A stretch of 64,000 nt of DNA, taken from the NCBI RefSeq assembly GCF_028681615.1, contig NZ_JAQUHV010000001.1, forward strand, positions 124,001-188,000, written 5' to 3'. The notes under the pieces were generated by a model that had not been told where the DNA came from, did no database searches, and was given only the letters and a program-made list of their open reading frames with translations. Shown here one piece after another: positions 1 to 64,000 of the stretch. How positions within the stretch are numbered: position 1 is the first letter of the stretch; each line of letters starts with the position of its first letter. Source of the DNA: Sulfuricurvum sp. (lineage in GTDB: Bacteria; Campylobacterota; Campylobacteria; Campylobacterales; Sulfurimonadaceae). The translations under genes were made by a program, and so were the position numbers.

Positions 1-210
1 TGCGGCGAAAAGGGCAAAAAGCTCTTCGCTGAAAGGGCGAAGATCGTCCATATAGGCGGCACGAAAATCGGGAAGGACGATGTGAGGAATTTCCAAAAAT
101 GACGATACATCGCTGAGTTCCGACGCCTCTTTCGTATCCTCACATAGAAGAATCTCGGGAAGAGCCTTCGGATTATTTTTTACGTATTCATACCAACGGG
201 CTTGTGACAT
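1..210 (-). CDS. mfd: Transcription-repair coupling factor Mfd, N-terminal fragment
   Basis: The first 70 codons of a gene that runs off the left edge. The translation begins MSQARWYEYVKNNPKA and continues open to base 1. Mfd is a cytoplasmic ATP-dependent translocase that removes RNA polymerase stalled at DNA damage and recruits UvrA. The call rests mainly on position: mfd lies directly downstream of folC in Campylobacter and Sulfurimonas, and the visible N-terminus resembles that family. No helicase motif falls inside the fragment. The start overlaps the 3' end of folC by 23 bases, which suggests translational coupling. Confidence 0.6.
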   Translation of the reverse strand, partial: MSQARWYEYVKNNPKALPEILLCEDTKEASELSDVSSFLEIPHIVLPDFRAAYMDDLRPFSEELFALFAA

Positions 211-1351
211 TTATCCTCTTTAAAAACGTTTCGGCTACACTGAAGGAGCCGAAAACCAAATACTCTTTATCTTCTCGAATCGTTTCAAATGATCCAAAAG
301 GGATATTAAAATCATCTAAAACCTTTTCCAACTCTTCACGTTTAACAATCCGAGTTTCATCGACATCGATAATCTCGACCTTCTCGATGATCGGTTGTAA
401 CAGGCTCAATATCTCGCGATACTCTTTATCGGCGTAAGTGTTATAGATCAGGGTCACTTTTTTCCCGACATACGCTTGTGCTATCGAATCAGCCGCCAAT
501 GCATTGTGCCCGACATCCAACGTGATATTGGGTGCGATGCGGCTCAGCCGTCCGAACAGCGCGTTTTGATCAAAAAGGGGCTCAGTGGCTTCATACCCCA
601 GAAGGGTATACGCCGCCATGGCCAAAGCGAGATTATCGCGCAAATACTCGCTGAGACCGTTTTTAGTGGCAAGATGCAATGCCTGTTCTTCGATTTTCGG
701 AGTGAACATCTCCGATACTCCCAAAAGCGTGCACCCTTTTTCCTCAGCAATTGTTCTCGCAATCGTTTCGACTTCCGGATGTTTTTGTTTTCCCAAAAGG
801 GCAACACGCTGCATACTGCGCAATTTTGTAGCGGCAATGGACGCTATCGTCCCTCCCAAAAATGCCGCGTGATCAAAATCGATGGGGGTAAAAATGGTGA
901 GTATTTTGTCAAAAACAGCCGTCGCATCAAACTCCCCTCCGAGCCCCGCTTCGCATACGACGTATTCACACCCCGCATATACGACCATCGCGAGGAGCGT
1001 CGTATACTCGAAATAGCTCAGCGATTCGGCAACCTCCAACGCTAAAAGAGCCAAAAGTTTTTTATGTGACGCCTCCAAAGCTTCATCATTGATATCCGAG
1101 CCGTCCATCCATATCCGCTCGTTAAAACGAAGAATATGCGGCGAGGTGTAATGTCCTACCTTTTTACCGGAGCGATGCAATGCCGTGGCTAAAAAACGTC
1201 CCGTTGAACCTTTACCGTTGGTACCGACGAGATGAATAATCTTGGGGTGCGGAAGCAGATGTGCGATTTCTCGATACGCTTTGGGAAAACGCTCATAATC
1301 GATCACATCGTAAAAGAGCGGTTTTTGGGCTAAAAAATCATCTAACGTCAT
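188..1351 (-). CDS. folC: Folylpolyglutamate synthase / dihydrofolate synthase
   Basis: A cytoplasmic Mur-ligase-family enzyme that adds glutamate to dihydropteroate and to folates using ATP. The 387-residue product has the family P-loop GTNGKGST at residues 43-50, followed by HYTSPHILRFNERI, a typical FolC motif. It is somewhat shorter than the roughly 420 residues of enterobacterial FolC, as is usual in Campylobacterota. The ATG overlaps the end of the upstream diguanylate cyclase by 4 bases, and its own end overlaps mfd, so it sits inside a compact leftward operon. Whether both activities are present cannot be judged from sequence alone. Confidence 0.93.
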   Translation of the reverse strand: MTLDDFLAQKPLFYDVIDYERFPKAYREIAHLLPHPKIIHLVGTNGKGSTGRFLATALHRSGKKVGHYTSPHILRFNERIWMDGSDINDEALEASHKKLLALLALEVAESLSYFEYTTLLAMVVYAGCEYVVCEAGLGGEFDATAVFDKILTIFTPIDFDHAAFLGGTIASIAATKLRSMQRVALLGKQKHPEVETIARTIAEEKGCTLLGVSEMFTPKIEEQALHLATKNGLSEYLRDNLALAMAAYTLLGYEATEPLFDQNALFGRLSRIAPNITLDVGHNALAADSIAQAYVGKKVTLIYNTYADKEYREILSLLQPIIEKVEIIDVDETRIVKREELEKVLDDFNIPFGSFETIREDKEYLVFGSFSVAETFLKRINVTSPLV

Positions 1352-2889
1352 GCAGGCTCTATACGGTTTCGCCCTTTACGTTTGGCACTGTAGAGTCTCT
1401 CATCGGCACCCTTCATAAGCGCTTTCAATGAAGGGTAATCTTTGCGCTCGGCGGCTCCGATGCTGACACTGACACTGATCCGCTCTCCCTGAAACATAAA
1501 ATGGGCCTGCTCAACATGGGCACGTACTTTTTCACAAAAGACTTTTGCCCCTGTGAGATCGGTGTCACCTAAAATCGCCAAAAATTCTTCCCCGCCGTAG
1601 CGTCCAACGATATCGCTTGTTCTCGCTTCTTCTTTGAGTATTTTGGCAAAAGCAAGGAGGACTGCATCCCCCGCTTCATGTCCATAGGTATCATTCACCT
1701 TTTTAAAATGATCCAGATCGAGCATCGCGACACTAAAAGTACGGCCATGCCGCTCATACTCCGCTTCTTTGATGGTTAAATACTCTTCAATCGCCCGTTT
1801 GTTGTAGAGTTTGGTCAAAAAATCTTCACGTGAAGCCTGTGTCGCCTGTGAGAGTTCAGCTTCCAGCGTTGCAATCTTTTTACCCATTTGGGTCACTTTG
1901 TCGTTATGAATTTTGAGGTCTTTGCTCAAAACTTCTACTTTCTCTTCCAGCGTGCTTGCAATCGCATAAAGGCGCTTATGTGCGGTTTTAAAATCGCTGG
2001 GTTTATTGCTCTCAAGTGATTCAAGATCCCGTTTGACTTCCCGGATTTCAGTCGTCGAGTTTTCGCTCCGTTCAATCAGTTCAATCAGCTGCGCGGAGAG
2101 CTTTTCCAACAGCGTATCGAGTGCCCGAACCATCTCTTCGACACTTTGTTTGTCCAATGCAATCCGCATCGAGATTGCTGTTTTAAGCTCTTTTTCGCAT
2201 TCATCCGTTGCGATATAAGCAGGATTATCACGCAATTTTTGAGAGAGCTGAATCGTCGCGGTGTCCATCGTCGGTGCAATCGAAGGAACCAGTGAAGAGA
2301 CCAGCAGACGCACTGTTTTGGCGTGATCGATCTCAACCGTCTGGGCTCCCCCCTCTTGGAGATTTAACCCCTCAATCGTTTTACGCAGATTGGCGGTATC
2401 CACCGGGCCGAACGTTGCCAATCTCATCAAAAAAGTATCGTCATAAATCGTGAGAAAATTGCTCCACGCCTGTTTGAGCAGATCAATCTGTGTGGCACCG
2501 CCTTGGGTTTCTAAAATAGCAATGGTTTTTTTAGCGAGTGCGGATGCATCCGGGTTGTGCAAAGCATCGATACTCTGCGCCATTTTTTTCGCTAATGAAC
2601 TGAGTAATTCAACGAGGATTGAGGCTTCGCTCGGGTTGAGACGGCTGAGTTTTGAGATCAAAAAACGGATCAGTTCCGCTGTCGTTCGTACACGATACTG
2701 CTTGATCTCTTCGGCAGTTTTTTTATCCAATAACGATACATAGCGATCGATTCCGCTGCAATCTTCGACAGAAAAACCGGCTTTTTTAGCTTCTGCGCAA
2801 AAGGTTTCGGTATACACATCGGGAGTCCATACTTTACCTTCGGCTTTGAGCCGATCTACGGTGTTGCGAACAATTTGGTTGATGGTCAT
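1348..2889 (-). CDS. Soluble diguanylate cyclase (GGDEF)
   Basis: Predicted to make cyclic di-GMP from two GTP. The 513-residue protein has no membrane segment. Residues 1 to about 250 form a helical N-terminal region that I do not recognise; about 255-350 is strongly heptad-like coiled coil; about 355-510 is the GGDEF domain. The active-site motif is GGEEF at 432-436. An RxxD inhibitory site (RTSD) lies exactly five residues before it, which predicts product inhibition. It is cytoplasmic and lies between lptE and folC, with a 4-base overlap into folC and a 10-base gap from lptE. The input signal is unknown. Confidence 0.88.
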   Translation of the reverse strand: MTINQIVRNTVDRLKAEGKVWTPDVYTETFCAEAKKAGFSVEDCSGIDRYVSLLDKKTAEEIKQYRVRTTAELIRFLISKLSRLNPSEASILVELLSSLAKKMAQSIDALHNPDASALAKKTIAILETQGGATQIDLLKQAWSNFLTIYDDTFLMRLATFGPVDTANLRKTIEGLNLQEGGAQTVEIDHAKTVRLLVSSLVPSIAPTMDTATIQLSQKLRDNPAYIATDECEKELKTAISMRIALDKQSVEEMVRALDTLLEKLSAQLIELIERSENSTTEIREVKRDLESLESNKPSDFKTAHKRLYAIASTLEEKVEVLSKDLKIHNDKVTQMGKKIATLEAELSQATQASREDFLTKLYNKRAIEEYLTIKEAEYERHGRTFSVAMLDLDHFKKVNDTYGHEAGDAVLLAFAKILKEEARTSDIVGRYGGEEFLAILGDTDLTGAKVFCEKVRAHVEQAHFMFQGERISVSVSIGAAERKDYPSLKALMKGADERLYSAKRKGRNRIEPA

Positions 2890-2899
2890 CGGATACCTC

Positions 2900-3403
2900 T
2901 TATTTCGAGCTTGCGCCCTGTGCCGCTACCTGTGCGATAAATGAATCGATCCCTTTTTGCGCCCCTTGGCGTATCGCCTCAAAGCGTGCCTGATCCGAAA
3001 TGATGGCATTCGGTTCGATCGAGAAGTCATACATTCCCCGTGTCGAATACGAAGAGGTTGTTTCCCCTACACTACGGTCAATATGCATTATAACCGTTGT
3101 ACGATACGTAATAACATATCCATTGGTATCATAGCGCAACGGTGTGAATAATACCGAAGCAATTGATATTTTCAAGTGTGTTTTAGAGAGTTTTTTCGAA
3201 ACGAGTGCCGTTCTGAATTTTGTAATAACGGCCTCGTCCACGGCATCTTTAATGATAACCGTATTTTGCGGGTCTTCCATGGAGATAACTACTTCGGTGC
3301 TGACGCTGTCTCCGAGAACATTTTTGGCATAGTAGGATGCCGGAGCATACCCGCATCCGCTGAATAACACAACCCACGCCAAAAATATCACTAAACGCAT
3401 CAC
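2900..3403 (-). CDS. lptE: LPS-assembly lipoprotein LptE-like
   Basis: A 167-residue outer-membrane lipoprotein. The N-terminus is a short hydrophobic signal ending in a lipobox FSGC with the lipidated cysteine at residue 17, followed by GYAPASYYAKN. LptE plugs the LptD barrel that delivers LPS to the cell surface. LptE sequences diverge strongly, so the name rests on the lipobox, size, beta-rich body and the position directly behind leuS, where Campylobacter carries its LptE-like gene. It lies 1 base after leuS and 10 bases before the diguanylate cyclase. Confidence 0.68.
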   Translation of the reverse strand: MMRLVIFLAWVVLFSGCGYAPASYYAKNVLGDSVSTEVVISMEDPQNTVIIKDAVDEAVITKFRTALVSKKLSKTHLKISIASVLFTPLRYDTNGYVITYRTTVIMHIDRSVGETTSSYSTRGMYDFSIEPNAIISDQARFEAIRQGAQKGIDSFIAQVAAQGASSK

Positions 3404-3404
3404 A

Positions 3405-5852
3405 CTACCCTTTTATAACCAGATTCACCAGTTTACCCGGAATGACAATCGATTTCACGATCTCTTTCCCATCAATCCATTTTTCAACGGCACCCTTGGC
3501 AATCTCGATAATCGCTTCTTGGCTCTCGTTTACTCCAACCTCGATTGTAGCACGATTTTTACCGTTGATAGAGACACCCAGGCTCAATGCTTCGACTTCG
3601 AAAACCTCTTCGCGCACGGTTTGGATACCGAAATTCTTTCCGTTAAACAGATTAGTCGAGAGTTCCCAGCAGATATGAGGGACGATCGGTTCCATAATCG
3701 AAGTGAGTATCCAATACCCTTCCGTCCACACATCACGGTTGCTCTGCTCATTCAGCGCGTTCATCGCTTCCATCACACCGGCAATCATCGTGTTAAACGT
3801 ATGACGTTCACCGTAGACCTCTTGAGCCCGTTTCAGTGCTTCGTACACTTTTTTGCGTGCGGCTTTTTCCTCTTTGGAGAGAGAACTATGATCGATCTTC
3901 GGTAAAGAATCGGTAACATTGACGTATTGACTGCGATCGGCGAATCGTTTAAGGAAACGGAAAGATCCCTCAACCGCGCTGTCGTTCCACTCCAACTCTT
4001 GGGTCGGAGGGGCGGCAAACAGAATAAATAGCCGCGCCGTATCGGCACCATATTTCGCTACCAGCTCTCCCGGATCGACGGTGTTGCCTTTGGATTTGGA
4101 CATCTTAGCCCCGTCTTTAAGCACCATCCCCTGAGTGAGCAAATGTTCAAACGGCTCATCTGAGTTGACGTATCCCAAATCACGGAGCATTTTGGTAAAG
4201 AAACGGGCATACAACAGATGTAAAATCGCATGCTCAATCCCGCCGATGTAGTGGTCAACGTTCATCCAATAATCAAGCGCTTCTTTGTCAAACGCCTCTT
4301 TGAAATCGTTTTTGACGGTATAGCGTAAAAAATACCATGACGACTGGATAAACGTATCCATCGTATCGGTCTCACGAATAGCCGGTTTGCCGCATTTCGG
4401 ACACGTGCAATGTTTCCACGACGGGTGGTGTTCCAGCGGATTTCCCTCTCCGTTTATGACAACGTCTTCAGGCAATGCAACCGGAAGTTTGGCTTTATCC
4501 TCAGGGACGATGCCGCAAGAGTCACAATGAATCAACGGAATCGGGGCACCCCAATAGCGCTGACGGCTGATTCCCCAGTCTTTGAGACGGAAATTAATCA
4601 CTTTTTTACCGAGCTTATTCGCTTCAAAATAGTCCATAATCGAAGCTTTGGCGGTAACATTGTCTAATCCGCTAAACTCTGCACTCTCATGTAAAACACC
4701 TGTTTCGGTATACGCACACCCCTGCGGCAACTCGCCCTCGGATGGGAAAATAACCGCTTTGATCGGAAGATCGTATTTGGTCGCGAACTCATAATCGCGA
4801 TCATCGTGCGCAGGAACCGCCATAACCGCACCCGAGCCGTAATCGGTAAGGACGAAGTTCGCCACCCACACCGGAACTTTTTCCCCGGTTAACGGATGGA
4901 GTACATTGATACCGAGCGATACCCCCTCTTTCGGGCTTGTCGCACGGTCACGTGCACTTACACGCTGCATCGCTTTGATGGCATCCGCAGTCGCATCATC
5001 AAGCAGACCGAATGAGAGCATATGGCGGACAATCTCGTGTTCCGGAGCCAATGCCGCATAACTCACACCGTAAATCGTGTCAGGCCGTGTGGTAAAGACA
5101 TCAAAGCTTTGATACACAGCACCGAGTTTCGACTCACTCTCATCATCGAGTTTAAATGCAAATTCCAAACCGTACGATTTGCCGATCCAGTTCTCCTGCA
5201 TCGTCAAAACCTGTTTCGGCCATTTCCCTTCAAGGGTCTTGAGCGATTCGAGAAGTTCTTCGGAGTAATCGCTGATTTTGAGATAGTACTGATACATCTC
5301 TTTTTGGACGATCGGGGTGCCGCATCTCCAACATCCGCCGTCAACAACCTGCTCGTTCGCTAAAACGGTCAAGTCATGCGGACACCAGTTTAGGAACCCC
5401 TGTTTGCGGTACAAAAGCCCACGGTTAAACATATCGATGATAAAACCCTGCTCGAACGCCGTATATTCCGGATTCGACGTTGCAAATTCCCGCTCTTCGG
5501 AGAAAGAAAGTCCAAGTCCCGCAAGCTCTCCTCGCATCGTAGCGATGTTCTCGTACGTCCATTTTTTAGGGTGAACACCGTGTTTGATCGCCGCATTCTC
5601 TGCAGGCATACCGAAGCTGTCCCAGCCGATCGGGTGAAGGACATTAAAACCTTGCTGACGATAATATCGGGCGAAAGTGTCACCGATGGTGTAGTTACGG
5701 ACGTGACCCATGTGGATACGCCCTGATGGGTAAGGAAACATACTGAGGACGTATTTTTTAGGTTTGCTAAAATCATCCGAAGGCTCATACGCCTTCGTAG
5801 CACTCCACGTTTTTTGCCATTTGGCCTCAATCGATGCTGGGGTGTAATTCAA
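3405..5852 (-). CDS. leuS: Leucyl-tRNA synthetase
   Basis: A class I aminoacyl-tRNA synthetase charging tRNA-Leu in the cytoplasm. The 815 residues show the HIGH-type motif HMGH at 47-50, the KMSKS loop at 583-587, and a CP1 editing domain with TTRPDTIYG at about 254-262 and the [15 protein letters not shown] block at 339-353. A zinc-ribbon-like cluster (CDSCG, CPKCG) sits near 443-488. Length and motif order are normal for bacterial LeuRS. It follows secF by about 110 bases and precedes lptE by 1 base. Confidence 0.98.
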
Positions 5853-5933
5853 AAAAAACTCCTAAATCTATCTAGAACGCCAAAAGGGATAAAATTCCTT
5901 TGGACTACGCTAGCCGCTATGGCACTTAAGCTA

Positions 5934-5946
5934 GCCTCTTTGAGGC
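5934..5946 (-). terminator. Short hairpin after secF
   Basis: GCCTC-TTT-GAGGC forms a 5-bp stem with a 3-base loop, starting 17 bases beyond the secF stop in the leftward direction. The 110-base secF-leuS spacer also holds two GCTAGC palindromes. No T-run follows the stem on the minus strand, so this is at best a weak attenuator or RNA-processing site. Confidence 0.25.
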
Positions 5947-5962
5947 AGATTTCATCCAAGGC

Positions 5963-6940
5963 TTACACGATACCTTGTTCGAACTGCGCTCTTAAACGCT
6001 CTTTTTCAGCACGGTTGCGTGCTTTTTCGGCATACCCCGCTTTGGCTTTTGCAACATCATACCCAAGCCAAATCAAGAATGGAGAGGCTACGAAAATAGA
6101 GCTGTACGCTCCGAAGATAACTCCGATCAACATCGCAAAGCTGAATCCGTGGATAATCTCTCCGCCGAATAAAAAGAGGGTCAAGATAACGAAAAAGACG
6201 GTTGCAACGGTCAAAATAGTTCGTGAAAGGGTATTGGTAACACTCTCATTGATAATATCGGCCATACTGTAACGTGCCGCATCTTTCGATTCGCGAATCG
6301 TTTCACGGATACGGTCAAAAATTACGATCGTATCGTTGATCGAGAATCCTAATATCGTCAGCAATGCCGCCAATACCGTCAAATCAAACTCAACATTGAA
6401 CAAACTGACCATACCCGCTGTAATCACAACATCATGCACCAAAGCAATGATCGCCGCAATCCCGTAACGCCACTCAAATCGAAATGCAACATAAATCAAA
6501 ATTCCTAACACAGAAAGTGAAAGAGCAAGAATCCCTTGGGTTTGGAGTTCTTTCCCGACTTTCGGTCCAACCATGTCGACCCGTCGAATCTCAAAATTCC
6601 CCGTCCCTTGAAGAGCGGCTGTAACTTGCTGAGCCGTATCTTTGGTGACATCTGCCGTCGTATTTTGAAGGCGTAAGATAATCTCCTCCGGTGAACCGAA
6701 CTCTTGGATTCCGGCTGAAGCGAACTGCGTATTTTTCAATTTTTCGCGTAGAACATCGATTTGTACCGGTTTGTCGTATTTTACCTGTACAACCGTCCCT
6801 CCTGCAAAGTCGATTCCGTAAATAAACCCTTTATTAAAAATGAGGTAAAACGAAATAATCGTTACAAGGAGTGAAAAAGTGAAGATGGGTTTGACCCATC
6901 CCATCAGATTGAATGCTTTTTTAGCTCTAAAAAATTCCAT
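5963..6940 (-). CDS. secF: Protein translocase subunit SecF
   Basis: An inner-membrane RND-type partner of SecD that uses proton motive force to help pull preproteins through SecYEG. The 325-residue protein has the SecF topology: one N-terminal membrane segment, a periplasmic domain opening with GIDFAGGTVVQVKY, then five C-terminal membrane segments. The GFSINDTIVIFDRIRE motif in the fourth segment is the SecF signature. It starts 2 bases after secD ends, so the pair is co-translated. The order yajC-secD-secF on the minus strand is standard. Confidence 0.97.
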   Translation of the reverse strand: MEFFRAKKAFNLMGWVKPIFTFSLLVTIISFYLIFNKGFIYGIDFAGGTVVQVKYDKPVQIDVLREKLKNTQFASAGIQEFGSPEEIILRLQNTTADVTKDTAQQVTAALQGTGNFEIRRVDMVGPKVGKELQTQGILALSLSVLGILIYVAFRFEWRYGIAAIIALVHDVVITAGMVSLFNVEFDLTVLAALLTILGFSINDTIVIFDRIRETIRESKDAARYSMADIINESVTNTLSRTILTVATVFFVILTLFLFGGEIIHGFSFAMLIGVIFGAYSSIFVASPFLIWLGYDVAKAKAGYAEKARNRAEKERLRAQFEQGIV

Positions 6941-6942
6941 AC

Positions 6943-8520
6943 CTACTCCTTGCGCTCAAGACGGATACCGAACCATCGGTTCATCTTTCCGCTTTTTTCG
7001 ATGTGTTCTATGAGCGCACTGAAAATTCCGTGTGTCCCTAAAATAGCCGTAAACATCGATACCAAAATACCGACGGCCAACGTTACCGCAAACCCTTTGA
7101 TCGGACCGGTTCCGTACATATACAATGCTACGGCCGCAATCAAAGTCGTCAAGTTGGCATCGACGAGGGTACTGAACGCATTGTCATATCCCCCCTCAAT
7201 CGCTTTGCGCACTTTGGCCCCTTCACGAAGAAGCTCACGTATCCGTTCATTGATAATGACGTTACCGTCCACTGCCATACCGACGGTGAGAACGATCCCC
7301 GCCATCCCCGGCAATGTCAAGGTCGCTCCGAACATCGCCATAACAGCAATGATCAAAACAATGTTGATAATCATCGCGGTCGTTGCTATAACACCGGCAT
7401 ACCCGTAATAGGCAACCATAAACAAGACGACCAATGCCGCACCTGTAGCGAATGCAATAAGGCTGGCTTTAATGCTGTCCGCTCCAAGGCTTGGACCAAC
7501 CGAGCGTTTTTCCATCATATAGATAGGAGCCAACAATGCCCCTGAACGCAATGCGATCGCAAGGTCATTCGCTTCGGCAACCGTATAATTACCGCTGATT
7601 TGTCCGCTTCCGCCGCCGATACGTTCATTAATCACCGGAGCTGAGTAAACTTTGCCGTCCAAAACAATCGCGAGACGCTTGCCGACACTTTTACCGGTAA
7701 AGTCACCGAAAATCTGCGCTCCGGCAGAGTTGAGTGAAAAATTGATCACAGGGCGGTTGTTTTGATCGTATCCGACATGCGCATCGGTCAACATCGTTCC
7801 ATCCAAGATAGGGATTTCATTGACCAAATGTTTAAGCTGCGGCTGAAGCGCATCATCGAGAATTTTATCCCCGTAACTTGCCGCTTCGGCTTCATCCATT
7901 TCATTTACCCGCATCGAACGGTCTTCATCAACCGCCATCAATTCAAGCTTCGCGGCACGGGAAATCAATTCGCGCGCACGTTGTTCTTCTTGTGGTGTCT
8001 TAATCCCCGGAAGCTCTACAAGGATTTTATCGATCCCTTGTCGTGCAACCGTCGGTTCTGCAAGCCCGAACTGATCCAGACGGTTACGAATCGTTTCGAT
8101 TGCCTGATCGACCGCACGGACTTTAAGTTTTTCGATTGCTTCAGGGGTCATACTGATCGTATATTTCCCTGCACTCGCATGGACAACCGTTCCTTCAATT
8201 GTTTTAAGGTAGGTATCGATCGCTGTCGCATCATCCGCATCTATCAGATCGAATGTTACTTTATTCTCTTGCGCGCTAATGGCATCGAGTAGAATATCAT
8301 TATGTTCGCCGTAATGTTTAAGCGCCGACGCAATCGATTTCATCTGCGAATTTACCGCTTCATCGGTTTTGACACCCAACAGCATGTGGAGTCCGCCTTG
8401 AAGGTCAAGCCCCAATGTGATTTTTTTTCCTTCACTGCTTTGCGTGAACGAAGGAATCGAGAAAACGAGCCCGATAACCGTAGCGATGATCAGTAAAACG
8501 ACGCGATAATTAAGCTTCAT
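6943..8520 (-). CDS. secD: Protein translocase subunit SecD
   Basis: The 525-residue inner-membrane SecD. It has an N-terminal membrane segment, then LGLDLQGGLHMLLGV near residue 37, a large periplasmic domain (about 50-330), and a C-terminal bundle with GMAVDGNVIINERIRE, the conserved proton-path motif. With SecF and YajC it forms the auxiliary Sec complex. The start overlaps yajC by 11 bases. The length fits Campylobacterota SecD, which is shorter than the E. coli protein. Confidence 0.97.
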   Translation of the reverse strand: MKLNYRVVLLIIATVIGLVFSIPSFTQSSEGKKITLGLDLQGGLHMLLGVKTDEAVNSQMKSIASALKHYGEHNDILLDAISAQENKVTFDLIDADDATAIDTYLKTIEGTVVHASAGKYTISMTPEAIEKLKVRAVDQAIETIRNRLDQFGLAEPTVARQGIDKILVELPGIKTPQEEQRARELISRAAKLELMAVDEDRSMRVNEMDEAEAASYGDKILDDALQPQLKHLVNEIPILDGTMLTDAHVGYDQNNRPVINFSLNSAGAQIFGDFTGKSVGKRLAIVLDGKVYSAPVINERIGGGSGQISGNYTVAEANDLAIALRSGALLAPIYMMEKRSVGPSLGADSIKASLIAFATGAALVVLFMVAYYGYAGVIATTAMIINIVLIIAVMAMFGATLTLPGMAGIVLTVGMAVDGNVIINERIRELLREGAKVRKAIEGGYDNAFSTLVDANLTTLIAAVALYMYGTGPIKGFAVTLAVGILVSMFTAILGTHGIFSALIEHIEKSGKMNRWFGIRLERKE

Positions 8521-8776
8521 CCTCGTACTTTCGCGCCACTGCGTCTTTTACAAGACGCGCTTCAGTGTCATTGTTGAATTTCACAGCAAAAAATTGCTCT
8601 TCGACTTTTTTGATCTCGACGATTAAGCCGCCGCTTGTAACGACTTTATCCCCTTTGGTGAGTGCTTCCACCATTTCTTTGTGTTTTTTAGCCTGTTGGT
8701 TTTGGGGACGAATGATCACGAAGTACATAATAGCGATCAAAAAGACGAAAGGGAGTATTTGAGTGAGAATTTCCAT
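8510..8776 (-). CDS. yajC: Preprotein translocase subunit YajC
   Basis: A small single-pass inner-membrane protein of the SecDF-YajC complex. I chose the ATG at 8776 (MEILTQILPFVFLIAIMYF) because an AAGGATATCT ribosome site precedes it and it gives the usual 88-residue YajC. An in-frame start at 8866 would add 30 unrelated residues and run into lnt. After the membrane helix comes the family motif IIRPQNQQAKKHKEM, then the GDKVVTSGGLI beta-hairpin region. It overlaps secD by 11 bases. Confidence 0.93.
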   Translation of the reverse strand: MEILTQILPFVFLIAIMYFVIIRPQNQQAKKHKEMVEALTKGDKVVTSGGLIVEIKKVEEQFFAVKFNNDTEARLVKDAVARKYEDEA

Positions 8777-8806
8777 AGATATCCTTAACATGAAGAAAAT
8801 TGTCGC

Positions 8807-8839
8807 ATTATACTCAAAAGACATTAACATCGGTATAAT
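8807..8839. promoter_or_regulatory. Divergent -10 elements of yajC and lnt
   Basis: The 69-base yajC-lnt spacer contains two perfect -10 hexamers facing apart. ATTATA at 8807-8812 reads TATAAT leftward, 31 bases from the yajC ATG. TATAAT at 8834-8839 faces rightward and ends only 6 bases before the lnt ATG. Neither has a convincing -35, which is common in Campylobacterota promoters. The rightward one implies a very short or absent 5' leader for lnt. Confidence 0.5.
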
Positions 8840-8845
8840 TGCGCC

Positions 8846-10063
8846 ATGAAAATCAGTTCTATCCATCTCCCGACCTATGTTTATCTCCCCCTCCTGATCG
8901 CCGTCGGATTCTCCGCTTTTATCTATTGGGAGTATTTCGGGCTCACATCACCGCTGATTAATACCCTTTTCGGTTTGGGTGCTTTGTACGGGATGCTTCA
9001 TGCCCCTAAAAGAGTCCTTCCCATCGCCGGTTTTTGGATCGGGCTGTTCTGGTGCTACTGGATCGGCTTTAGTTTTGAATTTTACAATCTCAGCTGGGCG
9101 ATAGGGCTTGTTTCTCTCGGATTCGGTTTTGTCTACGCCCTCTATTACGGAGTGATGGGGTTAACCTCGAATCCCCTGATCCGAGCCGCAATCCTTTTCG
9201 GCCTTACCTATGTCTGGCCGATGGACTTTAACTGGATGCAGCCGGAACTCATCTTCGTCAACAGCTATCTCGGATTTTCCAAATGGCAATTTGCCCTGAT
9301 CCTTTTTGCACTTGCTTCGACTGCATGGTTCAGCACATTTAAAAAACTTTTTCCGCTGCTGCTGATCTTGTTTGCGGTCCAAACCCATTATCCTAAACCG
9401 CCGATCCCTCAGCTAAAAATCAAACTCGTCTCAACCGATATTCCGCAGGACATCAAGTGGGAAGAATCTCAGCAATACCGATTGAATACGGACAATCTCT
9501 ACGCCATCCAAGATGCCATCCGAGAAAAATACGATTTGATCGTCCTCCCCGAAGCGTCGTTCGCCCTGTTTATGAATCATCATCCGCATTTAACGGCCTA
9601 CCTGCAAAAACTCTCCTATCAGATTCCTATCGTGACCGGAGCGCTGTATGAAGAGAACGGCTTAAATTACAACGTATCCTATCTGTTCCAAAACGGTCAC
9701 ATCACCGTTGCCAAAAAAACGATTCTCGTCCCGTTCGGCGAATACATCCCGCTTCCCGCATTTATCAAAGAGTGGGTAGATCGGGTGATTTTCGGAGGGG
9801 CTTCCGATTTTGTCACCGCCGACAAACCGACCGACTTCATCATCCACGGCGTCAAATTCCGCAACGCCATCTGTTATGAAGCGACGAGAAAAGAGCTCTA
9901 TACCCCCGATGTACGGTATATGATCGCCATGAGCAACAACGGCTGGTTTACCCCTTCGATCGAACCGACATTGCAAAAACTATTGATTCAGTTCTATGCA
10001 CGACAAAACAATACCGTTGTCTTTCATTCGGCGAACAGCGGTGGTACGGGAATTGTGTATTAA
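8846..10063 (+). CDS. lnt: Apolipoprotein N-acyltransferase
   Basis: An inner-membrane enzyme that N-acylates the lipid-bearing cysteine of lipoproteins. The 405 residues give about six N-terminal membrane segments (1-180) and then a nitrilase-type catalytic domain. The catalytic triad is visible as Glu236 (LPEASF), Lys near 291 (AKKTILVPFGEY) and Cys343 (AICYE). It is shorter than E. coli Lnt (about 510), as in Campylobacter. The ATG has no Shine-Dalgarno and lies 6 bases after a TATAAT. It diverges from yajC and ends at a shared terminator facing the biotin carboxylase gene. Confidence 0.95.
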   Translation: MKISSIHLPTYVYLPLLIAVGFSAFIYWEYFGLTSPLINTLFGLGALYGMLHAPKRVLPIAGFWIGLFWCYWIGFSFEFYNLSWAIGLVSLGFGFVYALYYGVMGLTSNPLIRAAILFGLTYVWPMDFNWMQPELIFVNSYLGFSKWQFALILFALASTAWFSTFKKLFPLLLILFAVQTHYPKPPIPQLKIKLVSTDIPQDIKWEESQQYRLNTDNLYAIQDAIREKYDLIVLPEASFALFMNHHPHLTAYLQKLSYQIPIVTGALYEENGLNYNVSYLFQNGHITVAKKTILVPFGEYIPLPAFIKEWVDRVIFGGASDFVTADKPTDFIIHGVKFRNAICYEATRKELYTPDVRYMIAMSNNGWFTPSIEPTLQKLLIQFYARQNNTVVFHSANSGGTGIVY

Positions 10064-10081
10064 AAGATAAAAAGTGAAGCA

Positions 10082-10104
10082 ATAAAAGCCGTAAAGGCTT
10101 TTAT
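10082..10104. terminator. Bidirectional terminator between lnt and accC-like gene
   Basis: ATAAAAGCC (10082-10090), a 5-base loop GTAAA, and GGCTTTTAT (10096-10104) make a perfect 9-bp stem. It lies between two converging genes. A/T tracts flank the GC core on both sides, so it can act as an intrinsic terminator in either direction. It ends 4 bases from the stop codon of the minus-strand gene. Confidence 0.75.
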
Positions 10105-10107
10105 CGT

Positions 10108-11565
10108 TTAGTGGCGGACGTTGAGGTTGTTTTTGTTGATTGCTTCGATCACTGCTGTGATGTGTTTCATTTTAGCCTCTTCGTCATCCATGTTGTGGAT
10201 CGCATCGAGGTTAAAGTGCTGCAATTTGCTATCAAGATAACCGGTGTCAAGTTCACCTTTGATGAAGTGTTCATCACGAACGATTTGACGGTGAAGCGGG
10301 ATATTGGTCGGAATACCCTCGATCAAAAACTCATCCAATGCACGACGTGCTTTACGAACCGCATCTTCCCATGTCAAAGCGGTAACGATCAATTTACCGA
10401 TCATTGAATCGTAGTTTGAAGGGATTTGGTAGTTGGTATACGCCATAGAGTCCAAACGTACTCCCGGACCACCCGGTGCAAGATAGTTGGTGATAAGACC
10501 CGGTGATGGGACGAATCCGAGTTTCGGATTTTCTGCATTGATACGGAACTCGATCGCATATCCGCGGAATTTGATCTCTTCTTGCAAGAAAATAAGCTGA
10601 TCGCCTTCAGCAATCGCAATCATACGTTGGATCAAATCGATTCCTGAGATCGCTTCCGTAACCGGATGTTCTACCTGTACGCGGGTATTCATTTCGATGA
10701 AATAGATGTTATCGTCTTGGTCGACCAGATATTCGATGGTTCCGACACTCTCGTATCCGAGTTTGAACATCGCTTTGGTAGAGATGCGGTAAAGCTCACG
10801 GCGTGTCGCTTCGTTCAAAAGCGGAGACGGAGCGATTTCGATCACTTTTTGGTGACGGCGTTGGATAGAACAGTCACGGTCACCGAGGTGAACGACGTTA
10901 CCGTATTTGTCTGCTACGATTTGGATCTCGATGTGGCGAGGGTTTTTGAGGTATTTTTCGATGAATACTTCACCGCGGTTAAAGAAACGCAACGCTTCTT
11001 TGGTCGCTGACTCGTACATCTCTTTGAAGTCTTCCGCTTTTTCAACGATACGCATACCGCGTCCGCCTCCGCCGAATGCTGCTTTGATGATGATCGGGAA
11101 TCCGATATCGCTTGCGATTTTTTCCGCATCGTTGATGTTATCGATCGGTTCATCCGTACCCGGAAGCATTGGAACACCGACGGCGCGCATCGCTACTTTA
11201 GATGCCATTTTGTCACCGAACAGGGCGATGTGCTCCGGTTTCGGTCCGATAAAGATAATATTGTTATCAACACATGCTTGAGCAAATTCGGCACTCTCGG
11301 ACAAAAATCCGTATCCCGGATGGATTGCATCACAATCCGCTTTTTTAGCCAAAGAGATAATACGTTCATAGTCAAGATATGCGGCAATCGGATCGCCCAT
11401 AATCGGGTAACACTCATCAGCTTTACGAACCCAGACGCCGTTAACGTCTACTTCTGAAAATACAACGACACTTTTAATTCCCAACTCTTTACAAGCGCGA
11501 ATAATACGAAGTGCGATTTCACCACGGTTCGCTATCAATACTTTACTGATCTTTTTTGTTTTCAC
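10108..11565 (-). CDS. Biotin carboxylase subunit (AccC/PycA/CfiB family)
   Basis: An ATP-grasp enzyme that carboxylates biotin on a carrier protein. The 485 residues contain VLIANRGEIALRII, HPGYGFLSE at 82-90, the glycine-rich ATP loop GGGGRG at 165-170 and the catalytic ENNTRVQVEHP-type region near 330. A tail of about 40 residues beyond the AccC core resembles the small subunits of two-subunit pyruvate or 2-oxoglutarate carboxylases. No accB, pycB or cfiA gene is adjacent, so the acceptor substrate is unresolved. I chose the GTG at 11565 because GAGGGA precedes it; an upstream ATG at 11595 has no ribosome site. Confidence 0.88.
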   Translation of the reverse strand: MKTKKISKVLIANRGEIALRIIRACKELGIKSVVVFSEVDVNGVWVRKADECYPIMGDPIAAYLDYERIISLAKKADCDAIHPGYGFLSESAEFAQACVDNNIIFIGPKPEHIALFGDKMASKVAMRAVGVPMLPGTDEPIDNINDAEKIASDIGFPIIIKAAFGGGGRGMRIVEKAEDFKEMYESATKEALRFFNRGEVFIEKYLKNPRHIEIQIVADKYGNVVHLGDRDCSIQRRHQKVIEIAPSPLLNEATRRELYRISTKAMFKLGYESVGTIEYLVDQDDNIYFIEMNTRVQVEHPVTEAISGIDLIQRMIAIAEGDQLIFLQEEIKFRGYAIEFRINAENPKLGFVPSPGLITNYLAPGGPGVRLDSMAYTNYQIPSNYDSMIGKLIVTALTWEDAVRKARRALDEFLIEGIPTNIPLHRQIVRDEHFIKGELDTGYLDSKLQHFNLDAIHNMDDEEAKMKHITAVIEAINKNNLNVRH

Positions 11566-11584
11566 GGTTCCCTCATTTGAACAC

Positions 11585-11619
11585 CTTTGAGGCATTTGGC
11601 TAGGCCAAACTCTCCAAAG
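11585..11619 (-). promoter_or_regulatory. Stem-loop in the leader of the biotin carboxylase gene
   Basis: In the 5' leader, TTTGGC (11595-11600), TAG, GCCAAA (11604-11609) form a perfect 6-bp hairpin. It is enclosed by CTTTG (11585-11589) pairing with CAAAG (11615-11619) across an internal loop. The structure ends about 20 bases upstream of the GTG start, so it could influence transcript stability or ribosome entry. It matches no known riboswitch that I can recognise. Confidence 0.4.
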
Positions 11620-11647
11620 ACACCCGGTCTCTTGATTTAAAAATGAA

Positions 11648-11676
11648 ATTATAGGATAAAACTGCTGTTAATGCAA
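11648..11676 (-). promoter_or_regulatory. Promoter for the biotin carboxylase gene
   Basis: On the minus strand TTGCAT (11671-11676) and TATAAT (11648-11653) are separated by exactly 17 bases, a near-consensus sigma-70 promoter. Transcription would begin near 11641, giving a leader of about 75 bases that carries the stem-loop at 11585-11619. Confidence 0.65.
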
Positions 11677-11762
11677 AACTTTTCCCCTGCTATTTTTATT
11701 CTTTATCTCTTTATCAATTAAAGGGATATATCTCACTATCCATACTGATTTACTAATGATTA

Positions 11763-11791
11763 TTGGATTTTTGAAATTTTGCTATTATAAT
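11763..11791 (+). promoter_or_regulatory. Promoter for cysK
   Basis: TTGGAT (11763-11768) and TATAAT (11786-11791) are 17 bases apart, about 24 bases upstream of the cysK ATG. Together with the leftward promoter at 11648-11676 this explains the 249-base divergent spacer, which otherwise holds AT-rich sequence with no further gene. Confidence 0.65.
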
Positions 11792-11814
11792 GTCTAAAAA
11801 AACAGGGATTTAAC

Positions 11815-12738
11815 ATGAAGATAGCAGCCAATATCACTGAACTCATCGGAAATACCCCCCTAGTTCAGCTTAACGCCCTCTCCCAAGAAACCGGAGCTAC
11901 AATTTTAGGAAAATGCGAATTTATGAATCCTACCAGCTCGGTCAAAGACCGTATCGGATTCAACATGATTAAAACAGCAATGGATGAGGGGAAAATTACT
12001 TCCGATACGCTTATCATCGAACCTACCAGCGGAAATACCGGTATCGCCCTCGCCTCTATCTGTGCTGCGTTGGGGCTAAAACTTACCCTTACGATGCCTG
12101 AATCCATGAGTATTGAACGTCGTAATCTCCTCAAAGCGCTCGGAGCCAATCTGGTACTCACCCCCGCAGCGCAAGGGATGAAAGGGGCGATTGATGAGGC
12201 CAATGCACTTGTTGCATCCAATGCCAATGCCATTATTCTCCAACAATTTGCCAATCCCGCCAACCCTGCTATTCATCGAGTCACTACGGCTCAGGAGATT
12301 CTACGCGATACCGAAGGGAATATCGATATCTTTATTGCCGCTGTCGGAACGGGGGGAACGCTTACCGGAACCGGAGAAGCGTTAAGAGCCGCCCATCCGA
12401 ATGTACAGATTATCGCGGTAGAGCCGAAAGATTCCCCGATCCTCTCCGGCGGAAAACCGGGACCGCACAAAATTCAGGGGATCGGTGCGGGATTTGTCCC
12501 TGAAATCCTCAATACCGCTCTTTATAATGAAATCATTACCGTAAGCAATGAAGACGCCATAGCGGCGTCAAAAGCATTGGCCAAAACCGAAGGATTGCTT
12601 GTAGGTATCTCAGCCGGAGCCAATGTCCATGCCGCAGCACTTGTAGCCGCACGCCCTGAAAATAAAGGGAAAGTGATTGTTACGATACTCTGTGATACGG
12701 CAGAGCGTTACCTTAGTACTCCGCTGTTTGAAGCGTAA
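11815..12738 (+). CDS. cysK: Cysteine synthase A
   Basis: A PLP-dependent O-acetylserine sulfhydrylase making cysteine from sulfide, in the cytoplasm. The 307 residues show the PLP lysine at 44 in NPTSSVKDRIG, the substrate loop TSGNT at 71-75, and the phosphate-binding GTGGTLTGTGE. Length is typical. A canonical promoter lies just upstream, and the class IV aminotransferase starts with GTG immediately after the TAA, so the genes are probably co-transcribed. A CysM-type (thiosulfate-using) function cannot be excluded by motif inspection. Confidence 0.95.
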   Translation: MKIAANITELIGNTPLVQLNALSQETGATILGKCEFMNPTSSVKDRIGFNMIKTAMDEGKITSDTLIIEPTSGNTGIALASICAALGLKLTLTMPESMSIERRNLLKALGANLVLTPAAQGMKGAIDEANALVASNANAIILQQFANPANPAIHRVTTAQEILRDTEGNIDIFIAAVGTGGTLTGTGEALRAAHPNVQIIAVEPKDSPILSGGKPGPHKIQGIGAGFVPEILNTALYNEIITVSNEDAIAASKALAKTEGLLVGISAGANVHAAALVAARPENKGKVIVTILCDTAERYLSTPLFEA

Positions 12739-13308
12739 GTGCTGCTAGAAACACTTCGCTGTGAAAACGGCAGAGTTTTTCATCTCCCTTACCATCAAGC
12801 ACGTTTGGATCGATCGCTCAAAACGCTCGATTCGTTGCAGCGGTATGAGCTAAATTCTCTCATACATCCTCCTGAAGAAGGATTATATCGGTGTCGATTT
12901 CTCTATGACGAAATTGGCTTTACGGTTGAATTTCATCCCTATGTACCTCGAGTTATCACCTCTTTAAAACTTATTTACGATGATACCATTGAGTATTCGC
13001 TCAAAGATTCGAATCGGGAAGCACTCAACGCTTTGTATGAGCAGCGTGGAGAATGCGACGATATCCTGATTGTCAAAAACGGCCTGCTAACCGATACGTC
13101 AATCGCCAATATCGCTTTATGGATAGAGGGGAAATGGCTCACTCCGCAAACGCCGCTACTCGAAGGGACAACCCGTGCCCGTTTACTCGAAGAAGGATTC
13201 CTTACCCCCGCACCTCTACGGCCTGAGGATATCGCTCAAGCTACCAAGGTTGCGATCTTCAATGCAATGGTAGACTTTCTTGAAGTCGAAAGTGGTATAA
13301 TTCCCTAA
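12739..13308 (+). CDS. Class IV aminotransferase, aminodeoxychorismate lyase-like
   Basis: A 189-residue protein with a minimal fold-type IV PLP enzyme layout. It opens LLETLRCENGRVFHLPYHQARL, has a candidate PLP lysine at 89 (YSLKDSN), and carries DTSIANIALW, which matches the ETSxSNI loop of PabC and branched-chain aminotransferases. PabC-type lyases convert 4-amino-4-deoxychorismate to p-aminobenzoate for folate. At under 200 residues it is short for the family (about 270), lacking part of the N-terminal domain. The GTG start abuts the cysK stop with no clear ribosome site. Confidence 0.72.
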   Translation: MLLETLRCENGRVFHLPYHQARLDRSLKTLDSLQRYELNSLIHPPEEGLYRCRFLYDEIGFTVEFHPYVPRVITSLKLIYDDTIEYSLKDSNREALNALYEQRGECDDILIVKNGLLTDTSIANIALWIEGKWLTPQTPLLEGTTRARLLEEGFLTPAPLRPEDIAQATKVAIFNAMVDFLEVESGIIP

Positions 13309-13326
13309 AAACACAGGCCTGCAGTC

Positions 13327-13788
13327 ATGTTATTCGATATTATTAAAAGTCCTTCATTTGCCAAATTAATGGAAACTCATGTACGAGACATGCTCATTTA
13401 TCTTTTTGAAAATGATCAAAACTTCGGAGTCTTGTGCAAAATCGATCATGTCACTTTTGACCCTCCCCTCCCTCAACACCTGAGTGATGAGTTCCGAACG
13501 ATGACTCTCTTTTTTTTGGCAGGCTATACGTTTGAAAGTGCACGGATCGATAACGATATTTTAATTTTCGAAGCGGGATTCGGTCAAGAGAATATCGGGA
13601 GTTTTGTCTCGGTACCGCTGCTTTCGATTGTACAGATTATTATTGACGACACACCGGCTTTTGTCAATCTTGCCCTTCCTCAGGAAAAGCACCCTGTTAT
13701 CAATATTGAAAAAAATGAAGGGGTTCAGAATTCTATGAGCGCTTTGCTCGCGAATCCTGAAAATCAGAAGTTTTTGAAAAAGAAATAA
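13327..13788 (+). CDS. Uncharacterised 153-residue protein
   Basis: I do not recognise this gene with confidence. The soluble product has an N-terminal helix (FAKLMETHVRDMLIYLFEND), a central segment VTFDPPLPQHLSDEF, then the strand-rich stretch ILIFEAGFGQENIGSFVSVPLLSIVQIII and a charged tail ending KFLKKK. The arrangement 'helix, short strands, FxAxFG, VPLxxIxxI' loosely recalls SspB, the ClpXP adaptor, but that is an inference from pattern only. It follows the aminotransferase by 18 bases on the same strand and ends before a structured convergent spacer. Confidence 0.7.
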   Translation: MLFDIIKSPSFAKLMETHVRDMLIYLFENDQNFGVLCKIDHVTFDPPLPQHLSDEFRTMTLFFLAGYTFESARIDNDILIFEAGFGQENIGSFVSVPLLSIVQIIIDDTPAFVNLALPQEKHPVINIEKNEGVQNSMSALLANPENQKFLKKK

Positions 13789-13899
13789 TCGTAAGAGTGT
13801 AATTTATTGTAGATTGAGAAGTGCGGTTTACTGCACGTGGGCTTCCCGCCGAGGGAAACGTAGAGTTATCGTAGCGATAGTGGCTTAGCTCCTATCGCG
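13789..13899. other. Convergent spacer with three hairpins
   Basis: This spacer between two converging genes holds three inverted repeats: GTGCGG/CTGCAC (13821-13836, one wobble pair), TTCCC/GGGAA (13843-13857) and GCGATAG/CTATCGC (13874-13898, 11-base loop). None is followed by a clear T-run. One or more probably ends transcription from either side. Confidence 0.4.
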
Positions 13900-14799
13900 T
13901 TACAGTTTCAATCCAAGTAGATACGTAACAACGTTGTCAATAAAGGCATCGTGTTTACGCTCTTTGCTGTAAGCGATGTAGAACTTGCGTTTGATTTTAT
14001 AATTTTTAATCCGTGCTTCAAAGAGTTTCCCCTCTTCTACCTCATCACTGATAACATGACGTGAAATAACCGATACGATTGGACGAGCAGCATCTTTCGG
14101 TGAACGCATCAACGTCTCTTTGATCGCGGTCGAACTTGCTACAACTCCGATAACGCTAAAGCCTGAGCACTCTACTCCGATCTCTTCGAAGACTTCGGCT
14201 GTCAATTTACGGGTGTGTGAGTTCTCATCACGGCAAATCCAGTCAAATTTATACATATCTTCTTTACGAAGCTGTTTCGGGATCGGCTGATTAGAGAAAA
14301 TCACCAACTCATCCTCTTCCCATTCGCGGTAAATCAATCCCTCTTTAAAAACAGGAGATTCAATAAGGGCGATATCGATTTTTTTGTCGATCAATTGATC
14401 AATAATCTCTTCTGAAAATGCCACACGGATATGGACTTCATTATTGATTTTTTCTTTGAGCTGTCCAAGATACGAAGGGAGAACATAGTTACCGATCGCA
14501 TACGATGCCCCCACAATAAAGGTAAATTCTTTATTGATAATTTTAAGAAGTTCTTTTTCACTTGATTGAATCGCTTTTTCGAGTTTTGTCGCGATACGAT
14601 AAAGGTCTTCCCCCTCTTTGGTCAGTTTGATCCCGTTCTTTTTACGTTCTACCACACGGGTATCAAGATAGTCTTCGATAAATTTGATTTGCTGTGTTAC
14701 AGCAGGCTGCGAAATACCCAATTTTGCCGATGCTTTCGAAAAGCTTTTTTCACGGACTACCGTGAGAAAAGTCATCAGTTTCGCAAAGTCTTTTAACAT
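13900..14799 (-). CDS. LysR-family transcriptional regulator
   Basis: A 299-residue regulator with an N-terminal winged helix (about 1-62: FLTVVREKSFSKASAKLGISQPAVTQQIKFIE) and a type 2 periplasmic-binding-like effector domain from about 90. The effector domain includes FTFIVGASYAIGNYVLPSYL and DIALIESPVFKEGLI. LysR proteins usually act as tetramers and often control a divergent gene. Here the divergent gene is uvrD, with 140 bases between. The effector is unknown; the family includes CysB- and CbbR-like members. Confidence 0.93.
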   Translation of the reverse strand: MLKDFAKLMTFLTVVREKSFSKASAKLGISQPAVTQQIKFIEDYLDTRVVERKKNGIKLTKEGEDLYRIATKLEKAIQSSEKELLKIINKEFTFIVGASYAIGNYVLPSYLGQLKEKINNEVHIRVAFSEEIIDQLIDKKIDIALIESPVFKEGLIYREWEEDELVIFSNQPIPKQLRKEDMYKFDWICRDENSHTRKLTAEVFEEIGVECSGFSVIGVVASSTAIKETLMRSPKDAARPIVSVISRHVISDEVEEGKLFEARIKNYKIKRKFYIAYSKERKHDAFIDNVVTYLLGLKL

Positions 14800-14939
14800 A
14801 ATAATTCCTATAAGTTGAATGAATAGCAGTATTATAACCCATCATTATAACTAAAGCAAGTATTTCCATACTATTTTAAAAAATGGGAAAATTGGGCTAT
14901 AATAAATTAACTATATAACCCATTCAAGGCGATAACGGT
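14800..14939. promoter_or_regulatory. Divergent LysR/uvrD control region with repeated motif
   Basis: The 10-base sequence TATAACCCAT occurs twice in direct orientation (14833-14842 and 14914-14923). A related copy on the other strand overlaps the -10 TATAAT at 14898-14903 that faces uvrD. ATTATAAC also occurs twice (14831-14838 and 14844-14851); the first holds a leftward -10. These are candidate operator sites for the adjacent LysR protein, though the canonical T-N11-A palindrome is not obvious. Confidence 0.4.
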
Positions 14940-16988
14940 ATGGATAAAATTCTCGAAGGGCTCAATGAAGCACAGCGCAGTGCAGTCGAACGAATCGACG
15001 GTCCGCTGCTCATTCTAGCCGGTGCCGGAAGCGGAAAAACCAAAACGATAACTACCCGTCTCGCATATCTCCTCGATCAGGTAGGGATTCCGGCAGGCAA
15101 TACACTTACCCTTACTTTTACCAATAAAGCGGCAAAAGAGATGCGTGAACGGGCAATGAATCTCATCTCCCAAAATTCCTATCCGCCGCTGCTGTGTACC
15201 TTTCACAAATTCGGTCTGCTGTTTTTAAAATTCCATATCCATTTGCTGGGCCGACTCAATAATTTCGTCGTAATTGATACGGATGATAAAAAAAAGATCA
15301 TCAAAAAGATCAACGCCGACCTCCCTACCGCCCTTATCGCCAGTGAAATATCCCGATACAAAAATTCACTTATCGATCCGCAAGAAGCCTATGCCCAGGC
15401 AGAACTGACCAATTACAAACACATCGCCAAAATTTATGAAGAGTACGAAGCATATTTGCTCACCAATAATCTCGTCGATTTTGACGATCTGCTCTGCCTC
15501 ACCTATAAATTGCTGGATGAGCATCCCGATTTGTGTACCCAAACGTCTGAAAAATACCGCTACATCATGATCGACGAGTACCAGGACACCAATGAGCTCC
15601 AACTGAGGTTGCTCCAAAAACTCTGTTCCACCCACAACAATCTCTGTGTTGTCGGAGATGATGACCAAAGTATCTACGGATGGCGCGGAGCCCACGTGCG
15701 CAATATCCTCGAATTCGATCAGGATTTTGCCGATGCCATGGTGGTCAAACTCGAACACAATTACCGCTCCACCCAACCGATCCTGACCGTAGCCAATGCA
15801 CTGATCGAACATAACCGCTCACGCTTGGGCAAAACACTGATCGCCACAAAAACCGGAGGAGACGACGTTCAAACCATCACCTCCAATGATGAGAGTGAAG
15901 AGTCTCAAAAGATCGCTAAAGCGATCAAAGGGCTGATATCCAGCGGAGTCCGTCCCAATGAAATCGCTGTCCTCTACCGGATCAATGCACTCAGCCGGTC
16001 TCTCGAAGAGGGTCTTAACCGAGCCGGAGTCGCCTACAAACTCGTCGGCGGTCTGCGATTCTATGATCGTGCGGAGATCAAAGATTTGATCAGCTATTTG
16101 CGTGTTATCACGAACGTCCATGACAACTTTTCCCTCAAGCGAATCATCAACAAACCTAAACGCGGTTTGGGCAAGGCAACCATCGATAAAATCGAACTCT
16201 CTTCCATCGAAGCGGGTAAATCGATGTTCGAATTTATATCGACGATGAGTGACAGCGAACTCGAAGGGTTGGTACGGAAAAAAAGCGCCGGAGAGTTGCG
16301 CGATTTTGTCGCCGAAGTTCTCGAACTGCGGCGTGTTTCCGAAGAGGCGATCTACCGTTTCATCGATTTGCTCGAAGAGCGCTTTAAAATCAAAGAGACC
16401 CTCAAAGGGCTGCCGGACGAAGCCGAAAAAGTTGCCAACGTCGATGAATTTTATGGATTGTTCCGCGATTACGTCAAACAAAATCCCGAAGCTTCACTCG
16501 CGGAGTTTCTAAACGATATCACCTTGCAAAGCGAACAAGACCAAGTCGAAGGCGAAAGCATCTACATCATGAGTATCCATGCGTCCAAAGGGCTGGAGTT
16601 CGAACATCTTTTTGTGATCGGGATGGAAGAGGGATTCTTGCCGCTTATCGGAGACGGAAGCGATCTCGAAGAAGAACGCCGCCTCGGATACGTCGCGATC
16701 ACCCGCGCGAAAAGCAATCTTACCCTCTCCAATGTCAACAGCCGTTTTTATAAAGGACGCCGTACCGATCTGCAAAAAAGCCGTTTTATCAATGAAGCAG
16801 GACTCTGCGAGGGCTCTTTAATTCTCGAGAAAAACACCTCGTATAAAAAAGGGGATCTGGTGCGCCATAAAATCTTCGGAGCCGGACGGGTCGAAGGGGT
16901 GAGCAAGGCCGGACGCGAATTTAAACTCAGCATCAATTTCGGCGGTAATAAGCGGGATATCTTAGCTTCATTTGTGGAGAAACTGTAA
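14940..16988 (+). CDS. uvrD: UvrD/Rep-family ATP-dependent DNA helicase
   Basis: A superfamily 1A 3'-5' helicase of 682 residues. Walker A is AGAGSGKT at 27-34; Walker B is DEYQD at 212-216; GDDDQSIYGWRG (239-250) is motif III; LEHNYRS is motif IV; late motifs include VEGESIYIMSIHASKGLEF and RLGYVAITRAK. It acts in repair and in clearing replication forks. Whether it is functionally UvrD, Rep or PcrA is not decidable here; in C. jejuni the homologue at this locus has been called rep. It leads the block uvrD-truB-csrA-ispE-smpB. Confidence 0.95.
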   Translation: MDKILEGLNEAQRSAVERIDGPLLILAGAGSGKTKTITTRLAYLLDQVGIPAGNTLTLTFTNKAAKEMRERAMNLISQNSYPPLLCTFHKFGLLFLKFHIHLLGRLNNFVVIDTDDKKKIIKKINADLPTALIASEISRYKNSLIDPQEAYAQAELTNYKHIAKIYEEYEAYLLTNNLVDFDDLLCLTYKLLDEHPDLCTQTSEKYRYIMIDEYQDTNELQLRLLQKLCSTHNNLCVVGDDDQSIYGWRGAHVRNILEFDQDFADAMVVKLEHNYRSTQPILTVANALIEHNRSRLGKTLIATKTGGDDVQTITSNDESEESQKIAKAIKGLISSGVRPNEIAVLYRINALSRSLEEGLNRAGVAYKLVGGLRFYDRAEIKDLISYLRVITNVHDNFSLKRIINKPKRGLGKATIDKIELSSIEAGKSMFEFISTMSDSELEGLVRKKSAGELRDFVAEVLELRRVSEEAIYRFIDLLEERFKIKETLKGLPDEAEKVANVDEFYGLFRDYVKQNPEASLAEFLNDITLQSEQDQVEGESIYIMSIHASKGLEFEHLFVIGMEEGFLPLIGDGSDLEEERRLGYVAITRAKSNLTLSNVNSRFYKGRRTDLQKSRFINEAGLCEGSLILEKNTSYKKGDLVRHKIFGAGRVEGVSKAGREFKLSINFGGNKRDILASFVEKL

Positions 16989-17810
16989 TTGAACCGCCTC
17001 TTCGTCGCCTATAAGCCTACAGGGCTAAGCTCCAATCAGCTCCTCGGACAACTCAAGCGCAAATACAAAGTAAAAAAAGCAGGCTATTCGGGGACTCTCG
17101 ATCCGTTTGCCAAGGGGGTCTTGATCATCGCCTTCGGCAATCACGGACGGCTGTTTCGGTTTTTAAACAAAACCCCAAAGCGTTACCGCGCGACCCTCTG
17201 GCTGGGTGCCTATTCGCCAACACTGGATATCGAGAAAATCGAGACAATCAATGAAACCGAAAAAGTCAGTGAAGCACAAATTCAAGAGATCTTCCAATCC
17301 TTGACCGGAGAGCTTACCTACCTGCCTCCCAAATACAGTGCCAAGAGGATCGAAGGGCGTAGAGCGTATGAATTTGCACGTGAGGGAAAAGAGGTAGATT
17401 TACGGGAAATCACTTCTACTATCTATGATCTTTCCCTCATTCACTACTGCCATCCGTTTATCACTTTTGAGGCTACCGTATCAGAGGGGAGCTATATTCG
17501 CTCACTTGGAGAAATTATCGCAAACCGACTGGGATACGATGGAGCGCTCACAGCACTCGAGCGCCTCAACGAAGGGCAATTCGTGTATGAAAACGAAGTT
17601 CCTCTCGATGTAAAAACCTCTCTTGGAATTACTAAAAACCGCTATAATGGCACAATACAAACGATTTTATTAGGACAGCCTCTAAAACGCGAAGATTTCG
17701 ATCTCCAAGAAAACGGGACCTACTGGATCGACAACGGCGATACGATCTCAATCCTAGAAATAAGCGATGAGGGTGTCCGTTATATACTTAATAAGGTTGA
17801 AGCATGCTGA
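16989..17810 (+). CDS. truB: tRNA pseudouridine(55) synthase TruB
   Basis: Isomerises U55 in the T-loop of tRNAs. The catalytic aspartate is Asp38 within YSGTLDPFAKGVL. The 273-residue length is that of the shorter TruB type without a full PUA domain. The start is TTG directly after the uvrD stop; GGAG within the last uvrD codons lies about ten bases upstream, supporting this choice. The 3' end overlaps csrA by 7 bases. Confidence 0.95.
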   Translation: MNRLFVAYKPTGLSSNQLLGQLKRKYKVKKAGYSGTLDPFAKGVLIIAFGNHGRLFRFLNKTPKRYRATLWLGAYSPTLDIEKIETINETEKVSEAQIQEIFQSLTGELTYLPPKYSAKRIEGRRAYEFAREGKEVDLREITSTIYDLSLIHYCHPFITFEATVSEGSYIRSLGEIIANRLGYDGALTALERLNEGQFVYENEVPLDVKTSLGITKNRYNGTIQTILLGQPLKREDFDLQENGTYWIDNGDTISILEISDEGVRYILNKVEAC

Positions 17811-18034
17811 TTCTCTCCCGCAGACCCGAAGAATCGATCATTATCGCCGATACAATCACCGTCAAAGTGGTCTCAATCGAAAAAGGGGTTGTAAAACTGG
17901 GAATCGATGCACCGCATAACATCCGAGTGCTACGAAGCGAGTTAGTCCGCGCCGTCGAAGACGCGAACAAAGAGGCCTCTTCGGGACACGACGAATCGCT
18001 TCTGCAACAGCTGGTTCAAAAACTCAAATTATGA
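17804..18034 (+). CDS. csrA: Carbon storage regulator CsrA
   Basis: A 76-residue dimeric RNA-binding protein that blocks or stabilises mRNAs at GGA-containing leader hairpins. It begins MLILSRRPEESIIIADTITV, the conserved first beta-strand region, and has the RNA-contacting LRSELVRAVE helix. The C-terminal extension beyond residue 60 is typical of Campylobacterota. In Campylobacter, CsrA controls flagellin translation and is antagonised by FliW; fliW is not in this window. It overlaps truB by 7 and ispE by 4 bases, so its synthesis is translationally tied to both. Confidence 0.96.
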   Translation: MLILSRRPEESIIIADTITVKVVSIEKGVVKLGIDAPHNIRVLRSELVRAVEDANKEASSGHDESLLQQLVQKLKL

Positions 18035-18795
18035 TCCGATACCGCGCCTACGCCAAAGTCAATATTTTTCTCAAAATCACCGGAATACGGGGAAATTATC
18101 ACACCCTCAGTTCCCGATTTATGCAAGTCAAAACCCTTTTTGACACGTTGTGGTTTGAGCCTAAATCGACTCCCGAGTTTGAGATTCGGGGCAATTTCAA
18201 TTGTGAAGTCCATTCCAATACGATCTATAAAGCCTATAAATACCTTCAGACCGCTACCCGATCCGATAAGCTCTCCACTTTTTTCGAGAATCATGCCGTA
18301 TGCGTCGAAAAAAACATCCCCTCTTTTGCCGGTCTGGGCGGAGGGAGTTCCGATGCGGCTACCTTTTTACGGATGTGCAATGAAGAGCTGGACTTAGGAT
18401 TAAGTGTCGAAGAACTCGCAGAAATCGGTTCCAACGTCGGTGCCGATGTCCCTTTTTTCATTTATGGCTATGAGAGTGCCAATGTCAGCGGAATCGGTGA
18501 AATCGTCGAACGTTTTAATGAACCGTTGATCGATTTTGAAGTCACAACACCCGAACTTCAAATCAGTACCCCTGCGGTGTACCGATATTACCGTGAGCAT
18601 CTGTTCGCACCTATCAGCAGTGATGAGGCGGCACGACTGGAAGCGACATCCTCACGTGAGATATTAGCCTCCGTTAACTCGAAAGAAGCGAATGATCTCT
18701 ATAATGCGGCGTTAGGATGCTATCCGGAACTGGCCGAAAAAGAGGGATGGTTTTTCTCCGGCAGCGGAAGCAGTTTTTTTAGAATCAAGGAATAG
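18031..18795 (+). CDS. ispE: 4-diphosphocytidyl-2-C-methyl-D-erythritol kinase
   Basis: A GHMP-family kinase of the non-mevalonate isoprenoid pathway, phosphorylating CDP-methylerythritol with ATP. The 254 residues show the N-terminal [12 protein letters not shown] and the GHMP glycine-rich loop GGGSSDA at 103-109. A C-terminal GSGSSFF motif matches the family. The ATG overlaps the csrA stop (ATGA), and smpB follows 2 bases after the stop. Confidence 0.96.
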
Positions 18796-18797
18796 AA

Positions 18798-19250
18798 ATG
18801 GGCGAAAACATAGCCACCAATAAAAAAGCTTTTTTTGACTACTACATCGAAGAAAAATTCGAAGCGGGACTCGTTCTCAAAGGGAGCGAAGTCAAAGCCC
18901 TCCGTGCCGGACGGGTTAACCTCAAAGACGGCTTTATCAAAATCGTACGGGGTGAAGCGTTTGTCTTCGGTGTTCATATCGGCGTACTTGATACCACCCA
19001 CCATTTCTATTCCCATGAAGAGCGGGGAAGCCGCAAACTGCTGTTGCATAAAAAACAGATCGACAAAATGTTTAAAGCGGTCGAAAAAGAGGGATTCACC
19101 CTCGTCCCGCTCAGTATCTACTTCAATGACAAAAACCTCGCCAAAATGCAGGTTGCAATCGTTAAAGGTAAAAAGCTTTACGACAAACGCGATGACCTCA
19201 AAGAAAAAAGCATCAAACGGGATATGGAACGGGCCCTCAAAGGGGAATAG
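18798..19250 (+). CDS. smpB: SsrA-binding protein SmpB
   Basis: Binds tmRNA and brings it to ribosomes stalled on broken mRNAs. The 150-residue protein starts [20 protein letters not shown], has [18 protein letters not shown] and ends with a basic tail ([17 protein letters not shown]), the family pattern. The tmRNA gene itself is not in the window. It closes the truB-csrA-ispE run. Confidence 0.97.
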
Positions 19251-19252
19251 TC

Positions 19253-20023
19253 ATGATAGACATCCATGAGCTGCATCTCAAAGATCTCCAAAATCCTCTG
19301 CATCCCTCTGCATTTGAAGAATATAACGACTATCGTATCTTAATACTGCGGCTCCCTGAGCAACTGGGGAAAAAGGCAAAAATACACTCCTACGGCTTTA
19401 TCCTCTCCGAGGAAAACGTATATTATTACGACAAGACAAAAGAAGATTTTACACAGTTTTCAGACGGCATCAATGCGTTATACCTCTTTTTAGACAAAAA
19501 GGTCAATGTCTTAATGGATGACATTGAAACCGTTCAAGAAAAGATTGCCGCAATTGAATCAAGCTTATATAAAAAACTCACTTCCGCCTTTATGGATCAT
19601 TGGCACGATCTCAAAAAAGAGCTTTCTCGTTCCGAGCGGGTGATCCGTAAAACAGTCGATGTCTTGAAATTATTCATTGCAAAATCGAATGCTGCGGAAG
19701 CGTTCCCTGTCAATGAGTTTAACGACCTTTTTGAGCATTTAGAACGGACGCTGCGTTCCAATGTAGCTGCCAATGATCAGCTCGACAACCTCTATCGATA
19801 TTACAGTCTCCGCTCCACCGATCGGATGAACCGAAGTATCTATCTTCTAACCATCATATCCGTTATCTTTCTTCCCCTCAATCTTGTTGTCGGATTTTTT
19901 GGAATGAATACGGGTGGATTGCCGTTTCAACATGCGATGGGGACAATGGATGCATTTATATCCATGATCGTATTTGCAACGTTGCTAACGGTTGGTGTCT
20001 TATGGAAAATTAAAAAAGAGTGA
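19253..20023 (+). CDS. CorA-family divalent metal transporter
   Basis: A 256-residue inner-membrane channel of the CorA superfamily, which moves Mg2+ or, in some branches, Co2+, Ni2+ or Zn2+. A cytoplasmic domain of about 190 residues includes a long coiled helix (about 85-185). Two C-terminal membrane helices follow (about 195-217 and 232-251), and the signature GMN is at 217-219. It is shorter than classical CorA (about 316). The ion cannot be inferred. It follows smpB by 2 bases. Confidence 0.9.
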   Translation: MIDIHELHLKDLQNPLHPSAFEEYNDYRILILRLPEQLGKKAKIHSYGFILSEENVYYYDKTKEDFTQFSDGINALYLFLDKKVNVLMDDIETVQEKIAAIESSLYKKLTSAFMDHWHDLKKELSRSERVIRKTVDVLKLFIAKSNAAEAFPVNEFNDLFEHLERTLRSNVAANDQLDNLYRYYSLRSTDRMNRSIYLLTIISVIFLPLNLVVGFFGMNTGGLPFQHAMGTMDAFISMIVFATLLTVGVLWKIKKE

Positions 20024-20049
20024 TTGGAAAAGAGTAGAAAAAGTGGTTG

Positions 20050-20066
20050 CCGCTCAAAAGAGCGAC
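20050..20066. terminator. Hairpin between corA-like gene and rplS
   Basis: CGCTC (20051-20055), AAAA, GAGCG (20060-20064) form a 5-bp stem in the 51-base spacer between converging genes. In the leftward direction a short T-run follows about ten bases later, so termination of the ribosomal operon here is plausible but not strong. Confidence 0.45.
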
Positions 20067-20074
20067 AAGAGGGA

Positions 20075-20434
20075 TTATTTGCGGCGAATTTCTTTAATAC
20101 GTGCTGCTTTACCGGCAAGGTCACGAAGATAGAACAATTTCGCACGACGTACACGACCACGGCGAAGTACTTCGATTTTTTCAAGGCTGTCGCTGTAGAT
20201 AGGGAATACACGTTCGATACCAACACCGTTAGCACCGATTTTACGTACAGTAATAGTTTTACCAGTACCTTCTCCACGAATAGAGATACAGATACCTTCA
20301 TAATTTTGAACGCGTGATTTGTCACCTTCTTTAATGGTTACTGCCAAACGAAGAGTGTCACCCGCGCGGAACTCAGGAACGTTTTTGCTAGCGATTTGTG
20401 CTTGCTCGAAACTTGCAATGTACTTATTTTTCAT
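20075..20434 (-). CDS. rplS: 50S ribosomal protein L19
   Basis: A 119-residue ribosomal protein at the 30S-50S interface. It has the family stretches [20 protein letters not shown] and [18 protein letters not shown], then [14 protein letters not shown]. It ends the operon rpsP-khpA-rimM-trmD-rplS, in the order seen across bacteria, and its start overlaps trmD by 11 bases. Confidence 0.98.
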
Positions 20435-21119
20435 AAGATGTCCTTATTTTATGCTTTTGAAGCTGCTCCGGTCTGAAGTATTTTGTTTTGCATTCAGACA
20501 GAGACGATTTTAGTGCACGAATTTTACTGTGATTTCCCTTTAAGTATTCTGATGGAACACTCATATTCTCATAAACAGGGGGTTTTCCGAATGAAGGGGC
20601 TTCGAGAAGTGGCGATTCGAAACTCTCGTACTCCAAAGACTCACTGTTTCCCAAAACACCTTCGATATTTCGGACGATCGCATCGGTCATGACCAAAGAG
20701 GGGAGTTCTCCTCCGGTCAGGACATAGTCGCCTATACTGAACACTTCGTCCCCAAAGCGTTCAACAACCCGTTCATCGATCCCCTCATACCGTCCACTGA
20801 CGAAAACCACATGGGACTTTCTGGCGAGACGTTTGGCATCATTTTGGGTAAATTGTTTTCCTACCGGAGCGACAAAAATGATATGGGCCTCTTCATCCAA
20901 TGTTTGAAGTGCATCAAACAAAGGTTGGGGAGTCATTACCATACCGGCCCCGCCGCCTGCAGCCGTATCATCGACTTTATGATGACGTGAAGCGCTAAAA
21001 TCTCTGGGATTGAGATACGAAACCGAAAATTTCCCCGATTCAATTCCCCGCTTAAGGATAGAATCCTGAAAATATCCCTCGATGAGATTGGAAAAAATAG
21101 TGACATACGTAAAATGCAT
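20424..21119 (-). CDS. trmD: tRNA (guanine-N1-)-methyltransferase
   Basis: Methylates G37 of tRNAs with S-adenosylmethionine, preventing +1 frameshifting. The 231 residues form a SPOUT fold; the knot loops [11 protein letters not shown] and [15 protein letters not shown] bind the cofactor. [13 protein letters not shown] near residue 50 is also conserved. The start overlaps the rimM stop by 1 base (TAATG). Confidence 0.98.
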
Positions 21120-21673
21120 TACGACGCCTCTAACAGATCCAATCCGCCCTCTACGGTAATCACCTTGGCCGCTGCGTCCGCATTTAAGACAAAGCGATCG
21201 ATGTAAGGGATTAAAAACGTATTTGGAAGTCCTTTGCTAACAAACGACGGATCGGTTGCCACCAAAAGATAATCCAATGGACCGATACGCTCAATCTCTT
21301 GTACTTTGCCCAGAACACTCTCATCCTCAACAACCCTACAACCGAGAAGATCAAACCAAAAAAATTCACCTTCTTTAAGGTTACAACGCTCGCGAGTTGC
21401 TTCGAAAGTAGTAAAAAGTTTTGCATTGGTGAGAGCTTTAGCCGCTTCCGGGGTATCAATCCCTTTTAAATGAACCAGTTCACGATCAGGATTATAGGAA
21501 GTGAGAGTCACTTCTTTACCGTTTTCCAAAAGAAAGGTGGTATTAGCACTAAATTGTTCTGGAAAATCGGTAGAGAGATTAAGCCTCATATCACCCTTTA
21601 AACCGACAACTCGGCCTAAAGTAGCGACATGCAAGAGATCTTGCGGAGGTGAATTACGAAAGCGGTTCGACAT
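21119..21673 (-). CDS. rimM: 16S rRNA processing protein RimM
   Basis: A ribosome maturation factor that binds S19 and helps assemble the 30S head. I start it at the ATG at 21673 (MSNRFRNSPPQDLLHVATLG), giving 184 residues. A longer reading from 21733 would only add sequence overlapping the KH gene. The N-terminal RimM domain carries VATLGRVVGLKGDMRL, and the C-terminal PRC-barrel region includes EFFWFDLLGCRVV. It overlaps the KH-protein gene by 20 bases. Confidence 0.93.
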   Translation of the reverse strand: MSNRFRNSPPQDLLHVATLGRVVGLKGDMRLNLSTDFPEQFSANTTFLLENGKEVTLTSYNPDRELVHLKGIDTPEAAKALTNAKLFTTFEATRERCNLKEGEFFWFDLLGCRVVEDESVLGKVQEIERIGPLDYLLVATDPSFVSKGLPNTFLIPYIDRFVLNADAAAKVITVEGGLDLLEAS

Positions 21674-21896
21674 TGATACGGTAACTTTTTCCGTCTTTGG
21701 CTTTGCATCCGGAAATGACGGTTTTAATCGCACCGATCATTTTGCCCTCTTTCCCGATAAGCTTGCCCACATCCGCCTGATTGGCGTACAAAACGATTTC
21801 GGTCACTTCGTCGCCATCATGCGACTCTACCCGAATCTCTTCGGGATAAGACGCTATTAACTTAGCAAAACCTGCGACGAAGTCCGCGACCATCAT
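21654..21896 (-). CDS. khpA: KH-domain RNA-binding protein KhpA
   Basis: An 80-residue single-KH-domain protein encoded between rpsP and rimM, its usual site. The KH signature is GKLIGKEGKMIGAIKTVI. KhpA proteins bind many RNAs and, in Gram-positive bacteria, pair with KhpB to affect cell elongation; the role in Campylobacterota is not established. Two adjacent ATG codons are available (21894-21896 and 21891-21893). The first overlaps the rpsP stop by one base. Confidence 0.92.
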   Translation of the reverse strand: MMVADFVAGFAKLIASYPEEIRVESHDGDEVTEIVLYANQADVGKLIGKEGKMIGAIKTVISGCKAKDGKSYRINVEPLS

Positions 21897-22126
21897 TATT
21901 TACCGGTAATTTTTTTAACGCGGTCTGACATTTGAGCACCAACGCTCAACCAGTAGTTTAGACGCTCTTCATCTACTTTGGTAGTGATAGGGTCTGTCAT
22001 CGGATTGTAGTATCCGATCAATTCGATCCAACCGCCGTCGCGGCGTTTGCGACTATCGGTTACCGCGATACGGTAGAAAGGTTGTTTTTTACGACCCATA
22101 CGGGTTAAACGGATGACTGTTGCCAT
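21896..22126 (-). CDS. rpsP: 30S ribosomal protein S16
   Basis: A 76-residue small-subunit protein beginning [22 protein letters not shown], the family signature, and ending in RVKKITGK. It heads the operon with khpA-rimM-trmD-rplS. It is preceded by a 146-base leader or spacer with two long inverted repeats after ffh, and by an AAAGGAC ribosome site. Confidence 0.98.
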
Positions 22127-22156
22127 GTGTGTGTCCTTTTAATATTTTTATGCACC

Positions 22157-22260
22157 AAGAAGCTTAGAAGAGTGTTTTACCCACAAAAGTAAAAGAAAAA
22201 CGTCTAAGCTGCTTCAAATGCTAAGCTGTAAACTCCGATGAGTCTATAGCTTAGCATTTG
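22157..22260 (-). promoter_or_regulatory. Two adjacent long hairpins between ffh and rpsP
   Basis: CAAATGCTAAGCT (22215-22227) and AGCTTAGCATTTG (22248-22260) are a perfect 13-bp inverted repeat. Its 20-base loop contains a further 4-bp ACTC/GAGT stem. Immediately beside it, AAGAAGCTTAGA (22157-22168) and TCTAAGCTGCTT (22203-22214) pair over 12 bases with one mismatch. Both share the core AGCTTAG. They start 12 bases after the ffh stop and could end ffh transcription or fold in the rpsP leader. Confidence 0.6.
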
Positions 22261-22272
22261 TACAGAGCAAGA

Positions 22273-23619
22273 TTAACGCGGGATACGCGTACCTTGCATT
22301 TGACCCATCATGCTTTGAAGGTCTTTCATCCCCGATTTACCGGAGAACCGTTTTGCCATTTTCGAAGCATTTTTAAATTGCTTTAGAATTTGGTTGACCT
22401 GAATGATATCGAGTCCGCACCCTTTTGCCAAACGGGCTTTTCGGCTGTTATTGAGAAGTTCCGGATCTTCGCGTTCTTTCATCGTCATCGAGGAGACCAA
22501 CGCTTTGATCCGTTTGAGTTCACCCGAGTTTTCCAAATCAAAATCTTTCAAAGCAGAAGCCATGCCGCCCATTCCGGGGATCATTCCCATTATGGATTTC
22601 ATGCTCCCCATTTTTTTGAGGCTCTCCATTTGTTCTAAAAAGTCATTAAAGTTAAACTCACCTTTTTTGATCTTTTTAGTAAGAGCCTTTGCTTTTTTCT
22701 CATCGATTACGGATGCCGTTCTCTCTGCCAATCCCTCGATATCACCCAACCCCATAAGACGGTTCACAATACGATCAGGAAGGAAGATTTCAAGATCTTC
22801 CATTTTTTCCCCTGCCCCGATAAAGCGAAGAGGTACTTGGATTTGAGAAGCGATCCCGAGAGCTACGCCCCCTTTGGAATCACCGTCGTATTTGGTAAGG
22901 ATAACTCCGTCAATCCCGATTTTTTCGTTAAAGGTACCTGCCGTACGGACAGCATCTTGACCTGATAGAGAATCGGCAACATAGAAAATCTCATGCGGGT
23001 TGGCTACCGCTTTGACTTCCGCCAATTCTCCCATGAGCTCATCATCAATCGCCAAACGTCCGGCAGTATCGATCAATACCACATCGACCAAAACTTTTTT
23101 AGCATGTTCGAGTGCTGCTTTGACAACTTCAACCGGGTTTTTAGTTGCATCATCGGCGTAGAGTTCAACGTCGATTCCCGCACACACCTGGCGAAGCTGC
23201 TCAACCGCTGCAAGACGCTGTAAGTCTGCCGCAACGACCAAAACCCGTTTTTTCTGACGTGTTTTAAGCCAGTTTGCCAGTTTTCCGGTCGTCGTCGTTT
23301 TACCCGAACCTTGCAATCCCGTCATCAAAATAACAGTCGGAGATACCGGAGCATAAACAAAACCCGATTTCCCTTTTACATCCAAAAGAGCATATAAAGA
23401 TTTACGAAGCGCATCCAGGAATTGATCTTTTCCGATACCGCTTTGTTTGGTTTGAATCTCGACCGAATCAATAAGTTCTTTTACGACTTTGTGATTTACA
23501 TCAGCTTTCAAGAGGGCTTTTTTAAGCTCGCCTAATGCCTTGGTTAACGCCTTTTCGTCGTCGTGAAAACGGATTTTGCGTATTGCGGATGTAAACGATT
23601 CGGTTAGCGTATCAAACAC
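22273..23619 (-). CDS. ffh: Signal recognition particle protein Ffh
   Basis: The SRP54 GTPase that, with 4.5S RNA and FtsY, brings membrane proteins to the translocon. The 448 residues show an N-terminal helical domain, the P-loop GLQGSGKT at 101-108, DTAGR, TKYDGDSKGG and a methionine-rich M domain (MESLKKMGSMKSIMGMIPGMGG). Order and length are normal. It lies upstream of rpsP with a structured 146-base gap. Confidence 0.98.
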   Translation of the reverse strand: MFDTLTESFTSAIRKIRFHDDEKALTKALGELKKALLKADVNHKVVKELIDSVEIQTKQSGIGKDQFLDALRKSLYALLDVKGKSGFVYAPVSPTVILMTGLQGSGKTTTTGKLANWLKTRQKKRVLVVAADLQRLAAVEQLRQVCAGIDVELYADDATKNPVEVVKAALEHAKKVLVDVVLIDTAGRLAIDDELMGELAEVKAVANPHEIFYVADSLSGQDAVRTAGTFNEKIGIDGVILTKYDGDSKGGVALGIASQIQVPLRFIGAGEKMEDLEIFLPDRIVNRLMGLGDIEGLAERTASVIDEKKAKALTKKIKKGEFNFNDFLEQMESLKKMGSMKSIMGMIPGMGGMASALKDFDLENSGELKRIKALVSSMTMKEREDPELLNNSRKARLAKGCGLDIIQVNQILKQFKNASKMAKRFSGKSGMKDLQSMMGQMQGTRIPR

Positions 23620-23708
23620 TAAAAACTCCTAAATAATAACTGTACAGGGGGTAAAAATTTCCGAATTATACTTAATTTTTTCTTCAATTACACTTTATTA
23701 CTCTCTTC

Positions 23709-23734
23709 TACTTTTCTGATTAGCCAGAAAAGTA
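23709..23734. repeat. Perfect 10-bp palindrome upstream of ffh
   Basis: TACTTTTCTG (23709-23718), loop ATTAGC, CAGAAAAGTA (23725-23734). It lies in the 211-base non-coding stretch between ffh and the RluA-type gene. The next bases, CCAAAAG, continue the A-rich side. It has the look of a dispersed intergenic hairpin element. A second larger inverted repeat starts 14 bases further on. Confidence 0.55.
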
Positions 23735-23747
23735 CCAAAAGAACATA

Positions 23748-23817
23748 CCGTGATCCAAGAACGCTCGTTCCTCTCTGCACTACTGCCTTCGGAACGGCTC
23801 TAGGAAATGGATCACGG
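23748..23817. repeat. 70-base nested inverted repeat
   Basis: CCGTGATCCA (23748-23757) and TGGATCACGG (23808-23817) form a perfect 10-bp outer stem. Inside, CGTTCC (23766-23771) and GGAACG (23791-23796) form a 6-bp inner stem. It ends 13 bases beyond the stop of the RluA-type gene in the leftward direction, so it may serve as its terminator or be a mobile palindromic element. No T-run follows. Confidence 0.55.
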
Positions 23818-23830
23818 AGATTTTATGAAA

Positions 23831-24568
23831 CTAACTTCCGAAATGGCTAAAGACCTTCGGTTCTGGAGCTTCAAACGTTCGTCCTAATAACGTCACTTTT
23901 TTCGCATGAAGCATGACCCGTTTCGACTGTCGTCCGCCGTAACTCTCATCTCCAATAATCGGATGCTGAGCGTATTTCATATGGGCACGGATTTGATGGG
24001 TTCGTCCGTGATGGATGATTAGCTGTACTTTGGTTTTTTTCCCTGAAATTTCCAAAGGGGTTACTTCGGTAATCGCAGGCTTTCCGTTTTTAGCAACTTT
24101 GGTATAGGCTTTGTTCCCTTTTTTCTCGGTAATAAGAGGCTGATCGATCACGAACGGCTCACTCACCATCCCTTCTACCCATGCAACATACTCTTTGTAG
24201 ACATTGTCTTTTTTAAACTCGCTAATCGCTTTTTGACGGAATTCTTCGTTTTTGACCAGCATCAAAACACCGCTTGTCTCACGATCGAGACGGTGAAGGA
24301 GCTGCGAACCTTTGAACTGCCGCTCAATCTCATCGGAGTTGACGAATGCCGGTTTATCGACGACGATCAAATCGTCGTTCTCAAAAATCGGACGTACCTT
24401 TTCCACTTTTTGGACGATAAATACCGTTTTTGGGCTGATCTCACCGCGTGCGATCATCACTTTGTTGTTTCCGACATAAACCAAACCGCGATCGATCAGT
24501 GATTTGGCCTCAGAGTTGGATATTCCTTCTTGCTCCGCTAAGAGCTTATACGCTTTTGGTTTTTCCAT
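23831..24568 (-). CDS. RluA-family pseudouridine synthase
   Basis: A 245-residue enzyme isomerising uridine in rRNA or tRNA. An S4-like N-terminal segment (about 1-50, ISNSEAKSLIDRGLVYVGNN) precedes the catalytic domain with HRLDRETSG, whose aspartate is the nucleophile, and GRTHQIRAHM. The target base is not predictable from sequence. It starts 1 base after waaA ends, in the conserved run nif3 - zinc ribbon - waaA - rluA - ffh. Confidence 0.93.
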   Translation of the reverse strand: MEKPKAYKLLAEQEGISNSEAKSLIDRGLVYVGNNKVMIARGEISPKTVFIVQKVEKVRPIFENDDLIVVDKPAFVNSDEIERQFKGSQLLHRLDRETSGVLMLVKNEEFRQKAISEFKKDNVYKEYVAWVEGMVSEPFVIDQPLITEKKGNKAYTKVAKNGKPAITEVTPLEISGKKTKVQLIIHHGRTHQIRAHMKYAQHPIIGDESYGGRQSKRVMLHAKKVTLLGRTFEAPEPKVFSHFGS

Positions 24569-24569
24569 T

Positions 24570-25733
24570 TTATTTCTCCGTTAAATAATCTAATACTCTT
24601 TGCAAATCAACCGTTCCGTTGACCTGCGATGGGGGTATTTCCTGGGCATCCATTAGAGCCTCGGTAATACGATCTAATCCCACAAATTGGACATGCGAGA
24701 CGTATTTGAACAACTCACGCTGTAAAAATATCTGCTCTCCCGTGATAATTTTGCACCCGAAATGAGCCGGTTCCAGCGGATTATGCCCGCCGATAGGTGC
24801 AAATGCACCGCCCAATATCGCTATATCGCTGATCGCGTAGAGGTTGTTCAGTTCCCCCATCGCATCAATGAGGATAATATCACTATCCATCGATTGCGAC
24901 TCGCTCCAACGTGAGAGGCTCAATGCCGGAGCACTCCGTTCAATCAATTCGCCCACTTTGGCAAATCGTTCCGGATGGCGAGGAACGACAAGGAGTTTAG
25001 CTGAGGGGTTATATTTACGATACTCAATAAACCCTTGAATTATCCCCTCTTCTTCTCCCTCATGCGTACTTGCCGCTACGATCAACAATCCCTCGGGTTT
25101 TGGATAAGTTTTACTTGCAGCAATCTTCTGAGCTAATTTGATATTCCCGACCACTTCGACATTTGTCGCTCCCAACGCAATGAAGCGAGCCATGTCTTCT
25201 GTACTTTGACAGAAGATATGATCGCATTGTCTGAGAAGGATCCGATAAAACCATCGCATCCGATAGTATTTCGGAAAGCTTCGATCGCTGATTCGGGCAT
25301 TAAGAGCAATCACCCTGCCGCCCCGAATACGCGCGAGACGGAAAAGAAGATACCAAAATTCCGCTTCCAATATCACTACCGTTTTTGGACGCTCAATCCA
25401 AAACCACAGCCATAGTTCATACGGCAAATAGCGTACTTGAGCCGCATACTTTGATGCTGCTTCATACCCGGTATGGGTGATGACGCTGATAGCGATTTTT
25501 TTATCTCCCAGTTTCTCCAAAATCGGTGCGATTGCTTTCGCTTCTCCGAGTGAGCAGACATGAAACCAAAGATCATGGTCGCGAAAAGGGGGATTCTTAA
25601 TCCCGAAAAATCGTGCGGGAATCGATTCACGATATTTTTTCTTGAATGAAAAAAGGATGAGCAAGGGGAACGCAGCGGCACAGAGCAATGCCGCTGTGAA
25701 GGTATAAAAAAGGTCGAAAACTACGTTACGCAC
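24570..25733 (-). CDS. waaA: 3-deoxy-D-manno-octulosonic acid (Kdo) transferase
   Basis: An inner-membrane-anchored glycosyltransferase (GT30) that adds Kdo to lipid A precursors. The 387 residues start with a hydrophobic anchor (FDLFYTFTAALLCAAAFPLLILF), then WFHVCSLGEAKAIAPIL and NARISDRSFPKYYRM, the acceptor region. ATPLGGHNPLEP-type nucleotide binding appears as FAPIGGHNPLEPAHFG. The start is GTG at 25733, overlapping the zinc-ribbon gene by 8 bases. Confidence 0.95.
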   Translation of the reverse strand: MRNVVFDLFYTFTAALLCAAAFPLLILFSFKKKYRESIPARFFGIKNPPFRDHDLWFHVCSLGEAKAIAPILEKLGDKKIAISVITHTGYEAASKYAAQVRYLPYELWLWFWIERPKTVVILEAEFWYLLFRLARIRGGRVIALNARISDRSFPKYYRMRWFYRILLRQCDHIFCQSTEDMARFIALGATNVEVVGNIKLAQKIAASKTYPKPEGLLIVAASTHEGEEEGIIQGFIEYRKYNPSAKLLVVPRHPERFAKVGELIERSAPALSLSRWSESQSMDSDIILIDAMGELNNLYAISDIAILGGAFAPIGGHNPLEPAHFGCKIITGEQIFLQRELFKYVSHVQFVGLDRITEALMDAQEIPPSQVNGTVDLQRVLDYLTEK

Positions 25734-26451
25734 CGATAGCGTCAGAAGACGGTTCTAGGTATAAAATACGTCCGCAATGCGGACACATTGTAATCTCTTC
25801 ACCTTTGATAACGTCTGAATAGACTTTATCGCTGATCGCCATGTAGCATCCCATACACGCTTGATTGCGTACTGGTACAGCCGTTGTGTTTTTTGCCCAG
25901 CGGCGAATTTTTTGGTAAAACGACAACCCTTTTTGATTCATCGTGCTTACCAATGCTTCTTTACGGCCGAAAACCTCTTTACGTGCTTCGTCGATACGCG
26001 CCAATTTTACGTCTACATCCGCTTTTACCGTTGTAAGGGTCGCTTCGATTTCGGCTGCTTTAACTTCAAGTTCGTCGATTTTGCTTTGTTTGTGAGCGAT
26101 CAGTTTTTCCAAACGTTCAATCTCTTCGTTGGCAAAACTGACTTGCTCTTTTGCAATCTCTTCTTCGAGCTGAAGCGATTTCATTTCACGCTCGGTTTTC
26201 ACTTCACCGCTTTTACGGCTGTTCTCTTCAAGTTTTGCAGAGAGTTCGGCCAAGTGAAGCTCGTTTTTGTGTTTTTTGAGCTGCTCGTCTTTTATCTCTT
26301 GTTTAAGGGTATCGATCTCAGCGATAATACCGTTTTTTGTAGCGCTCAACGCGTCATATTGAAGATTGGCTTCTTCGATTTGCGGTTCAAATGCATCGAT
26401 ATCTTTATCGACCATTGAGAGCTCGATCAATTGTTCAAGGTGTTTGTTCAT
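25726..26451 (-). CDS. Coiled-coil zinc-ribbon protein
   Basis: A 241-residue cytoplasmic protein. Residues about 15-180 are almost continuous coiled coil rich in E, K and L; the C-terminus carries a four-cysteine zinc ribbon (CMGC and CPHCG). This is the DUF164/CdsZ-like family, conserved in Campylobacter at the same site; related proteins have been linked to nucleic acid or protein chaperoning, but the role is unsettled. I chose the ATG at 26451 (MNKHLEQL) because AGGAA precedes it; a start at 26475 would add eight residues. Confidence 0.85.
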   Translation of the reverse strand: MNKHLEQLIELSMVDKDIDAFEPQIEEANLQYDALSATKNGIIAEIDTLKQEIKDEQLKKHKNELHLAELSAKLEENSRKSGEVKTEREMKSLQLEEEIAKEQVSFANEEIERLEKLIAHKQSKIDELEVKAAEIEATLTTVKADVDVKLARIDEARKEVFGRKEALVSTMNQKGLSFYQKIRRWAKNTTAVPVRNQACMGCYMAISDKVYSDVIKGEEITMCPHCGRILYLEPSSDAIGA

Positions 26452-26489
26452 GGGGTTCCTTTTGGAGTTACACAATTACCTAATTTGCG

Positions 26490-27212
26490 CTAAAGATAGC
26501 TGAAGGGGTTTTTTGATGGCGAAATTATAACACTCAATCCTAATTTTTCCAAATGCCCCCCTAAAACCTCGCCAAAATAGCGTTCACTTTCATAGTGTCC
26601 GATATCAATCATCGACATTCCCAATGCGGATGCTTCCATTGCATCGTGATATTTGATATCTCCGGTGAGAAAACACTCCGCTTCGATATTACGCATCAAT
26701 GACGCTCCCGAACCCGTTACCAAAGCACAGGTTTTAATATGGTCATGACATTTAACCCCGCGAGTGTGAGGCAGCCCTAATGCAATTTTTATCTTTTGGG
26801 CAAAGGTATCATAGGGTTCATCAACCCCCAAATAGGCGACAAATCCCTCTTTGGCGATGATGGGGTATCCCAACACCTGTGTTGCGACGTAATCGTTGAG
26901 ATGAGTTTGGTCGAAATTGGTATGCATCGCAATATTGGAGATATTTTTACGGATCATCGGGGCAACGATTTTGGCGGGGTATTGATTGAATTGAAGCTGT
27001 TTAAGGCCGCCGAAAATAATCGGATGGTGGGTAATCAAAAGGGCATTTTCCGGGATGGTTTCGATGAGATCCGCATCGATGTCGATGCTCAAAACCACCT
27101 GTGTAATCTCTTGCGTAAAATCCCCCACCAGCAACCCTGAGTTATCCCAACCCTCTTGCAATGCAAAAGGGGAAAGTTCGTCGAGATAAGTATAGATTTC
27201 CTGAACCGTCAT
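26490..27212 (-). CDS. Nif3-like dinuclear metal-centre protein
   Basis: A 240-residue member of the NIF3/YbgI/DUF34 family, which binds two metal ions; some members act as GTP cyclohydrolase I-like or metal-insertion proteins, but the reaction is not settled. Metal-ligand motifs are ALLITHHPIIF and MHTNFDQ near the middle, with DIGHYESE at the C-terminal end. It is the length of the short form without the inserted PII-like domain. It overlaps the NYN gene by 4 bases. Confidence 0.92.
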   Translation of the reverse strand: MTVQEIYTYLDELSPFALQEGWDNSGLLVGDFTQEITQVVLSIDIDADLIETIPENALLITHHPIIFGGLKQLQFNQYPAKIVAPMIRKNISNIAMHTNFDQTHLNDYVATQVLGYPIIAKEGFVAYLGVDEPYDTFAQKIKIALGLPHTRGVKCHDHIKTCALVTGSGASLMRNIEAECFLTGDIKYHDAMEASALGMSMIDIGHYESERYFGEVLGGHLEKLGLSVIISPSKNPFSYL

Positions 27213-27949
27213 TTTTCATAACTCCTTTTATGCCGTTTAAACCGCACATGAACTGCCTGTGAACCGGATAACGGATCGGAAAATTTAAATTCAAATTCTC
27301 CTAAACTCTCGATCAAATCAAGGAGTTTTTTAAAGCCGTAACTGCGGGGATCGAATTCGGGAGCTTTGTTGATCAGGTTTTGCCCGATTGATCCCAGATA
27401 CGACCATCCAGCTTCATTCGTCGTATCTTCCACGGCATTTCGTACCAATGCGAGCAGAGCTTTGTTATCGGATTTGATTTTAGGTGCAAGCGTCTCTTTA
27501 TGGTTTTGGGTACGACGGAGGTTTTCGGTAAAAATAAACTTATCGCATACGCCGATAAATGCTTTAGGGGTTTTTTGTTCTCCGAAACCGTACACTTTTA
27601 TCCCCGATTCGCGGATACGGCTGGCAAGACGGGTAAAGTCACTGTCACTTGAGACAATACAAAAGCCGTCAAAGTTTTTCGTATAGAGCAGATCCATCGC
27701 ATCGATAATCATCGCACTATCGGTCGCATTTTTCCCTGTGGTATAGGCAAACTGCTGCATCGGATGAAGACCGTGTTCCAAAAGGGCATTTTTCCATCCT
27801 TTGAGTTTCGTATCGGTCCAGTCACCGTAAATCCGTTTGACACTGGCAATACCGTGTGCGGCGATCTCATCCATGAGCCCCTCAATAATCGAAGGCTGTG
27901 AATTGTCCGCATCGATCAAAACGGCCAACCTTGCTTGGTCGTCAATCAT
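27209..27949 (-). CDS. NYN-domain protein with C-terminal LOTUS-type domain
   Basis: A 246-residue protein. Residues about 5-150 form a NYN (PIN-like) fold: LAVLIDADNSQPS at the start, TDSAMIIDAMDLLY in the middle and FCIVSSDSDFTRLA, with the acidic residues expected for metal-dependent RNA cleavage. The last 80 residues (LVRNAVEDTTNEAGWSYLGSIGQNL...YGFKKLLDLIE) resemble an OST-HTH/LOTUS RNA-binding domain. Bacterial proteins of this layout are predicted RNases or RNA-binding factors with unknown targets. It overlaps Nif3 and the TPR gene by 4 bases each. Confidence 0.88.
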   Translation of the reverse strand: MIDDQARLAVLIDADNSQPSIIEGLMDEIAAHGIASVKRIYGDWTDTKLKGWKNALLEHGLHPMQQFAYTTGKNATDSAMIIDAMDLLYTKNFDGFCIVSSDSDFTRLASRIRESGIKVYGFGEQKTPKAFIGVCDKFIFTENLRRTQNHKETLAPKIKSDNKALLALVRNAVEDTTNEAGWSYLGSIGQNLINKAPEFDPRSYGFKKLLDLIESLGEFEFKFSDPLSGSQAVHVRFKRHKRSYEK

Positions 27950-28530
27950 TTCATTCCTCCTAACGATTGCAACGCTTCACGCGCTTGCGAAAAATCATGC
28001 TGAAGATCAAGTGCATGCGAGTACATGCTTCGCGCTGCATCGATATCATTCATATCAACCAACAGATTACCGTAATTATAATAGGTCTGAGCATACGTAT
28101 CATCTATCTCCAAAGCTTTAAGGTAATGGTCTTGGGCCCGTTCATACGCATGTTCGGCACGGTAGAGGGAAGCGATCGCGTTATGGGTCAAATCATCATT
28201 CTCATCAAGTTCCAAGGAGCGTTCATAGAGTTCGATCGCAGAGAGTCGATCTCCGGATTTGGCGATGACGAATGCAAGTTTGTTTAAAATCTCAGGGTTT
28301 TCAGGATCGGCATGCAGTGCCTCTTCCAGATGCATTTTTGCTCCTGCTAAATTTCCCGCTTCGTACGCTTTATCGGCTTCAAGGACAGATGCAGGTTCGG
28401 ATACAACGGGTTCAGGATTTTTTGTTTCGGGATTATGAGGAGGGGAATCGTCTAAATTTTGAACGTGACGAAAGATTTGATACGCGAAAAAAAGTGTCAT
28501 AGCAAACATCAAAATTTGGAATGTACTCAT
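27946..28530 (-). CDS. Membrane-anchored TPR protein
   Basis: A 194-residue protein with one N-terminal membrane segment (MSTFQILMFAMTLFFAYQIF) and a body of about four tetratricopeptide repeats: AYEAGNLAGAKMHLEEALHA, ILNKLAFVIAKSGDRLSAIE, THNAIASLYRAEHAYERAQD, YYNYGNLLVDMNDIDAARSM. The ATG at 28530 has an AGGGGAA site; an upstream start at 28569 would precede the membrane helix with unrelated residues. TPR proteins scaffold partners, so no reaction is implied. It diverges from ppk1 across 69 bases. Confidence 0.85.
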   Translation of the reverse strand: MSTFQILMFAMTLFFAYQIFRHVQNLDDSPPHNPETKNPEPVVSEPASVLEADKAYEAGNLAGAKMHLEEALHADPENPEILNKLAFVIAKSGDRLSAIELYERSLELDENDDLTHNAIASLYRAEHAYERAQDHYLKALEIDDTYAQTYYNYGNLLVDMNDIDAARSMYSHALDLQHDFSQAREALQSLGGMK

Positions 28531-28599
28531 TAAGTTCCCCTTTTGTAACCCTAAGTATAATATAATCACGTTAACTTAAAACCAAAACCGGTAGAAACT

Positions 28600-30699
28600 A
28601 TGCCCACTAATTTAAAAAATCCAATTCTTTATATCAATCGAGAACTCTCATGGCTCCAATTTAATACACGTGTTTTAAAACAAGCGCTGAACGAATCTCT
28701 TCCCCTCTTGGAACGGCTCAAATTCCTCGCTATTTACGGAACCAATCTCGACGAGTTCTACATGATTCGGGTTGCCGGATTAAAAAAACTTTTCAGTGCC
28801 GGAGTCAATGTATCGGGAGGAGATCGCTTTACCCCGTTGCATCAATTACGTGAGATCCGCACCTACCTGCATGATGAACAAAAAGTGGTTGAACACTGTT
28901 TGCTGGACATCATGCATCATCTTGAAAAAGAGGGGATGTTTTTCAAATCGTATCAAGAAACCACCCCTGAACAGCGTAAAATTTTGGATAAATATTTTCA
29001 TGAAAACATCTATCCCGTAATCGTCCCTATCGCTGTCGATGCAACTCACCCCTTTCCCCATCTGAATAACCTCAGTTTTGGGCAAATCGTGAAGCTTCGA
29101 GATAAAGATGAACCGAGCATCGAACGCTACGGCATTATCCGCATACCGCGTGTATTGCCTCGTTTCGTCGATATTGATAACCGTATTTATATCCCGATCG
29201 GAAGTATCGTATCCGAGCATATCCAAGATCTTTTCCCGGGATACGAGCTCATAAAATTCTCGGCTTTCCGCATCACCCGAAATGCCGATATCGCGATTGA
29301 AGAAGAAGAAGCGGACGATTTTATGGAGATCCTCGAAGAGGGTCTCAAACTCCGTAAAAAAGGGGAAATCGTTCGTCTCGAATTAAGCAACCATGCTGAC
29401 GATGATCTGCTCAATTTTTTCAACCGTCATGCAAATGTTTTCAAGGATGACATTTACCGTTTCCAAACCTATCTCAATCTCGGTGCCCTGTGGCAAGTTG
29501 TCGGAAACAAAGATTTTGCCCATCTCACCAGTCCGAGTTTCAAACCGCGCAATCTCCCTCCTCTAAATTCGGATGAGAGCTTGTATACTATTCTTGACAA
29601 ACAAGATCTCGTTTTGTTCCACCCTTTTGAGAGTTTTGAGCCGGTAGTGCGTCTCATCCAGACTGCAGCAAAAGATCCCGATGTCGTCTCAATCCGTATG
29701 ACGCTGTATCGTTCAGGTTCCAAATCGGTTATCGTCCAATCTCTGATCGCAGCCGCAGAATCGGGAAAACAGGTCACCGTTATGGTAGAACTGCGGGCAC
29801 GTTTTGATGAAGAAAACAATCTGCAATGGGCGAAAGCACTCGAAAATGCCGGAGCACATGTCATTTACGGTATCACCGGATTTAAAGTTCATGCCAAAGC
29901 CGCCCTCATCACCCGCCGTGTCGATGGCAAACTCAAACAGTACGCTCACTTAGGTACCGGAAACTATAACCCATCAACCGCAACCGTCTACACCGATATC
30001 AGCTACATGACCAGCAATGATGCCATAACCTATGATATGACCCGATTTTTCCACTTTTTGACCGGATTCAGCAAAAAAGGGAAACTGAGCGAACTCTACA
30101 TGGCACCGACACAGATCAAACCGAAACTCCTCTCGCTCATCCACAACGAAACACGTATGGGAAGCGAAGGGGTCATCATCGCCAAAATGAATGCTCTCGT
30201 CGATGAGGACATCATCCGCGCACTCTACAAAGCATCACAAGCCGGAGTTAAAATCGAGCTCATTATCCGCGGAGTCTGTTGTCTCCGTCCTGGCATCGAG
30301 GGGGTTAGCGACAACATTCGTGTCACCTCCATCATCGGGAAATATTTGGAGCATGCACGAATTTTTTATTTTAAACACTCTACGCCGCAAACCTATATAT
30401 CGAGTGCCGATTGGATGCCGAGAAACCTCTTGCGTCGCATTGAATTGCTCACACCCGTGTCCGGAGAAGAATCATCGGCAAAACTCCTCCAGATTTTGCA
30501 ATTACAAATTTCGGACAATGATCTTGCCTATGAGCTCCAAAATGACGGCACCTACGTAAAAGTTCCTCATGACGGCTCATCAATCATCAACTCTCATGCC
30601 ATAGTTGAAACCGAAATTAATAAACTCTACAGTTCAATCAAAAAACAGACTCCAAATTACGTGCAGCAACTTACGGCACGATTATTTAAAGAGAGTTAA
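28600..30699 (+). CDS. ppk1: Polyphosphate kinase
   Basis: Reversibly polymerises the terminal phosphate of ATP into polyphosphate. The 699-residue protein has the four-domain PPK1 layout: N domain (INRELSWLQFNTRVL), head domain, then two phospholipase-D-like catalytic domains with the autophosphorylated histidine region FKVHAKAALITRR and GTGNYNPSTATVYTD. Tandem TATAAT-like hexamers at 28556-28566 lie about 35 bases upstream. The next gene follows after 12 bases. Confidence 0.98.
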   Translation: MPTNLKNPILYINRELSWLQFNTRVLKQALNESLPLLERLKFLAIYGTNLDEFYMIRVAGLKKLFSAGVNVSGGDRFTPLHQLREIRTYLHDEQKVVEHCLLDIMHHLEKEGMFFKSYQETTPEQRKILDKYFHENIYPVIVPIAVDATHPFPHLNNLSFGQIVKLRDKDEPSIERYGIIRIPRVLPRFVDIDNRIYIPIGSIVSEHIQDLFPGYELIKFSAFRITRNADIAIEEEEADDFMEILEEGLKLRKKGEIVRLELSNHADDDLLNFFNRHANVFKDDIYRFQTYLNLGALWQVVGNKDFAHLTSPSFKPRNLPPLNSDESLYTILDKQDLVLFHPFESFEPVVRLIQTAAKDPDVVSIRMTLYRSGSKSVIVQSLIAAAESGKQVTVMVELRARFDEENNLQWAKALENAGAHVIYGITGFKVHAKAALITRRVDGKLKQYAHLGTGNYNPSTATVYTDISYMTSNDAITYDMTRFFHFLTGFSKKGKLSELYMAPTQIKPKLLSLIHNETRMGSEGVIIAKMNALVDEDIIRALYKASQAGVKIELIIRGVCCLRPGIEGVSDNIRVTSIIGKYLEHARIFYFKHSTPQTYISSADWMPRNLLRRIELLTPVSGEESSAKLLQILQLQISDNDLAYELQNDGTYVKVPHDGSSIINSHAIVETEINKLYSSIKKQTPNYVQQLTARLFKES

Positions 30700-30711
30700 C
30701 GAAGGATTTCG

Positions 30712-31248
30712 ATGATCAGTAATTATCTAAACTATACCCCCGAAATGAAAGAGCGCGTTTGGATTGCACCTTCTGCCGATGTTATCGGACGTGTATCAAT
30801 GGGAGAAGATGTAAGTATTTGGTTCGGATGCGTCGTTCGCGGTGATGTCCACTATATCCAAATCGGAGATCGCAGCAATATTCAAGATTTGAGTATGGTA
30901 CACGTCACCCACCACAAACGTGACGATATGAGTGACGGATATCCGACAATCATCGGAAACGATGTTACTGTCGGGCACCGGGTCATGTTACACGGATGTA
31001 CGATTGAAGATGCCTGCCTTATCGGAATGTCAGCGACAATCCTCGACGGTGCCGTAATCGGTAAAGAATCCATTGTCGGTGCCGGTGCGCTAGTAACTAA
31101 AAACAAAATTTTTCCTCCCCGCTCGCTTATCATGGGAAGCCCTGCAAAAGTGGTGAGAGAATTGAGTGACGAAGAAGTTGCAGAGCTGTATGCTTCGGCC
31201 AAACGTTACGTGAGTTTCAAAGAAAACTACCGCGCACCGAATGTTTGA
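30712..31248 (+). CDS. Gamma-carbonic-anhydrase-like hexapeptide protein
   Basis: A 178-residue left-handed beta-helix protein of the Cam/YrdA family. Repeats such as IGDRSNIQDLSMVHVTHH, IGNDVTVGHRVMLHGC and IEDACLIGMSATI carry three histidines that form the inter-subunit zinc or iron site. Some relatives hydrate CO2, others have no detectable activity. It sits between ppk1 and a UPF0126 membrane protein, overlapping the latter by 8 bases. Confidence 0.9.
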   Translation: MISNYLNYTPEMKERVWIAPSADVIGRVSMGEDVSIWFGCVVRGDVHYIQIGDRSNIQDLSMVHVTHHKRDDMSDGYPTIIGNDVTVGHRVMLHGCTIEDACLIGMSATILDGAVIGKESIVGAGALVTKNKIFPPRSLIMGSPAKVVRELSDEEVAELYASAKRYVSFKENYRAPNV

Positions 31249-31858
31249 TGTCGTCCTAGCCGCCGATATTCTCGGGATTTTCGCTTTTGCCCTGAGCGGG
31301 TTTTTGGTCGGGGTTCGTAATAACCTCGATCTGCTCGGTCTGATCATCTCTGCATCGCTCACTGCACTCGGTGGCGGTGTCGTGCGGGATGTTCTTCTGG
31401 GACGGACCCCTTTTGCGTTTAACGAATACTATCCGGCACTGACTGTCATCATAACCATCCTGTTCGCCTTCGCCTTCCGCCTTTACCGTCGTGAACAGCT
31501 GGAGCGCCAATGGCTGTTTGTCGTCTCGGATACGATCGGGCTGGTGGCTTTTAGTATCACAGGCGCCCTGCTGGCCATCGAGGTTGAGTTTAATTTCTTC
31601 GGTGTCATGATACTGAGTTTCCTAACGGCAGTCGGCGGAGGGGTTTTACGCGATACGATGATCAACCAAGTCCCCTCTGTCTTGATCAGCGATTTTTATG
31701 GTTCAATCGCCATTATTGTTTCTGTCTTGCTGCTGCTTTTAGTGCAAGTAGATATGATCAATACATGGGGAGTCGCCGGAGTCGCCGGATTTGCAATCTT
31801 TTTACGGCTCCTAGCGTATTACAAACAATGGCATCTGCCTAAACTCAATATGGATTAA
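31241..31858 (+). CDS. UPF0126/TRIC-type membrane protein
   Basis: A 205-residue inner-membrane protein with two repeated halves, each of about three helices. Each half bears a glycine-rich signature: LGGGVVRDVLLGRTP and VGGGVLRDTMINQVP. Prokaryotic members of this family are structurally trimeric cation channels (TRIC), but physiological ions vary or are unknown. It overlaps the hexapeptide gene by 8 bases and mtgA starts 2 bases after it, so the set is one transcript. Confidence 0.9.
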   Translation: MFDVVLAADILGIFAFALSGFLVGVRNNLDLLGLIISASLTALGGGVVRDVLLGRTPFAFNEYYPALTVIITILFAFAFRLYRREQLERQWLFVVSDTIGLVAFSITGALLAIEVEFNFFGVMILSFLTAVGGGVLRDTMINQVPSVLISDFYGSIAIIVSVLLLLLVQVDMINTWGVAGVAGFAIFLRLLAYYKQWHLPKLNMD

Positions 31859-31860
31859 TC

Positions 31861-32730
31861 ATGTCTAAACTCAAACTTTTTTTTATTATCCTTCTGATCG
31901 GTGGATTTATCGATATCGGACGGTATCTCATCTATCCGAATGTTTCCGATTTACGGGATATTCACCCTATTCCTACCGCCTTTATGGAGTACAGAGAAGA
32001 TCAATGGGCTTCTGAAAACCGTGACATGCACATCACCCAAAAGTGGGTACCCATCTCTCAGATTTCACCCAATATTATCAAAGCGGTTCTCATCGGAGAA
32101 GACGATAAATTTTGGAACCATGACGGCTTTGATGTGAATGGAATGGAACAGGCATTGGAGCGGAGTCTGAAAAAAGGGTCTGTGGCCGGAGGAAGTACCA
32201 TAAGCCAGCAACTCGCCAAAAACCTTTACCTCTCACCGAGTAAAAATCCGATCCGTAAAATCAAAGAAGCGATCCTGACATGGCGGATTGAGAGTACCCT
32301 CTCGAAACGACAAATTCTTGAGCTCTACCTCAACGTTGCGGAATGGGGAGACGGGATTTTCGGAATCGAAGCTGCGGCCCGCCATTATTATCATAAAAGT
32401 GCCAAGAATCTAACCGGACTCGAAGCGGCTCATTTGGCGGCTGTTCTCCCTAACCCTATCCGTTACAACGCGACCGGCAATCAAAAATACGTCGTGAACC
32501 GCTCTCGTATCATCTATAAAATCATGAAACGCCGTGGTATCGTCATCCCTCAATATCAAGAGGTGATGACTCCGCCAAAAAAAGAAGAAGTAATACCGAC
32601 CACAGAAGAGAGCAATCAAAGCGTCACCGATTTGTTCAGTGAATCCAATCCGTCCGAGCCCGCAACCGAGAATGCAGGCGAAGCGGACATACCCACTTCA
32701 AATGATACAAACACCTCTATGAAGTTTTAA
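31861..32730 (+). CDS. mtgA: Monofunctional peptidoglycan transglycosylase
   Basis: A GT51 enzyme that polymerises lipid II into glycan strands on the periplasmic side. It has an N-terminal membrane anchor (about 5-25) and the motifs GEDDKFWNHDGFD with the catalytic glutamate, GGSTISQQLAKNLYL, and ILELYLNVAEWGDGIFG. After about residue 235 a low-complexity tail rich in E, T, S and N replaces the usual end, making it 289 residues against the usual 230-240. It follows the UPF0126 gene by 2 bases. Confidence 0.94.
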   Translation: MSKLKLFFIILLIGGFIDIGRYLIYPNVSDLRDIHPIPTAFMEYREDQWASENRDMHITQKWVPISQISPNIIKAVLIGEDDKFWNHDGFDVNGMEQALERSLKKGSVAGGSTISQQLAKNLYLSPSKNPIRKIKEAILTWRIESTLSKRQILELYLNVAEWGDGIFGIEAAARHYYHKSAKNLTGLEAAHLAAVLPNPIRYNATGNQKYVVNRSRIIYKIMKRRGIVIPQYQEVMTPPKKEEVIPTTEESNQSVTDLFSESNPSEPATENAGEADIPTSNDTNTSMKF

Positions 32731-32757
32731 TCCCTCTTCTTTTGTGGTACACTTAAG

Positions 32758-32779
32758 GTTACCAAATCAGGGGGTAACC
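32758..32779 (+). promoter_or_regulatory. Hairpin covering the ribosome site of the carbonic anhydrase
   Basis: GGTTACC (32758-32764) and GGTAACC (32773-32779) form a 7-bp stem with an 8-base loop, directly before the ATG at 32781. The only Shine-Dalgarno-like stretch, AGGGGG (32769-32774), lies in the loop and the 3' arm. Alternatively the repeat is a protein-binding operator. Confidence 0.4.
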
Positions 32780-32780
32780 G

Positions 32781-33545
32781 ATGAATAAGCGGACGTTTCT
32801 CAAATTTTTTGCTCTGACTTCAAGTTCGTTGGTTCTGGCCAACTCAGCCGAACCTTCAGCCTCCCATCATACGGTTCCCAACACCCAAGAACTGCAAGAG
32901 ATGGCTCAAAAAATGTTTGCGGATGTAATCTCCCAAAATGATTATTATGTCAATCATTCCGGTTCGACCTTTTTTGAAAAACTCAAAAACGGACAACATC
33001 CCCGTGCCACGGTAATCGGGTGTTCAGACTCCCGTTTTCAAAGTATTTCTCTTGATGCAACACCGGAAAATGATCTCTTTATGATCCGTAATATCGGCAA
33101 TCAATTCGGCTCCAATATGGGGAGTGTCGAATACGGTGTCCGTCATTTGAATACCCCGTTGCTCATTATCGTCGGCCATTCACGCTGCGGTGCGATCAAA
33201 GCGGCGTTAAGCGATTATTCTGCCGAAGGGCCGCATATTATTCAAGAGCTCGATTCACTCTCTTTGGCGATTCGCAAAACATCGATGATGGGTACGGATG
33301 AAACAAAATGGCTCGCAGGTGTTGTGAACAATGTACATCAATAAGTGTTTTATGCAGAGAAAGAATTTAAAGCAGATGTAGAAAGCGGCAAGCTGACCAT
33401 CGTAGGGACGGTATACGATTTAGCCAATGATTTTAATAACGGCTACGGACGGCTGAAAATTGTCAACATCAACGGTGAAAGCAACCCCGAAAAAATGATG
33501 GAATTTCCGCTGATGAAATCCATCTTTAAACCCGTACGCCTCTAA
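32781..33545 (+). pseudogene. Periplasmic beta-carbonic anhydrase interrupted by an in-frame TAA
   Basis: The first 187 codons encode a signal-peptide-bearing beta-carbonic anhydrase with all zinc ligands: Cys81 (GCSDSRF, with Asp83 and Arg85), His133 and Cys136 (GHSRCG). Codon 188 (33342-33344) is TAA where relatives usually have glutamine (NVHQQV). The same frame then continues without shift for 66 codons (VFYAEKEFKADVESGKLTIVG...VYDL), the normal C-terminus, to 33545. One C-to-T change would explain it. It may be a pseudogene, a truncated enzyme or an assembly error. A GTG follows the TAA, but independent translation of the tail is doubtful. Confidence 0.85.
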
Positions 33546-34764
33546 GGACTATCCATCCGATAGCTGATGCGATCGCGATGATATAGGAGGGGGCATACGG
33601 ATCCCCGCTCAGTTGAGTCACTGAAGTCATCAGGGCGGGCGTAACGCCGCCTACGATACCTGCCGCACTGCCTAAAATAACCGCCGTAAACGAGGCACGG
33701 TAACCATGGTAACGTAATGCATTTACGGTCGAAGCAAAAATTGGCGATTGAAACGAACACAATAAAATCACTAAAACGATCGTTCCTCCCAAAGCTCCCC
33801 AATAACCTCCGATACTCATCCAGAAAAAGAGGGGGTAAATACTTATCGCGAGCGTTATTGCCGTAAGCCGCATTAAACGAAGCGATCCGATTTTATCTGC
33901 GACCATCGCCATCAGAGGAATAAAAATAACCCCTACTACAATAGAGATCGTATTGATCTGCCCCGCTTCAACTTTGCTGAGTCCTGCACTCCCCTCAAGC
34001 CAAACCGGCAGATAAATAAAGACCGTATAGTACAGTACCCATATAGCGGAAGCAACACTAAGAAATTGCCAAAATTCACGACGATGATGCCGTAAAATCG
34101 CAACAATAGGAACAATTTTATCGTCGTTTGGCGTATAATTATCAGTTAGATTTTGACGCAGATAAAGTCCGGCTGCAGCAATAACAATGCTTCCTATAAA
34201 CGGAATCCTCCAACCCCATTCTCCCATCGCATCAGCACCTATATACCATAGCAGTGCCCCGCAAAAACCTGATCCTATCGCCATACCGATTTTAGCCCCG
34301 ACTGAGACAAAAGAGCCGTATAGATTTTGACGGTTAGGGGAGGATTGTTCTACCAGATAAACAATTGAACTGGCATATTCACCCCCGACTGAAAGTCCCT
34401 GAATCATACGCAGCAGTACCAAAAGGATCGGAGCCATCATCCCGATTTGTGCATATGTCGGTAAAAAACCGATTAAAAAGGTCGGCAGTGCCATCATAAT
34501 GAGAGAACTCATCAACGCTGTACGCCGACTGACACGATCACCGATATGGCCAAAAATCAAAGCCCCGACCGGACGCATAATCATACCGGCGGCAAATGCG
34601 CCGAAAGAGCCTAATAATGATAGAAAAGGATCATGTGAAGGGAAAAACAGATTTCCCATCATCACCGCTAAAAAACCGATCAGAGCAAAATCGTAATACT
34701 CGATAACATTACCGATGATTCCAGCCGCAACAATTTTTTGCTTTGGAGTTATCAAACGATCCAC
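33526..34764 (-). CDS. MFS transporter, metabolite:H+ symporter type
   Basis: A 412-residue inner-membrane protein with 12 predicted helices. The loop GHIGDRVSRRTALM between helices 2 and 3 and MIQGLSVGGEYASSIVYLVE match the MHS family (ProP, KgtP, citrate and shikimate symporters). The substrate is unknown. The likely GTG start at 34764 overlaps the mnmA end by 13 bases. The 3' end overlaps the tail of the broken carbonic anhydrase by 20 bases on the opposite strand. Confidence 0.9.
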   Translation of the reverse strand: MDRLITPKQKIVAAGIIGNVIEYYDFALIGFLAVMMGNLFFPSHDPFLSLLGSFGAFAAGMIMRPVGALIFGHIGDRVSRRTALMSSLIMMALPTFLIGFLPTYAQIGMMAPILLVLLRMIQGLSVGGEYASSIVYLVEQSSPNRQNLYGSFVSVGAKIGMAIGSGFCGALLWYIGADAMGEWGWRIPFIGSIVIAAAGLYLRQNLTDNYTPNDDKIVPIVAILRHHRREFWQFLSVASAIWVLYYTVFIYLPVWLEGSAGLSKVEAGQINTISIVVGVIFIPLMAMVADKIGSLRLMRLTAITLAISIYPLFFWMSIGGYWGALGGTIVLVILLCSFQSPIFASTVNALRYHGYRASFTAVILGSAAGIVGGVTPALMTSVTQLSGDPYAPSYIIAIASAIGWIVLRGVRV

Positions 34765-35771
34765 CCGCCCCCGAGTAATTTTTCTCCGTCATAAAAGACA
34801 CCTGCCTGCCCTGATGCAACACCCAAGACCGGTTCATGCAATTCGACTACTGCATGATCTCCGTCAATTTTAACCGAACAGCGAACCGCCGTGGTACGGT
34901 AACGAAGTTTGACATCACATTCAAACTCTTTTCTCTCATCAAACATATTGACCCGCTCCAACTCGACACGGCGACACTCCAAATCTTCGCGTGTTCCGAC
35001 GACGATTTGGTTTGTCTCAGGTTTAATCTCTACGACAAAGTGGGGATCATGTGCACCATTAACGGTAAACCCTTTACGTTTACCAATCGTATAATGCATG
35101 TATCCTTTGTGTTTTCCGACAACCTTGCCTTCCATATCGAGGACGTCTCCTTCTTGATCGACAGGGACGTAAGGCTTTAGAACGTCCATATAGGTTGTTT
35201 CTACAAAACAGATCTCGCTCGATTCACCTTGGGATGCAAACGATTCGAGTCCTTCAACACTTGCGGCGAATGCTTTAATATCGCTCTTGTGACGTTCTCC
35301 CAACGGAAATAAAAGGCGCGGAACCAATGCCGGATCAATATAAAACAGGAAATAGCTTTGATCTTTCGTATCATCGTGTGCCTGAAGAAGATATTGTCCG
35401 TCATGACGGATATAATGACCTGTTGCAACGAAATCGGCACCTATCGAATCGGCGAATGCCACCATCGCACCGAATTTAATATTACGGTTGCACAATGCGC
35501 ACGGGTTAGGGGTTTTCCCCTCTTTATAGGTTTCAATAAACGGGGTAAACACTTTAGCATTAAATTGCTCTTGAAGATCGAGAATATGAAGTTTGACTCC
35601 GGCAAAGTCGGCCGCTTTCTGTGCGCGCGCTTGATGGATTTCATGATAGCCGGGTTTGGAATGAAGTTTCATATAAACTCCCTCAACTTCATATCCTTGT
35701 TCTTTGAGGAGAAGTGTCGAGACGGTTGAATCTACCCCTCCGCTCATTCCGATCAATACTTTTTTACCCAT
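34752..35771 (-). CDS. mnmA: tRNA-specific 2-thiouridylase MnmA
   Basis: Inserts sulfur at U34 of Lys, Glu and Gln tRNAs using ATP. The 339 residues show the PP-loop GMSGGVDSTVS, the catalytic cysteines in NPCALCNR and SSEICFVE, and GKRKGF in the central domain. It starts by overlapping the LOG gene stop by one base (TAATG). Confidence 0.96.
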   Translation of the reverse strand: MGKKVLIGMSGGVDSTVSTLLLKEQGYEVEGVYMKLHSKPGYHEIHQARAQKAADFAGVKLHILDLQEQFNAKVFTPFIETYKEGKTPNPCALCNRNIKFGAMVAFADSIGADFVATGHYIRHDGQYLLQAHDDTKDQSYFLFYIDPALVPRLLFPLGERHKSDIKAFAASVEGLESFASQGESSEICFVETTYMDVLKPYVPVDQEGDVLDMEGKVVGKHKGYMHYTIGKRKGFTVNGAHDPHFVVEIKPETNQIVVGTREDLECRRVELERVNMFDERKEFECDVKLRYRTTAVRCSVKIDGDHAVVELHEPVLGVASGQAGVFYDGEKLLGGGWIV

Positions 35772-36556
35772 TATGCATCGCTCCCGTCACAAATCGGTCT
35801 GTTTTCAAAATAACTGGAGAGGATCTTATAATATTTCGTATCATTGAGCCCCTCTTTTTCCAGTGTGGCCATTTGTGCTACCAATGATTTTTCAATCTCT
35901 CTTACGACCAAATCCAAATCATCGGTGAGGATAAAGAGCTTCAAATCTTTTTCATCGATCATCCCTTCTCCCAACAATTTATCCCGGATAAACTGAATCA
36001 AAGGGGCATAAAATTCCGTACCGATAATGAAAAGCCGTACCCCCCAAACTTTACGGGTTTGGATAAGCGTCAATGCTTCAAACATCTCATCAAGCGTTCC
36101 GAATCCACCCGGAAAAATAACGTATGCCATCGAATACTTGACTAGCATTACTTTGCGTGAAAAGAAATAATCGAAACTTCGCCCTTTCGTAATATACGGG
36201 TTTGGCTGTTGTTCAGCCGAAAGCTCAATATTAAGTCCGATCGACTCCACATTCTCGTGTTGATACGCACCGCGGTTGGCCGCTTCCATTAGTCCCGGTC
36301 CGCCTCCCGTGATAATATTGTAGCCGCGCTCTCCGAGCATGCTTGAGAGTTGCATTGCTTGCTGATAATAAGGATGTTTTTCATCCACCCGGGCACTTCC
36401 GAAAATTGTTACCGAAGGACCGAGATCTCCTAATTCATCAAATCCCTGTACAAAGTCGGCGATAATCTTAAAGACACTCCAAACGTCCGCAGATTTGATA
36501 TCCTTAACATAACGGCTGCTTGGGTACTCTTTTTTTTTCCCGTTTCTACGCGCCAT
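35771..36556 (-). CDS. LOG-family protein (nucleoside 5'-monophosphate phosphoribohydrolase-like)
   Basis: A 261-residue Rossmann-fold protein formerly called lysine-decarboxylase-like. It carries the family motifs GGGPGLMEAANRGA and PGGFGTLDEMFEALTLIQT. Relatives release free cytokinin-type bases or hydrolyse AMP and other nucleotides (PpnN); the bacterial role is often nucleotide salvage. The extended N-terminus about residues 1-45 resembles TIGR00730-type proteins. It lies 2 bases after fliY. Confidence 0.9.
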   Translation of the reverse strand: MARRNGKKKEYPSSRYVKDIKSADVWSVFKIIADFVQGFDELGDLGPSVTIFGSARVDEKHPYYQQAMQLSSMLGERGYNIITGGGPGLMEAANRGAYQHENVESIGLNIELSAEQQPNPYITKGRSFDYFFSRKVMLVKYSMAYVIFPGGFGTLDEMFEALTLIQTRKVWGVRLFIIGTEFYAPLIQFIRDKLLGEGMIDEKDLKLFILTDDLDLVVREIEKSLVAQMATLEKEGLNDTKYYKILSSYFENRPICDGSDA

Positions 36557-36558
36557 AA

Positions 36559-37434
36559 CTACCCTTTGAGTTTGTTCAGACGATCTCGTTTGGTTCCGAT
36601 AGAGGTAATTTGAACACCAAAATTTCCATCTACAATAACCACTTCACCCTGTGCAATGACATGATCGTCTACCAATATATCAAGCGGATCATTCGCGAGT
36701 TGATTCAGTTCTATAACCGAACCGATATCCATGCTGAGAACATCTTTTAAAAGCATTTTTTTCTTCCCGATACGAACGCGAACCGGAAGTTTTACGTCCA
36801 TAATGAGACCGATATTTTTCATCTCACCCTCTTCGAGTTTCACCGCCGGCTCTGAAGAGGGAGTATCAAAGATAGATCCGGATGACGATGGTGCTGCTGT
36901 TGCCTGCGATTCAGACATTTTACCGCCGCTCAAAGCAGCTTTGATTCCGGAATCAATTGCGAACATCATGAGTGAATTGATTGAGCCCAATGTGAAACTG
37001 AACACAAACATTTTCGCAAAATTATCAAGATTCACTTCTCCGTTTTCAGCGATAAATTCGGCACGCTCCGGTTTGATCGTAAATTTCGGAAGCTCTTTTT
37101 GGGATCCCAATGTCGTACTCATTGCCCCGACGATGTTGGAAACAATCTCTTTCGCCGCATCAAGATCCTCATCCGACATCGTATCCTGCGCTTCTCCCTC
37201 GCCGCCGAGCATCATATCGCCCAATGCCGTCGCCAATTGCGGAGGCATCATGATCAATCCGCGCCCCGAAGCATCTCCGCTGAAGCTGACATGAATCAAG
37301 GCTATAGGCGGGATAACATTGGAGACGATAGAGATATCTTCTGCCTCTTTGAGGATGATAGAGGGGGTTTGACCCGTCAACCCCTCTATTGTAGCAACTG
37401 CCTCATTTGCAAATACTCCGGCAAAATCACTCAT
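36559..37434 (-). CDS. fliY: Flagellar motor switch phosphatase/adaptor FliY
   Basis: A 291-residue C-ring protein. Residues 1 to about 190 form a CheC-like domain (FANEAVATIEGLTG, ISFSGDASGRGLIMMP) and the last 85 form a FliN-type domain (DVKLPVRVRIGKKKMLLKDVLSMDIGSVIELN). I start it at ATG 37434 because AGGAGG, encoded in the fliM tail, lies 6 bases upstream; starts at 37440 or 37449 would be too close to or upstream of it. It overlaps fliM by 8 bases. Confidence 0.93.
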   Translation of the reverse strand: MSDFAGVFANEAVATIEGLTGQTPSIILKEAEDISIVSNVIPPIALIHVSFSGDASGRGLIMMPPQLATALGDMMLGGEGEAQDTMSDEDLDAAKEIVSNIVGAMSTTLGSQKELPKFTIKPERAEFIAENGEVNLDNFAKMFVFSFTLGSINSLMMFAIDSGIKAALSGGKMSESQATAAPSSSGSIFDTPSSEPAVKLEEGEMKNIGLIMDVKLPVRVRIGKKKMLLKDVLSMDIGSVIELNQLANDPLDILVDDHVIAQGEVVIVDGNFGVQITSIGTKRDRLNKLKG

Positions 37435-38524
37435 CTTCATCCTCCTCATCTTCTAATGGCCCGCGAATCATATCTTTAACACCGCTGATACGTGCTTTAC
37501 GTTTGGTCTCAAACTCTTTAAGTGCCCGTTTGACGGCATCTTTTTCGGTGTCGATAAGAGAGCTGATCTGAATCGACTTTCTAAATCGGCGTAACCCCAT
37601 CTGTCCGACAAAACGGTTTTTCCCGTCCACACTGACATGGACGACGTCATCGGCAGGAATATTGAGCCGTATTATATCTCCCTCACCTAATTCCAACAAC
37701 TCATGCAGCGTTAATTCGGCTTCACCAAGGTTGACTTCAACATTGACATGCGCACCGCCTAAAAGAACTTGAAGTTCTTGATTTCGGCTTTTTTTGGAAT
37801 TGGTTTCATTCAGCATCAAATCACGGCTGGCAAGTTTCGGCAATACCGGTTCAAGGGCGATAACCGGATAACAGATGTTCATCATTCCTGAACTGTGTCC
37901 GATGATAATCTCCATAACGACCATCACGACAATCTCATTTTGAGCGACGATTTGAACAACGTTAGGGCTGGATTCTTTGGATTCGACTTGAGGATACAAA
38001 TCGGTAACGGGAGCCCACGCTTCGCGGAGTGTCCCCATCATTACCCGCAATATCGTCTCGAATAGGGAGAGCTCGATATCGGAAAATTCCCGATTCGCTT
38101 CGAAAGGCTCCCCTTTACCTCCTAAAATACGGTCCAGCATCGGAAATGCGATGGAGGGATTGATTTCCAAAACCCCGTTACCTTCCAACGGCTTCATCGA
38201 AAAGACGTTGAAACTCGTAGGATTCGGAAGGGACATCAAAAACTCCCCATAGGTCATCTGGTCGACCGAGTGAAGCTGTATCTCTACGATGGAACGCATA
38301 ATTGCGGATATCTGGGATGCGATGGAACGTGCCATTTTGTCGTGAATACCGCGGAAAGCCCGAAGCTGCTCTTTCGAGACACGATTGGGACGTTTAAAGT
38401 CATACAGGGTAATTTGGCGTTGGGGGAAAAGGGAATCGTCAGCCGATTCTAACGCTCCGTCTCCTTCGTCATCAACAACGTCGAGAAGGGCATCAATCTC
38501 TTCTTGCGATAAAATATCTGCCAT
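37427..38524 (-). CDS. fliM: Flagellar motor switch protein FliM
   Basis: A 365-residue C-ring protein that links CheY-P to rotor reversal. It opens MADILSQEEIDALLD, the conserved CheY-binding peptide, then FDFKRPNRVSKEQLRAFRGIHDKMAR and a C-terminal FliN-like domain. The last residues are a run of E and D (PLEDEEDEDE) whose codons also contain the fliY ribosome site. It overlaps the fliA stop by one base. Confidence 0.97.
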   Translation of the reverse strand: MADILSQEEIDALLDVVDDEGDGALESADDSLFPQRQITLYDFKRPNRVSKEQLRAFRGIHDKMARSIASQISAIMRSIVEIQLHSVDQMTYGEFLMSLPNPTSFNVFSMKPLEGNGVLEINPSIAFPMLDRILGGKGEPFEANREFSDIELSLFETILRVMMGTLREAWAPVTDLYPQVESKESSPNVVQIVAQNEIVVMVVMEIIIGHSSGMMNICYPVIALEPVLPKLASRDLMLNETNSKKSRNQELQVLLGGAHVNVEVNLGEAELTLHELLELGEGDIIRLNIPADDVVHVSVDGKNRFVGQMGLRRFRKSIQISSLIDTEKDAVKRALKEFETKRKARISGVKDMIRGPLEDEEDEDE

Positions 38525-39216
38525 TATCTTCCCCCTACCGCATCTTTAATGCGCCGTATTACCGATTTGTGAATCTGCGAAATACGCGATTCGGTGATGT
38601 TTACGATTTCACTGATCTCTTTGAGGGTCAGTTCTTCAAAATAATAGAGCTGGATGATGATCTGTTCCCGCTCCTCAAATCCGGATAAAACGTTTTGAAT
38701 CGCTTCGATAAGATCTTCATGCTCTATCCGCTCCAATATCCCCCCCTCTTCGGGGGTTCCCAATTGATCATCCAGTGGCAAAACCGTATAAATATCCGAT
38801 GCGATCCGAGCTTCATGGATTTTATCGATTTCAATACCTAATATTTCCGACAGTTCCGCATCGGTGGGCTCATCATCGTGATCGCTCATGTAAAGCTCGA
38901 TAGCGCTGTCAATCTCTTTGATCAGTCGTCGGCTTGATCGGCTTACCAGATCTAACGAACGCAGGTAATCGAGCATCGCACCGTATACGCGCGTCTTGGC
39001 ATATCCCCAAAACGAATCATTCTGCGTTTCGTCGTAACGGCGTGCCAGTTTTACCAGCTCTTCAGTCCCTATCGCGCTCAAATCCATATAATCGATCGAG
39101 CTGGGCAGGCGCTCTTTAAGCCGAAAGGACATCGCCTTTACTGCAGGCAAATACTGAATTGCAAGCTGGTCTTCACGGTGTTTTAACTCTTGTGAATAGA
39201 CATTTGCGCCGCTCAT
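38524..39216 (-). CDS. fliA: RNA polymerase sigma factor FliA (sigma-28)
   Basis: Drives late flagellar promoters including flagellin. The 230 residues have region 2 (LPSSIDYMDLSAIGTEELVKLARRYD), region 3 and region 4 (LTLKEISEIVNITESRISQIHKSVIRRIK). The anti-sigma factor FlgM is not in the window. The ATG overlaps the preceding small membrane-protein gene by 4 bases, in the order flhF-flhG-orf-fliA-fliM-fliY of Campylobacter. Confidence 0.97.
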   Translation of the reverse strand: MSGANVYSQELKHREDQLAIQYLPAVKAMSFRLKERLPSSIDYMDLSAIGTEELVKLARRYDETQNDSFWGYAKTRVYGAMLDYLRSLDLVSRSSRRLIKEIDSAIELYMSDHDDEPTDAELSEILGIEIDKIHEARIASDIYTVLPLDDQLGTPEEGGILERIEHEDLIEAIQNVLSGFEEREQIIIQLYYFEELTLKEISEIVNITESRISQIHKSVIRRIKDAVGGR

Positions 39217-39539
39217 CCTTGCCCCCGTCCATTGTTTTCATCTAACAGATCCGCTTTATGGGTGTAAAATGCATCGATGAATTGTTCTCGTTTATTGATC
39301 TCACGTACAAAAAAGTCCAAATTGTGCTCATGGGAAGCTTTGGGAAACGGATGATTTTTTACTCCCAATGTTTGGAAGAAAAAGCCGACACACAAATGGG
39401 CAAAAAGATAAAAAAACGTGCTGATAAGGATCACAAACCCTAAAAAACTCTCCGGTGAGGTCGACTTAAGTATCCCAAAAACAATACCGATAAAAAAACC
39501 TTGTACTGTCAAAAAAGAGACAAAATTCGAACCTCGCAT
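39213..39539 (-). CDS. Small membrane protein in the flagellar operon
   Basis: A 108-residue protein with two hydrophobic helices (about 7-26 and 31-56) and a soluble tail with FFVREINKREQFIDAFY. A hypothetical membrane protein of similar size stands between flhG and fliA in C. jejuni, so it is a conserved, uncharacterised member of this operon. It starts 17 bases after flhG ends and overlaps fliA by 4. Confidence 0.8.
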   Translation of the reverse strand: MRGSNFVSFLTVQGFFIGIVFGILKSTSPESFLGFVILISTFFYLFAHLCVGFFFQTLGVKNHPFPKASHEHNLDFFVREINKREQFIDAFYTHKADLLDENNGRGQG

Positions 39540-39556
39540 TGGCGCACCTTATAAAA

Positions 39557-40429
39557 TTAAAAGTGCTCCATAAGACGCTTAAACAAGCCTCCAAGACCAC
39601 TCTCTTTGGGATCTACTAGCACATTTCGTTCCAATTTTTTTGCGATTCGCTTAACAATCTGTTCTAATTCAATTGTCGGTGTAGATGTCGGATAGTCCCG
39701 ACTAAACAGGGCTCTTTTCTTGACGCTGTTCGCAATTTTAGCATCATTTGAAATTTGCCCGAGATAGCTGAGTTTTAATCCGTTCCCGATATTGGCTTGT
39801 GCCACTTTATGGATTTTTTCAAACAGACTTTCCGCTTCTTTGGACGAGCGAACCTGATTCATTATAACATTGATTTCATCACGTAACCTTGCGGTCACTT
39901 TAATCGTAGCGTACGCATCCGTAATTGCGGCGGGATCAGGAACCGTGACGACAATAACATCGTCACAAGCTCGTAAAAAAAGCTGAATGTGTTCACCGAT
40001 TCCGGCTCCCGTATCGATCAGCATCACATCCAAATCATCCAGTACGGAGGCTTGATCCATAAACCGCTCGAACAACCCTCCCGATGCGTATTTAAAAATC
40101 TCTTCTCCGCTCTCTCCCGGAATCAGGACGAGATTTTTTTCAATCGGAACCAATATCTCATTGACCGTCGCTTCTCCCTTGAGCACGTGTAAAATATTTT
40201 TTTGGATTTTGACATTGAACATGACATCCAGATTGGCAAGTCCGATATCCGCATCAAATATTCCCACTTTCAACCCATATTTTGCCATTACATGTGCCAT
40301 ATTTGAGCTGATCGTACTTTTGCCGACACCGCCTTTACCGCTGGTAATCGCTATAAAACGAGTTTTTTTTGCTGCCGTATTTCGATTTTGATTGACTAAA
40401 GCTTCGAGTTTAGCGGCTTGATGATTCAT
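39557..40429 (-). CDS. flhG: Flagellar number regulator FlhG (MinD-like ATPase)
   Basis: A 290-residue ParA/MinD-type ATPase. The deviant Walker A is SGKGGVGKST (about 30-39), followed by GLKVGIFDADIGLANLDVMF and DVMLIDTGAGIGE. In Campylobacter, FlhG limits flagellar number and influences division-site placement, acting with FlhF. It overlaps flhF by 4 bases. Confidence 0.95.
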   Translation of the reverse strand: MNHQAAKLEALVNQNRNTAAKKTRFIAITSGKGGVGKSTISSNMAHVMAKYGLKVGIFDADIGLANLDVMFNVKIQKNILHVLKGEATVNEILVPIEKNLVLIPGESGEEIFKYASGGLFERFMDQASVLDDLDVMLIDTGAGIGEHIQLFLRACDDVIVVTVPDPAAITDAYATIKVTARLRDEINVIMNQVRSSKEAESLFEKIHKVAQANIGNGLKLSYLGQISNDAKIANSVKKRALFSRDYPTSTPTIELEQIVKRIAKKLERNVLVDPKESGLGGLFKRLMEHF

Positions 40430-41688
40430 GTGTTCTCACCTCTGGAAAATCCGTTCATCAGGCATTCGACCAAGAAATCGCTCGTTGCCACCACTAAATC
40501 TTCGGGGACTTCCTGTCCTACAGAAAAGTAACTAATCGGTACTTTGGTCTCATAGACGAGTGAAAAAATATTACCGAAACCTCTGGTTTCATCCAGCTTT
40601 GTAAACATCATCGTGTCAATCCCGAGTGGGGCGAAATTTTCATAGGTCGCTTTGAGATCCTCGTATTTGATCGAGCTTGGCATCACCAAGACCACATCAA
40701 CACTGTATTCGGTATCGTTACCGCGCAGGCATTCATAAATCTTTTCGATCTTTCCTTTGTCGTACGGAGAAGAGCCCATGGTATCGATCAAAATATAATC
40801 CGAATAGCGCAATGCATTCAACGCGCTCGAAAACTCAGGGGGATCAACAACTGTCTCAATTCCGAGTTTCATCATTCGTGCATACTGCATCAGCTGCTCA
40901 ACCGCCCCGATACGATAGGTATCGAGCACGACCAGACCTACTTTGTATTTTTTCTCCAGCAGATAAGAGAAACGCGCAGCCAATTTGGCGATAGAAGTCG
41001 TCTTGCCGACCCCCGTGGGACCGACGAGCATGATTACCTTTTTAGCTCCGTTTCTAGGGGGCGTTTCGAGACGGACCGGGATCATTTTACGCATAAGTAC
41101 TTGGAAATAACGTTTAACCGTAGCCGAGCTTTCACGCATTTTCGAAGGCATATGTTCCAACGTCAGCTGCATAATCTCGTCAAGATGTTCCTGATCCATT
41201 CCGCTTTGTTGGGCAAGTCGGTAAATCTCGGCAAATTCAGGGGGGATAGCCGCCTGAATTTTGGGTGCTTTTTCAGACCAGAACATATTCTGAATCAGTT
41301 TGACTTTGTCACCGAGTTTTTCAATCTCCTCTTTAATCCGCTTGAGATCTTCGCTCTCCCTCACCGGCATCTGAGCCGGAGTACGCTCTTCTTCGGTTAC
41401 TTCGGCAATTTTTGAGATTTGTTTGGCCGCTTCGGATATATTATAAAGGACATCACTGCTTTTTTGAGCTAACGGTCGCTGTTTCATCAACGGCTCTTCC
41501 ACTTTTGCTCTGGGCTTAGGAACGGAATTTTCTTCAACACCGACCACGATCTCATACAAAGCGCTTTTGCCGAGCGATTTTTTCTGCACTTCGCGCGTTT
41601 CAATCAACATCGCCTCTTCGCCGACTTCCAATTGCGCTTTTTTAAGCGCCTCGGCTGGAGTGGCACCGCTAAATGTCAAAATTTTCAT
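40426..41688 (-). CDS. flhF: Flagellar biosynthesis GTPase FlhF
   Basis: A 420-residue SRP-family GTPase placing flagella at the cell pole. The basic/variable N-terminal domain (MKILTFSGATPAEALKKAQLEVG) precedes the NG domain with GPTGVGKTTSIAKLAARFS, DTYRIGAVEQL, LIDTMGSSPYD and TKLDETRGFG. The Walker B-type DT-G-R of Ffh appears as DTMGSS, which is usual in FlhF. It overlaps folK by 20 bases. Confidence 0.96.
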   Translation of the reverse strand: MKILTFSGATPAEALKKAQLEVGEEAMLIETREVQKKSLGKSALYEIVVGVEENSVPKPRAKVEEPLMKQRPLAQKSSDVLYNISEAAKQISKIAEVTEEERTPAQMPVRESEDLKRIKEEIEKLGDKVKLIQNMFWSEKAPKIQAAIPPEFAEIYRLAQQSGMDQEHLDEIMQLTLEHMPSKMRESSATVKRYFQVLMRKMIPVRLETPPRNGAKKVIMLVGPTGVGKTTSIAKLAARFSYLLEKKYKVGLVVLDTYRIGAVEQLMQYARMMKLGIETVVDPPEFSSALNALRYSDYILIDTMGSSPYDKGKIEKIYECLRGNDTEYSVDVVLVMPSSIKYEDLKATYENFAPLGIDTMMFTKLDETRGFGNIFSLVYETKVPISYFSVGQEVPEDLVVATSDFLVECLMNGFSRGENT

Positions 41689-42193
41689 ATTTTCTCCGTA
41701 TGTTCCGATGCGCCAAACTTCTAAGAGGAATCGTCACGCTGGCGCGTTCCCTCCAATGAAGGTGTGGAATACTCAACTCCGCCGTATTGATTGATCGATT
41801 CTCAAAGAATAGTATATCCAAGTCCAACGTTCTCGGCGAATTCGCAAAACTGCGACGACGCCCAAAACGTTTCTCTATCCGCCAAATCAGCCGCAAAAGT
41901 GCTTTTGGCTCCAATGACGTCCCGATTTCGATAACCGTATTGTCAAAATCGTGCTGTTCCGTAAATCCGAAAGGGGGATTACGAAGGATCACTCCACTTC
42001 GGATTCTGCAGACCCGCGGCACTCTCCCCAGATAAATCCACAAATGATTCATCCGACGGCGTGTATCACCGATGTTTCCGCCCACTCCCAAAAGAACACG
42101 ATAGCGGTAACCGGAAGCTTTTTTAAGCGACGCAGGAAAATACCGATCGACGTAAACCCTATGGCTCTCATCGAGTATACGGCATAACGGCAT
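41669..42193 (-). CDS. folK: 2-amino-4-hydroxy-6-hydroxymethyldihydropteridine pyrophosphokinase
   Basis: The folate-pathway HPPK enzyme. The 174 residues contain GVGGNIGDTRRRMNHL, RNPPFGFTEQHDFDNTVIEI and SPRTLDLDILFFENRSI, the family signature. About 30 residues precede the usual start of the fold, including YFPASLKKASGYRYRVLLG; similar extensions occur in other Campylobacterota. It lies 3 bases after aroQ and overlaps flhF. Confidence 0.95.
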   Translation of the reverse strand: MPLCRILDESHRVYVDRYFPASLKKASGYRYRVLLGVGGNIGDTRRRMNHLWIYLGRVPRVCRIRSGVILRNPPFGFTEQHDFDNTVIEIGTSLEPKALLRLIWRIEKRFGRRRSFANSPRTLDLDILFFENRSINTAELSIPHLHWRERASVTIPLRSLAHRNIRRKYENFDI

Positions 42194-42196
42194 GGT

Positions 42197-42673
42197 TTAC
42201 TCTTCTGTCGTACCTTGCTGAGCTTGAAGCATTGCATTGATCTCACTGAGGATTTGCATCATCCCGATCATCGCCAAATGGTAACCGAACGGACCGAATC
42301 CGACGATAGAAGAGGTACATACCGGAGCCGTCATACTTTTTTGACGGAATTCTTCACGACGATAGATGTTGCTGATGTGAACTTCGATGGTCGGAATGTT
42401 TACCGCACTGATCGCGTCACGAATCGCGATAGAGGTGTGACTATAGGCAGCCGGATTGATAATGATCCCGTGCGCATCGCCGTAACACTCTTGAATACGG
42501 TCAACGATTTCTCCCTCAAGGTTGCTTTGGTAAAACTCAATATCAACTCCGTTTTGAGTTGCGACCTCTTTCATTTGAGCATGAATCTGCTCTAAACGCA
42601 TCGGACCGTATACTTGCTGTTCTCGAACACCTAACATATTGAGGTTTGGCCCTTGGATTACTACTATTTTCAT
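42197..42673 (-). CDS. aroQ: 3-dehydroquinate dehydratase, type II
   Basis: Dehydrates 3-dehydroquinate in the shikimate pathway. The 158-residue subunit has [19 protein letters not shown] with the catalytic tyrosine, [31 protein letters not shown] and [15 protein letters not shown]-type motifs. AAGG lies 8 bases before the ATG. It heads the leftward operon aroQ-folK-flhF-flhG-fliA. Confidence 0.97.
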
Positions 42674-42834
42674 TGATTAAACCTTGATTTCTGTTTTAAG
42701 GGTAGATTATAAGAGGTTCTATATTATAAGCAACTAAATCGCTTCAAGTTCTAACCGATTCCGTCGTCTCTGAAGGAGCATTTATACGCTTCTGCTATAC
42801 TTTCTTTTTTTGAATATTCGATTAAAGGGATGAA
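42674..42834. promoter_or_regulatory. Divergent aroQ / amidohydrolase spacer
   Basis: ATTATA at 42706-42711 and 42723-42728 give leftward -10 hexamers for aroQ. TATACT at 42796-42801 is a rightward -10 about 33 bases before the GTG of the amidohydrolase. No matching -35 is evident and no other feature was seen in these 161 bases. Confidence 0.4.
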
Positions 42835-44046
42835 GTGCAAATACTTCTCAGTGACGCAATTTTTACCGACGGAACGATTCTCCGTGATCACGGAATCGTA
42901 TTTGACAAAACGATTCTTGAAGTGGCACCGAACGACGATTTACGCTCCCGTTTCGGAGCACAATGTACCGAGTTGGGTGAAGGTTCGGTTCTTCTTCCGG
43001 GACTGATCAATCCGCATGTCCATTTAGAATTCAGCGCCAACCGATCCACCCTCACCTACGGAGAGTTTATGCCATGGCTCTCCAGTGTCATCGCTTCTAG
43101 GGACGACCTTATAAACGAGTGTGACGATGCGTGTACGACGCATGCCATTGAGACCATGCTCTCCAACGGAATCACCGCATTCGGGGCGGTGAGTTCATAC
43201 GGATTTGATTTGGATCCCTGCCGTCAAGCACCCCAAAAAGTGGTCTTTTTCAACGAGCTGATCGGTTCTGATCCGGCTATGGCCGATGCACTCTACGCCA
43301 ATTTTCAAGAGCGTCTTTTTGCTTCACAGGAGATCAAACGTGAAGGGTTCAATCCTGCCGTAGCTATCCATTCCCCTTACTCCGTTCACCGAATTTTGAT
43401 CCAAAAAGCCCTCAAATACGCAAAAGAAAAAGATTTGCGGGTTACCGCCCATTTTATGGAGAGTCTTGCGGAGCGCGAATGGCTCGATAATGACAGCGGA
43501 GCGTTTCAGCCATTTTTCCAGAACTTCTTAAAACAGACCAAAGCCGCCAATACGGCAAACGAATTTTTAAGCTATTTCAGCGAAATTCCTACCTTATTCA
43601 CCCATGCAATCCAAGCAAATCACGAAGAGATCTCAGTGATCAAAGAGGGTGGGCACAGTATCATCCACTGTCCGATCTCCAATCGCCTCCTCGGAAACGG
43701 CGCTCTCGATTTGCGGCGCCTTGACACCCATACAATCCCGTGGCTGTGCGGAACGGACGGGATGAGTTCAAACTATACTCTGGATTTATTCGAAGAGATG
43801 AAAGCTGCGCTCTTTATGCACACGCAACACGATCTTCTCACCCTGGCAAACAGTCTGTTTCAAAGCGTTACCGCACAAGCAGCCACGGCATTAAGGCTCA
43901 ATTGTGGTACAATCGCACCTACATACGATGCCGATATTCTCATAGTACGGGTCAACTACCCTATCAATGAGCAGCTGCCGATCCATCTGATACTCCAGCC
44001 GCGCACTGTCGAATCGGTTTATATCCAAGGGGAAAAAATCAAATGA
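42835..44046 (+). CDS. Amidohydrolase, probable aminofutalosine deaminase
   Basis: A 403-residue TIM-barrel metal-dependent deaminase. Metal ligands are HVH at 61-63 (GLINPHVHLEF), a histidine in VTAHFMES, HAIQANHEE, and the aspartate in CGTDGMSSN. It is the homologue of the Campylobacter 'chlorohydrolase' placed before sppA. Related Campylobacterota enzymes deaminate 6-aminodeoxyfutalosine in the futalosine route to menaquinone, so I infer that role. The start is GTG with AAAGGGA five bases ahead. It overlaps sppA by 4 bases. Confidence 0.82.
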   Translation: MQILLSDAIFTDGTILRDHGIVFDKTILEVAPNDDLRSRFGAQCTELGEGSVLLPGLINPHVHLEFSANRSTLTYGEFMPWLSSVIASRDDLINECDDACTTHAIETMLSNGITAFGAVSSYGFDLDPCRQAPQKVVFFNELIGSDPAMADALYANFQERLFASQEIKREGFNPAVAIHSPYSVHRILIQKALKYAKEKDLRVTAHFMESLAEREWLDNDSGAFQPFFQNFLKQTKAANTANEFLSYFSEIPTLFTHAIQANHEEISVIKEGGHSIIHCPISNRLLGNGALDLRRLDTHTIPWLCGTDGMSSNYTLDLFEEMKAALFMHTQHDLLTLANSLFQSVTAQAATALRLNCGTIAPTYDADILIVRVNYPINEQLPIHLILQPRTVESVYIQGEKIK

Positions 44047-44915
44047 TGCAATTTATCCGAAAAATCGGCTCATGCCTTGCGACAGGGCTTAAATTTATCC
44101 AATCACATTTTAAAGCGACCGTTTTAGTGCTTGTTGTCCTTTGGCTTATTTTCCCGTCCGGCGAAGATGGAATTTCACCCCATAATCTACAAAAAATCTC
44201 CCTTAAAGGGCCGATTTTAGATGCGACGTCCATGATCGAACAAATCGATGAAGCACGTGAAAATAAAGACATCAAAGGGGTATTGTTCAGTATCGATTCT
44301 CCCGGCGGTGCGGTGGCTCCATCGGTCGAAATCGCCTATGCGATCAAGCGTCTCGCCGAGACCAAGCCGACGGTTGTTTATGCTGCGGGCATCATGGCCA
44401 GCGGCGGTTATTATTCCGGTATTTGGGGAAATGAAATCGTTGCCAATCCCGGCAGTATGATCGGTTCCATCGGTGTTATCATGGAAGGTGCCGATATCTC
44501 GGGCCTGATGGAAAAAGTGGGGATCAAAACCCAAGTCGTCCACGCAGGAGCCTACAAACAAGTCGGAACATTCGACCGTCCGTGGAGTGTAGCGGAGCGG
44601 GCAGAGCTTGACAAAGTGATCGGCGGAACGTATGATCTGTTTGTCGGCGACGTCGCACGTGCCCGTAAACTCGATCCGACAAAAAGCAGCGACTATGCAG
44701 ATGCCCATATCTTTACCGCATTGCAAGCAAAAAAAGTGGGACTTGTAGATAGTATCGGTGTCGAATTCGATGCGAAAAAACGGGTGGAAGAACTTACAAA
44801 AGTAAAAGATCCGGTTTGGAACAAAGAAGATCCGATGGATAAATTCTTCAAACGCTTTGCGGCAGAGGGAGCCTCATTGGCTCATATGTACTTCCCGCCC
44901 GTTACATTGAAATAA
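44043..44915 (+). CDS. sppA: Signal peptide peptidase SppA
   Basis: An inner-membrane serine protease that degrades cleaved signal peptides. The 290 residues have one N-terminal membrane helix (about 20-40), the ClpP-like core SIDSPGGAVAPSVEIA, the nucleophile region GIMASGGYYSG, and the lysine in HAGAYKQVG. It is the short, single-domain form. It overlaps the amidohydrolase gene by 4 bases and converges on xseA with a 14-base overlap. Confidence 0.95.
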   Translation: MMQFIRKIGSCLATGLKFIQSHFKATVLVLVVLWLIFPSGEDGISPHNLQKISLKGPILDATSMIEQIDEARENKDIKGVLFSIDSPGGAVAPSVEIAYAIKRLAETKPTVVYAAGIMASGGYYSGIWGNEIVANPGSMIGSIGVIMEGADISGLMEKVGIKTQVVHAGAYKQVGTFDRPWSVAERAELDKVIGGTYDLFVGDVARARKLDPTKSSDYADAHIFTALQAKKVGLVDSIGVEFDAKKRVEELTKVKDPVWNKEDPMDKFFKRFAAEGASLAHMYFPPVTLK

Positions 44916-46155
44916 TTTCTACTACTTCCGAACGAACGACTCTATGGTCGTTCATCGCATCAAACCGATCCCCTACTTTTAATTCATCCAAATCGATCAC
45001 TTTCCCCTCACGGGCAATTTGGGCAAATCCGCTTTTGTTTTTATTTTTCGGATGATTGGCAGAGAATCCTTCGGTTAATTGAGTCATCATAAACTGCTTC
45101 TGACGCAGTGTCGACTCGATACTTTGAGTTAACCGCTCCATCAATGGAGCAAGATCACGACGGTTCTGTTCCAATCGCTGCACCATCTGTCGATTCAAAC
45201 GTTCTCGCAGCTCTATAATCAGCTCTCGTTGCACCTCTAAACGATGTTCAACGCCGTGGCGTTTAAACGCCTCCTGCATCGATAGGAGTTGTTCGCGTTT
45301 ACGCTCCAATCTCTGAGCCACCATTCCATACGCACTGTAGCGGATCTCATCGATACTTTGGAACAACTCGTTTTGATCGGGGAGGAGCATCTGCATCGCG
45401 GCACTCGGTGTCGGTGCGCGCATATCGCTCACGTAATCGCTGATGACCCAGTCGATCTCATGCCCTACCGCCGACATTACGGGAGTCTGCATCGCAAAAA
45501 TCGCATCGGCGACGATCTCCTCGTTAAACGGCCATAAATCCTCGATACTTCCGCCGCCCCGTCCTACAACCACCGCATCTGCGCGCAGCGTATCGGCATA
45601 ACGCAGTGCATCGGCTATTTGTCCTGAAGCGCTTGCCCCCTGTACCAATACATCCAACACAATGAGCTTGACCAGTGGCCACCGTTGCATTGCCACCCGC
45701 TGCATATCCTGCAATGCCGCACCCGTTGCAGATGTGACCAAAACGATCGTTTGGGGAAATTTCGGAAAAGGTTTTTTATGCGAAGGGTCAAAATACCCTT
45801 TTGCTTCCAATTTTTGTTTCAGCTGCTCGAACGCTACCGCCAATGCACCCGCACCGTAGGGTTCGGCACTGAATGCATTGATCTGATATTCGCCGCGCGG
45901 TTTGTAGAGAGAGAGTGCCCCGTGCAGGATGATATGGGCCCCCTCTTCAAGAGAGAACTTCAAGCGTGCCGCGTTGCCTTTGAACATAACACATTTGATC
46001 GCGGATTCGTTGTCTTTGAGGGTGAAATAGATGTGTCCGCTGCCGTGCTTGGTCACACGGGAGAGTTCCCCCTCGACACTGACAAATTCAAAAGAGGTTT
46101 CAAGGAGTATCTTGATCTGTTCATTAAGACCACTGACGCTTAGAGTGGAAGCCAT
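44902..46155 (-). CDS. xseA: Exodeoxyribonuclease VII large subunit
   Basis: The catalytic subunit of a single-strand-specific exonuclease. The 417 residues have an N-terminal OB fold (FVSVEGELSRVTKHGSGHIYFTLKD), the catalytic domain with VVGRGGGSIEDLWPFNEE and TPVMSAVGHEIDWVISDYVSDMRAPTPS-type motifs, and a long C-terminal coiled coil. The small subunit xseB is not adjacent. It lies 4 bases after ubiE. Confidence 0.96.
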   Translation of the reverse strand: MASTLSVSGLNEQIKILLETSFEFVSVEGELSRVTKHGSGHIYFTLKDNESAIKCVMFKGNAARLKFSLEEGAHIILHGALSLYKPRGEYQINAFSAEPYGAGALAVAFEQLKQKLEAKGYFDPSHKKPFPKFPQTIVLVTSATGAALQDMQRVAMQRWPLVKLIVLDVLVQGASASGQIADALRYADTLRADAVVVGRGGGSIEDLWPFNEEIVADAIFAMQTPVMSAVGHEIDWVISDYVSDMRAPTPSAAMQMLLPDQNELFQSIDEIRYSAYGMVAQRLERKREQLLSMQEAFKRHGVEHRLEVQRELIIELRERLNRQMVQRLEQNRRDLAPLMERLTQSIESTLRQKQFMMTQLTEGFSANHPKNKNKSGFAQIAREGKVIDLDELKVGDRFDAMNDHRVVRSEVVEIISM

Positions 46156-46159
46156 AGGA

Positions 46160-46870
46160 TTACTTTTTACGGGCGATCATCAAGGTCGAAATATCCATCG
46201 AGAAACTTTTCGTATAAAGCATCTCAAAACCCGCTTCTTCGAGTTCCTGTTTCATTTTAGCCACCGTTAAAAATCCTTCGATGGAATCAGGGAGATAACG
46301 ATACGCTTCGTAGTTGCTAGAGATCAATCCGCCGATACGCGGTAGTACGTTATTCATGTACCAATCACGAACTTTTCCAAGTGCAGATGGATTTTCGTTT
46401 TTCATAAATTCGAGGATTACCACTAATCCCCCCGGTTTGAGGACACGGTTAAATTCACCCAATCCCGCTTGACGTTCGACTACATTGCGGATGCCGTATG
46501 AGATACTGATAATATCCGCCGAACCGTCACCTTTCGGCAGCTCGGTTGCCGGAGCGATATGAAACGACATCTGAGGAAATTTCTCCCGTCCGACACCGAC
46601 CATCCCCTCGGAGGGATCAACCCCCACAATCTCATTCACGCCGATTCCTGCCTTCTGGGCTCGACGATCCCAGTATCCCATCATATCGCCTGTTCCGCAC
46701 GCAACATCGACGATAGAATCGATCGTTTTAGAAGAACAATAACCAAATGCCAAATCGCATGCCTTGCGACGCCAAAAGGTATCGACACCCATACTGAGCA
46801 CCCGATTGGCACGGTCATACGTCGGGGCGATATCGTTGAACATCGATACGATTTTTTCTTGCTTGGTCAT
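46160..46870 (-). CDS. ubiE: Demethylmenaquinone C-methyltransferase
   Basis: A SAM-dependent methyltransferase for the last step of menaquinone synthesis. The 236-residue protein has FNDIAPTYDRANRVLSMG, the SAM loop VDVACGTGDM and GIRNVVERQAGLGEFNRVLKPGG. I place the start at 46870 because AGGAAC precedes that ATG; starting at 46897 would add nine residues inside ribD. It fits with the amidohydrolase as a second menaquinone gene in the window. Confidence 0.94.
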   Translation of the reverse strand: MTKQEKIVSMFNDIAPTYDRANRVLSMGVDTFWRRKACDLAFGYCSSKTIDSIVDVACGTGDMMGYWDRRAQKAGIGVNEIVGVDPSEGMVGVGREKFPQMSFHIAPATELPKGDGSADIISISYGIRNVVERQAGLGEFNRVLKPGGLVVILEFMKNENPSALGKVRDWYMNNVLPRIGGLISSNYEAYRYLPDSIEGFLTVAKMKQELEEAGFEMLYTKSFSMDISTLMIARKK

Positions 46871-47889
46871 AAAAGTTCCTGTTGTTTCTTCATCCAAAGA
46901 ATTATATTATCGGTGATTTTAGCGTGCAGTACCTCAAAATCCTCTGTAATGGGTCCAAGAGTTTGCGATCCTCCGCCGATTTTAGGCGCAATGTAACTGA
47001 GATACCAATCGCTTACACTCTGACTTGCTTGCAACATCCCAGCACCCCCTTCGATCATTACTAAACGATACTGACGAATCGGTTCAAAATCAGATGCAAT
47101 AAAAACCTGTCGATTGGGGATAGTGAAAAGTGGAATTGTTCGGTCAAAGTCTCTCTCACGAGAATAAATCAATACATCGGGAGCTTTGCCGTTCACCATC
47201 CGCGCATCCAGTGTCGGTCGATCAGCCCGTACCGTATTGCCTCCGATCACGATCAAATCGCATTTATCCCGTAATGCATGCATATGCGTTCGTGAAGTGG
47301 CCGAACTGATCGTTCCGTTATCGATCGTACCGTCGAGCCGTTGTGCCCATTTAAAAAAAACAAAGGGACTATTCTGCCATTTTAAAAACGGTTCCAGAAG
47401 TTTTTGCCCCTCTGCTTCCATGATCCCGAAAACACATTCAACGCCTGATGCACGTACGATTTCACCGCCGCCAGCCGCATCCGGATTGGGATCTTTACAA
47501 CTGACATATAGTGATTTGATCCCTAAATCTCGAACCAATAAAGCACATGATGGGGTTTTACCTCTGTGGGAACACGGCTCCAAAGTCACCGCCATAGAAA
47601 GTGTTCTGAAAAGATTATTGTGATGGGTACGAAGGTATTCGTGGATATGATGAGAATCGTCTGAATCTGCTATCGAAGTGTCACCGCTTAAGAGCGTATA
47701 CGCATCCCGCAGAGCATAAACCTCGGCATGGGGGCCGCCTGCGTATTTATGGGCACCTACGGATAGTATAGAGCCATTTTCGGAAATACAGGCCGCACCT
47801 ACCGCAGGATTAGGAAAAGTGAGGAGTTGATAATCCCACGCTGCTTCGAGCGCGAGTTTCATAGCATACTGTATGACGGCGGTATCCAT
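46867..47889 (-). CDS. ribD: Bifunctional riboflavin biosynthesis protein RibD
   Basis: Deaminates and then reduces the pyrimidine intermediate of riboflavin synthesis. The 340 residues have a zinc deaminase domain (HAEVYALRDAY and EPCSHRGKTPSCALL, with PNPAVGAACI) and a reductase domain (FFKWAQRLDGTI, GGNTVRADRPTLDAR). The C-terminal third is somewhat short. The ATG at 47889 overlaps the rimP stop by one base; a GTG two codons earlier also exists. It overlaps ubiE by 4 bases. Confidence 0.94.
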   Translation of the reverse strand: MDTAVIQYAMKLALEAAWDYQLLTFPNPAVGAACISENGSILSVGAHKYAGGPHAEVYALRDAYTLLSGDTSIADSDDSHHIHEYLRTHHNNLFRTLSMAVTLEPCSHRGKTPSCALLVRDLGIKSLYVSCKDPNPDAAGGGEIVRASGVECVFGIMEAEGQKLLEPFLKWQNSPFVFFKWAQRLDGTIDNGTISSATSRTHMHALRDKCDLIVIGGNTVRADRPTLDARMVNGKAPDVLIYSRERDFDRTIPLFTIPNRQVFIASDFEPIRQYRLVMIEGGAGMLQASQSVSDWYLSYIAPKIGGGSQTLGPITEDFEVLHAKITDNIILWMKKQQELL

Positions 47890-48320
47890 TACCACTCGAA
47901 GTAGGTTTTAGCCTTGCTGATAGAACGGAAAGGGATTCTTTGTTCACCGTTTTCTTTGGTCTTTAAAATGATTTCATCATTTTCAACACCAATCATTTCT
48001 CCCTCAAACTTCTCTTTGCCGATCGTGCTCAAAGCAACTTTTTCACCGACCGATTGGGCAAAATGATCGAGGGTTTTAAGTTTACGCTCAATCCCTGGAG
48101 AACTCACTTCCAAACGATATTCACCGCTTACCGGAGAGGTAACGTCCAACAGCGGAGAGATCAAATGGGTCGCTTCAACACATTTATCCAGTGTTACACC
48201 ACCGGGAGCGGTAACACTTACACGAAAAATCGTATTTTCGTTTTCACTGAGAACCGCCGTGTCATAAAGTGACAAGCCGATCGATTCGACCATTTTTTTG
48301 ATATCGCTCTCAAGACTCAT
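47889..48320 (-). CDS. rimP: Ribosome maturation factor RimP
   Basis: A 143-residue 30S assembly factor with the two-domain RimP layout: LTV-type N-terminal region ([20 protein letters not shown]) followed by YRLEVSSPGIERKLKTLDHFAQSVGEKV, the family signature. The ATG at 48320 has GGAG upstream; an open frame to 48389 adds only sequence overlapping rbfA. It overlaps rbfA by 11 bases. Confidence 0.95.
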   Translation of the reverse strand: MSLESDIKKMVESIGLSLYDTAVLSENENTIFRVSVTAPGGVTLDKCVEATHLISPLLDVTSPVSGEYRLEVSSPGIERKLKTLDHFAQSVGEKVALSTIGKEKFEGEMIGVENDEIILKTKENGEQRIPFRSISKAKTYFEW

Positions 48321-48675
48321 CTTTTTTCTCCTTGGCGATTTGTGCGAATAATGCTTCAATGTTTTGACTGCGTTTAAGAGTATCGTCAAAGACGAAGGTC
48401 ATACGCGGACTACGGAACCACCCTTGATCTTTCATACAGTGTTCTTCGATAATCGGGCGGGCTTTTTCGAGCAGTTTTAAAAATACCGCTTGCTCTTGAG
48501 GCGTGTAATCGTGCGGATCCAGATAGACTTTCGCATCGCTTCGACCGCGGGAACAGTGAACATCGATAACATCCACTTCACGCACACGCGCATCGGAAAG
48601 TTGTGAAATCGCTTCGGGGATCAACTCTTTGAGGATTGATTCCGTTCGCTTGATTTTGATTTGTGCCGGTGTCAC
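48310..48675 (-). CDS. rbfA: Ribosome-binding factor A
   Basis: A 121-residue KH-fold protein needed for 16S rRNA maturation and cold growth. It reads [21 protein letters not shown]... then [23 protein letters not shown], the RbfA C-terminal signature. The start is GTG, overlapping the infB stop by 4 bases (GTGA). The order infB-rbfA-rimP is standard. Confidence 0.95.
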
Positions 48676-51209
48676 AGGGATACTTTAGTCTCGATTTTTT
48701 TGAAGGTTTCGATAACGTCACCCACTTTAACGTCAGTATATCCGTTGAGGACAACACCACAATCCATCCCTTTACCAACCTCTTTAACATCGTCTTTGAA
48801 ACGTCGAAGAGAAGTAAGATCACCCTCATGGATAACAACACCGTCACGGATAACACGGACCATTCCGCCGCGTACCAGTTTACCGTCAACGACCACACAT
48901 CCTGCGATGGTTCCGCTGCCTCTTGGCATAGGGAACGTATCACGAACCTCGGCTTGTCCAGTATTTTCTTCACGGAACTGTGGAGCCATCATACCGCCGA
49001 GCAATAATTTAACATCGTCGATTAGCTGATAGATAACCGAGTAGGTTTTGATCTCTACACCCATTTGTTTTGCCATCGCATTGACATTACCGGTAGGACG
49101 TACGTTGAATCCTAATAGGGCACAGTTTTCACTGTTATTGACCAAGGCAACGTCGTTTTCGGTAATACCGCCGACACCGCTGGAGATCACTTCAACTTTA
49201 ACCTCTTCATTACGCAATTCTGCAAGAGCCGATTTAATCGCTTCAAGAGAACCGTGAACGTCGGTTTTGAGAACCACTTTAAGGGCTTTAATACGACCTT
49301 CGGCAATCAACGACGTCAAATCATCAAACGATGCTTTGGTGCTCAATGAAAGTTCACGGTGGCGATCATACTCAGCACGTTTTTGTGCTACTTCACGCGC
49401 TTCACGATCGCTCTCCATAGCCATCATCACTTCACCCGATGGCGGTACATCGCTCAAACCGACGACAACCGCTGTTTGACTCGGTCCGATTTCTTGGAGT
49501 TGTGCTTTACGATCGTTGATCAATGCCCGAACACGTCCATAAGCGCCACCGCACACGATGTTGTCTCCGACATGAAGGGTACCGTTTTGAACGATAACCG
49601 TGGCAACCGGTCCACGTCCTTTTTCAAGTGTAGACTCTACAACTACCGCTTTTGCCATAACTTCCGGATTTGCTTTGAGTTCCATCACTTCGGCTTGAAG
49701 CAAGATCGCTTCTAAAAGCTCATCAATACCGGTCATCGCTTTGGCCGATACACCGACAAACTCGACGTCTCCGCCCCATTCTGTAGGATTTAGCCCTAAT
49801 TCGGCCATTTGCGCTTTGACCATGTCCGGATTGGCACCCGGTTTGTCCATTTTATTGACCGCAACGATAACCGGTACTTTTGCATCTTGCGCATGTTTTA
49901 CCGATTCGCGGGTTTGAGGTTTTACCCCATCGTCCGCCGCTACTACGATAACGATGATATCGGTCAATTGTGCACCGCGTGAACGCATCGCACTAAACGC
50001 TTCATGCCCCGGAGTATCCAAGAACGTAATCAATTTCCCTTTTTGCTCTACCGAATAGGCACCGATGTGCTGAGTAATTCCCCCTGCTTCGCCGTGGGCC
50101 ACTTTCGCATTTCGGATCGCATCAAGAAGAGACGTTTTACCGTGGTCAACGTGTCCCATAATCGTGATAACCGGAGGACGTTCTACCGCACCTTCACTGT
50201 CTTCATGCGCTTCATCGTATGCAGTCTCAAGGTTAAATGCATCTTTCGGATCGATCGTAGTGACTTCAACACCGAACTCGCTCGCCAAAATTTCGATTTC
50301 GTCTTTTCCGAGGAAGTCATTTTTGGTAACCATCATTCCAAGATCAAAAAGGACTTTGATGACCGCAGAAATGCTTTGTCCGATTTTTTCGGCAAATTCA
50401 TAGACACGAACGTCTTCAGCGATTTCAACATGCGTAATGACTTCGTCTTCTTTAGCATCTTTCGTATAACGTTTACGCGCTTCACGAGAAACCTGACGAG
50501 GTTTGTTTCGATTCGCGCCCTGTTTCTTACCGGAATTACGGCCGATCGGTTTTTTCTCTTTCGGTTTTTGTTCCTCTTCAGGCTCAATTTTTGAACCCAA
50601 ATCATTGAAATCCATCAAAACGACTTGATCGTCTTCATAATCCATTGATATATCGGAAATTCCGCCGCCGAAAATATCAAGACGAACCCCTTGCTCTTTT
50701 TTCTGAACCGGTCCGCTATTGCTCTGAGCTTTTTTAGCTCGTTTCGCTTCCAACTCGCGTTGCGCCTGCTCACTCAGTTTTCCGTAACTGGATACATGCG
50801 TACTCTCCTGGCGAACAGGAGCGACGACAACTTCTTCTTCTACCGGACGTTTTTTCTTGACGATTTTTAGCCCGGAACGCTTTGGAGCTTCTTCGACCGC
50901 CGATACTTCTTCCAATGCTTCACTTTTTATTTCTACTGCTGGAGCTGCAACATGTACTTTTTCTTCAACCGTGACCACATCGCTAGGAGCTTCTTCTGCA
51001 GAAGCCGCCTTGGAGGAAGACTTGGGCACCGCAGTTTCCGTAGATGCCCCGCTCATGATATAGTTCATGATTTGCTCAGCTTCTTCGATCGATACCGAAC
51101 TCGAGGCAGTTTTTACATTAAGCCCTATTGCGGCTGCTTTATCCACTACCTCTTTTGAATTGATACCAAGCTCTTTGGCAATTTCATGAACTCTAACTTT
51201 ATCCATCAT
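48672..51209 (-). CDS. infB: Translation initiation factor IF-2
   Basis: The GTPase that places initiator tRNA on the ribosome. The 845 residues have an IF2N domain (about 1-52), a low-complexity charged linker rich in E, K and V (about 55-250), a second IF2N-like segment (265-318), and the G domain with GHVDHGKT at 352-359, DTPGHEAF and NKMDKPG. Two adjacent ATGs at 51209 and 51206 are possible; GGAG suits either. It overlaps the ylxR-like gene by 11 bases. Confidence 0.98.
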
Positions 51210-51453
51210 TAACGATGATCTCCTTTAACCGATTCATTAGCGCTACAGTTGCGCCGTTTTTACATTGACGGGCCAGTTGACCCGGAGTTTTTTTGTGCTC
51301 GACACACGCAAGACACAGGTAAAAACTTCTCCCTTCATTGTCATAAGGCTGTAATAAACCTTCCCGACATTGAAGACGTACCAGTGCGGATTGCGCAAAA
51401 CGTTCACGACAAACTACGCACATACGTATAGGCTGATGTAACTTTTGCGCCAT
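51199..51453 (-). CDS. YlxR-family (DUF448) RNA-binding protein
   Basis: A small protein of 84 residues with MCVVCRERF and YLCLACVEH, two CxxC pairs, and a helix ending ALMNRLKEI. YlxR-like proteins are encoded next to infB and are thought to bind RNA or RNase P. I use the ATG at 51453; a TTG at 51462 with a purine-rich site just ahead is possible and would add three residues. It lies between thrB and infB. Confidence 0.83.
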
Positions 51454-51473
51454 TATATCCAATACTTTCTTAG

Positions 51474-52355
51474 TTATCGTTCGACAATGAGCCCGTCGTT
51501 GTCGAAGCCTAAAATTTTGACCTCGAAATCGGTAAATTCCGCTTTAAATTTATCGGCAAGCATTTGTGCATCCTGATCGTATACCATATTAAAAAAAGTC
51601 GACCCGCTCCCTGAGAGTGTCGACATCAATGCACCGTTTTCATACGCCATTTTTTGTACGGCAAAGAGTTCGGGCAGCATCTTCATCCGTACTTTTTGAT
51701 GGAAGCGGTCTTGTGTAGCCAGTCGAAGCATTTCCCAATCTTCATTGAAAAATGCCCCCACAGTTACCGCCGTGTGCGAAAGATTAAATACCGCGTTCTC
51801 TTTGCTGTACGATTTAGGAAGCGTCGTACGCGATTTGGCGGTTGAGATCGGCTTGTTCGGAATAACGACGACTGCTTTGAGATAATCGGGAAGATGTTTT
51901 TGCTGGGAGAACACTTTTTGTTTTTCTACCATCGCCGAATTAAATCCCCCCATCACTGCCGGAGTAATGTTATCCGGATGGGACTCATATACCAGTGCAT
52001 GATTTAATATACGGCGTTTTGACACCTTGACTCCTGCAGCTTCGTGCGCACAGCTGATAGCACTCACAATCACGGCAGATGAGCTTCCGAGCCCTCTGGA
52101 CATCGGAATTTGGTTGTAAAACGTAAATTTGAAATTTTGCCGTTTTTGAGTCAAACGGCGATAATGCTCGTTAAAAATAGAGACAAACAGATTATTTCCC
52201 TTGAGACGGGGATTATTTTCCCCTTCCCCTTTAATCGAAACGGCAAAAAAACGAGATGGTACCAATTCGACTTGGTTGCGTAAATCAACGGCAAGCCCCA
52301 ATGAATCGAATCCTGGTCCTAAATTAGCACTTGTTGCGGGTACACTGACAAACAA
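51474..52355 (-). CDS. thrB: Homoserine kinase
   Basis: A GHMP kinase phosphorylating homoserine for threonine synthesis. The 293 residues begin [21 protein letters not shown], then the nucleotide loop [17 protein letters not shown], and end with [11 protein letters not shown], the third GHMP motif. It sits in the conserved run lpxC-tsaB-thrB-ylxR-infB, 9 bases after the tsaB-like gene. Confidence 0.96.
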
Positions 52356-52364
52356 ATAACTTCC

Positions 52365-52817
52365 TTATCCTACGGCATCAATCCCATAATAAGGGAGATT
52401 ATCCGAATCAAATTTTTCTAAATCGATATTTTTGGGGAGCTTATATCCGATAATCTCCGGAGAGTTTAACGGAACTACCTCAATTGTAGAGCTATTTTTA
52501 ACAAAATAGAGCTTTCCAACTGCTTTGATGGGGCTGTTTTGGTTAAAAAAGAAGGCATCGCATGCCAAAAGGGGGATTTTTTTCGTAATACTCAGGGTTT
52601 TTAGAAAAAGATAGGTGACCTTGATCCCCATAAAACTTCCTGGACCTTTGGCATAAATAAATGTAGAAAAGGTATAGCGTTTCAACAACGAATCAAATAT
52701 TTCTGCCAAAACATCTGAACTCATCCCCTCGTCTTTTATCTCTTCGACTAAAAGCCCGTCTTTGTAGATACCGACGAGAATTGGAGAACTGAGTGCTATG
52801 ACAACAGCATCATGCAT
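52365..52817 (-). CDS. TsaB-like protein (t6A tRNA modification)
   Basis: A 150-residue degenerate member of the ASKHA family that supports TsaD in making N6-threonylcarbamoyladenosine at A37 of tRNAs. The recognisable part is YAKGPGSFMGIKVTYLFLKTL, matching the GPGSFTGLR motif of TsaB. It is much shorter than typical TsaB (about 230), as in other Campylobacterota. I start it at 52817 (MHDAVVIALSS); the longer frame from 52895 would overlap lpxC heavily. The overlap with lpxC is 8 bases. Confidence 0.72.
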   Translation of the reverse strand: MHDAVVIALSSPILVGIYKDGLLVEEIKDEGMSSDVLAEIFDSLLKRYTFSTFIYAKGPGSFMGIKVTYLFLKTLSITKKIPLLACDAFFFNQNSPIKAVGKLYFVKNSSTIEVVPLNSPEIIGYKLPKNIDLEKFDSDNLPYYGIDAVG

Positions 52818-53694
52818 ACGCTTTTGCCAACTCTTTTGACTCGGCGGTAGCGAGTTCGACGATTTCATAATTGGCAGGGTCTTTGAGTAATTCAAGCGTC
52901 AATTTGTGATTGAGATCATGACTTCCTGCGAACGCTTCGTAATTGCCGATAAAGTTCATCCCTATGAGCGACATATCCCCAATCGCATCGAGAATTTTAT
53001 GCCGTACAAACTCATCTCCGAAACGCAAACCTTCCGGATTCAGTACTTTTTTATCGTCCAATACAACCGCATTTTCCAAGCTTCCACCCAAAGCAAGCCC
53101 TTTGGAACGAAGATACTGAACTTCGTGAACAAAGCCGAAAGTACGTGCGCGAGCGATCTCTTTTTTGTAGTTTTCTTTCGTAAACTTCAAAACATAGCTT
53201 TGTTTATCGATAACGGGATGTTGAAATTTAATCGTAAAATCATAATTCATGTCATTTGAAGGGATCAGTTTGACGTACTTGTCCCCCTCTTGCACGATGA
53301 CCTCTTTCTTGATTCGCATGATTTTTTTAGCGCTGTCTTGCTGGACAATCCCCGCCTCTTCGAGAAGCATGCAAAAGCTCATCGATGAGCCATCCATGAC
53401 AGGAACTTCATCCGCATCTACGATAACACGGAGATTATCGATACCGTACGCATAAATGGCAGAGAGCATATGTTCAATCGTGGATATGGTCACTCCGTCC
53501 TTACCGATTACGGTCGCCATTTTGGTATCGACGACATTGGCAGGAACCAAAGGGATCGATACTCCGGCATCACTTCGGTAAAAGACAATACCGCTGTTTG
53601 TCCCTAGCGGCTCGAGGCGCAATTTTACGGGTGAACCCCGATGCAAACCGATACCTACGAGTTCGACACTTTTACCTATCGTTGTTTGCAACAT
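52810..53694 (-). CDS. lpxC: UDP-3-O-acyl-N-acetylglucosamine deacetylase
   Basis: The zinc enzyme that commits precursors to lipid A. The 294 residues show ISTIEHMLSAIYAYGIDNLRV with the first zinc histidine, VPVMDGSSMSF, and the later metal region RHKILDAIGDMSLIG plus GSHDLNHKL. A leftward TATAAT (53729-53734 on the plus strand as ATTATA) lies 35 bases upstream, so it may have its own promoter inside the operon. Confidence 0.97.
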   Translation of the reverse strand: MLQTTIGKSVELVGIGLHRGSPVKLRLEPLGTNSGIVFYRSDAGVSIPLVPANVVDTKMATVIGKDGVTISTIEHMLSAIYAYGIDNLRVIVDADEVPVMDGSSMSFCMLLEEAGIVQQDSAKKIMRIKKEVIVQEGDKYVKLIPSNDMNYDFTIKFQHPVIDKQSYVLKFTKENYKKEIARARTFGFVHEVQYLRSKGLALGGSLENAVVLDDKKVLNPEGLRFGDEFVRHKILDAIGDMSLIGMNFIGNYEAFAGSHDLNHKLTLELLKDPANYEIVELATAESKELAKAYA

Positions 53695-53741
53695 ATGCGT
53701 ATTTCCCTTAGCTCTTTCAACTTATATAATTATACCGTGTT

Positions 53742-55112
53742 TCAGTGTTGGTTAATAATAACCTTGGCACTCTCAATGACATCGGTAATATTGTCATGAA
53801 TCCATTTGGTATCCATCCACTCTTCCGGACGAACTTCAATCCCTTGTACCAAAACACCGAAATGGAGGTGATCTCCCATCGCATAACCGCTGAGGCCGGT
53901 TTTAGCGATCTCTTGTGCAGCATTGACACTATCGCCTTCTTGTACATGCAATTCCGAGCAGTGTCCGTAAAGAGTATACAAACCGAATCCGTGGTCTATA
54001 ATCGGCAAATTCCCATATATCCCGTTAGGCTGTGCGAAAACGGTTTTACCTCCGTTTGAAGCAATGATTGATCCCATATGGACACTGGCCAAATCCAACC
54101 CCATATGATAGGCTTGAGAAATATTTTGCTGCCCTTTGTAGCTGTAAATACGGTGATCTCCAAAATCAGCTACTTTCTGACCGTTGACTAACGGATAAAA
54201 AGGCTGCGGATTAAAATCGGTAATCATCGTATCGGATACTTTTGAAGTGATCTCATGGATGATTTTTTCATTGTCCGCACGTACTTTTTCGTTGATGATA
54301 CGGAATTGTTCCAATCGGTCGGTTACCCCGGCGGTTTGATCATACGTATTAGCCAGTTCTGCGATCTTACCTTCTAAGAATGCATCGCTGAGTTCGATAT
54401 TCGATGTACGGTAAACATGGTCTTTGAGACGAAGAGGCACTGTGCTTTTAGCCACATTTCCGGCACTGTCACGTGCCACGACAGTAGCACTAAAGCTTTC
54501 CGATTGTACCGGCCATGCAACCAAAGAAGCGTAATAACCCGCTTTCATAAACGGTTGGGCAATAAACGTCTTACCGAAATTGGTTTCGATTTTCAGGCTT
54601 TGCAAATGGGCATCTTCAGCTTTAAAGATAACAATTGCCGTCCCGCCCTTTTGGATTTTATACGAGTTACCGATAATCGCAAGCGTCGGCTGACGTTGAT
54701 CGATCACAAGGGTATACTCTTGTTTAAAGGTATTCCCCATAAAGAGACCCCATAAACTGTTATCCGTTGCTTTAATAGTGAGAGTTACAGATGTTGATTC
54801 AACACGACGAACCCCTTTTGGCGGAAGGATATCAAACGCTCTTTTCGTCTCATGAGACGGTGTATTGTCTTCAACGACTACCCATTCATCATGCGGTGTC
54901 GAAAGGGTCGCTTTAAACGACTTGAGCCCGCTGCTGTCTTGTACGCTCACATGAATAGGATCTCTAAAATTCCAATAACCGTCTTGAGAGATGGTTACCT
55001 GAGGAGCTTGACGCTCAAACTTCGGCGAAAAGCCCATAAAACCGACGGCTCCTAATACTAAAACCACCAATATCCATCCAATAATTCCTGAACCGTTTCG
55101 GCCTCTTCTCAC
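53742..55112 (-). CDS. Membrane-anchored M23 peptidase
   Basis: A 456-residue LytM-type peptidoglycan endopeptidase. One N-terminal membrane helix (about 9-29) is followed by a long periplasmic region and the catalytic domain at about 330-440. The zinc motifs are intact: HMGLD (HxxxD) and DHLHFG (HxH). Homologues in Campylobacter and Helicobacter trim crosslinks to give curved or helical shape. It starts at GTG 55112, overlapping the DHH gene by 4 bases. Confidence 0.92.
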   Translation of the reverse strand: MRRGRNGSGIIGWILVVLVLGAVGFMGFSPKFERQAPQVTISQDGYWNFRDPIHVSVQDSSGLKSFKATLSTPHDEWVVVEDNTPSHETKRAFDILPPKGVRRVESTSVTLTIKATDNSLWGLFMGNTFKQEYTLVIDQRQPTLAIIGNSYKIQKGGTAIVIFKAEDAHLQSLKIETNFGKTFIAQPFMKAGYYASLVAWPVQSESFSATVVARDSAGNVAKSTVPLRLKDHVYRTSNIELSDAFLEGKIAELANTYDQTAGVTDRLEQFRIINEKVRADNEKIIHEITSKVSDTMITDFNPQPFYPLVNGQKVADFGDHRIYSYKGQQNISQAYHMGLDLASVHMGSIIASNGGKTVFAQPNGIYGNLPIIDHGFGLYTLYGHCSELHVQEGDSVNAAQEIAKTGLSGYAMGDHLHFGVLVQGIEVRPEEWMDTKWIHDNITDVIESAKVIINQH

Positions 55113-56041
55113 TCAAACTCCTTTTTAATCATCAGCGTCACACTCTCTGTGAACTCTGCAAAATTTCCCTGTTTTAAATGTGTCCCCGCTCGGTGTAGAT
55201 GCCCACCGCCGCCAAAACAACCCATAATTTTCGAAGCATCAATGGTTCCATCGGTACGCAACGAGAGCTTCAATCCTCCGCAAGGGTGTTCGATTTGAAT
55301 CATCGCGGCACGAACACTGCGTATTCCCAATGCATCCTCTATCACTCTTTTACATTCGTCAACATCCGCTCCGGTCTCTTCTAAAAGAGCGCGTGATACT
55401 TCGAAAAGAGCTAACTGCCCGTTTGCCAAGAGTTTCATCTGCTTCATAAGTGCACCGCGTATTCGAAGCGATGAGAGCGATCGACGGTGATAAAGCCATT
55501 CGATACATTTTGCGTGCTCAGCACCCAGTTCAATAAGATTATATGCTATTGAAAACGTTTTGGCACTGCATTCGGGTACACTAAAACATTTGGAATCATC
55601 CATCAGTCCCGCATAAAGCGAAAGTGCCATTTTACCATTGATTTTTATACTGTTGGCAACAAAAAAATCATATACCACTTCGGTCGTACTGATTGCCGAG
55701 GTATCGATGATAGTGTAAGTACCGAAATAATCGTTACTGATGTGGTGATCGATATTGATCAGGGGCAACGATTTGTTGATCCCCAGCCGTTCATAGCTGC
55801 CGCAATCAAAACTGATCATACAATCCGCATCTTCGGGAAATCGGTCGGTGATATTATCAAACCACGGTAAAAAAGCGAGATTCGGGTTGACTTCACTCGT
55901 GGCACAAAAAAGGGTGATTTTTTTTTGGCTGCGAAGCAAATAGGAATAAAAAGCACATGCCGAACCTAACGAATCGGCATCAGGATTTTTATGTACGATC
56001 AATACAATATGTTGGGCTGAATCGATCAGTTTAAGCGGCAT
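55109..56041 (-). CDS. DHH-family phosphoesterase (NrnA-like)
   Basis: A 310-residue cytoplasmic phosphoesterase. The DHH domain has VHKNPDADSLGSACAF, SFDCGSYERLG and NIDHHISNDYFG, the last being the DHH signature; the C-terminal DHHA1 domain has GGGGHLHRAG. Relatives degrade nanoRNA, pAp or cyclic dinucleotide products such as pGpG, which would fit with the two GGDEF proteins in the window; this is inference. A leader hairpin overlaps its ribosome site. Confidence 0.92.
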   Translation of the reverse strand: MPLKLIDSAQHIVLIVHKNPDADSLGSACAFYSYLLRSQKKITLFCATSEVNPNLAFLPWFDNITDRFPEDADCMISFDCGSYERLGINKSLPLINIDHHISNDYFGTYTIIDTSAISTTEVVYDFFVANSIKINGKMALSLYAGLMDDSKCFSVPECSAKTFSIAYNLIELGAEHAKCIEWLYHRRSLSSLRIRGALMKQMKLLANGQLALFEVSRALLEETGADVDECKRVIEDALGIRSVRAAMIQIEHPCGGLKLSLRTDGTIDASKIMGCFGGGGHLHRAGTHLKQGNFAEFTESVTLMIKKEFE

Positions 56042-56104
56042 ACAAACCCCTCCGAAGCATTTAGGGGGCGGATTATAACATGCTTTTACCCGTCTGTTTC
56101 CTAG
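56042..56104 (-). promoter_or_regulatory. Promoter and leader hairpin of the DHH gene
   Basis: On the minus strand TATAAT (56072-56077) lies 31 bases before the ATG at 56041. CCCCT (56047-56051) and AGGGG (56063-56067) on the plus strand are inverted repeats with an 11-base loop. On the transcript the 3' arm AGGGG is also the only Shine-Dalgarno stretch, so the hairpin could hide it. Confidence 0.45.
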
Positions 56105-58090
56105 TTAAATATCAAGCTTTATTTCTTCAGAAGTATAATAGGTAATACGGTTACGTCCCATCTCTTTGGATCGGTACATTGCTGCATCGGCGTGACGGAG
56201 AAGAATATCGATTTCTTCGCAATCATCCGGGAATAACGTCGCACCGATACTGACACCGATCGTTATTGTTATTCCATCTACCTCAATCGGCTCTTTTAAC
56301 GCTTCGAGTATCCGTACCAAAAGCTCATGCGCGTCTTCACTGTTAATATCGCTTAGAAGAATCACAAACTCATCCCCGCCCATACGGGCGATAATGTCAC
56401 TTTGACGCAGTTGTTGAGCTAACCGCGCTCCCGCCTTCTGTAAAATTCGGTCTCCCATTGCATGACCGTATCCGTCATTCACCTGTTTAAATCCGTCCAA
56501 ATCCAAAAAAGCCACAATGGCTTTGGAGCCTTTTCGTTTGGAAAAAGCCAGCATCTGTTCCGCCAATGTCATATACATATGACGGTTAGGAAGATTGGTC
56601 AGCGGATCGTAATTGACCAAACGATGAAGCTGCTCTTCTTGTTTTTTATGTTCCGTAATATCGCTGAAAATACCGATATAATTTTCAATATCGCCATCCG
56701 TATTGCGTACAGCATCAACACGTAAAAACTCAGCATATTCCTGCCCGCTTTTTTTCTTATTCCAAATCTCGCCGCGCCATGATCCTTCTCTCTCTAGCGC
56801 CTGATCGATTTGAGCGTAAAAAAACGGGCTATGCCGTCCTGAGCGCAAAATAATCGGTTTTTTCCCGATCACATCTTCTCGTGTATAACCCGTTAATCCG
56901 CAAAAAGCTTCATTGACGTCGATAATAATCTTAGACGCATCGGTTATGATAATACCCTCACGGGAATTATGAAAAACATTGGCAATCCGTCTGAGATATT
57001 TTTGCGTCTCTTCTCGAATAGTGATCTGTTCTTCCAATGCCTGAGACTCTTTTTTAAGTGTTTTAGTCAGTTTTCGCAATCGGTATGCTAAAAAAAGCAA
57101 GATCGCACTTAATGTCCCCAATAACACAATAATACTCACTGCATATTTTCGGATAACGTCATTCACCGTAAATGCCGGGGTTTTATCAAAGGGGGGAACT
57201 CTCATCTCTTCCATAATGGCCCGTATCCCCTCATACGCAAGAGGAACACTCCAGCCATAATAACCGGCGTTTTTCGGTATTTCTGATCCGCGCGGAAGCG
57301 AGAGCAATGCAACTGCAACCTGATTGGCTAATTCGGGATCTGTCTCTTTGAACGCTACAAACGGCCATTCCGGGTAAAGCTGCGTTGAGAGGGCCTGAGG
57401 GAAATTTTCGATTTTCTGAGGGTTGATAATTTTAAAATCATCCCGATTGATTTTTCCCTCTTTTGCCATCTTTTCCAAAACGCCGGTACGGATAAATCCC
57501 GCATCCGCAGAACCGCTTTCAACAATATAGACAACTTTGTCATGCGGCATATCGGTAAATGTTACGTTAGAACTTCGAGAAATATCAATTCCCTTTGAAA
57601 GTAAAACATTGCTTTGCGCTAAATACCCTCCCAACGAGAGTTCATCGACAGCGGCTATATTTTTACCCTTTAAATCTTCTAAGTTATTAATGTCCTTCCG
57701 ATCGCTTCGGGATATGATAACCCCTCCAAACTCTTTGAGCTCATTACCGCTGACATTAGCACGTATAAGGGTGGCAATTCTGGTTGCATTGTATAGTGCC
57801 GAAAAATAGACATAATGTTCCGGATTGGTAAAGGCGAAGTCGAGCTCTTTTTTAGCAACGGCTTCATTGAATTCTTTATAACTAAAAGGCTTGATAATAA
57901 AAGAGTGGGAAGGGATTTTCTGATCTAAATAATGAGCAAGAGGCGTCCATTCATTTAGGGTATCTTCTTTCGAGCGAAAGGCTAAGACACCTATGACTAC
58001 TTGGTGTTTATCCGCAGAAGCGGATAAAGCATGAAGAGGTACAATACAAGTTAAAAGGGTAAAAAAAACACTAATAAAAGCCTTCTTCAT
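56105..58090 (-). CDS. Periplasmic PhnD-like sensor with PAS and GGDEF domains
   Basis: A 661-residue inner-membrane protein. In order: signal peptide (about 1-25); a PhnD-type solute-binding domain (about 30-300; VVIGVLAFRSKEDTLNEW, FAFTNPEHYVYF, LKGKNIAAVDELS); membrane helix (about 315-335); PAS domain (about 370-485); GGDEF domain with the active motif at 571-575 and an RxxD inhibitory site five residues before. It is predicted to make cyclic di-GMP in response to a periplasmic ligand. The ATG at 58090 follows GAGGT; a start at 58102 adds four residues. It lies 54 bases after the DUF302 gene. Confidence 0.92.
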   Translation of the reverse strand: MKKAFISVFFTLLTCIVPLHALSASADKHQVVIGVLAFRSKEDTLNEWTPLAHYLDQKIPSHSFIIKPFSYKEFNEAVAKKELDFAFTNPEHYVYFSALYNATRIATLIRANVSGNELKEFGGVIISRSDRKDINNLEDLKGKNIAAVDELSLGGYLAQSNVLLSKGIDISRSSNVTFTDMPHDKVVYIVESGSADAGFIRTGVLEKMAKEGKINRDDFKIINPQKIENFPQALSTQLYPEWPFVAFKETDPELANQVAVALLSLPRGSEIPKNAGYYGWSVPLAYEGIRAIMEEMRVPPFDKTPAFTVNDVIRKYAVSIIVLLGTLSAILLFLAYRLRKLTKTLKKESQALEEQITIREETQKYLRRIANVFHNSREGIIITDASKIIIDVNEAFCGLTGYTREDVIGKKPIILRSGRHSPFFYAQIDQALEREGSWRGEIWNKKKSGQEYAEFLRVDAVRNTDGDIENYIGIFSDITEHKKQEEQLHRLVNYDPLTNLPNRHMYMTLAEQMLAFSKRKGSKAIVAFLDLDGFKQVNDGYGHAMGDRILQKAGARLAQQLRQSDIIARMGGDEFVILLSDINSEDAHELLVRILEALKEPIEVDGITITIGVSIGATLFPDDCEEIDILLRHADAAMYRSKEMGRNRITYYTSEEIKLDI

Positions 58091-58102
58091 CTTATACCTC
58101 AA

Positions 58103-58144
58103 TTGTGGACAGTATAAGAAGATTAATATTAAGAAATAGTTAAA
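58103..58144 (-). promoter_or_regulatory. Possible -10 for the sensor diguanylate cyclase
   Basis: On the minus strand TATACT (plus-strand AGTATA, 58111-58116) stands about 20 bases before the ATG at 58090. No good -35 lies 17 bases upstream. The sensor gene may therefore have its own weak promoter or be read from the sox-linked genes ahead of it; there is no obvious terminator in this gap. Confidence 0.3.
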
Positions 58145-59056
58145 CTACTCCACTGTACTTTGAAGAACACTTTCAAAATCTTTTTGTGCTTGCATTAACA
58201 CTTCTTTAGCTTCAGCATCATTCACAGCGGCACTGCTCATCCAGTTATAAACTCCCGGGAATCCCATAACGATTTCAGCAGCATCTTTTTTCTTATACAC
58301 CATCAATGTACACGGTGCAAAAGCCGATGCTTCCGGACGGGTTTTAGCTACCGTGTAAATAACTTTGAGCTTGCAGATGGAGTATGTATCGTAAAAACTA
58401 AACGGACTCTCCTCCCCGTTTTCAGTCAACATGAACTGATAATCGGTAAAGTTTGAAAGGACAAATCCGGCAGGTTTAAGCCCCTCTTCGAGCATCATTT
58501 CGGCATCGTCTTTATCGCTTTGCCAGTTTTTTACATCGGTCTTTTTCACAAATCGGGTCAACAGCTTCCCTTCAGCCGGTAATGAAGTGGCGCTCTTTGT
58601 TTGTTTCGTCGTTTTCGGAAGAACGGTTTTTAGCGTTGCAAAAACCTTTTTTTCGATCACAGTAAATTCGGGTGCTTTAAATCCGGCGATCTTTTGCATC
58701 GCATCGGCGCTCAAGACGGATACGTGCAGATCTTTTTCACCTTTACGTTGGTAGATTCCTACCCCCATCGGTACGAAAATACCGCCGTCCGGATGGCTTT
58801 TGACCAAAGAGGCAGCCTCTTTTTTAGGGATAACTGTCATTAAATTAAATACGGCAAAGTCGCTTTCTCCGAATTGTTTGTTGAACGGACCCGTCATCTC
58901 TGAGTCTGCCGCTATCACAAAACCATTGGCCTCAAATGCTTTTTCAATCATTGTCGGGGTCAGCTTTCCATCGGCGTTAGGCGCGCTGAAAAGGTGTAAG
59001 TCACCCCCAAAAAGGGACAAAAATCCCGCTAACACTACTAGTACAATTGCTTTCAT
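58145..59056 (-). CDS. Periplasmic protein with two DUF302-type domains
   Basis: A 303-residue exported protein: signal peptide at about 1-20, then two halves of similar pattern. The first (about 32-125) has IEKAFEANGFVIAADSEMTGPFN and VPMGVGIYQRKGEKDLHVSVL. The second (about 190-300) has AEMMLEEGLKPAGFVLSNFT and CTLMVYKKKDAAEIVMGFP. DUF302 proteins are small, function unknown, and often encoded with sulfur or metal genes. It follows the DsrE-like gene by 11 bases. Confidence 0.75.
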   Translation of the reverse strand: MKAIVLVVLAGFLSLFGGDLHLFSAPNADGKLTPTMIEKAFEANGFVIAADSEMTGPFNKQFGESDFAVFNLMTVIPKKEAASLVKSHPDGGIFVPMGVGIYQRKGEKDLHVSVLSADAMQKIAGFKAPEFTVIEKKVFATLKTVLPKTTKQTKSATSLPAEGKLLTRFVKKTDVKNWQSDKDDAEMMLEEGLKPAGFVLSNFTDYQFMLTENGEESPFSFYDTYSICKLKVIYTVAKTRPEASAFAPCTLMVYKKKDAAEIVMGFPGVYNWMSSAAVNDAEAKEVLMQAQKDFESVLQSTVE

Positions 59057-59067
59057 ACTAAAACTCC

Positions 59068-59502
59068 TTATGGATGGATATAAACGGCGCCCTCAGCGGA
59101 ACGCTCTATAATTTCTGCGATACCGGCACTGACAATCTCAACCCCGTCGATTAATTCTGAGGGTTGAATATTTTTAGTACGCATAGTATTTCCGCACGCA
59201 ACAAATTCAACCCCGTATTGTTGAAGTGCATCAACACGCGGGGCGAATTCTTTCTCTCTTTTCAAGACGGTACGTATACCGTGATAATACGCAACAATGC
59301 GCATATGCACTTTTTCCGGACCGTAAAACTTTAAGACATTGTTCGCGGTGCTAAGGACATGCTGAATCGTCTCATCATCTCCGGAGCTCACCCCTAAAAC
59401 AACCTCTCTGGGTTTGTCTATTGACGGCACCGGCTCAGCCAAGCGGGTATCCGCAAACACAGCAGATGCCAATACCAACAACAAGATCATTATCTTTTTC
59501 AT
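59068..59502 (-). CDS. Periplasmic DsrE-like protein
   Basis: A 144-residue exported protein with a signal peptide (MKKIMILLLVLASAVFA). The body reads REVVLGVSSGDDETIQHVLSTANNVLKFYG, HMRIVAYYHGIRTVL and VEFVACGNTMRTKNIQPSELIDGVEIVSAGIAEI, the pattern of DsrE/DsrF-like proteins. The cysteine in ACGNT is at the position used for sulfur transfer in some relatives. Start at 59502 by GGAG. It overlaps the metallo-beta-lactamase-fold gene by 4 bases. Confidence 0.82.
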   Translation of the reverse strand: MKKIMILLLVLASAVFADTRLAEPVPSIDKPREVVLGVSSGDDETIQHVLSTANNVLKFYGPEKVHMRIVAYYHGIRTVLKREKEFAPRVDALQQYGVEFVACGNTMRTKNIQPSELIDGVEIVSAGIAEIIERSAEGAVYIHP

Positions 59503-60407
59503 TTTTGCTCCCATTCCAACGTTCGATACGCTGCTTCTACATTTCCTCGGTGCATTGAATCGTACATATGCAACGTTTGGAAAGCCGGCATTTTGACTTT
59601 ATCGATTGTCTCTTCTATCCCTAATCCCTCATCAAGAGCTTTTCGGATTTCACTGCGCATCTCGCTTAAATACGCATAAGTCATATCGATTGCACCTTTA
59701 TCGGTACGATATCCATGCCCACCGACAATCGTTTTGGCACTGTAACCCTTTAACTCATCCAGTGCTGAAATCCAGCCGTTGATATCTCCCCCCTTGAGAG
59801 AGGGGACACGATCATTGAAGACAAGATCTCCGGCAAACAGAACTTGGGCCTTTGGGACAAATAGTACCATATCTTTGGCGGTGTGTGCCCGCTGTTTCAT
59901 AAAATGAAATTCCAGAATCTGATCCCCGATACTCAGATTTTCATCCGAAGTAATTATCTCAGACGGCAGTGTCGGAACAGTTTTAGCATACGCTTCGGGA
60001 GAGATATAGGTTTGCATTCGGGTCGGTTCACGCGTATCCGCGTTCACTTTGAAATCTTCTGAACCCAAAACTCTAACTCCCATTTGGGTAAAAAACCCGT
60101 TCCCGAGCCAATGATCGTCATGTACATGCGTGTTAACTACCAGAAGAACCGGTAACGGTTTGATCGCTTGCATCTTTTTGAATGCCGATGCCGCATAATT
60201 ATACGAAGAGCCGCTGTCGATAACAACATAGCCCTTCGCCGTATCAAGATAACAGGTGTTAACCATATTGCCGTTATTAGTCGTATTCATCGCTTCGGGC
60301 ATACCGAAAAAACAGGTCACTTCGGAAGTGATCTGTTTTGGGCTCAGCGGCAGTTCATACGCACTGAGCCCGATAACGAAGATACATAAAAGCAATAAAA
60401 ATCGCAT
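59499..60407 (-). CDS. Periplasmic metallo-beta-lactamase-fold hydrolase
   Basis: A 302-residue exported metal hydrolase with a signal peptide (about 1-16). The metal motif THVHDDHW (HxHxDH) is present, followed by RAHTAKDMVLFV and LVFNDRVPSLKGGDINGWI, then VGGHG. The DRVPSLKGGDI-type motif occurs in SoxH-like and quinoprotein-linked members. Candidate substrates are thioesters or sulfur intermediates, which the sequence does not settle. It lies 10 bases after the porin gene. Confidence 0.88.
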   Translation of the reverse strand: MRFLLLLCIFVIGLSAYELPLSPKQITSEVTCFFGMPEAMNTTNNGNMVNTCYLDTAKGYVVIDSGSSYNYAASAFKKMQAIKPLPVLLVVNTHVHDDHWLGNGFFTQMGVRVLGSEDFKVNADTREPTRMQTYISPEAYAKTVPTLPSEIITSDENLSIGDQILEFHFMKQRAHTAKDMVLFVPKAQVLFAGDLVFNDRVPSLKGGDINGWISALDELKGYSAKTIVGGHGYRTDKGAIDMTYAYLSEMRSEIRKALDEGLGIEETIDKVKMPAFQTLHMYDSMHRGNVEAAYRTLEWEQK

Positions 60408-60417
60408 CCTTTATCCC

Positions 60418-62019
60418 TTAAAAGAGGTAGTTGATCTCGAAACGGTATTCATCATATGATGCATAATCCGTTGTTGCTTGAGTCCCAAGAACAGGGCTTG
60501 TTCCCGTATACAGGTTGTCCGCATTTACTGTTGCAAAGCGGAATTTAAACTCAGTATTTGGAATTTCTTTGAATGTTTTCCACATATCAACATGAAAAAT
60601 ATCACGATCTGAGAATCCGCTAGAATAAGCTTTTCCTTCATCAAAATTCATATTCTCATAATCGGCGGCTACTTTGAAACCTTCGATAATGCCAGCTTTT
60701 CCAAAATCATACGTTGCTTTTACAGCCCAGCTTTTAGTGTTAGCAATCCAGTCTACCTGTGCCATCGAACGGGTATACCCACCTGTAGGAAATCCCCGCC
60801 ACGGAGCGATGATATCAGCGTCATTGGCTACTTTTGAATATCCAACTTGTAATGCGAGAGGACCGTTTTCCGCCACGAGACGTGCCATAATGATACTTCC
60901 GTCTACACTATCAGGATTCGTATAGTTTGCACGTGCATTAGCACGTTTTGCAGCATCAGGAAGACCACTACTATTAAAAGCAACTACATTACCACTCAAA
61001 GCAGCGCCCCCAATCGCACCGGCACCGTCATCCATCTGACGAAGATATCGGACACCAGGAGTCAGTGTCCATGCATCGTTCACTTTAATCTTATAATTGC
61101 CTTCAGTCACAAGGGTATTGAAAAATCCGCTGATTCCTACATATTCAGCATCAAGTTTCAAATTAGAAATCGATTTGTTAGAAGCCGTTAGTAATAGCAT
61201 TTCAGGATCTACATCCCCTCCAGCTTGACGGATGTTATAAACACTAAGACCTTTATGAACACCAGAATCATCATTCTCGTAGACTTTATCACCCTTCACT
61301 GCAACAGATGTGTCTCCTTGATCATAAGCTAATATACTATGAAATTCCTGGTGGTCACGTAGCTTTTGGCTCATGATATAACCTGCACGTAGTGTTGTAT
61401 TTGGAAGGTCTTTATTCTCCATAACCGCTGCTTCGAACGTATTTGGAATCATTTTTGTGTCATTGGTCGCGAGCATAATACTATCGATCCCTTGACGCCC
61501 GATTTTGACATCGGTTTTGCCGTGTTTATACTCTCCGTACGCTTCAGCAAATACACCAATGGATGCTTCTGTACCATCCGGACGTGTACGATAAGTATCT
61601 TTTCCTGATTTTCCATAGTTAGCAGTAAGTGTATTTGTAGTGTTGCTGACAGTATTTTCGCCTACCATCGGAACCGTTCCGTAAAATCCGACTGTTGCAC
61701 CAAAGCCTTTAAAAAATCCTGTTTTATAAACTAGACTTCCTCCAAGACCCCATTGATTATTGTCATGAGTACGTTTATAAATATCACTGTTTGTCAAATC
61801 TTCATTTTCCCAATCATACCAAAACATGTTCGAACGAAGGCGTCCATAAACTTCTCCTTTGGTAAACATTTCAGTGAATGAATTAACATCACCTGGCGCT
61901 TTAGTATATTCAACCTGATAATTATCTTTGAGCACGCGATCTTCTGTTTTAAGCGCATACGCCGACGTCGTCAATAAACATGCGGCAGCTGCTGCCATAC
62001 TAATCTTCATCATTTTCAT
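60418..62019 (-). CDS. OprD-like outer-membrane porin
   Basis: A 533-residue outer-membrane beta-barrel. Signal peptide at about 1-22 (MKMMKISMAAAAACLLTTSAYA), then alternating strands such as GEVYGRLRSNMFWYDW, FGATVGFYGTVP and ATYDFGKAGIIEGFKVAADYEN, ending in YRFEINYLF with the terminal phenylalanine needed for Bam insertion. The start at 62019 follows AGGAG; a longer frame to 62136 runs into soxB. The permeant substrate is unknown, but position suggests thiosulfate or another sox-pathway solute. Confidence 0.85.
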   Translation of the reverse strand: MKMMKISMAAAAACLLTTSAYALKTEDRVLKDNYQVEYTKAPGDVNSFTEMFTKGEVYGRLRSNMFWYDWENEDLTNSDIYKRTHDNNQWGLGGSLVYKTGFFKGFGATVGFYGTVPMVGENTVSNTTNTLTANYGKSGKDTYRTRPDGTEASIGVFAEAYGEYKHGKTDVKIGRQGIDSIMLATNDTKMIPNTFEAAVMENKDLPNTTLRAGYIMSQKLRDHQEFHSILAYDQGDTSVAVKGDKVYENDDSGVHKGLSVYNIRQAGGDVDPEMLLLTASNKSISNLKLDAEYVGISGFFNTLVTEGNYKIKVNDAWTLTPGVRYLRQMDDGAGAIGGAALSGNVVAFNSSGLPDAAKRANARANYTNPDSVDGSIIMARLVAENGPLALQVGYSKVANDADIIAPWRGFPTGGYTRSMAQVDWIANTKSWAVKATYDFGKAGIIEGFKVAADYENMNFDEGKAYSSGFSDRDIFHVDMWKTFKEIPNTEFKFRFATVNADNLYTGTSPVLGTQATTDYASYDEYRFEINYLF

Positions 62020-62053
62020 TCTTAACTCCTTAAGTTTTAATGCATCGCAGGGC

Positions 62054-63820
62054 TTAACAGCCCTTTGAACCTTTACGAGGACAACCGCAATCGTAATCGA
62101 GGATATCCACATTGCTGTGACCGTCGATATTGACATTTTTTTGACGTCGGATGTACGATGCCGTCACATCATAAACCGGACGGGTCAAAGACTCTCGTAG
62201 GTTGGTTCCTGCATTTTGCAAATTACCGCCCCATGAAGAGACTTTGTACGTTTTGTTATCATCCAAAGGTTTCCCTTTGACCAATATATTACTGATACGC
62301 TTACCACTCGGTGCACCGATTTTGATGCTGTACGTAACACCGCCCAAACGGCTCATATCCCCCCCTTGCTGATACAGCGGGTTCGGATTGAACACGTTAT
62401 CGGCAATATCTTCGAGGAGTGAGCGGATATGTTTACCGGTCAATTCAAACGTGTAGACATTAGGATAAGTGATCGCCGTCATATCATAGACACTGTCCAT
62501 AGTAATCGCGTCTCCGCCGAGTACCGTCGTTCCCCATCGATATCCCGGAGTAAACGAGATGTCCGAATCCATCGTATCGATGATCGCATCATTGATGAGT
62601 TCGTCGAACGGTGAATGGAAGGTATCACGTTTGTACAAGATGTTTTTGGTCACACCGAGTACTTCGCTAAACTCTTTCTCATGCGGAGCATACAGAGAGT
62701 TCACCAATTCGACCCCTTCAGGGTCAGCCGGGATCAAGTTTGCCGCTACCGGGATCAGTTTGTACTCATACCCTTTGACTTTATGGTTTTTGATATCGAT
62801 ATCCAAACGCCCGATATATTTACCATGGCTTCCCGCAATCACGATCACCGTACCGTTGATAACCGTCGGCTGAGGAGACGGGTCATGCGTATGTCCGCTG
62901 AGGATGAAATCGATCCCTTTGACTTGTCGCGCAACCTCTTGGTCAACGCTGAAACCGTCATGCGACAACACGACAACACAGTCCACTTTTTCCTCTTTAC
63001 GTAGTTTATCGACATACGTTTGAAGAGTATCCAAACGGAGACCGAAACTCCACCCTTGGGTAAACTCTTTCGGATTTGCCGTAGAGGTAAACGGAAACGA
63101 CTGACCGATGATACCGATCTTCGCACCGCCCCGTTCTTGAATCGTGTATGGTTTAAAAATCAACTCTTCGAAATCTTCGGCAAATGAATCATCTCCGATG
63201 ATATTTTGGGAGATAAACGTCGCATTTAGCATTTCGATCAGCTCTTTAACCCGTGTTTTGCCATAGGTAAATTCCCAGTGACCGACCATAACGTCGACAC
63301 CGAGGTAATTTTGCGCTTTAACGATTGCTTCACCGGTCGTTTTGAGCGCCAGACCTGTACCCTGCCATGTATCACCCGAGTCCAGAAGCATGACATTATC
63401 CGCCCCGCGCTCTTTTTTGATATGGTTGATGAGGGTTTTCATATGGGCGATCCCCCCCATTTTCCCGAATTTGTGTGCCAATGCATCAAAATTCATATGG
63501 GTATCGAAATAGGCATCGAGCGTTTTGCCTTTCATGCCGTAATGTTTTAAAAACGATTCACCGCACAAAAATCCGGGAGTTCCCGTAAGATTCGGTGCCG
63601 AAATCAGTGTCGAAGGCTCACGCCAGTACAGCGGTTTGATATGCGCATGCATATCACAGATATGCAACAGCGTCACATTTCCGCGGGCATTAAATGAATA
63701 AATATCTTTCAACCCTACCTCATCAGCCCGTTTCGGGGTTGAAGCGGCTGAACCAAGAGTCGGCAAACCGATCCCTAGTGCGGCGGCGATATGGAAAAAA
63801 TCTCTGCGTGATACGTCCAT
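62054..63820 (-). CDS. soxB: Thiosulfohydrolase SoxB
   Basis: A periplasmic dimanganese enzyme that releases sulfate from cysteine-S-thiosulfonate on SoxYZ. The 588 residues start with a twin-arginine signal (MDVSRRDFFHIAAALGIG). Metal ligands lie in HICDMHAHIKP, LDSGDTWQGT, MVGHWEFTYG, LSHDGFS and SGHTHDPSPQP. The protein ends in an unusual cysteine cluster CGCPRKGSKGC. GGGGAGAGT precedes the ATG. It follows the soxA fragment by 10 bases. Confidence 0.96.
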   Translation of the reverse strand: MDVSRRDFFHIAAALGIGLPTLGSAASTPKRADEVGLKDIYSFNARGNVTLLHICDMHAHIKPLYWREPSTLISAPNLTGTPGFLCGESFLKHYGMKGKTLDAYFDTHMNFDALAHKFGKMGGIAHMKTLINHIKKERGADNVMLLDSGDTWQGTGLALKTTGEAIVKAQNYLGVDVMVGHWEFTYGKTRVKELIEMLNATFISQNIIGDDSFAEDFEELIFKPYTIQERGGAKIGIIGQSFPFTSTANPKEFTQGWSFGLRLDTLQTYVDKLRKEEKVDCVVVLSHDGFSVDQEVARQVKGIDFILSGHTHDPSPQPTVINGTVIVIAGSHGKYIGRLDIDIKNHKVKGYEYKLIPVAANLIPADPEGVELVNSLYAPHEKEFSEVLGVTKNILYKRDTFHSPFDELINDAIIDTMDSDISFTPGYRWGTTVLGGDAITMDSVYDMTAITYPNVYTFELTGKHIRSLLEDIADNVFNPNPLYQQGGDMSRLGGVTYSIKIGAPSGKRISNILVKGKPLDDNKTYKVSSWGGNLQNAGTNLRESLTRPVYDVTASYIRRQKNVNIDGHSNVDILDYDCGCPRKGSKGC

Positions 63821-63830
63821 ACTCTCCCCC

Positions 63831-64000
63831 TTAGCGTTTCAAGCCCGGGATTTGAATCTCGTTGCCTTTTGTTTTATTAGTAATGTAGACTTCGAGTCCT
63901 ACCATCTCACGAGAACCCAACGGGATTTTTGCTAACAACGCATTATCCATACATTGTTGGAAACGTTTATCCAATAATGTTGTTTCGCTTTTTGTCATAC
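63831..64000 (-). CDS. soxA: SoxA cytochrome, C-terminal fragment
   Basis: A gene cut by the right edge. The visible 55 codons read TTLLDKRFQQCMDNALLAK, then IPLGSREMVGLEVYITNKTKG and end IPGLKR. This resembles the diheme or monoheme SoxA cytochrome, which joins thiosulfate to SoxYZ with SoxX. The pattern 'Cys, PxGS, LExY, KG' is the SoxA C-terminal heme-domain edge. The heme-binding CxxCH motif is off the window. The position just before soxB supports the call; SoxX or an unrelated cytochrome is possible. Confidence 0.58.
   Translation of the reverse strand, partial: MTKSETTLLDKRFQQCMDNALLAKIPLGSREMVGLEVYITNKTKGNEIQIPGLKR

Follow-up and report, generated by a model that had tools for sequence, protein, structure and literature searches.

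Histidine kinases that carry a phosphonate-binding type of sensor respond to tetrathionate and thiosulfate, according to excerpts of PMC5408782 and PMC11293645. TtrS, a tetrathionate sensor kinase, and ThsS, a thiosulfate sensor kinase, resemble the protein studied here (P0001) in having a signal peptide followed by a single periplasmic sensor of the PhnD-like type and a helix ahead of the output, but the output of P0001 is PAS-GGDEF and not a histidine kinase. PtxB, PhnD and ArrX have the Pfam domain family of the P0001 sensor as well, and are separate binding proteins with the motif STS (PhnD and PtxB) or SFS (ArrX). The motif LYPxW, which is found in the P0001 sensor, is absent from PhnD and PtxB; the available ArrX fragment ends before the motif position. 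A diguanylate cyclase with periplasmic substrate-binding domains, CdgH of Vibrio cholerae, is described in an excerpt of PMC5431781. It differs from P0001 in having two tandem amino-acid-binding domains of another binding-protein family, the first of which binds arginine.

Sulfuricurvum kujiense oxidizes sulphur and is one of the species in which cyclic di-GMP (c-di-GMP) proteins are densest, as stated in a part of PMC10333796. Thiosulfate and c-di-GMP have been treated together in the literature, work on Acidithiobacillus included, and ttrS and diguanylate cyclases are named separately in an excerpt of PMC9100107. No paper joining a TtrS-like sensor to GGDEF was found in the open-access literature searched, nor one for Sulfuricurvum. 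If the interpretation proposed below is true, P0001 would be the first known case of a c-di-GMP enzyme controlled by thiosulfate or tetrathionate, as far as the open-access literature searched shows.

Gene and domain architecture

The gene is read from the minus strand of the analyzed stretch of DNA (the window, 64,000 nucleotides), with its ATG at 58090, preceded by GAGG, and its stop at 56105; the plus strand of the same stretch reads with many stops. Domain residues are given in P0001 numbering, which is the protein numbering plus 18:

56105 to 58090, minus strand: full gene (signal peptide, PhnD/TtrS-like sensor, one membrane helix, PAS, GGDEF), 661 aa
57254 to 57994, minus strand: periplasmic Phosphonate-bd (TtrS-like) sensor domain, residues 51-297, Pfam E 4.6e-45
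57080 to 57148, minus strand: single membrane helix, approximately residues 333-355, read by eye
56651 to 56986, minus strand: PAS domain, residues 387-498, Pfam
56147 to 56614, minus strand: GGDEF domain, residues 511-666, Pfam E 7e-45, with GGDEF at 589-593 and the inhibitory-site RQSD at 580-583

The Pfam matches are far above chance. Together with the alignment they agree with an earlier note on this DNA, which had described a Phosphonate-bd sensor fused through one helix to PAS and GGDEF with active and inhibitory sites intact. The signal peptide and the helix between sensor and PAS-GGDEF were recognized by eye in the translation, not by a prediction program. GGDEF, the inhibitory-site RxxD, FLDLDGF and ND are intact in all 12 aligned proteins, a set that includes the window's protein and not that of genome G015. 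By these residues P0001 is a predicted diguanylate cyclase with a periplasmic sensor and an intact active site. The span initially given for the gene, 56105-58144, takes in the gap behind the DUF302 gene and is here reduced to the coding part, 58090-56105; the stop of DUF302 and the ATG, on the same strand, are indeed 54 bases apart in the sequence.

Relationship of the sensor to TtrS

The NCBIfam TtrS model (NF040750) matched P0001 with 170 bits over residues 47-382, the sensor part only, and its cut-off of 750 was not reached. Neither were those of the PhnD model (65.5 bits vs 261.1) and of the broad phosphate/phosphite/phosphonate model TIGR01098, which with 96.7 bits against 112.05 came closest of the three to its own threshold. 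None of 298 genomes of the phylum exceeded 750 bits with the TtrS model, which served to find two of ten plasmid-borne kinases as positive control (E. coli, 961.2; Proteus, 937.6), while an Aeromonas kinase scored 385.1 and stayed below; all 10 kinases scanned as a whole matched the model along both sensor and kinase.

Sensor matches were found in 111 records of a plasmid collection, the best being Azospirillum sensor kinases (~35%). The best match with a named function was the plasmid-borne TtrS of E. coli, which is 32% identical over the sensor and adjoins ttrBCA. One Azospirillum kinase adjoins ttr-like genes, and other relatives in the kinase clade lie next to cytochrome c genes, to a flavoprotein and cytochromes, or to cadR, so the family is not solely concerned with sulfur. 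On Sulfitobacter plasmids (L077 and L078, 9100-12300), TtrS-like sensor hybrids adjoin the flagellar motor genes motA and motB.

A tree was calculated from 55 sensors, with the mis-framed row own_C1a left out, row G055 replaced, the proteobacterial rows taken from plasmid-collection records only and ThsS not among the rows. It separated 51 TtrS-like rows from PhnD, PtxB, ArrX and own_C3 at 99/99, with long outgroup branches flagged and a possibly false join of own_C3 and ArrX. The 12 rows of the P0001 group formed a clade (100/100) inside 23 Campylobacterota rows (99/96), which in turn joined the clade of ten kinases at 93/86, leaving P0001 outside the kinase clade. Judged by this placement, the P0001 sensor belongs to the TtrS-like branch and not with PhnD, PtxB or ArrX. 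The label “PhnD-type” used previously thus names the right Pfam family but is too coarse, and a plain PhnD sensor was rejected on the same split; of the features of a PhnD or phosphonate binding protein, the STS motif is replaced (S-L-G, with the His kept) and the model score is under the cut-off. A search for the C-P lyase PhnJ gave no match in the genome of origin, and the control search found PhnJ in E. coli. A search of the same genome for TtrA was likewise empty; it had no positive control and is hence uninformative.

Positions of the ligand pocket

Pocket positions were mapped by alignment to the ligand contacts of PtxB, as listed in an excerpt of PMC5700983, and not from a structure; an AlphaFold2 model of the sensor with 7 sequences had a mean pLDDT of 50.9. 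In 12 of 12 P0001-group rows, one Tyr of the PtxB pocket is kept as Y89, a second is replaced by Phe (F139), STS is replaced by S-L-G (S170-L-G-G in P0001) and the His is kept (H201). The kinase clade has A-F-G at the STS positions and keeps the His in one row out of ten. All ten of its rows also have two cysteines, which are missing from the other 45 rows (P0001 group, 0/12; other TtrS-like rows, 0/29). This pair is a feature of the present alignment, not one from the literature, and may matter for tetrathionate sensing. LYPxW is found in all but one of the 51 TtrS-like rows, the exception having LFPEW. Since P0001 differs from the kinase clade in lacking the cysteines and in keeping Ser, His and Tyr, and has LYPxW in common with it, its pocket appears to be of the TtrS-like build without being the pocket of TtrS.

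The same positions bear on the possibility that the enzyme senses something else in the periplasm, be it phosphite, phosphate, an organic acid or an oxyanion of arsenic, and that its place beside sox genes is merely positional, in a slot, flanked by the sox cluster and the DHH-lpxC block, that takes varied genes. We consider this possible but rather unlikely. The Ser, His and Tyr that are kept belong to a phosphorus-oxyanion pocket, PtxB (E 7e-12) and ArrX (E 2e-9) are among the nearest solved structures, and TIGR01098 is the model approached most closely; against this stand the change of STS to S-L-G, the LYPxW in common with the kinases and the lack of a PhnJ match.

Outputs of TtrS-like sensors in Campylobacterota

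At 1e-25, the TtrS model had matches in 43 of the 298 phylum genomes, in a search that scored 4 candidates per genome and may miss weak or further copies. The 33 rows that start in the sensor all end by profile position 361, and the ten kinases reach 482 to 554. Outputs were scanned in 23 of these 33 rows and in L053. All 24 proteins matched GGDEF (E up to 1e-5; one only partly), 8 of them matched EAL and 6 HD_5, and a histidine kinase domain was found in none of the 24. One sensor type is thus seen with two outputs: kinases in ten proteobacterial proteins, and c-di-GMP domains in the 24 Campylobacterota proteins examined.

Three such proteins are encoded by the genome of origin. Besides P0001 these are a PhnD-HD-GGDEF remnant (879 aa, 39% sensor identity to P0001) and a PhnD-PAS-GGDEF-EAL protein (1019 aa, 32% sensor identity) that is without the GG and His of the pocket; neither has a Sox match nearby. 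Queries for Sox, DsrE, DUF302, Ttr and sulfur-transport proteins likewise matched at none of the 23 other Campylobacterota sensor loci, within the stretch read and for ATG frames of at least 110 aa. This result fits a different ligand for P0001.

There are 63 GGDEF matches in the genome of origin, so a GGDEF neighbor of sox genes is not a rarity, and adjacency to sox on its own was rejected as proof of a sulfur role. At two of the other Campylobacterota loci (L105, 3097-6592; L108, 6131-10524), the sensor gene adjoins a transporter of the SLAC1 family, supported by Pfam on L105 only, together with a small secreted protein that by eye resembles a P460 protein. L108 also has a frame at 247-1158 that looks CysD-like by eye.

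Genomic neighborhood and distribution in the genus

The genes adjoining the sensor gene in the window are the following:

62054 to 63820, minus strand: SoxB-like protein with Metallophos and 5_nucleotid_C domains
60418 to 62136, minus strand: OprD-family porin
59499 to 60407, minus strand: metallo-beta-lactamase fold protein
59068 to 59514, minus strand: DsrE-family protein
58145 to 59056, minus strand: DUF302 protein, the upstream neighbor
55109 to 56041, minus strand: DHH-DHHA1 protein, first of the housekeeping block, with its own conserved TATAAT element

The sox-linked surroundings reported earlier were recovered, with the DUF302, DsrE, metallo-beta-lactamase, OprD and SoxB-like genes upstream on the same strand. 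The name SoxB for the protein at 62054-63820 is our assumption from the earlier note and the context, and the metallo-beta-lactamase fold protein is presumably SoxH-like. Just past the window edge, the run continues upstream on the same strand with proteins of the SoxA, SoxZ and SoxY families and a cytochrome c that by its position would be soxX. The source organism is probably a sulfur-oxidizing bacterium; six relatives were recovered by DNA similarity, five of them named Sulfuricurvum and one Campylobacterales, all metagenome assemblies. Downstream, the DHH-DHHA1 gene is followed by M23, lpxC, tsaB, thrB and infB, all named from sequence. We take the DHH-DHHA1 protein to be NrnA-like; enzymes of this kind can degrade pGpG, a breakdown product of c-di-GMP. 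At L088 (4138-5947), a histidine kinase and a response regulator (Response_reg and Trans_reg_C) stand at the head of the run from soxX to soxB and are likely to regulate sox.

Among 36 other genomes of the genus, 12 carry the gene, all in the same slot and 11 of them intact, as found by a search that scored up to 19 candidates per genome and may miss weak or further copies. All 11 intact orthologs stand beside the whole run from soxB to DUF302. SoxB was found in 31 of the 36 genomes, 11 with the intact gene and 20 without, and none of the five genomes without a SoxB match (G005, G008, G015, G019 and G027) has a whole gene. This contrast proves little, because the genes are linked and the genomes related.

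DUF302 and DHH adjoin without the sensor gene in 12 genomes, 36 to 100 nt apart (six read in sequence); in G022, at the end of a contig, some 195 nt separate the two. Five genomes have the slot filled otherwise, as listed for loci L054-L068: an extra DsrE in G001; a cytochrome P460 gene with a divergent, opposite-strand PAS-GGDEF in G010 and G021 (L054, 6739-8271; L055, 6991-8567; P460 by Pfam on L054 only); other frames in G032; and, on the other strand in G023 (L068, C180, 655-5038), a dCache_3-HAMP-MCP-CZB chemoreceptor with two Sulf_transp proteins. The slot was judged in 30 of the 36 genomes, all but G003, G005, G006, G008, G019 and G033. Such varied contents, and the 20 of 31 soxB genomes lacking the intact gene, are what a merely positional link to sox would give, but the alternative occupants include two sulfur-transport proteins and an additional DsrE.

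The fixed position next to DUF302 and DsrE, kept in 11 of the 12 orthologs (with a tandem gene between in two), would also suit a sensor that reads a protein and not a free ion, for instance a loaded periplasmic sulfur carrier or the DUF302 or DsrE neighbor itself. By analogy, such an arrangement would resemble NspS-MbaA, an input-output pair for c-di-GMP described in an excerpt of PMC8967002. We think it improbable: all 12 proteins retain the ligand-type positions of the pocket, and the pair DUF302-DHH occurs without the sensor in the 12 genomes above.

Still more improbable, in our judgment, is a diguanylate cyclase gene that comes and goes with hardly any specific sulfur-related role, in a genus where c-di-GMP proteins abound. 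Its presence in a third of the genomes (12/36), the many GGDEF matches, the c-di-GMP protein density of S. kujiense (excerpt of PMC10333796) and the tandem genes in G009 and G030 would agree with this, but across orthologs the sensor is about as conserved (64-92% identity) as the GGDEF domain (63-97%), in contrast to the more variable membrane helix (24-96%), and the pocket positions are constant. The tandem PAS-GGDEF genes lie just upstream of the ortholog (G009: L044, 10993-12003; G030: L049, 8026-9033) and are 46% and 57% identical, respectively, to the output half of P0001.

Loss of the sensor core in G015

The genome with the twelfth ortholog, G015, is a natural control: it is missing the pocket as well as most of the cluster. 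No SoxB match was found in this genome at 1e-40 (93% complete, 4% contaminated). The contig reads flhB-like gene, OMP, a 43-residue DUF302 remnant, the diguanylate cyclase and DHH; the stretch from flhB to OMP is too short to hold soxX to soxB, and neither the metallo-beta-lactamase gene nor the DsrE gene was found at the locus. The cyclase (489 aa) has lost P0001 residues 60-235 in frame (176 residues), and with them every listed pocket position, while signal peptide, helix, PAS and GGDEF remain open. From residue 61 on it is 78% identical to the proteins of G014 and G004, both with intact sensor. A link between the loss of the pocket and that of the cluster is the simplest reading of this arrangement, and it argues against an unrelated ligand. 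G015 is a single assembled genome, however, in which regional decay or mis-assembly could have affected both, and it retains one SoxY and one SoxZ elsewhere.

Proposed function

We propose that P0001 may well be a diguanylate cyclase whose activity is set by an oxyanion in the periplasm, probably one of sulfur, a reading for which we see about an even chance. It is favored by the match to the TtrS model, the tree placement, the kinase analogues, the fixed slot, G015 and the lack of PhnJ, and weakened by the missing cysteines, the Ser, His and Tyr kept in the pocket, the 23 loci without Sox matches and the kinase relatives beside cytochromes, flavoprotein or cadR. The 63 GGDEF matches, the soxB genomes without the gene and the dependence on one genome with soxY and soxZ weaken it further. 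For the sulfur oxyanion assumed in the earlier note, what stands is that tetrathionate sensor kinases are closer relatives of the sensor than the binding proteins for phosphonate or phosphite are, and that the soxB-to-DUF302 neighborhood is kept in 11 of 12 orthologs, the remaining one having lost most of this run and its ligand-binding core with GGDEF still open. What counts against it is a pocket that lacks the cysteine pair of the kinase clade and keeps the Ser, His and Tyr known from that for phosphite, the lack of Sox or Ttr matches at the other loci, the 20 of 31 soxB genomes without an intact gene and the conserved -10-like element described below.

In the proposed mechanism, the enzyme would sit in the inner membrane and be gated by its TtrS-like binding-protein domain in the periplasm. 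The experimentally known sensor relatives (TtrS and ThsS) and the fixed sox neighborhood lead to a short list of candidate ligands. The domain would close around a small oxyanion of sulfur from the Sox pathway, with thiosulfate as the first candidate and tetrathionate or sulfite next, and the signal would cross the membrane along the helix and reach the GGDEF dimer by way of PAS. The ligand effect could be up or down. c-di-GMP, which generally acts on motility and attachment, might then tune either of these to the sulfur supply. Tentatively, and with less confidence, we extend this to a TtrS-like sulfur-oxyanion sensor that Campylobacterota would have wired to c-di-GMP in place of a histidine kinase, with the Sulfuricurvum copy reporting a Sox substrate and its pocket being lost along with soxB and the cluster.

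Transcription of the sensor gene

The gap upstream of the gene contains a conserved element:

58111 to 58116, minus strand: TATACT, -10-like element, 20 nt before the ATG, recognized by conservation only

In 11 of the 12 genes examined (the window's and 11 orthologs), TATACT precedes the start by 9 to 23 nt, namely in 10 of 10 genes directly after DUF302 and in one of the two behind a tandem gene. A scan for sigma-70 pairs found no site in the 54-nt gap, and it gave fewer promoter-like sites (5) than shuffled sequences did on average (7.6). The conserved TATACT suggests a promoter of its own, which would also be expected if the ligand were unrelated to sulfur. As to membership in a sox operon, the short same-strand gap and the element within it point in opposite directions. 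Own transcription of the sensor gene is accordingly predicted as likely, and read-through from sox as possible. The TATAAT element of the DHH gene is conserved also in genomes without the diguanylate cyclase.

Follow-up and report, generated by a model that had tools for sequence, protein, structure and literature searches.

Four exported-protein genes behind soxB in Sulfuricurvum close a thiosulfate-oxidation operon conserved in Campylobacterota

By gene content, order, conservation, and co-occurrence, four genes behind soxB in a Sulfuricurvum genome—encoding an OprD-family porin, a SoxH-type hydrolase, a DsrE-family protein, and a double DUF302 protein, all with predicted export—are the tail of a thiosulfate-oxidation operon that is conserved in Campylobacterota. 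That these genes serve the Sox pathway is close to certain, and for the overall explanation, in which the operon tail works in the manner proposed below, we estimate a probability of roughly 0.5. We propose that the encoded proteins hand on or dispose of SoxY-bound sulfane sulfur in the periplasm in cases where SoxCD is lacking or its genes lie elsewhere. A large share of sulfur oxidation at vents, in caves, and at redoxclines is due to Campylobacterota; as Sulfuricurvum and several vent families possess a Sox system without SoxCD, the set names testable candidates for the fate of SoxY sulfane. If true, a missing Sox component in this phylum would bear on models of the sulfur cycle.

The sox array and its conservation

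In the window (the whole 64,000-nucleotide stretch analyzed here), all of these genes lie on the minus strand. The 3′ end of soxA (last 56 codons, 63831–64000; TIGR04484, 196 bits) reaches the window edge, beyond which the gene extends to 64598 in window numbering (7831–8598 in locus L003). It is followed by soxB, encoding the thiosulfohydrolase (62054–63820; TIGR04486, 817 bits vs a cut-off of 550), and by the genes for the outer membrane porin (60418–62019, with an ATG start at 62019; PF03573, 1e-12), the metallo-beta-lactamase-fold hydrolase (59499–60407; Pfam Lactamase_B, 4e-19), the DsrE-family protein (59068–59502; 144 aa; PF02635, 1e-8), and the double DUF302 protein (58145–59056; 303 aa; PF03625, 2e-6 for one domain). 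Gaps of 34, 10, −4 (an overlap), and 11 bases separate soxB, porin, hydrolase, DsrE, and DUF302 genes. A first-pass annotation had placed these genes, their strand, and their gaps exactly to the base, and the family identities it assigned are borne out by Pfam matches, in the case of the first DUF302 domain via the fold. The export signals it read on all four proteins agree with our hydropathy analysis, in which each N-terminus—like that of 82–100% of the homologs—combines positive charge with a subsequent hydrophobic stretch. The array itself begins upstream of the window with sensor, regulator, kinase, soxX, soxY, and soxZ; its order on one strand is Cache sensor, response regulator, kinase, soxXYZAB, OprD porin, SoxH-type metallohydrolase, DsrE, and double DUF302. 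An Rfam search of the window returned zero matches, and scans for consensus promoters and terminators gave counts close to the shuffled expectation.

Porin, hydrolase, DsrE, and DUF302 genes follow soxB in other genomes as well. We surveyed the neighborhoods of 80 named loci, 62 of which had enough upstream sequence to judge the presence of sox, and found sox genes upstream in all 62. The DUF302 gene was present in 74 and the hydrolase gene in 54 of the 80 loci. Spacing is kept in many genomes (median gaps of 12 bases for DsrE–DUF302, 10 each for porin–hydrolase and soxA–soxB, and −4 for Cache–response regulator) and, together with thiosulfate RNA data from a study on Sulfurovum indicum (PMC10045233), argues for the operon that had been inferred previously. 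An exported thioredoxin usually precedes DsrE, so that most loci have it flanked by the hydrolase and DsrE genes; typical Sulfuricurvum loci have none in the cluster and retain DsrE and DUF302. Sulfuricurvum has a four-gene version of a set that usually counts five genes, this thioredoxin included. Hence, the first-pass annotation had the right genes in its unit of four, but the array starts upstream and the usual set comprises five. Nor is the unit, which it had not recognized, without precedent: SoxH is an established sox partner, dsrE and SoxH lie beside sox in Sulfurovum according to the above study (PMC10045233), and DUF302 occurs in other sox clusters. For the set as a whole, our literature search found no published description, only ones of its parts.

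Co-occurrence was assessed in 180 genomes of the order, 56 with and 124 without soxB. DsrE was encoded in 54 of the 56 soxB-positive genomes vs one of the 124 soxB-negative ones (Fisher 2e-42), and in this sole exception (G131) the contig breaks off immediately ahead of the set. Among the 54 genomes, 11 had no soxB close to DsrE on its contig—some of these being split assemblies—and adjacency alone therefore does not explain the co-occurrence. Homologs are thus not usually found away from sox, and the functional link proposed from the window stands. Mere hitch-hiking of neighbors without a role in sulfur oxidation would fit the mobility of the set as a block, which in Sulfurovum mangrovi resides as a whole on a 395 kb plasmid; yet DsrE is found wherever soxB is, other contigs included, and, in the RNA data of the Sulfurovum indicum study, dsrE, soxW, and soxH1 beside sox are induced 2.2–3.8-fold on thiosulfate (PMC10045233), making this explanation scarcely credible.

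Proteins of the operon tail

The porin matches PF03573 with 48.3 bits (gathering threshold 25), and its family profile matches solved OprD-family porins such as VanP, OpdC, and OpdO. Among 58 complete loci, the porin slot was occupied by OprD in 40 and by an unrelated barrel in 16, and was empty in two; the two barrel types share no homology (hhalign 3.6%). On the SoxB tree, the slot switched at least eight times, with six switches forced by well-supported branches. This recurrent swap of unrelated porins in one slot points to a role in outer membrane uptake and independently supports the earlier idea that the porin admits a reduced sulfur compound. The putative substrate is thiosulfate, which suggests a dedicated outer membrane route for this compound.

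Alternatively, porin and DsrE might import external sulfur and pass it to Sox proteins, thereby mobilizing S(0) or polysulfide. A role of this kind was suggested for epsilonproteobacterial DsrE (PMC3631710), sulfane sulfur is carried by DsrE-family proteins, and OprD-like porins of Sulfurovum indicum were raised on S(0) (PMC10045233). We nevertheless consider it quite unlikely, given that the Sulfurovum indicum study reports higher levels of dsrE, soxW, and soxH1, together with their soxB cluster, on thiosulfate than on S(0) and the reverse for soxCDY2, and that soxCDY2Z2 alone can suffice for S(0) oxidation (PMC10045233). In our genomes, moreover, DsrE tracks soxB.

SoxH-type hydrolases are known partners of sox. 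The hydrolase in the window aligns with Paracoccus SoxH over its full length (24% over 317 columns, E 3e-27); an assignment as SoxG was rejected, as the match covered an 86-residue piece only (E 2e-4). Scores against the quinoprotein relay hydrolase profiles TIGR04558 and TIGR04559 (188 and 193 bits) were below the respective cut-offs of 300 and 280, under which Paracoccus SoxH falls as well. The zinc-ligand motif H94-V-H96-D-D98-H99 (60111–60128, minus strand) is invariant in 36 homologs, as are H175, D194, and H231. Because the Paracoccus and Ruegeria SoxH sequences examined have lost HxHxDH, they and the window's hydrolase may be different enzymes. In 25 of the 43 genomes having both genes, the hydrolase gene lies within 12 kb of soxB.

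The DsrE protein matches PF02635 with 35.6 bits (gathering threshold 22.7), and its nearest solved structure is MTH1491 (1l1s). Cys103 within the motif CGNTM (codon at 59194–59196, minus strand), a putative persulfide carrier, is invariant, being a cysteine in 52/52 aligned proteins as well as in a homolog from Indioceanicola. When checked for a DsrEFH complex, the gene had no dsrF or dsrH neighbors, and nothing in the window's genome scored above the cut-off of the DsrA profile.

DUF302 is, to our knowledge, a family without known function, and the present set provides it with a concrete context. The second half of the window's protein matches PF03625 (27.8 bits vs a gathering threshold of 23), while its first DUF302 domain is detectable by fold only: an AlphaFold2 model (pLDDT 93.7) retrieved, as best Foldseek matches, 1q9u and 1j3m, both of them DUF302 (1q9u: E 8e-7, target TM 0.83). 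Two cysteines of the second domain, Cys228 (codon at 58373–58375, minus strand) and Cys249 (58310–58312, minus strand), are invariant (33/33 and 60/60 for each), and the same pair also occurs in sox-linked DUF302 proteins of Methylosinus, Ruegeria, and Paracoccus. Among soxB-positive genomes, the DUF302 gene was found in 1/19 where soxC adjoins soxB vs 33/37 otherwise, and in 17 of the 18 that have no soxC; DUF302 and soxCD beside soxB are nearly mutually exclusive. Since this exclusion tracks cluster type, few independent events lie behind the pattern. DUF302 was already known from sox clusters of Acidithiobacillia and Sulfitobacter (PMC5037610, PMC11034169), and in Sulfitobacter and Ruegeria it stands alongside soxCD.

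Located 54 bases downstream of the DUF302 gene, a further gene (56105–58090, minus strand) encodes a PhnD-type sensor with PAS and GGDEF domains, the sensor part of which is similar to the tetrathionate sensor TtrS. Of two congeners sampled, one (L054) has this gene immediately downstream, and most other genomes lack it at this position; it possibly shares a transcript with the set, outside whose conserved part it lies. The TtrS likeness would suit a role in polythionate handling, with DUF302 and the zinc hydrolase acting on periplasmic trithionate or tetrathionate, as would the fact that polythionate users have DUF302 in sox clusters lacking SoxCD, and the polythionate role proposed for it in Thermithiobacillus (PMC5037610). 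Still, no hydrolase-like site is known for DUF302, Campylobacterota are best known for using thiosulfate and sulfide, and conservation of the set does not extend to the PhnD-GGDEF gene; we regard such a role as very unlikely.

Possible fates of SoxY-bound sulfane sulfur

No SoxC was found in the window's genome (99.99% complete, 38 contigs), where the best match was a SorA-like protein with 179 bits (cut-off 420). A Mo-protein at C1:63574 was rejected as SoxC, as it scored below the cut-off and is followed by a small cytochrome, as in SorAB. The Sox system of this genome is thus truncated, with soxXYZAB but no soxCD. Also missing soxCD are S. kujiense, RIFRC-1, and PC08-66 (PMC4288042), and S. 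kujiense on thiosulfate alone formed no S(0) (PMC6890823).

In the working that we propose, thiosulfate would enter the periplasm through the porin and be loaded onto SoxY by SoxAX, whereupon SoxB would cut off sulfate and leave sulfane sulfur on SoxY. SoxCD, the would-be oxidizer of this sulfane, is missing from these clusters and, in many cases, from the genome altogether. Instead, the sulfane sulfur may pass to Cys103 of the exported DsrE, forming a persulfide; the DUF302 protein with its two cysteines, along with the thioredoxin if present, may then resolve this persulfide and reset the thiols. The SoxH-type zinc enzyme might hydrolyze either a by-product or a SoxY adduct that has become blocked. 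That the small proteins handle sulfane sulfur is something we infer, as had the first-pass annotation, and both the transfer from SoxY via DsrE to DUF302 and the substrate of the hydrolase are putative. We hold the relay step tentatively, at somewhat less than even odds. Our literature search found no experiment on any of the four proteins. The relay scheme would favor a thioredoxin; the Sulfuricurvum cluster is without one.

The presence of DsrE almost exactly where SoxB occurs makes it a candidate for carrying out the missing step on the leftover sulfur atom. A simple stand-in for SoxCD it is not: genomes with SoxCD beside soxB also encode DsrE, which is kept with and without SoxCD. The more far-reaching claim that exported DsrE is an obligate Sox component of Campylobacterota and, with the double DUF302 protein, forms a periplasmic relay replacing or decoupling SoxCD is doubtful.

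In Paracoccus, SoxS and SoxVW are thought to repair SoxYZ. By analogy, DsrE, DUF302, and thioredoxin might serve maintenance, stripping dead-end polysulfide or oxidized forms off the SoxY cysteine while the main sulfane flow takes place elsewhere. The position of the thioredoxin in most loci, after the hydrolase and before DsrE, is reminiscent of SoxW in Paracoccus-type clusters and speaks for this, and retention of DsrE irrespective of SoxCD is what one would expect of a repair factor. However, Sulfuricurvum retains DsrE and DUF302 in a cluster without thioredoxin, and maintenance leaves unexplained why DUF302 avoids soxCD-containing clusters, so that we consider it unlikely.

Relation to known sox systems

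The closest described arrangement is the soxABXY1Z1 region of Sulfurovum indicum, where a soxB cluster from the same taxonomic order contains the same families; the available part of that report mentions neither DUF302 nor a sox-operon porin (PMC10045233), and Sulfuricurvum differs from it in having no thioredoxin and no SoxCD. With the Paracoccus-type cluster (soxRSVWXYZABCDEFGH), the Campylobacterota set has in common the soxXYZAB core, a SoxH homolog, and thioredoxin partners. The former, however, includes soxCD, had neither DsrE nor porin in those examined, and is associated with an ArsR-type regulator, SoxR, rather than a two-component system. Truncated sox clusters of Acidithiobacillia resemble the window's in the presence of DUF302 and the absence of soxCD, yet their DUF302 is a single domain of 191 aa placed between soxA and soxB, and no DsrE, hydrolase, or porin was reported (PMC5037610).

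Our comparison with Alphaproteobacteria covered plasmid-borne sox clusters. On a plasmid of Methylosinus trichosporium OB3b (L179), the order is soxZ-soxB-DsrE-DsrE-DUF302, with soxCD not nearby. Its DUF302 has the same cysteine pair as the window's, but a single domain; DsrE is only 25% identical, and there is neither porin nor hydrolase. A direct sequence link between the two DUF302 proteins was too weak to detect, with the Pfam family and the cysteine pair as their common ground. A DsrE 45% identical to the window's is encoded ~5 kb from soxB in Indioceanicola, and none was found near sox in several Rhodobacterales clusters examined.

Among sulfur carriers, archaeal DsrE3A bears thiosulfonate on a cysteine (PMC4175335), a precedent for the role proposed here for DsrE. 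While the window's DsrE differs from the DsrE, DsrE3A, and TusD carriers in its predicted export, in having no adjacent DsrF or DsrH, and in a genome without DsrA, it shares with them the DsrE fold and the one conserved cysteine.

The sox array and its cluster types

The window spans bases 124001–188000 of contig 1 in a draft genome of 2.66 Mb, whose closest named relatives are Sulfuricurvum MAGs (DsrE 97% identical). Checked against the window sequence, the gene calls, coordinates and gaps of the first-pass annotation, which had proposed a sox-linked operon of four accessory genes, were right in every case, and Pfam and NCBIfam back each gene assignment. Reading beyond the window edge revealed the full array on one strand: sensor, response regulator, histidine kinase, soxX, soxY, soxZ, soxA, soxB, OprD porin, metallo-beta-lactamase-fold protein, DsrE and double DUF302. 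The four accessory proteins each appear to be exported, as annotated, and so do 82–100% of their relatives (simple hydropathy test). The first gene of the array encodes a membrane Cache-type sensor lacking a kinase domain. This Cache-domain protein without an output domain (L003, the same genome past the window edge; 11943–13070) has a 4-base overlap with the response regulator in almost every type A operon (see below), and may belong to the sox two-component system as a third component. At the other end, 54 bases downstream of the double DUF302 gene, lies a PhnD-PAS-GGDEF gene (window 56105–58102); the sensor half of its product is similar to TtrS, a kinase that senses tetrathionate (170 bits, far under the cut-off), and the protein is a possible sulfur-anion sensor producing cyclic di-GMP.

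We examined the neighbourhoods of soxB or DUF302 at 60 further loci of the order, plus 80 named DsrE loci. The claimed link to sox held throughout: sox genes were present at all 62 named loci with enough upstream sequence, the remaining 18 lying on contigs that end within 2.6 kb of DsrE. DUF302 occurred at 74 of the 80 and the hydrolase at 54. Two cluster types were prominent. Type A, the window's own, reads sensor-RR-HK-soxXYZAB-porin-hydrolase-thioredoxin-DsrE-double DUF302 and occurs, in some cases without the hydrolase, in Sulfurimonadaceae, Sulfurovaceae, Nitratiruptoraceae, Hydrogenimonadaceae and Sulfurospirillaceae. Type B reads soxCD-soxXYZA-small lipoprotein-soxB-thioredoxin-MOSC-DsrE-alpha/beta hydrolase, with neither porin nor DUF302. 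Typical Sulfuricurvum loci (L098–L113) lack the thioredoxin; thus the four-gene set, present as reported, is the genus version of an arrangement that elsewhere in type A usually includes thioredoxin.

Several loci deserve separate mention. The lipoprotein-like gene separating soxA and soxB in type B (L043, 7569–8006; 15 members) has no Pfam match, and several Sulfurimonas and Sulfurovum type A operons carry a second, distant exported DsrE paralogue (153–157 aa) after DUF302 (L118, 11404–11868, and similar). In the one-contig genome G141 (L082, 240–11889), hydrolase-thioredoxin-thioredoxin-DsrE-DUF302 is exactly triplicated in tandem behind a complete sox operon (offset 3883 bases, identity over 7767 bases), either a recent amplification or an assembly artefact. 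A 395 kb Sulfurovum mangrovi plasmid (L094; NZ_CP087125.1, 294–307 kb) bears the entire sensor-sox-porin-hydrolase-thioredoxin-DsrE-DUF302-DsrE operon, with soxB and the porin each broken across several frames.

Association of the accessory genes with soxB

Among 180 genomes evenly drawn from the order, true soxB was found in 56 and this DsrE in 55, with both in 54. In the only DsrE genome without soxB (G131) the contig breaks off immediately upstream of the set, and both genomes that have soxB but no DsrE are fragmented drafts. The two genes lie within 12 kb of each other in 43 of the 54; the other 11 include some split assemblies. Because DsrE tracks soxB inside several families that have both sox-bearing and sox-less genomes, the match extends beyond a single clade. 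The hydrolase (43/56 soxB genomes) and DUF302 (34/56) are more loosely associated.

Both soxB and DsrE are complete at 58 loci; there the slot after soxB is occupied by an OprD porin in 40 and by a different barrel with a weak Porin_4 match in 16, and is empty in 2. Profile comparison detected no homology between the two barrels. On the SoxB tree the slot changed at least eight times, six of these forced by well-supported branches. That an unrelated porin has taken over so repeatedly speaks for a role of this position in moving a substrate or product of Sox across the outer membrane; thiosulfate would be the obvious candidate for that compound. A dedicated OprD in the sox operon is not trivial, given seven OprD-family matches in this genome.

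The hydrolase (window 59499–60407) retains all zinc ligands in 36 relatives. It is homologous over its full length to Paracoccus SoxH, which rules out its being SoxG; the Paracoccus and Ruegeria SoxH proteins examined have lost the HxHxDH motif. Cys32 and Cys52 are invariant in the 36 relatives and possibly form a disulfide near the active site.

DUF302, soxCD and a candidate sulfane relay

A SoxC search of the same 180 genomes found it absent from the window genome, one congener and two further whole families of the sample; S. kujiense, RIFRC-1 and PC08-66 are likewise described without soxCD (PMC4288042). DUF302 was present in 17 of 18 soxB genomes lacking SoxC, and in 1 of 19 genomes where soxC adjoins soxB versus 33 of 37 otherwise, a pattern that goes with cluster type and hence represents few independent events. 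Outside the order, Acidithiobacillia carry a DUF302 gene in sox clusters without SoxCD (PMC5037610), and Methylosinus has soxZ-soxB-DsrE-DsrE-DUF302 with no soxCD nearby; Ruegeria and Sulfitobacter (PMC11034169), which have DUF302 along with soxCD, are counter-examples. The double DUF302 model (high confidence, pLDDT 93.7) matches the single-domain structures 1q9u and 1j3m. Its two conserved cysteines are kept only in the second domain, and the same pair recurs in three Alphaproteobacteria, in DUF302 proteins linked to sox.

Three further loci of the genome carry related genes. On contig 28 (L188, 64–6940), a second double DUF302 gene adjoins a FadL-like outer membrane protein and a lipoprotein, with a double rhodanese nearby, repeating the theme of outer-membrane channel, double DUF302 and sulfur transfer. 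Contig 6 (L193, 4691–10173) encodes a SoxYZ-fusion carrier (TIGR04557, 139 of 140 bits); in its vicinity are genes for a cytochrome c, for an NMT1-type ABC transporter and for a small DUF302 protein with two cysteines. Contig 3 (L192, 2973–6436) has a second soxY-soxZ pair flanked by flavocytochrome/SQR-like and Rieske-type proteins.

Without SoxCD, sulfane sulfur stays on SoxY. A genome search found DsrA absent from the window genome as well, yet S. kujiense given only thiosulfate did not form S(0) (PMC6890823). Something must remove this sulfur. DsrE would be the natural acceptor, being exported, tied to SoxB across the order and equipped with an invariant cysteine (Cys103, 52/52 proteins; also in the alphaproteobacterial homologue). 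Its closest solved structure is MTH1491, and a DsrE3A protein carries thiosulfonate (PMC4175335). The two-cysteine DUF302 protein, together with thioredoxin, could resolve the DsrE persulfide. Type B genomes possess both SoxCD and DsrE, so DsrE must also do something useful there, for example priming or clearing SoxYZ. We therefore give the sulfane relay a probability of about 0.4 and regard maintenance of SoxYZ as its main rival.

Comparison with known systems

In Sulfurovum indicum, dsrE, soxW and soxH1 adjoin sox genes and are raised on thiosulfate (PMC10045233), and in 2013 the question was raised whether the DsrE of epsilonproteobacteria assists Sox in reaching S(0) (PMC3631710). For this phylum, the open-access literature searched yielded no description of the operon as a whole, of the porin swaps, of the DsrE–soxB coincidence or of the DUF302/soxCD pattern. 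The set exists as described, is conserved and is linked in function to Sox. Its components are individually known, and it supplies a candidate, open to testing, for the sulfane step that is missing.
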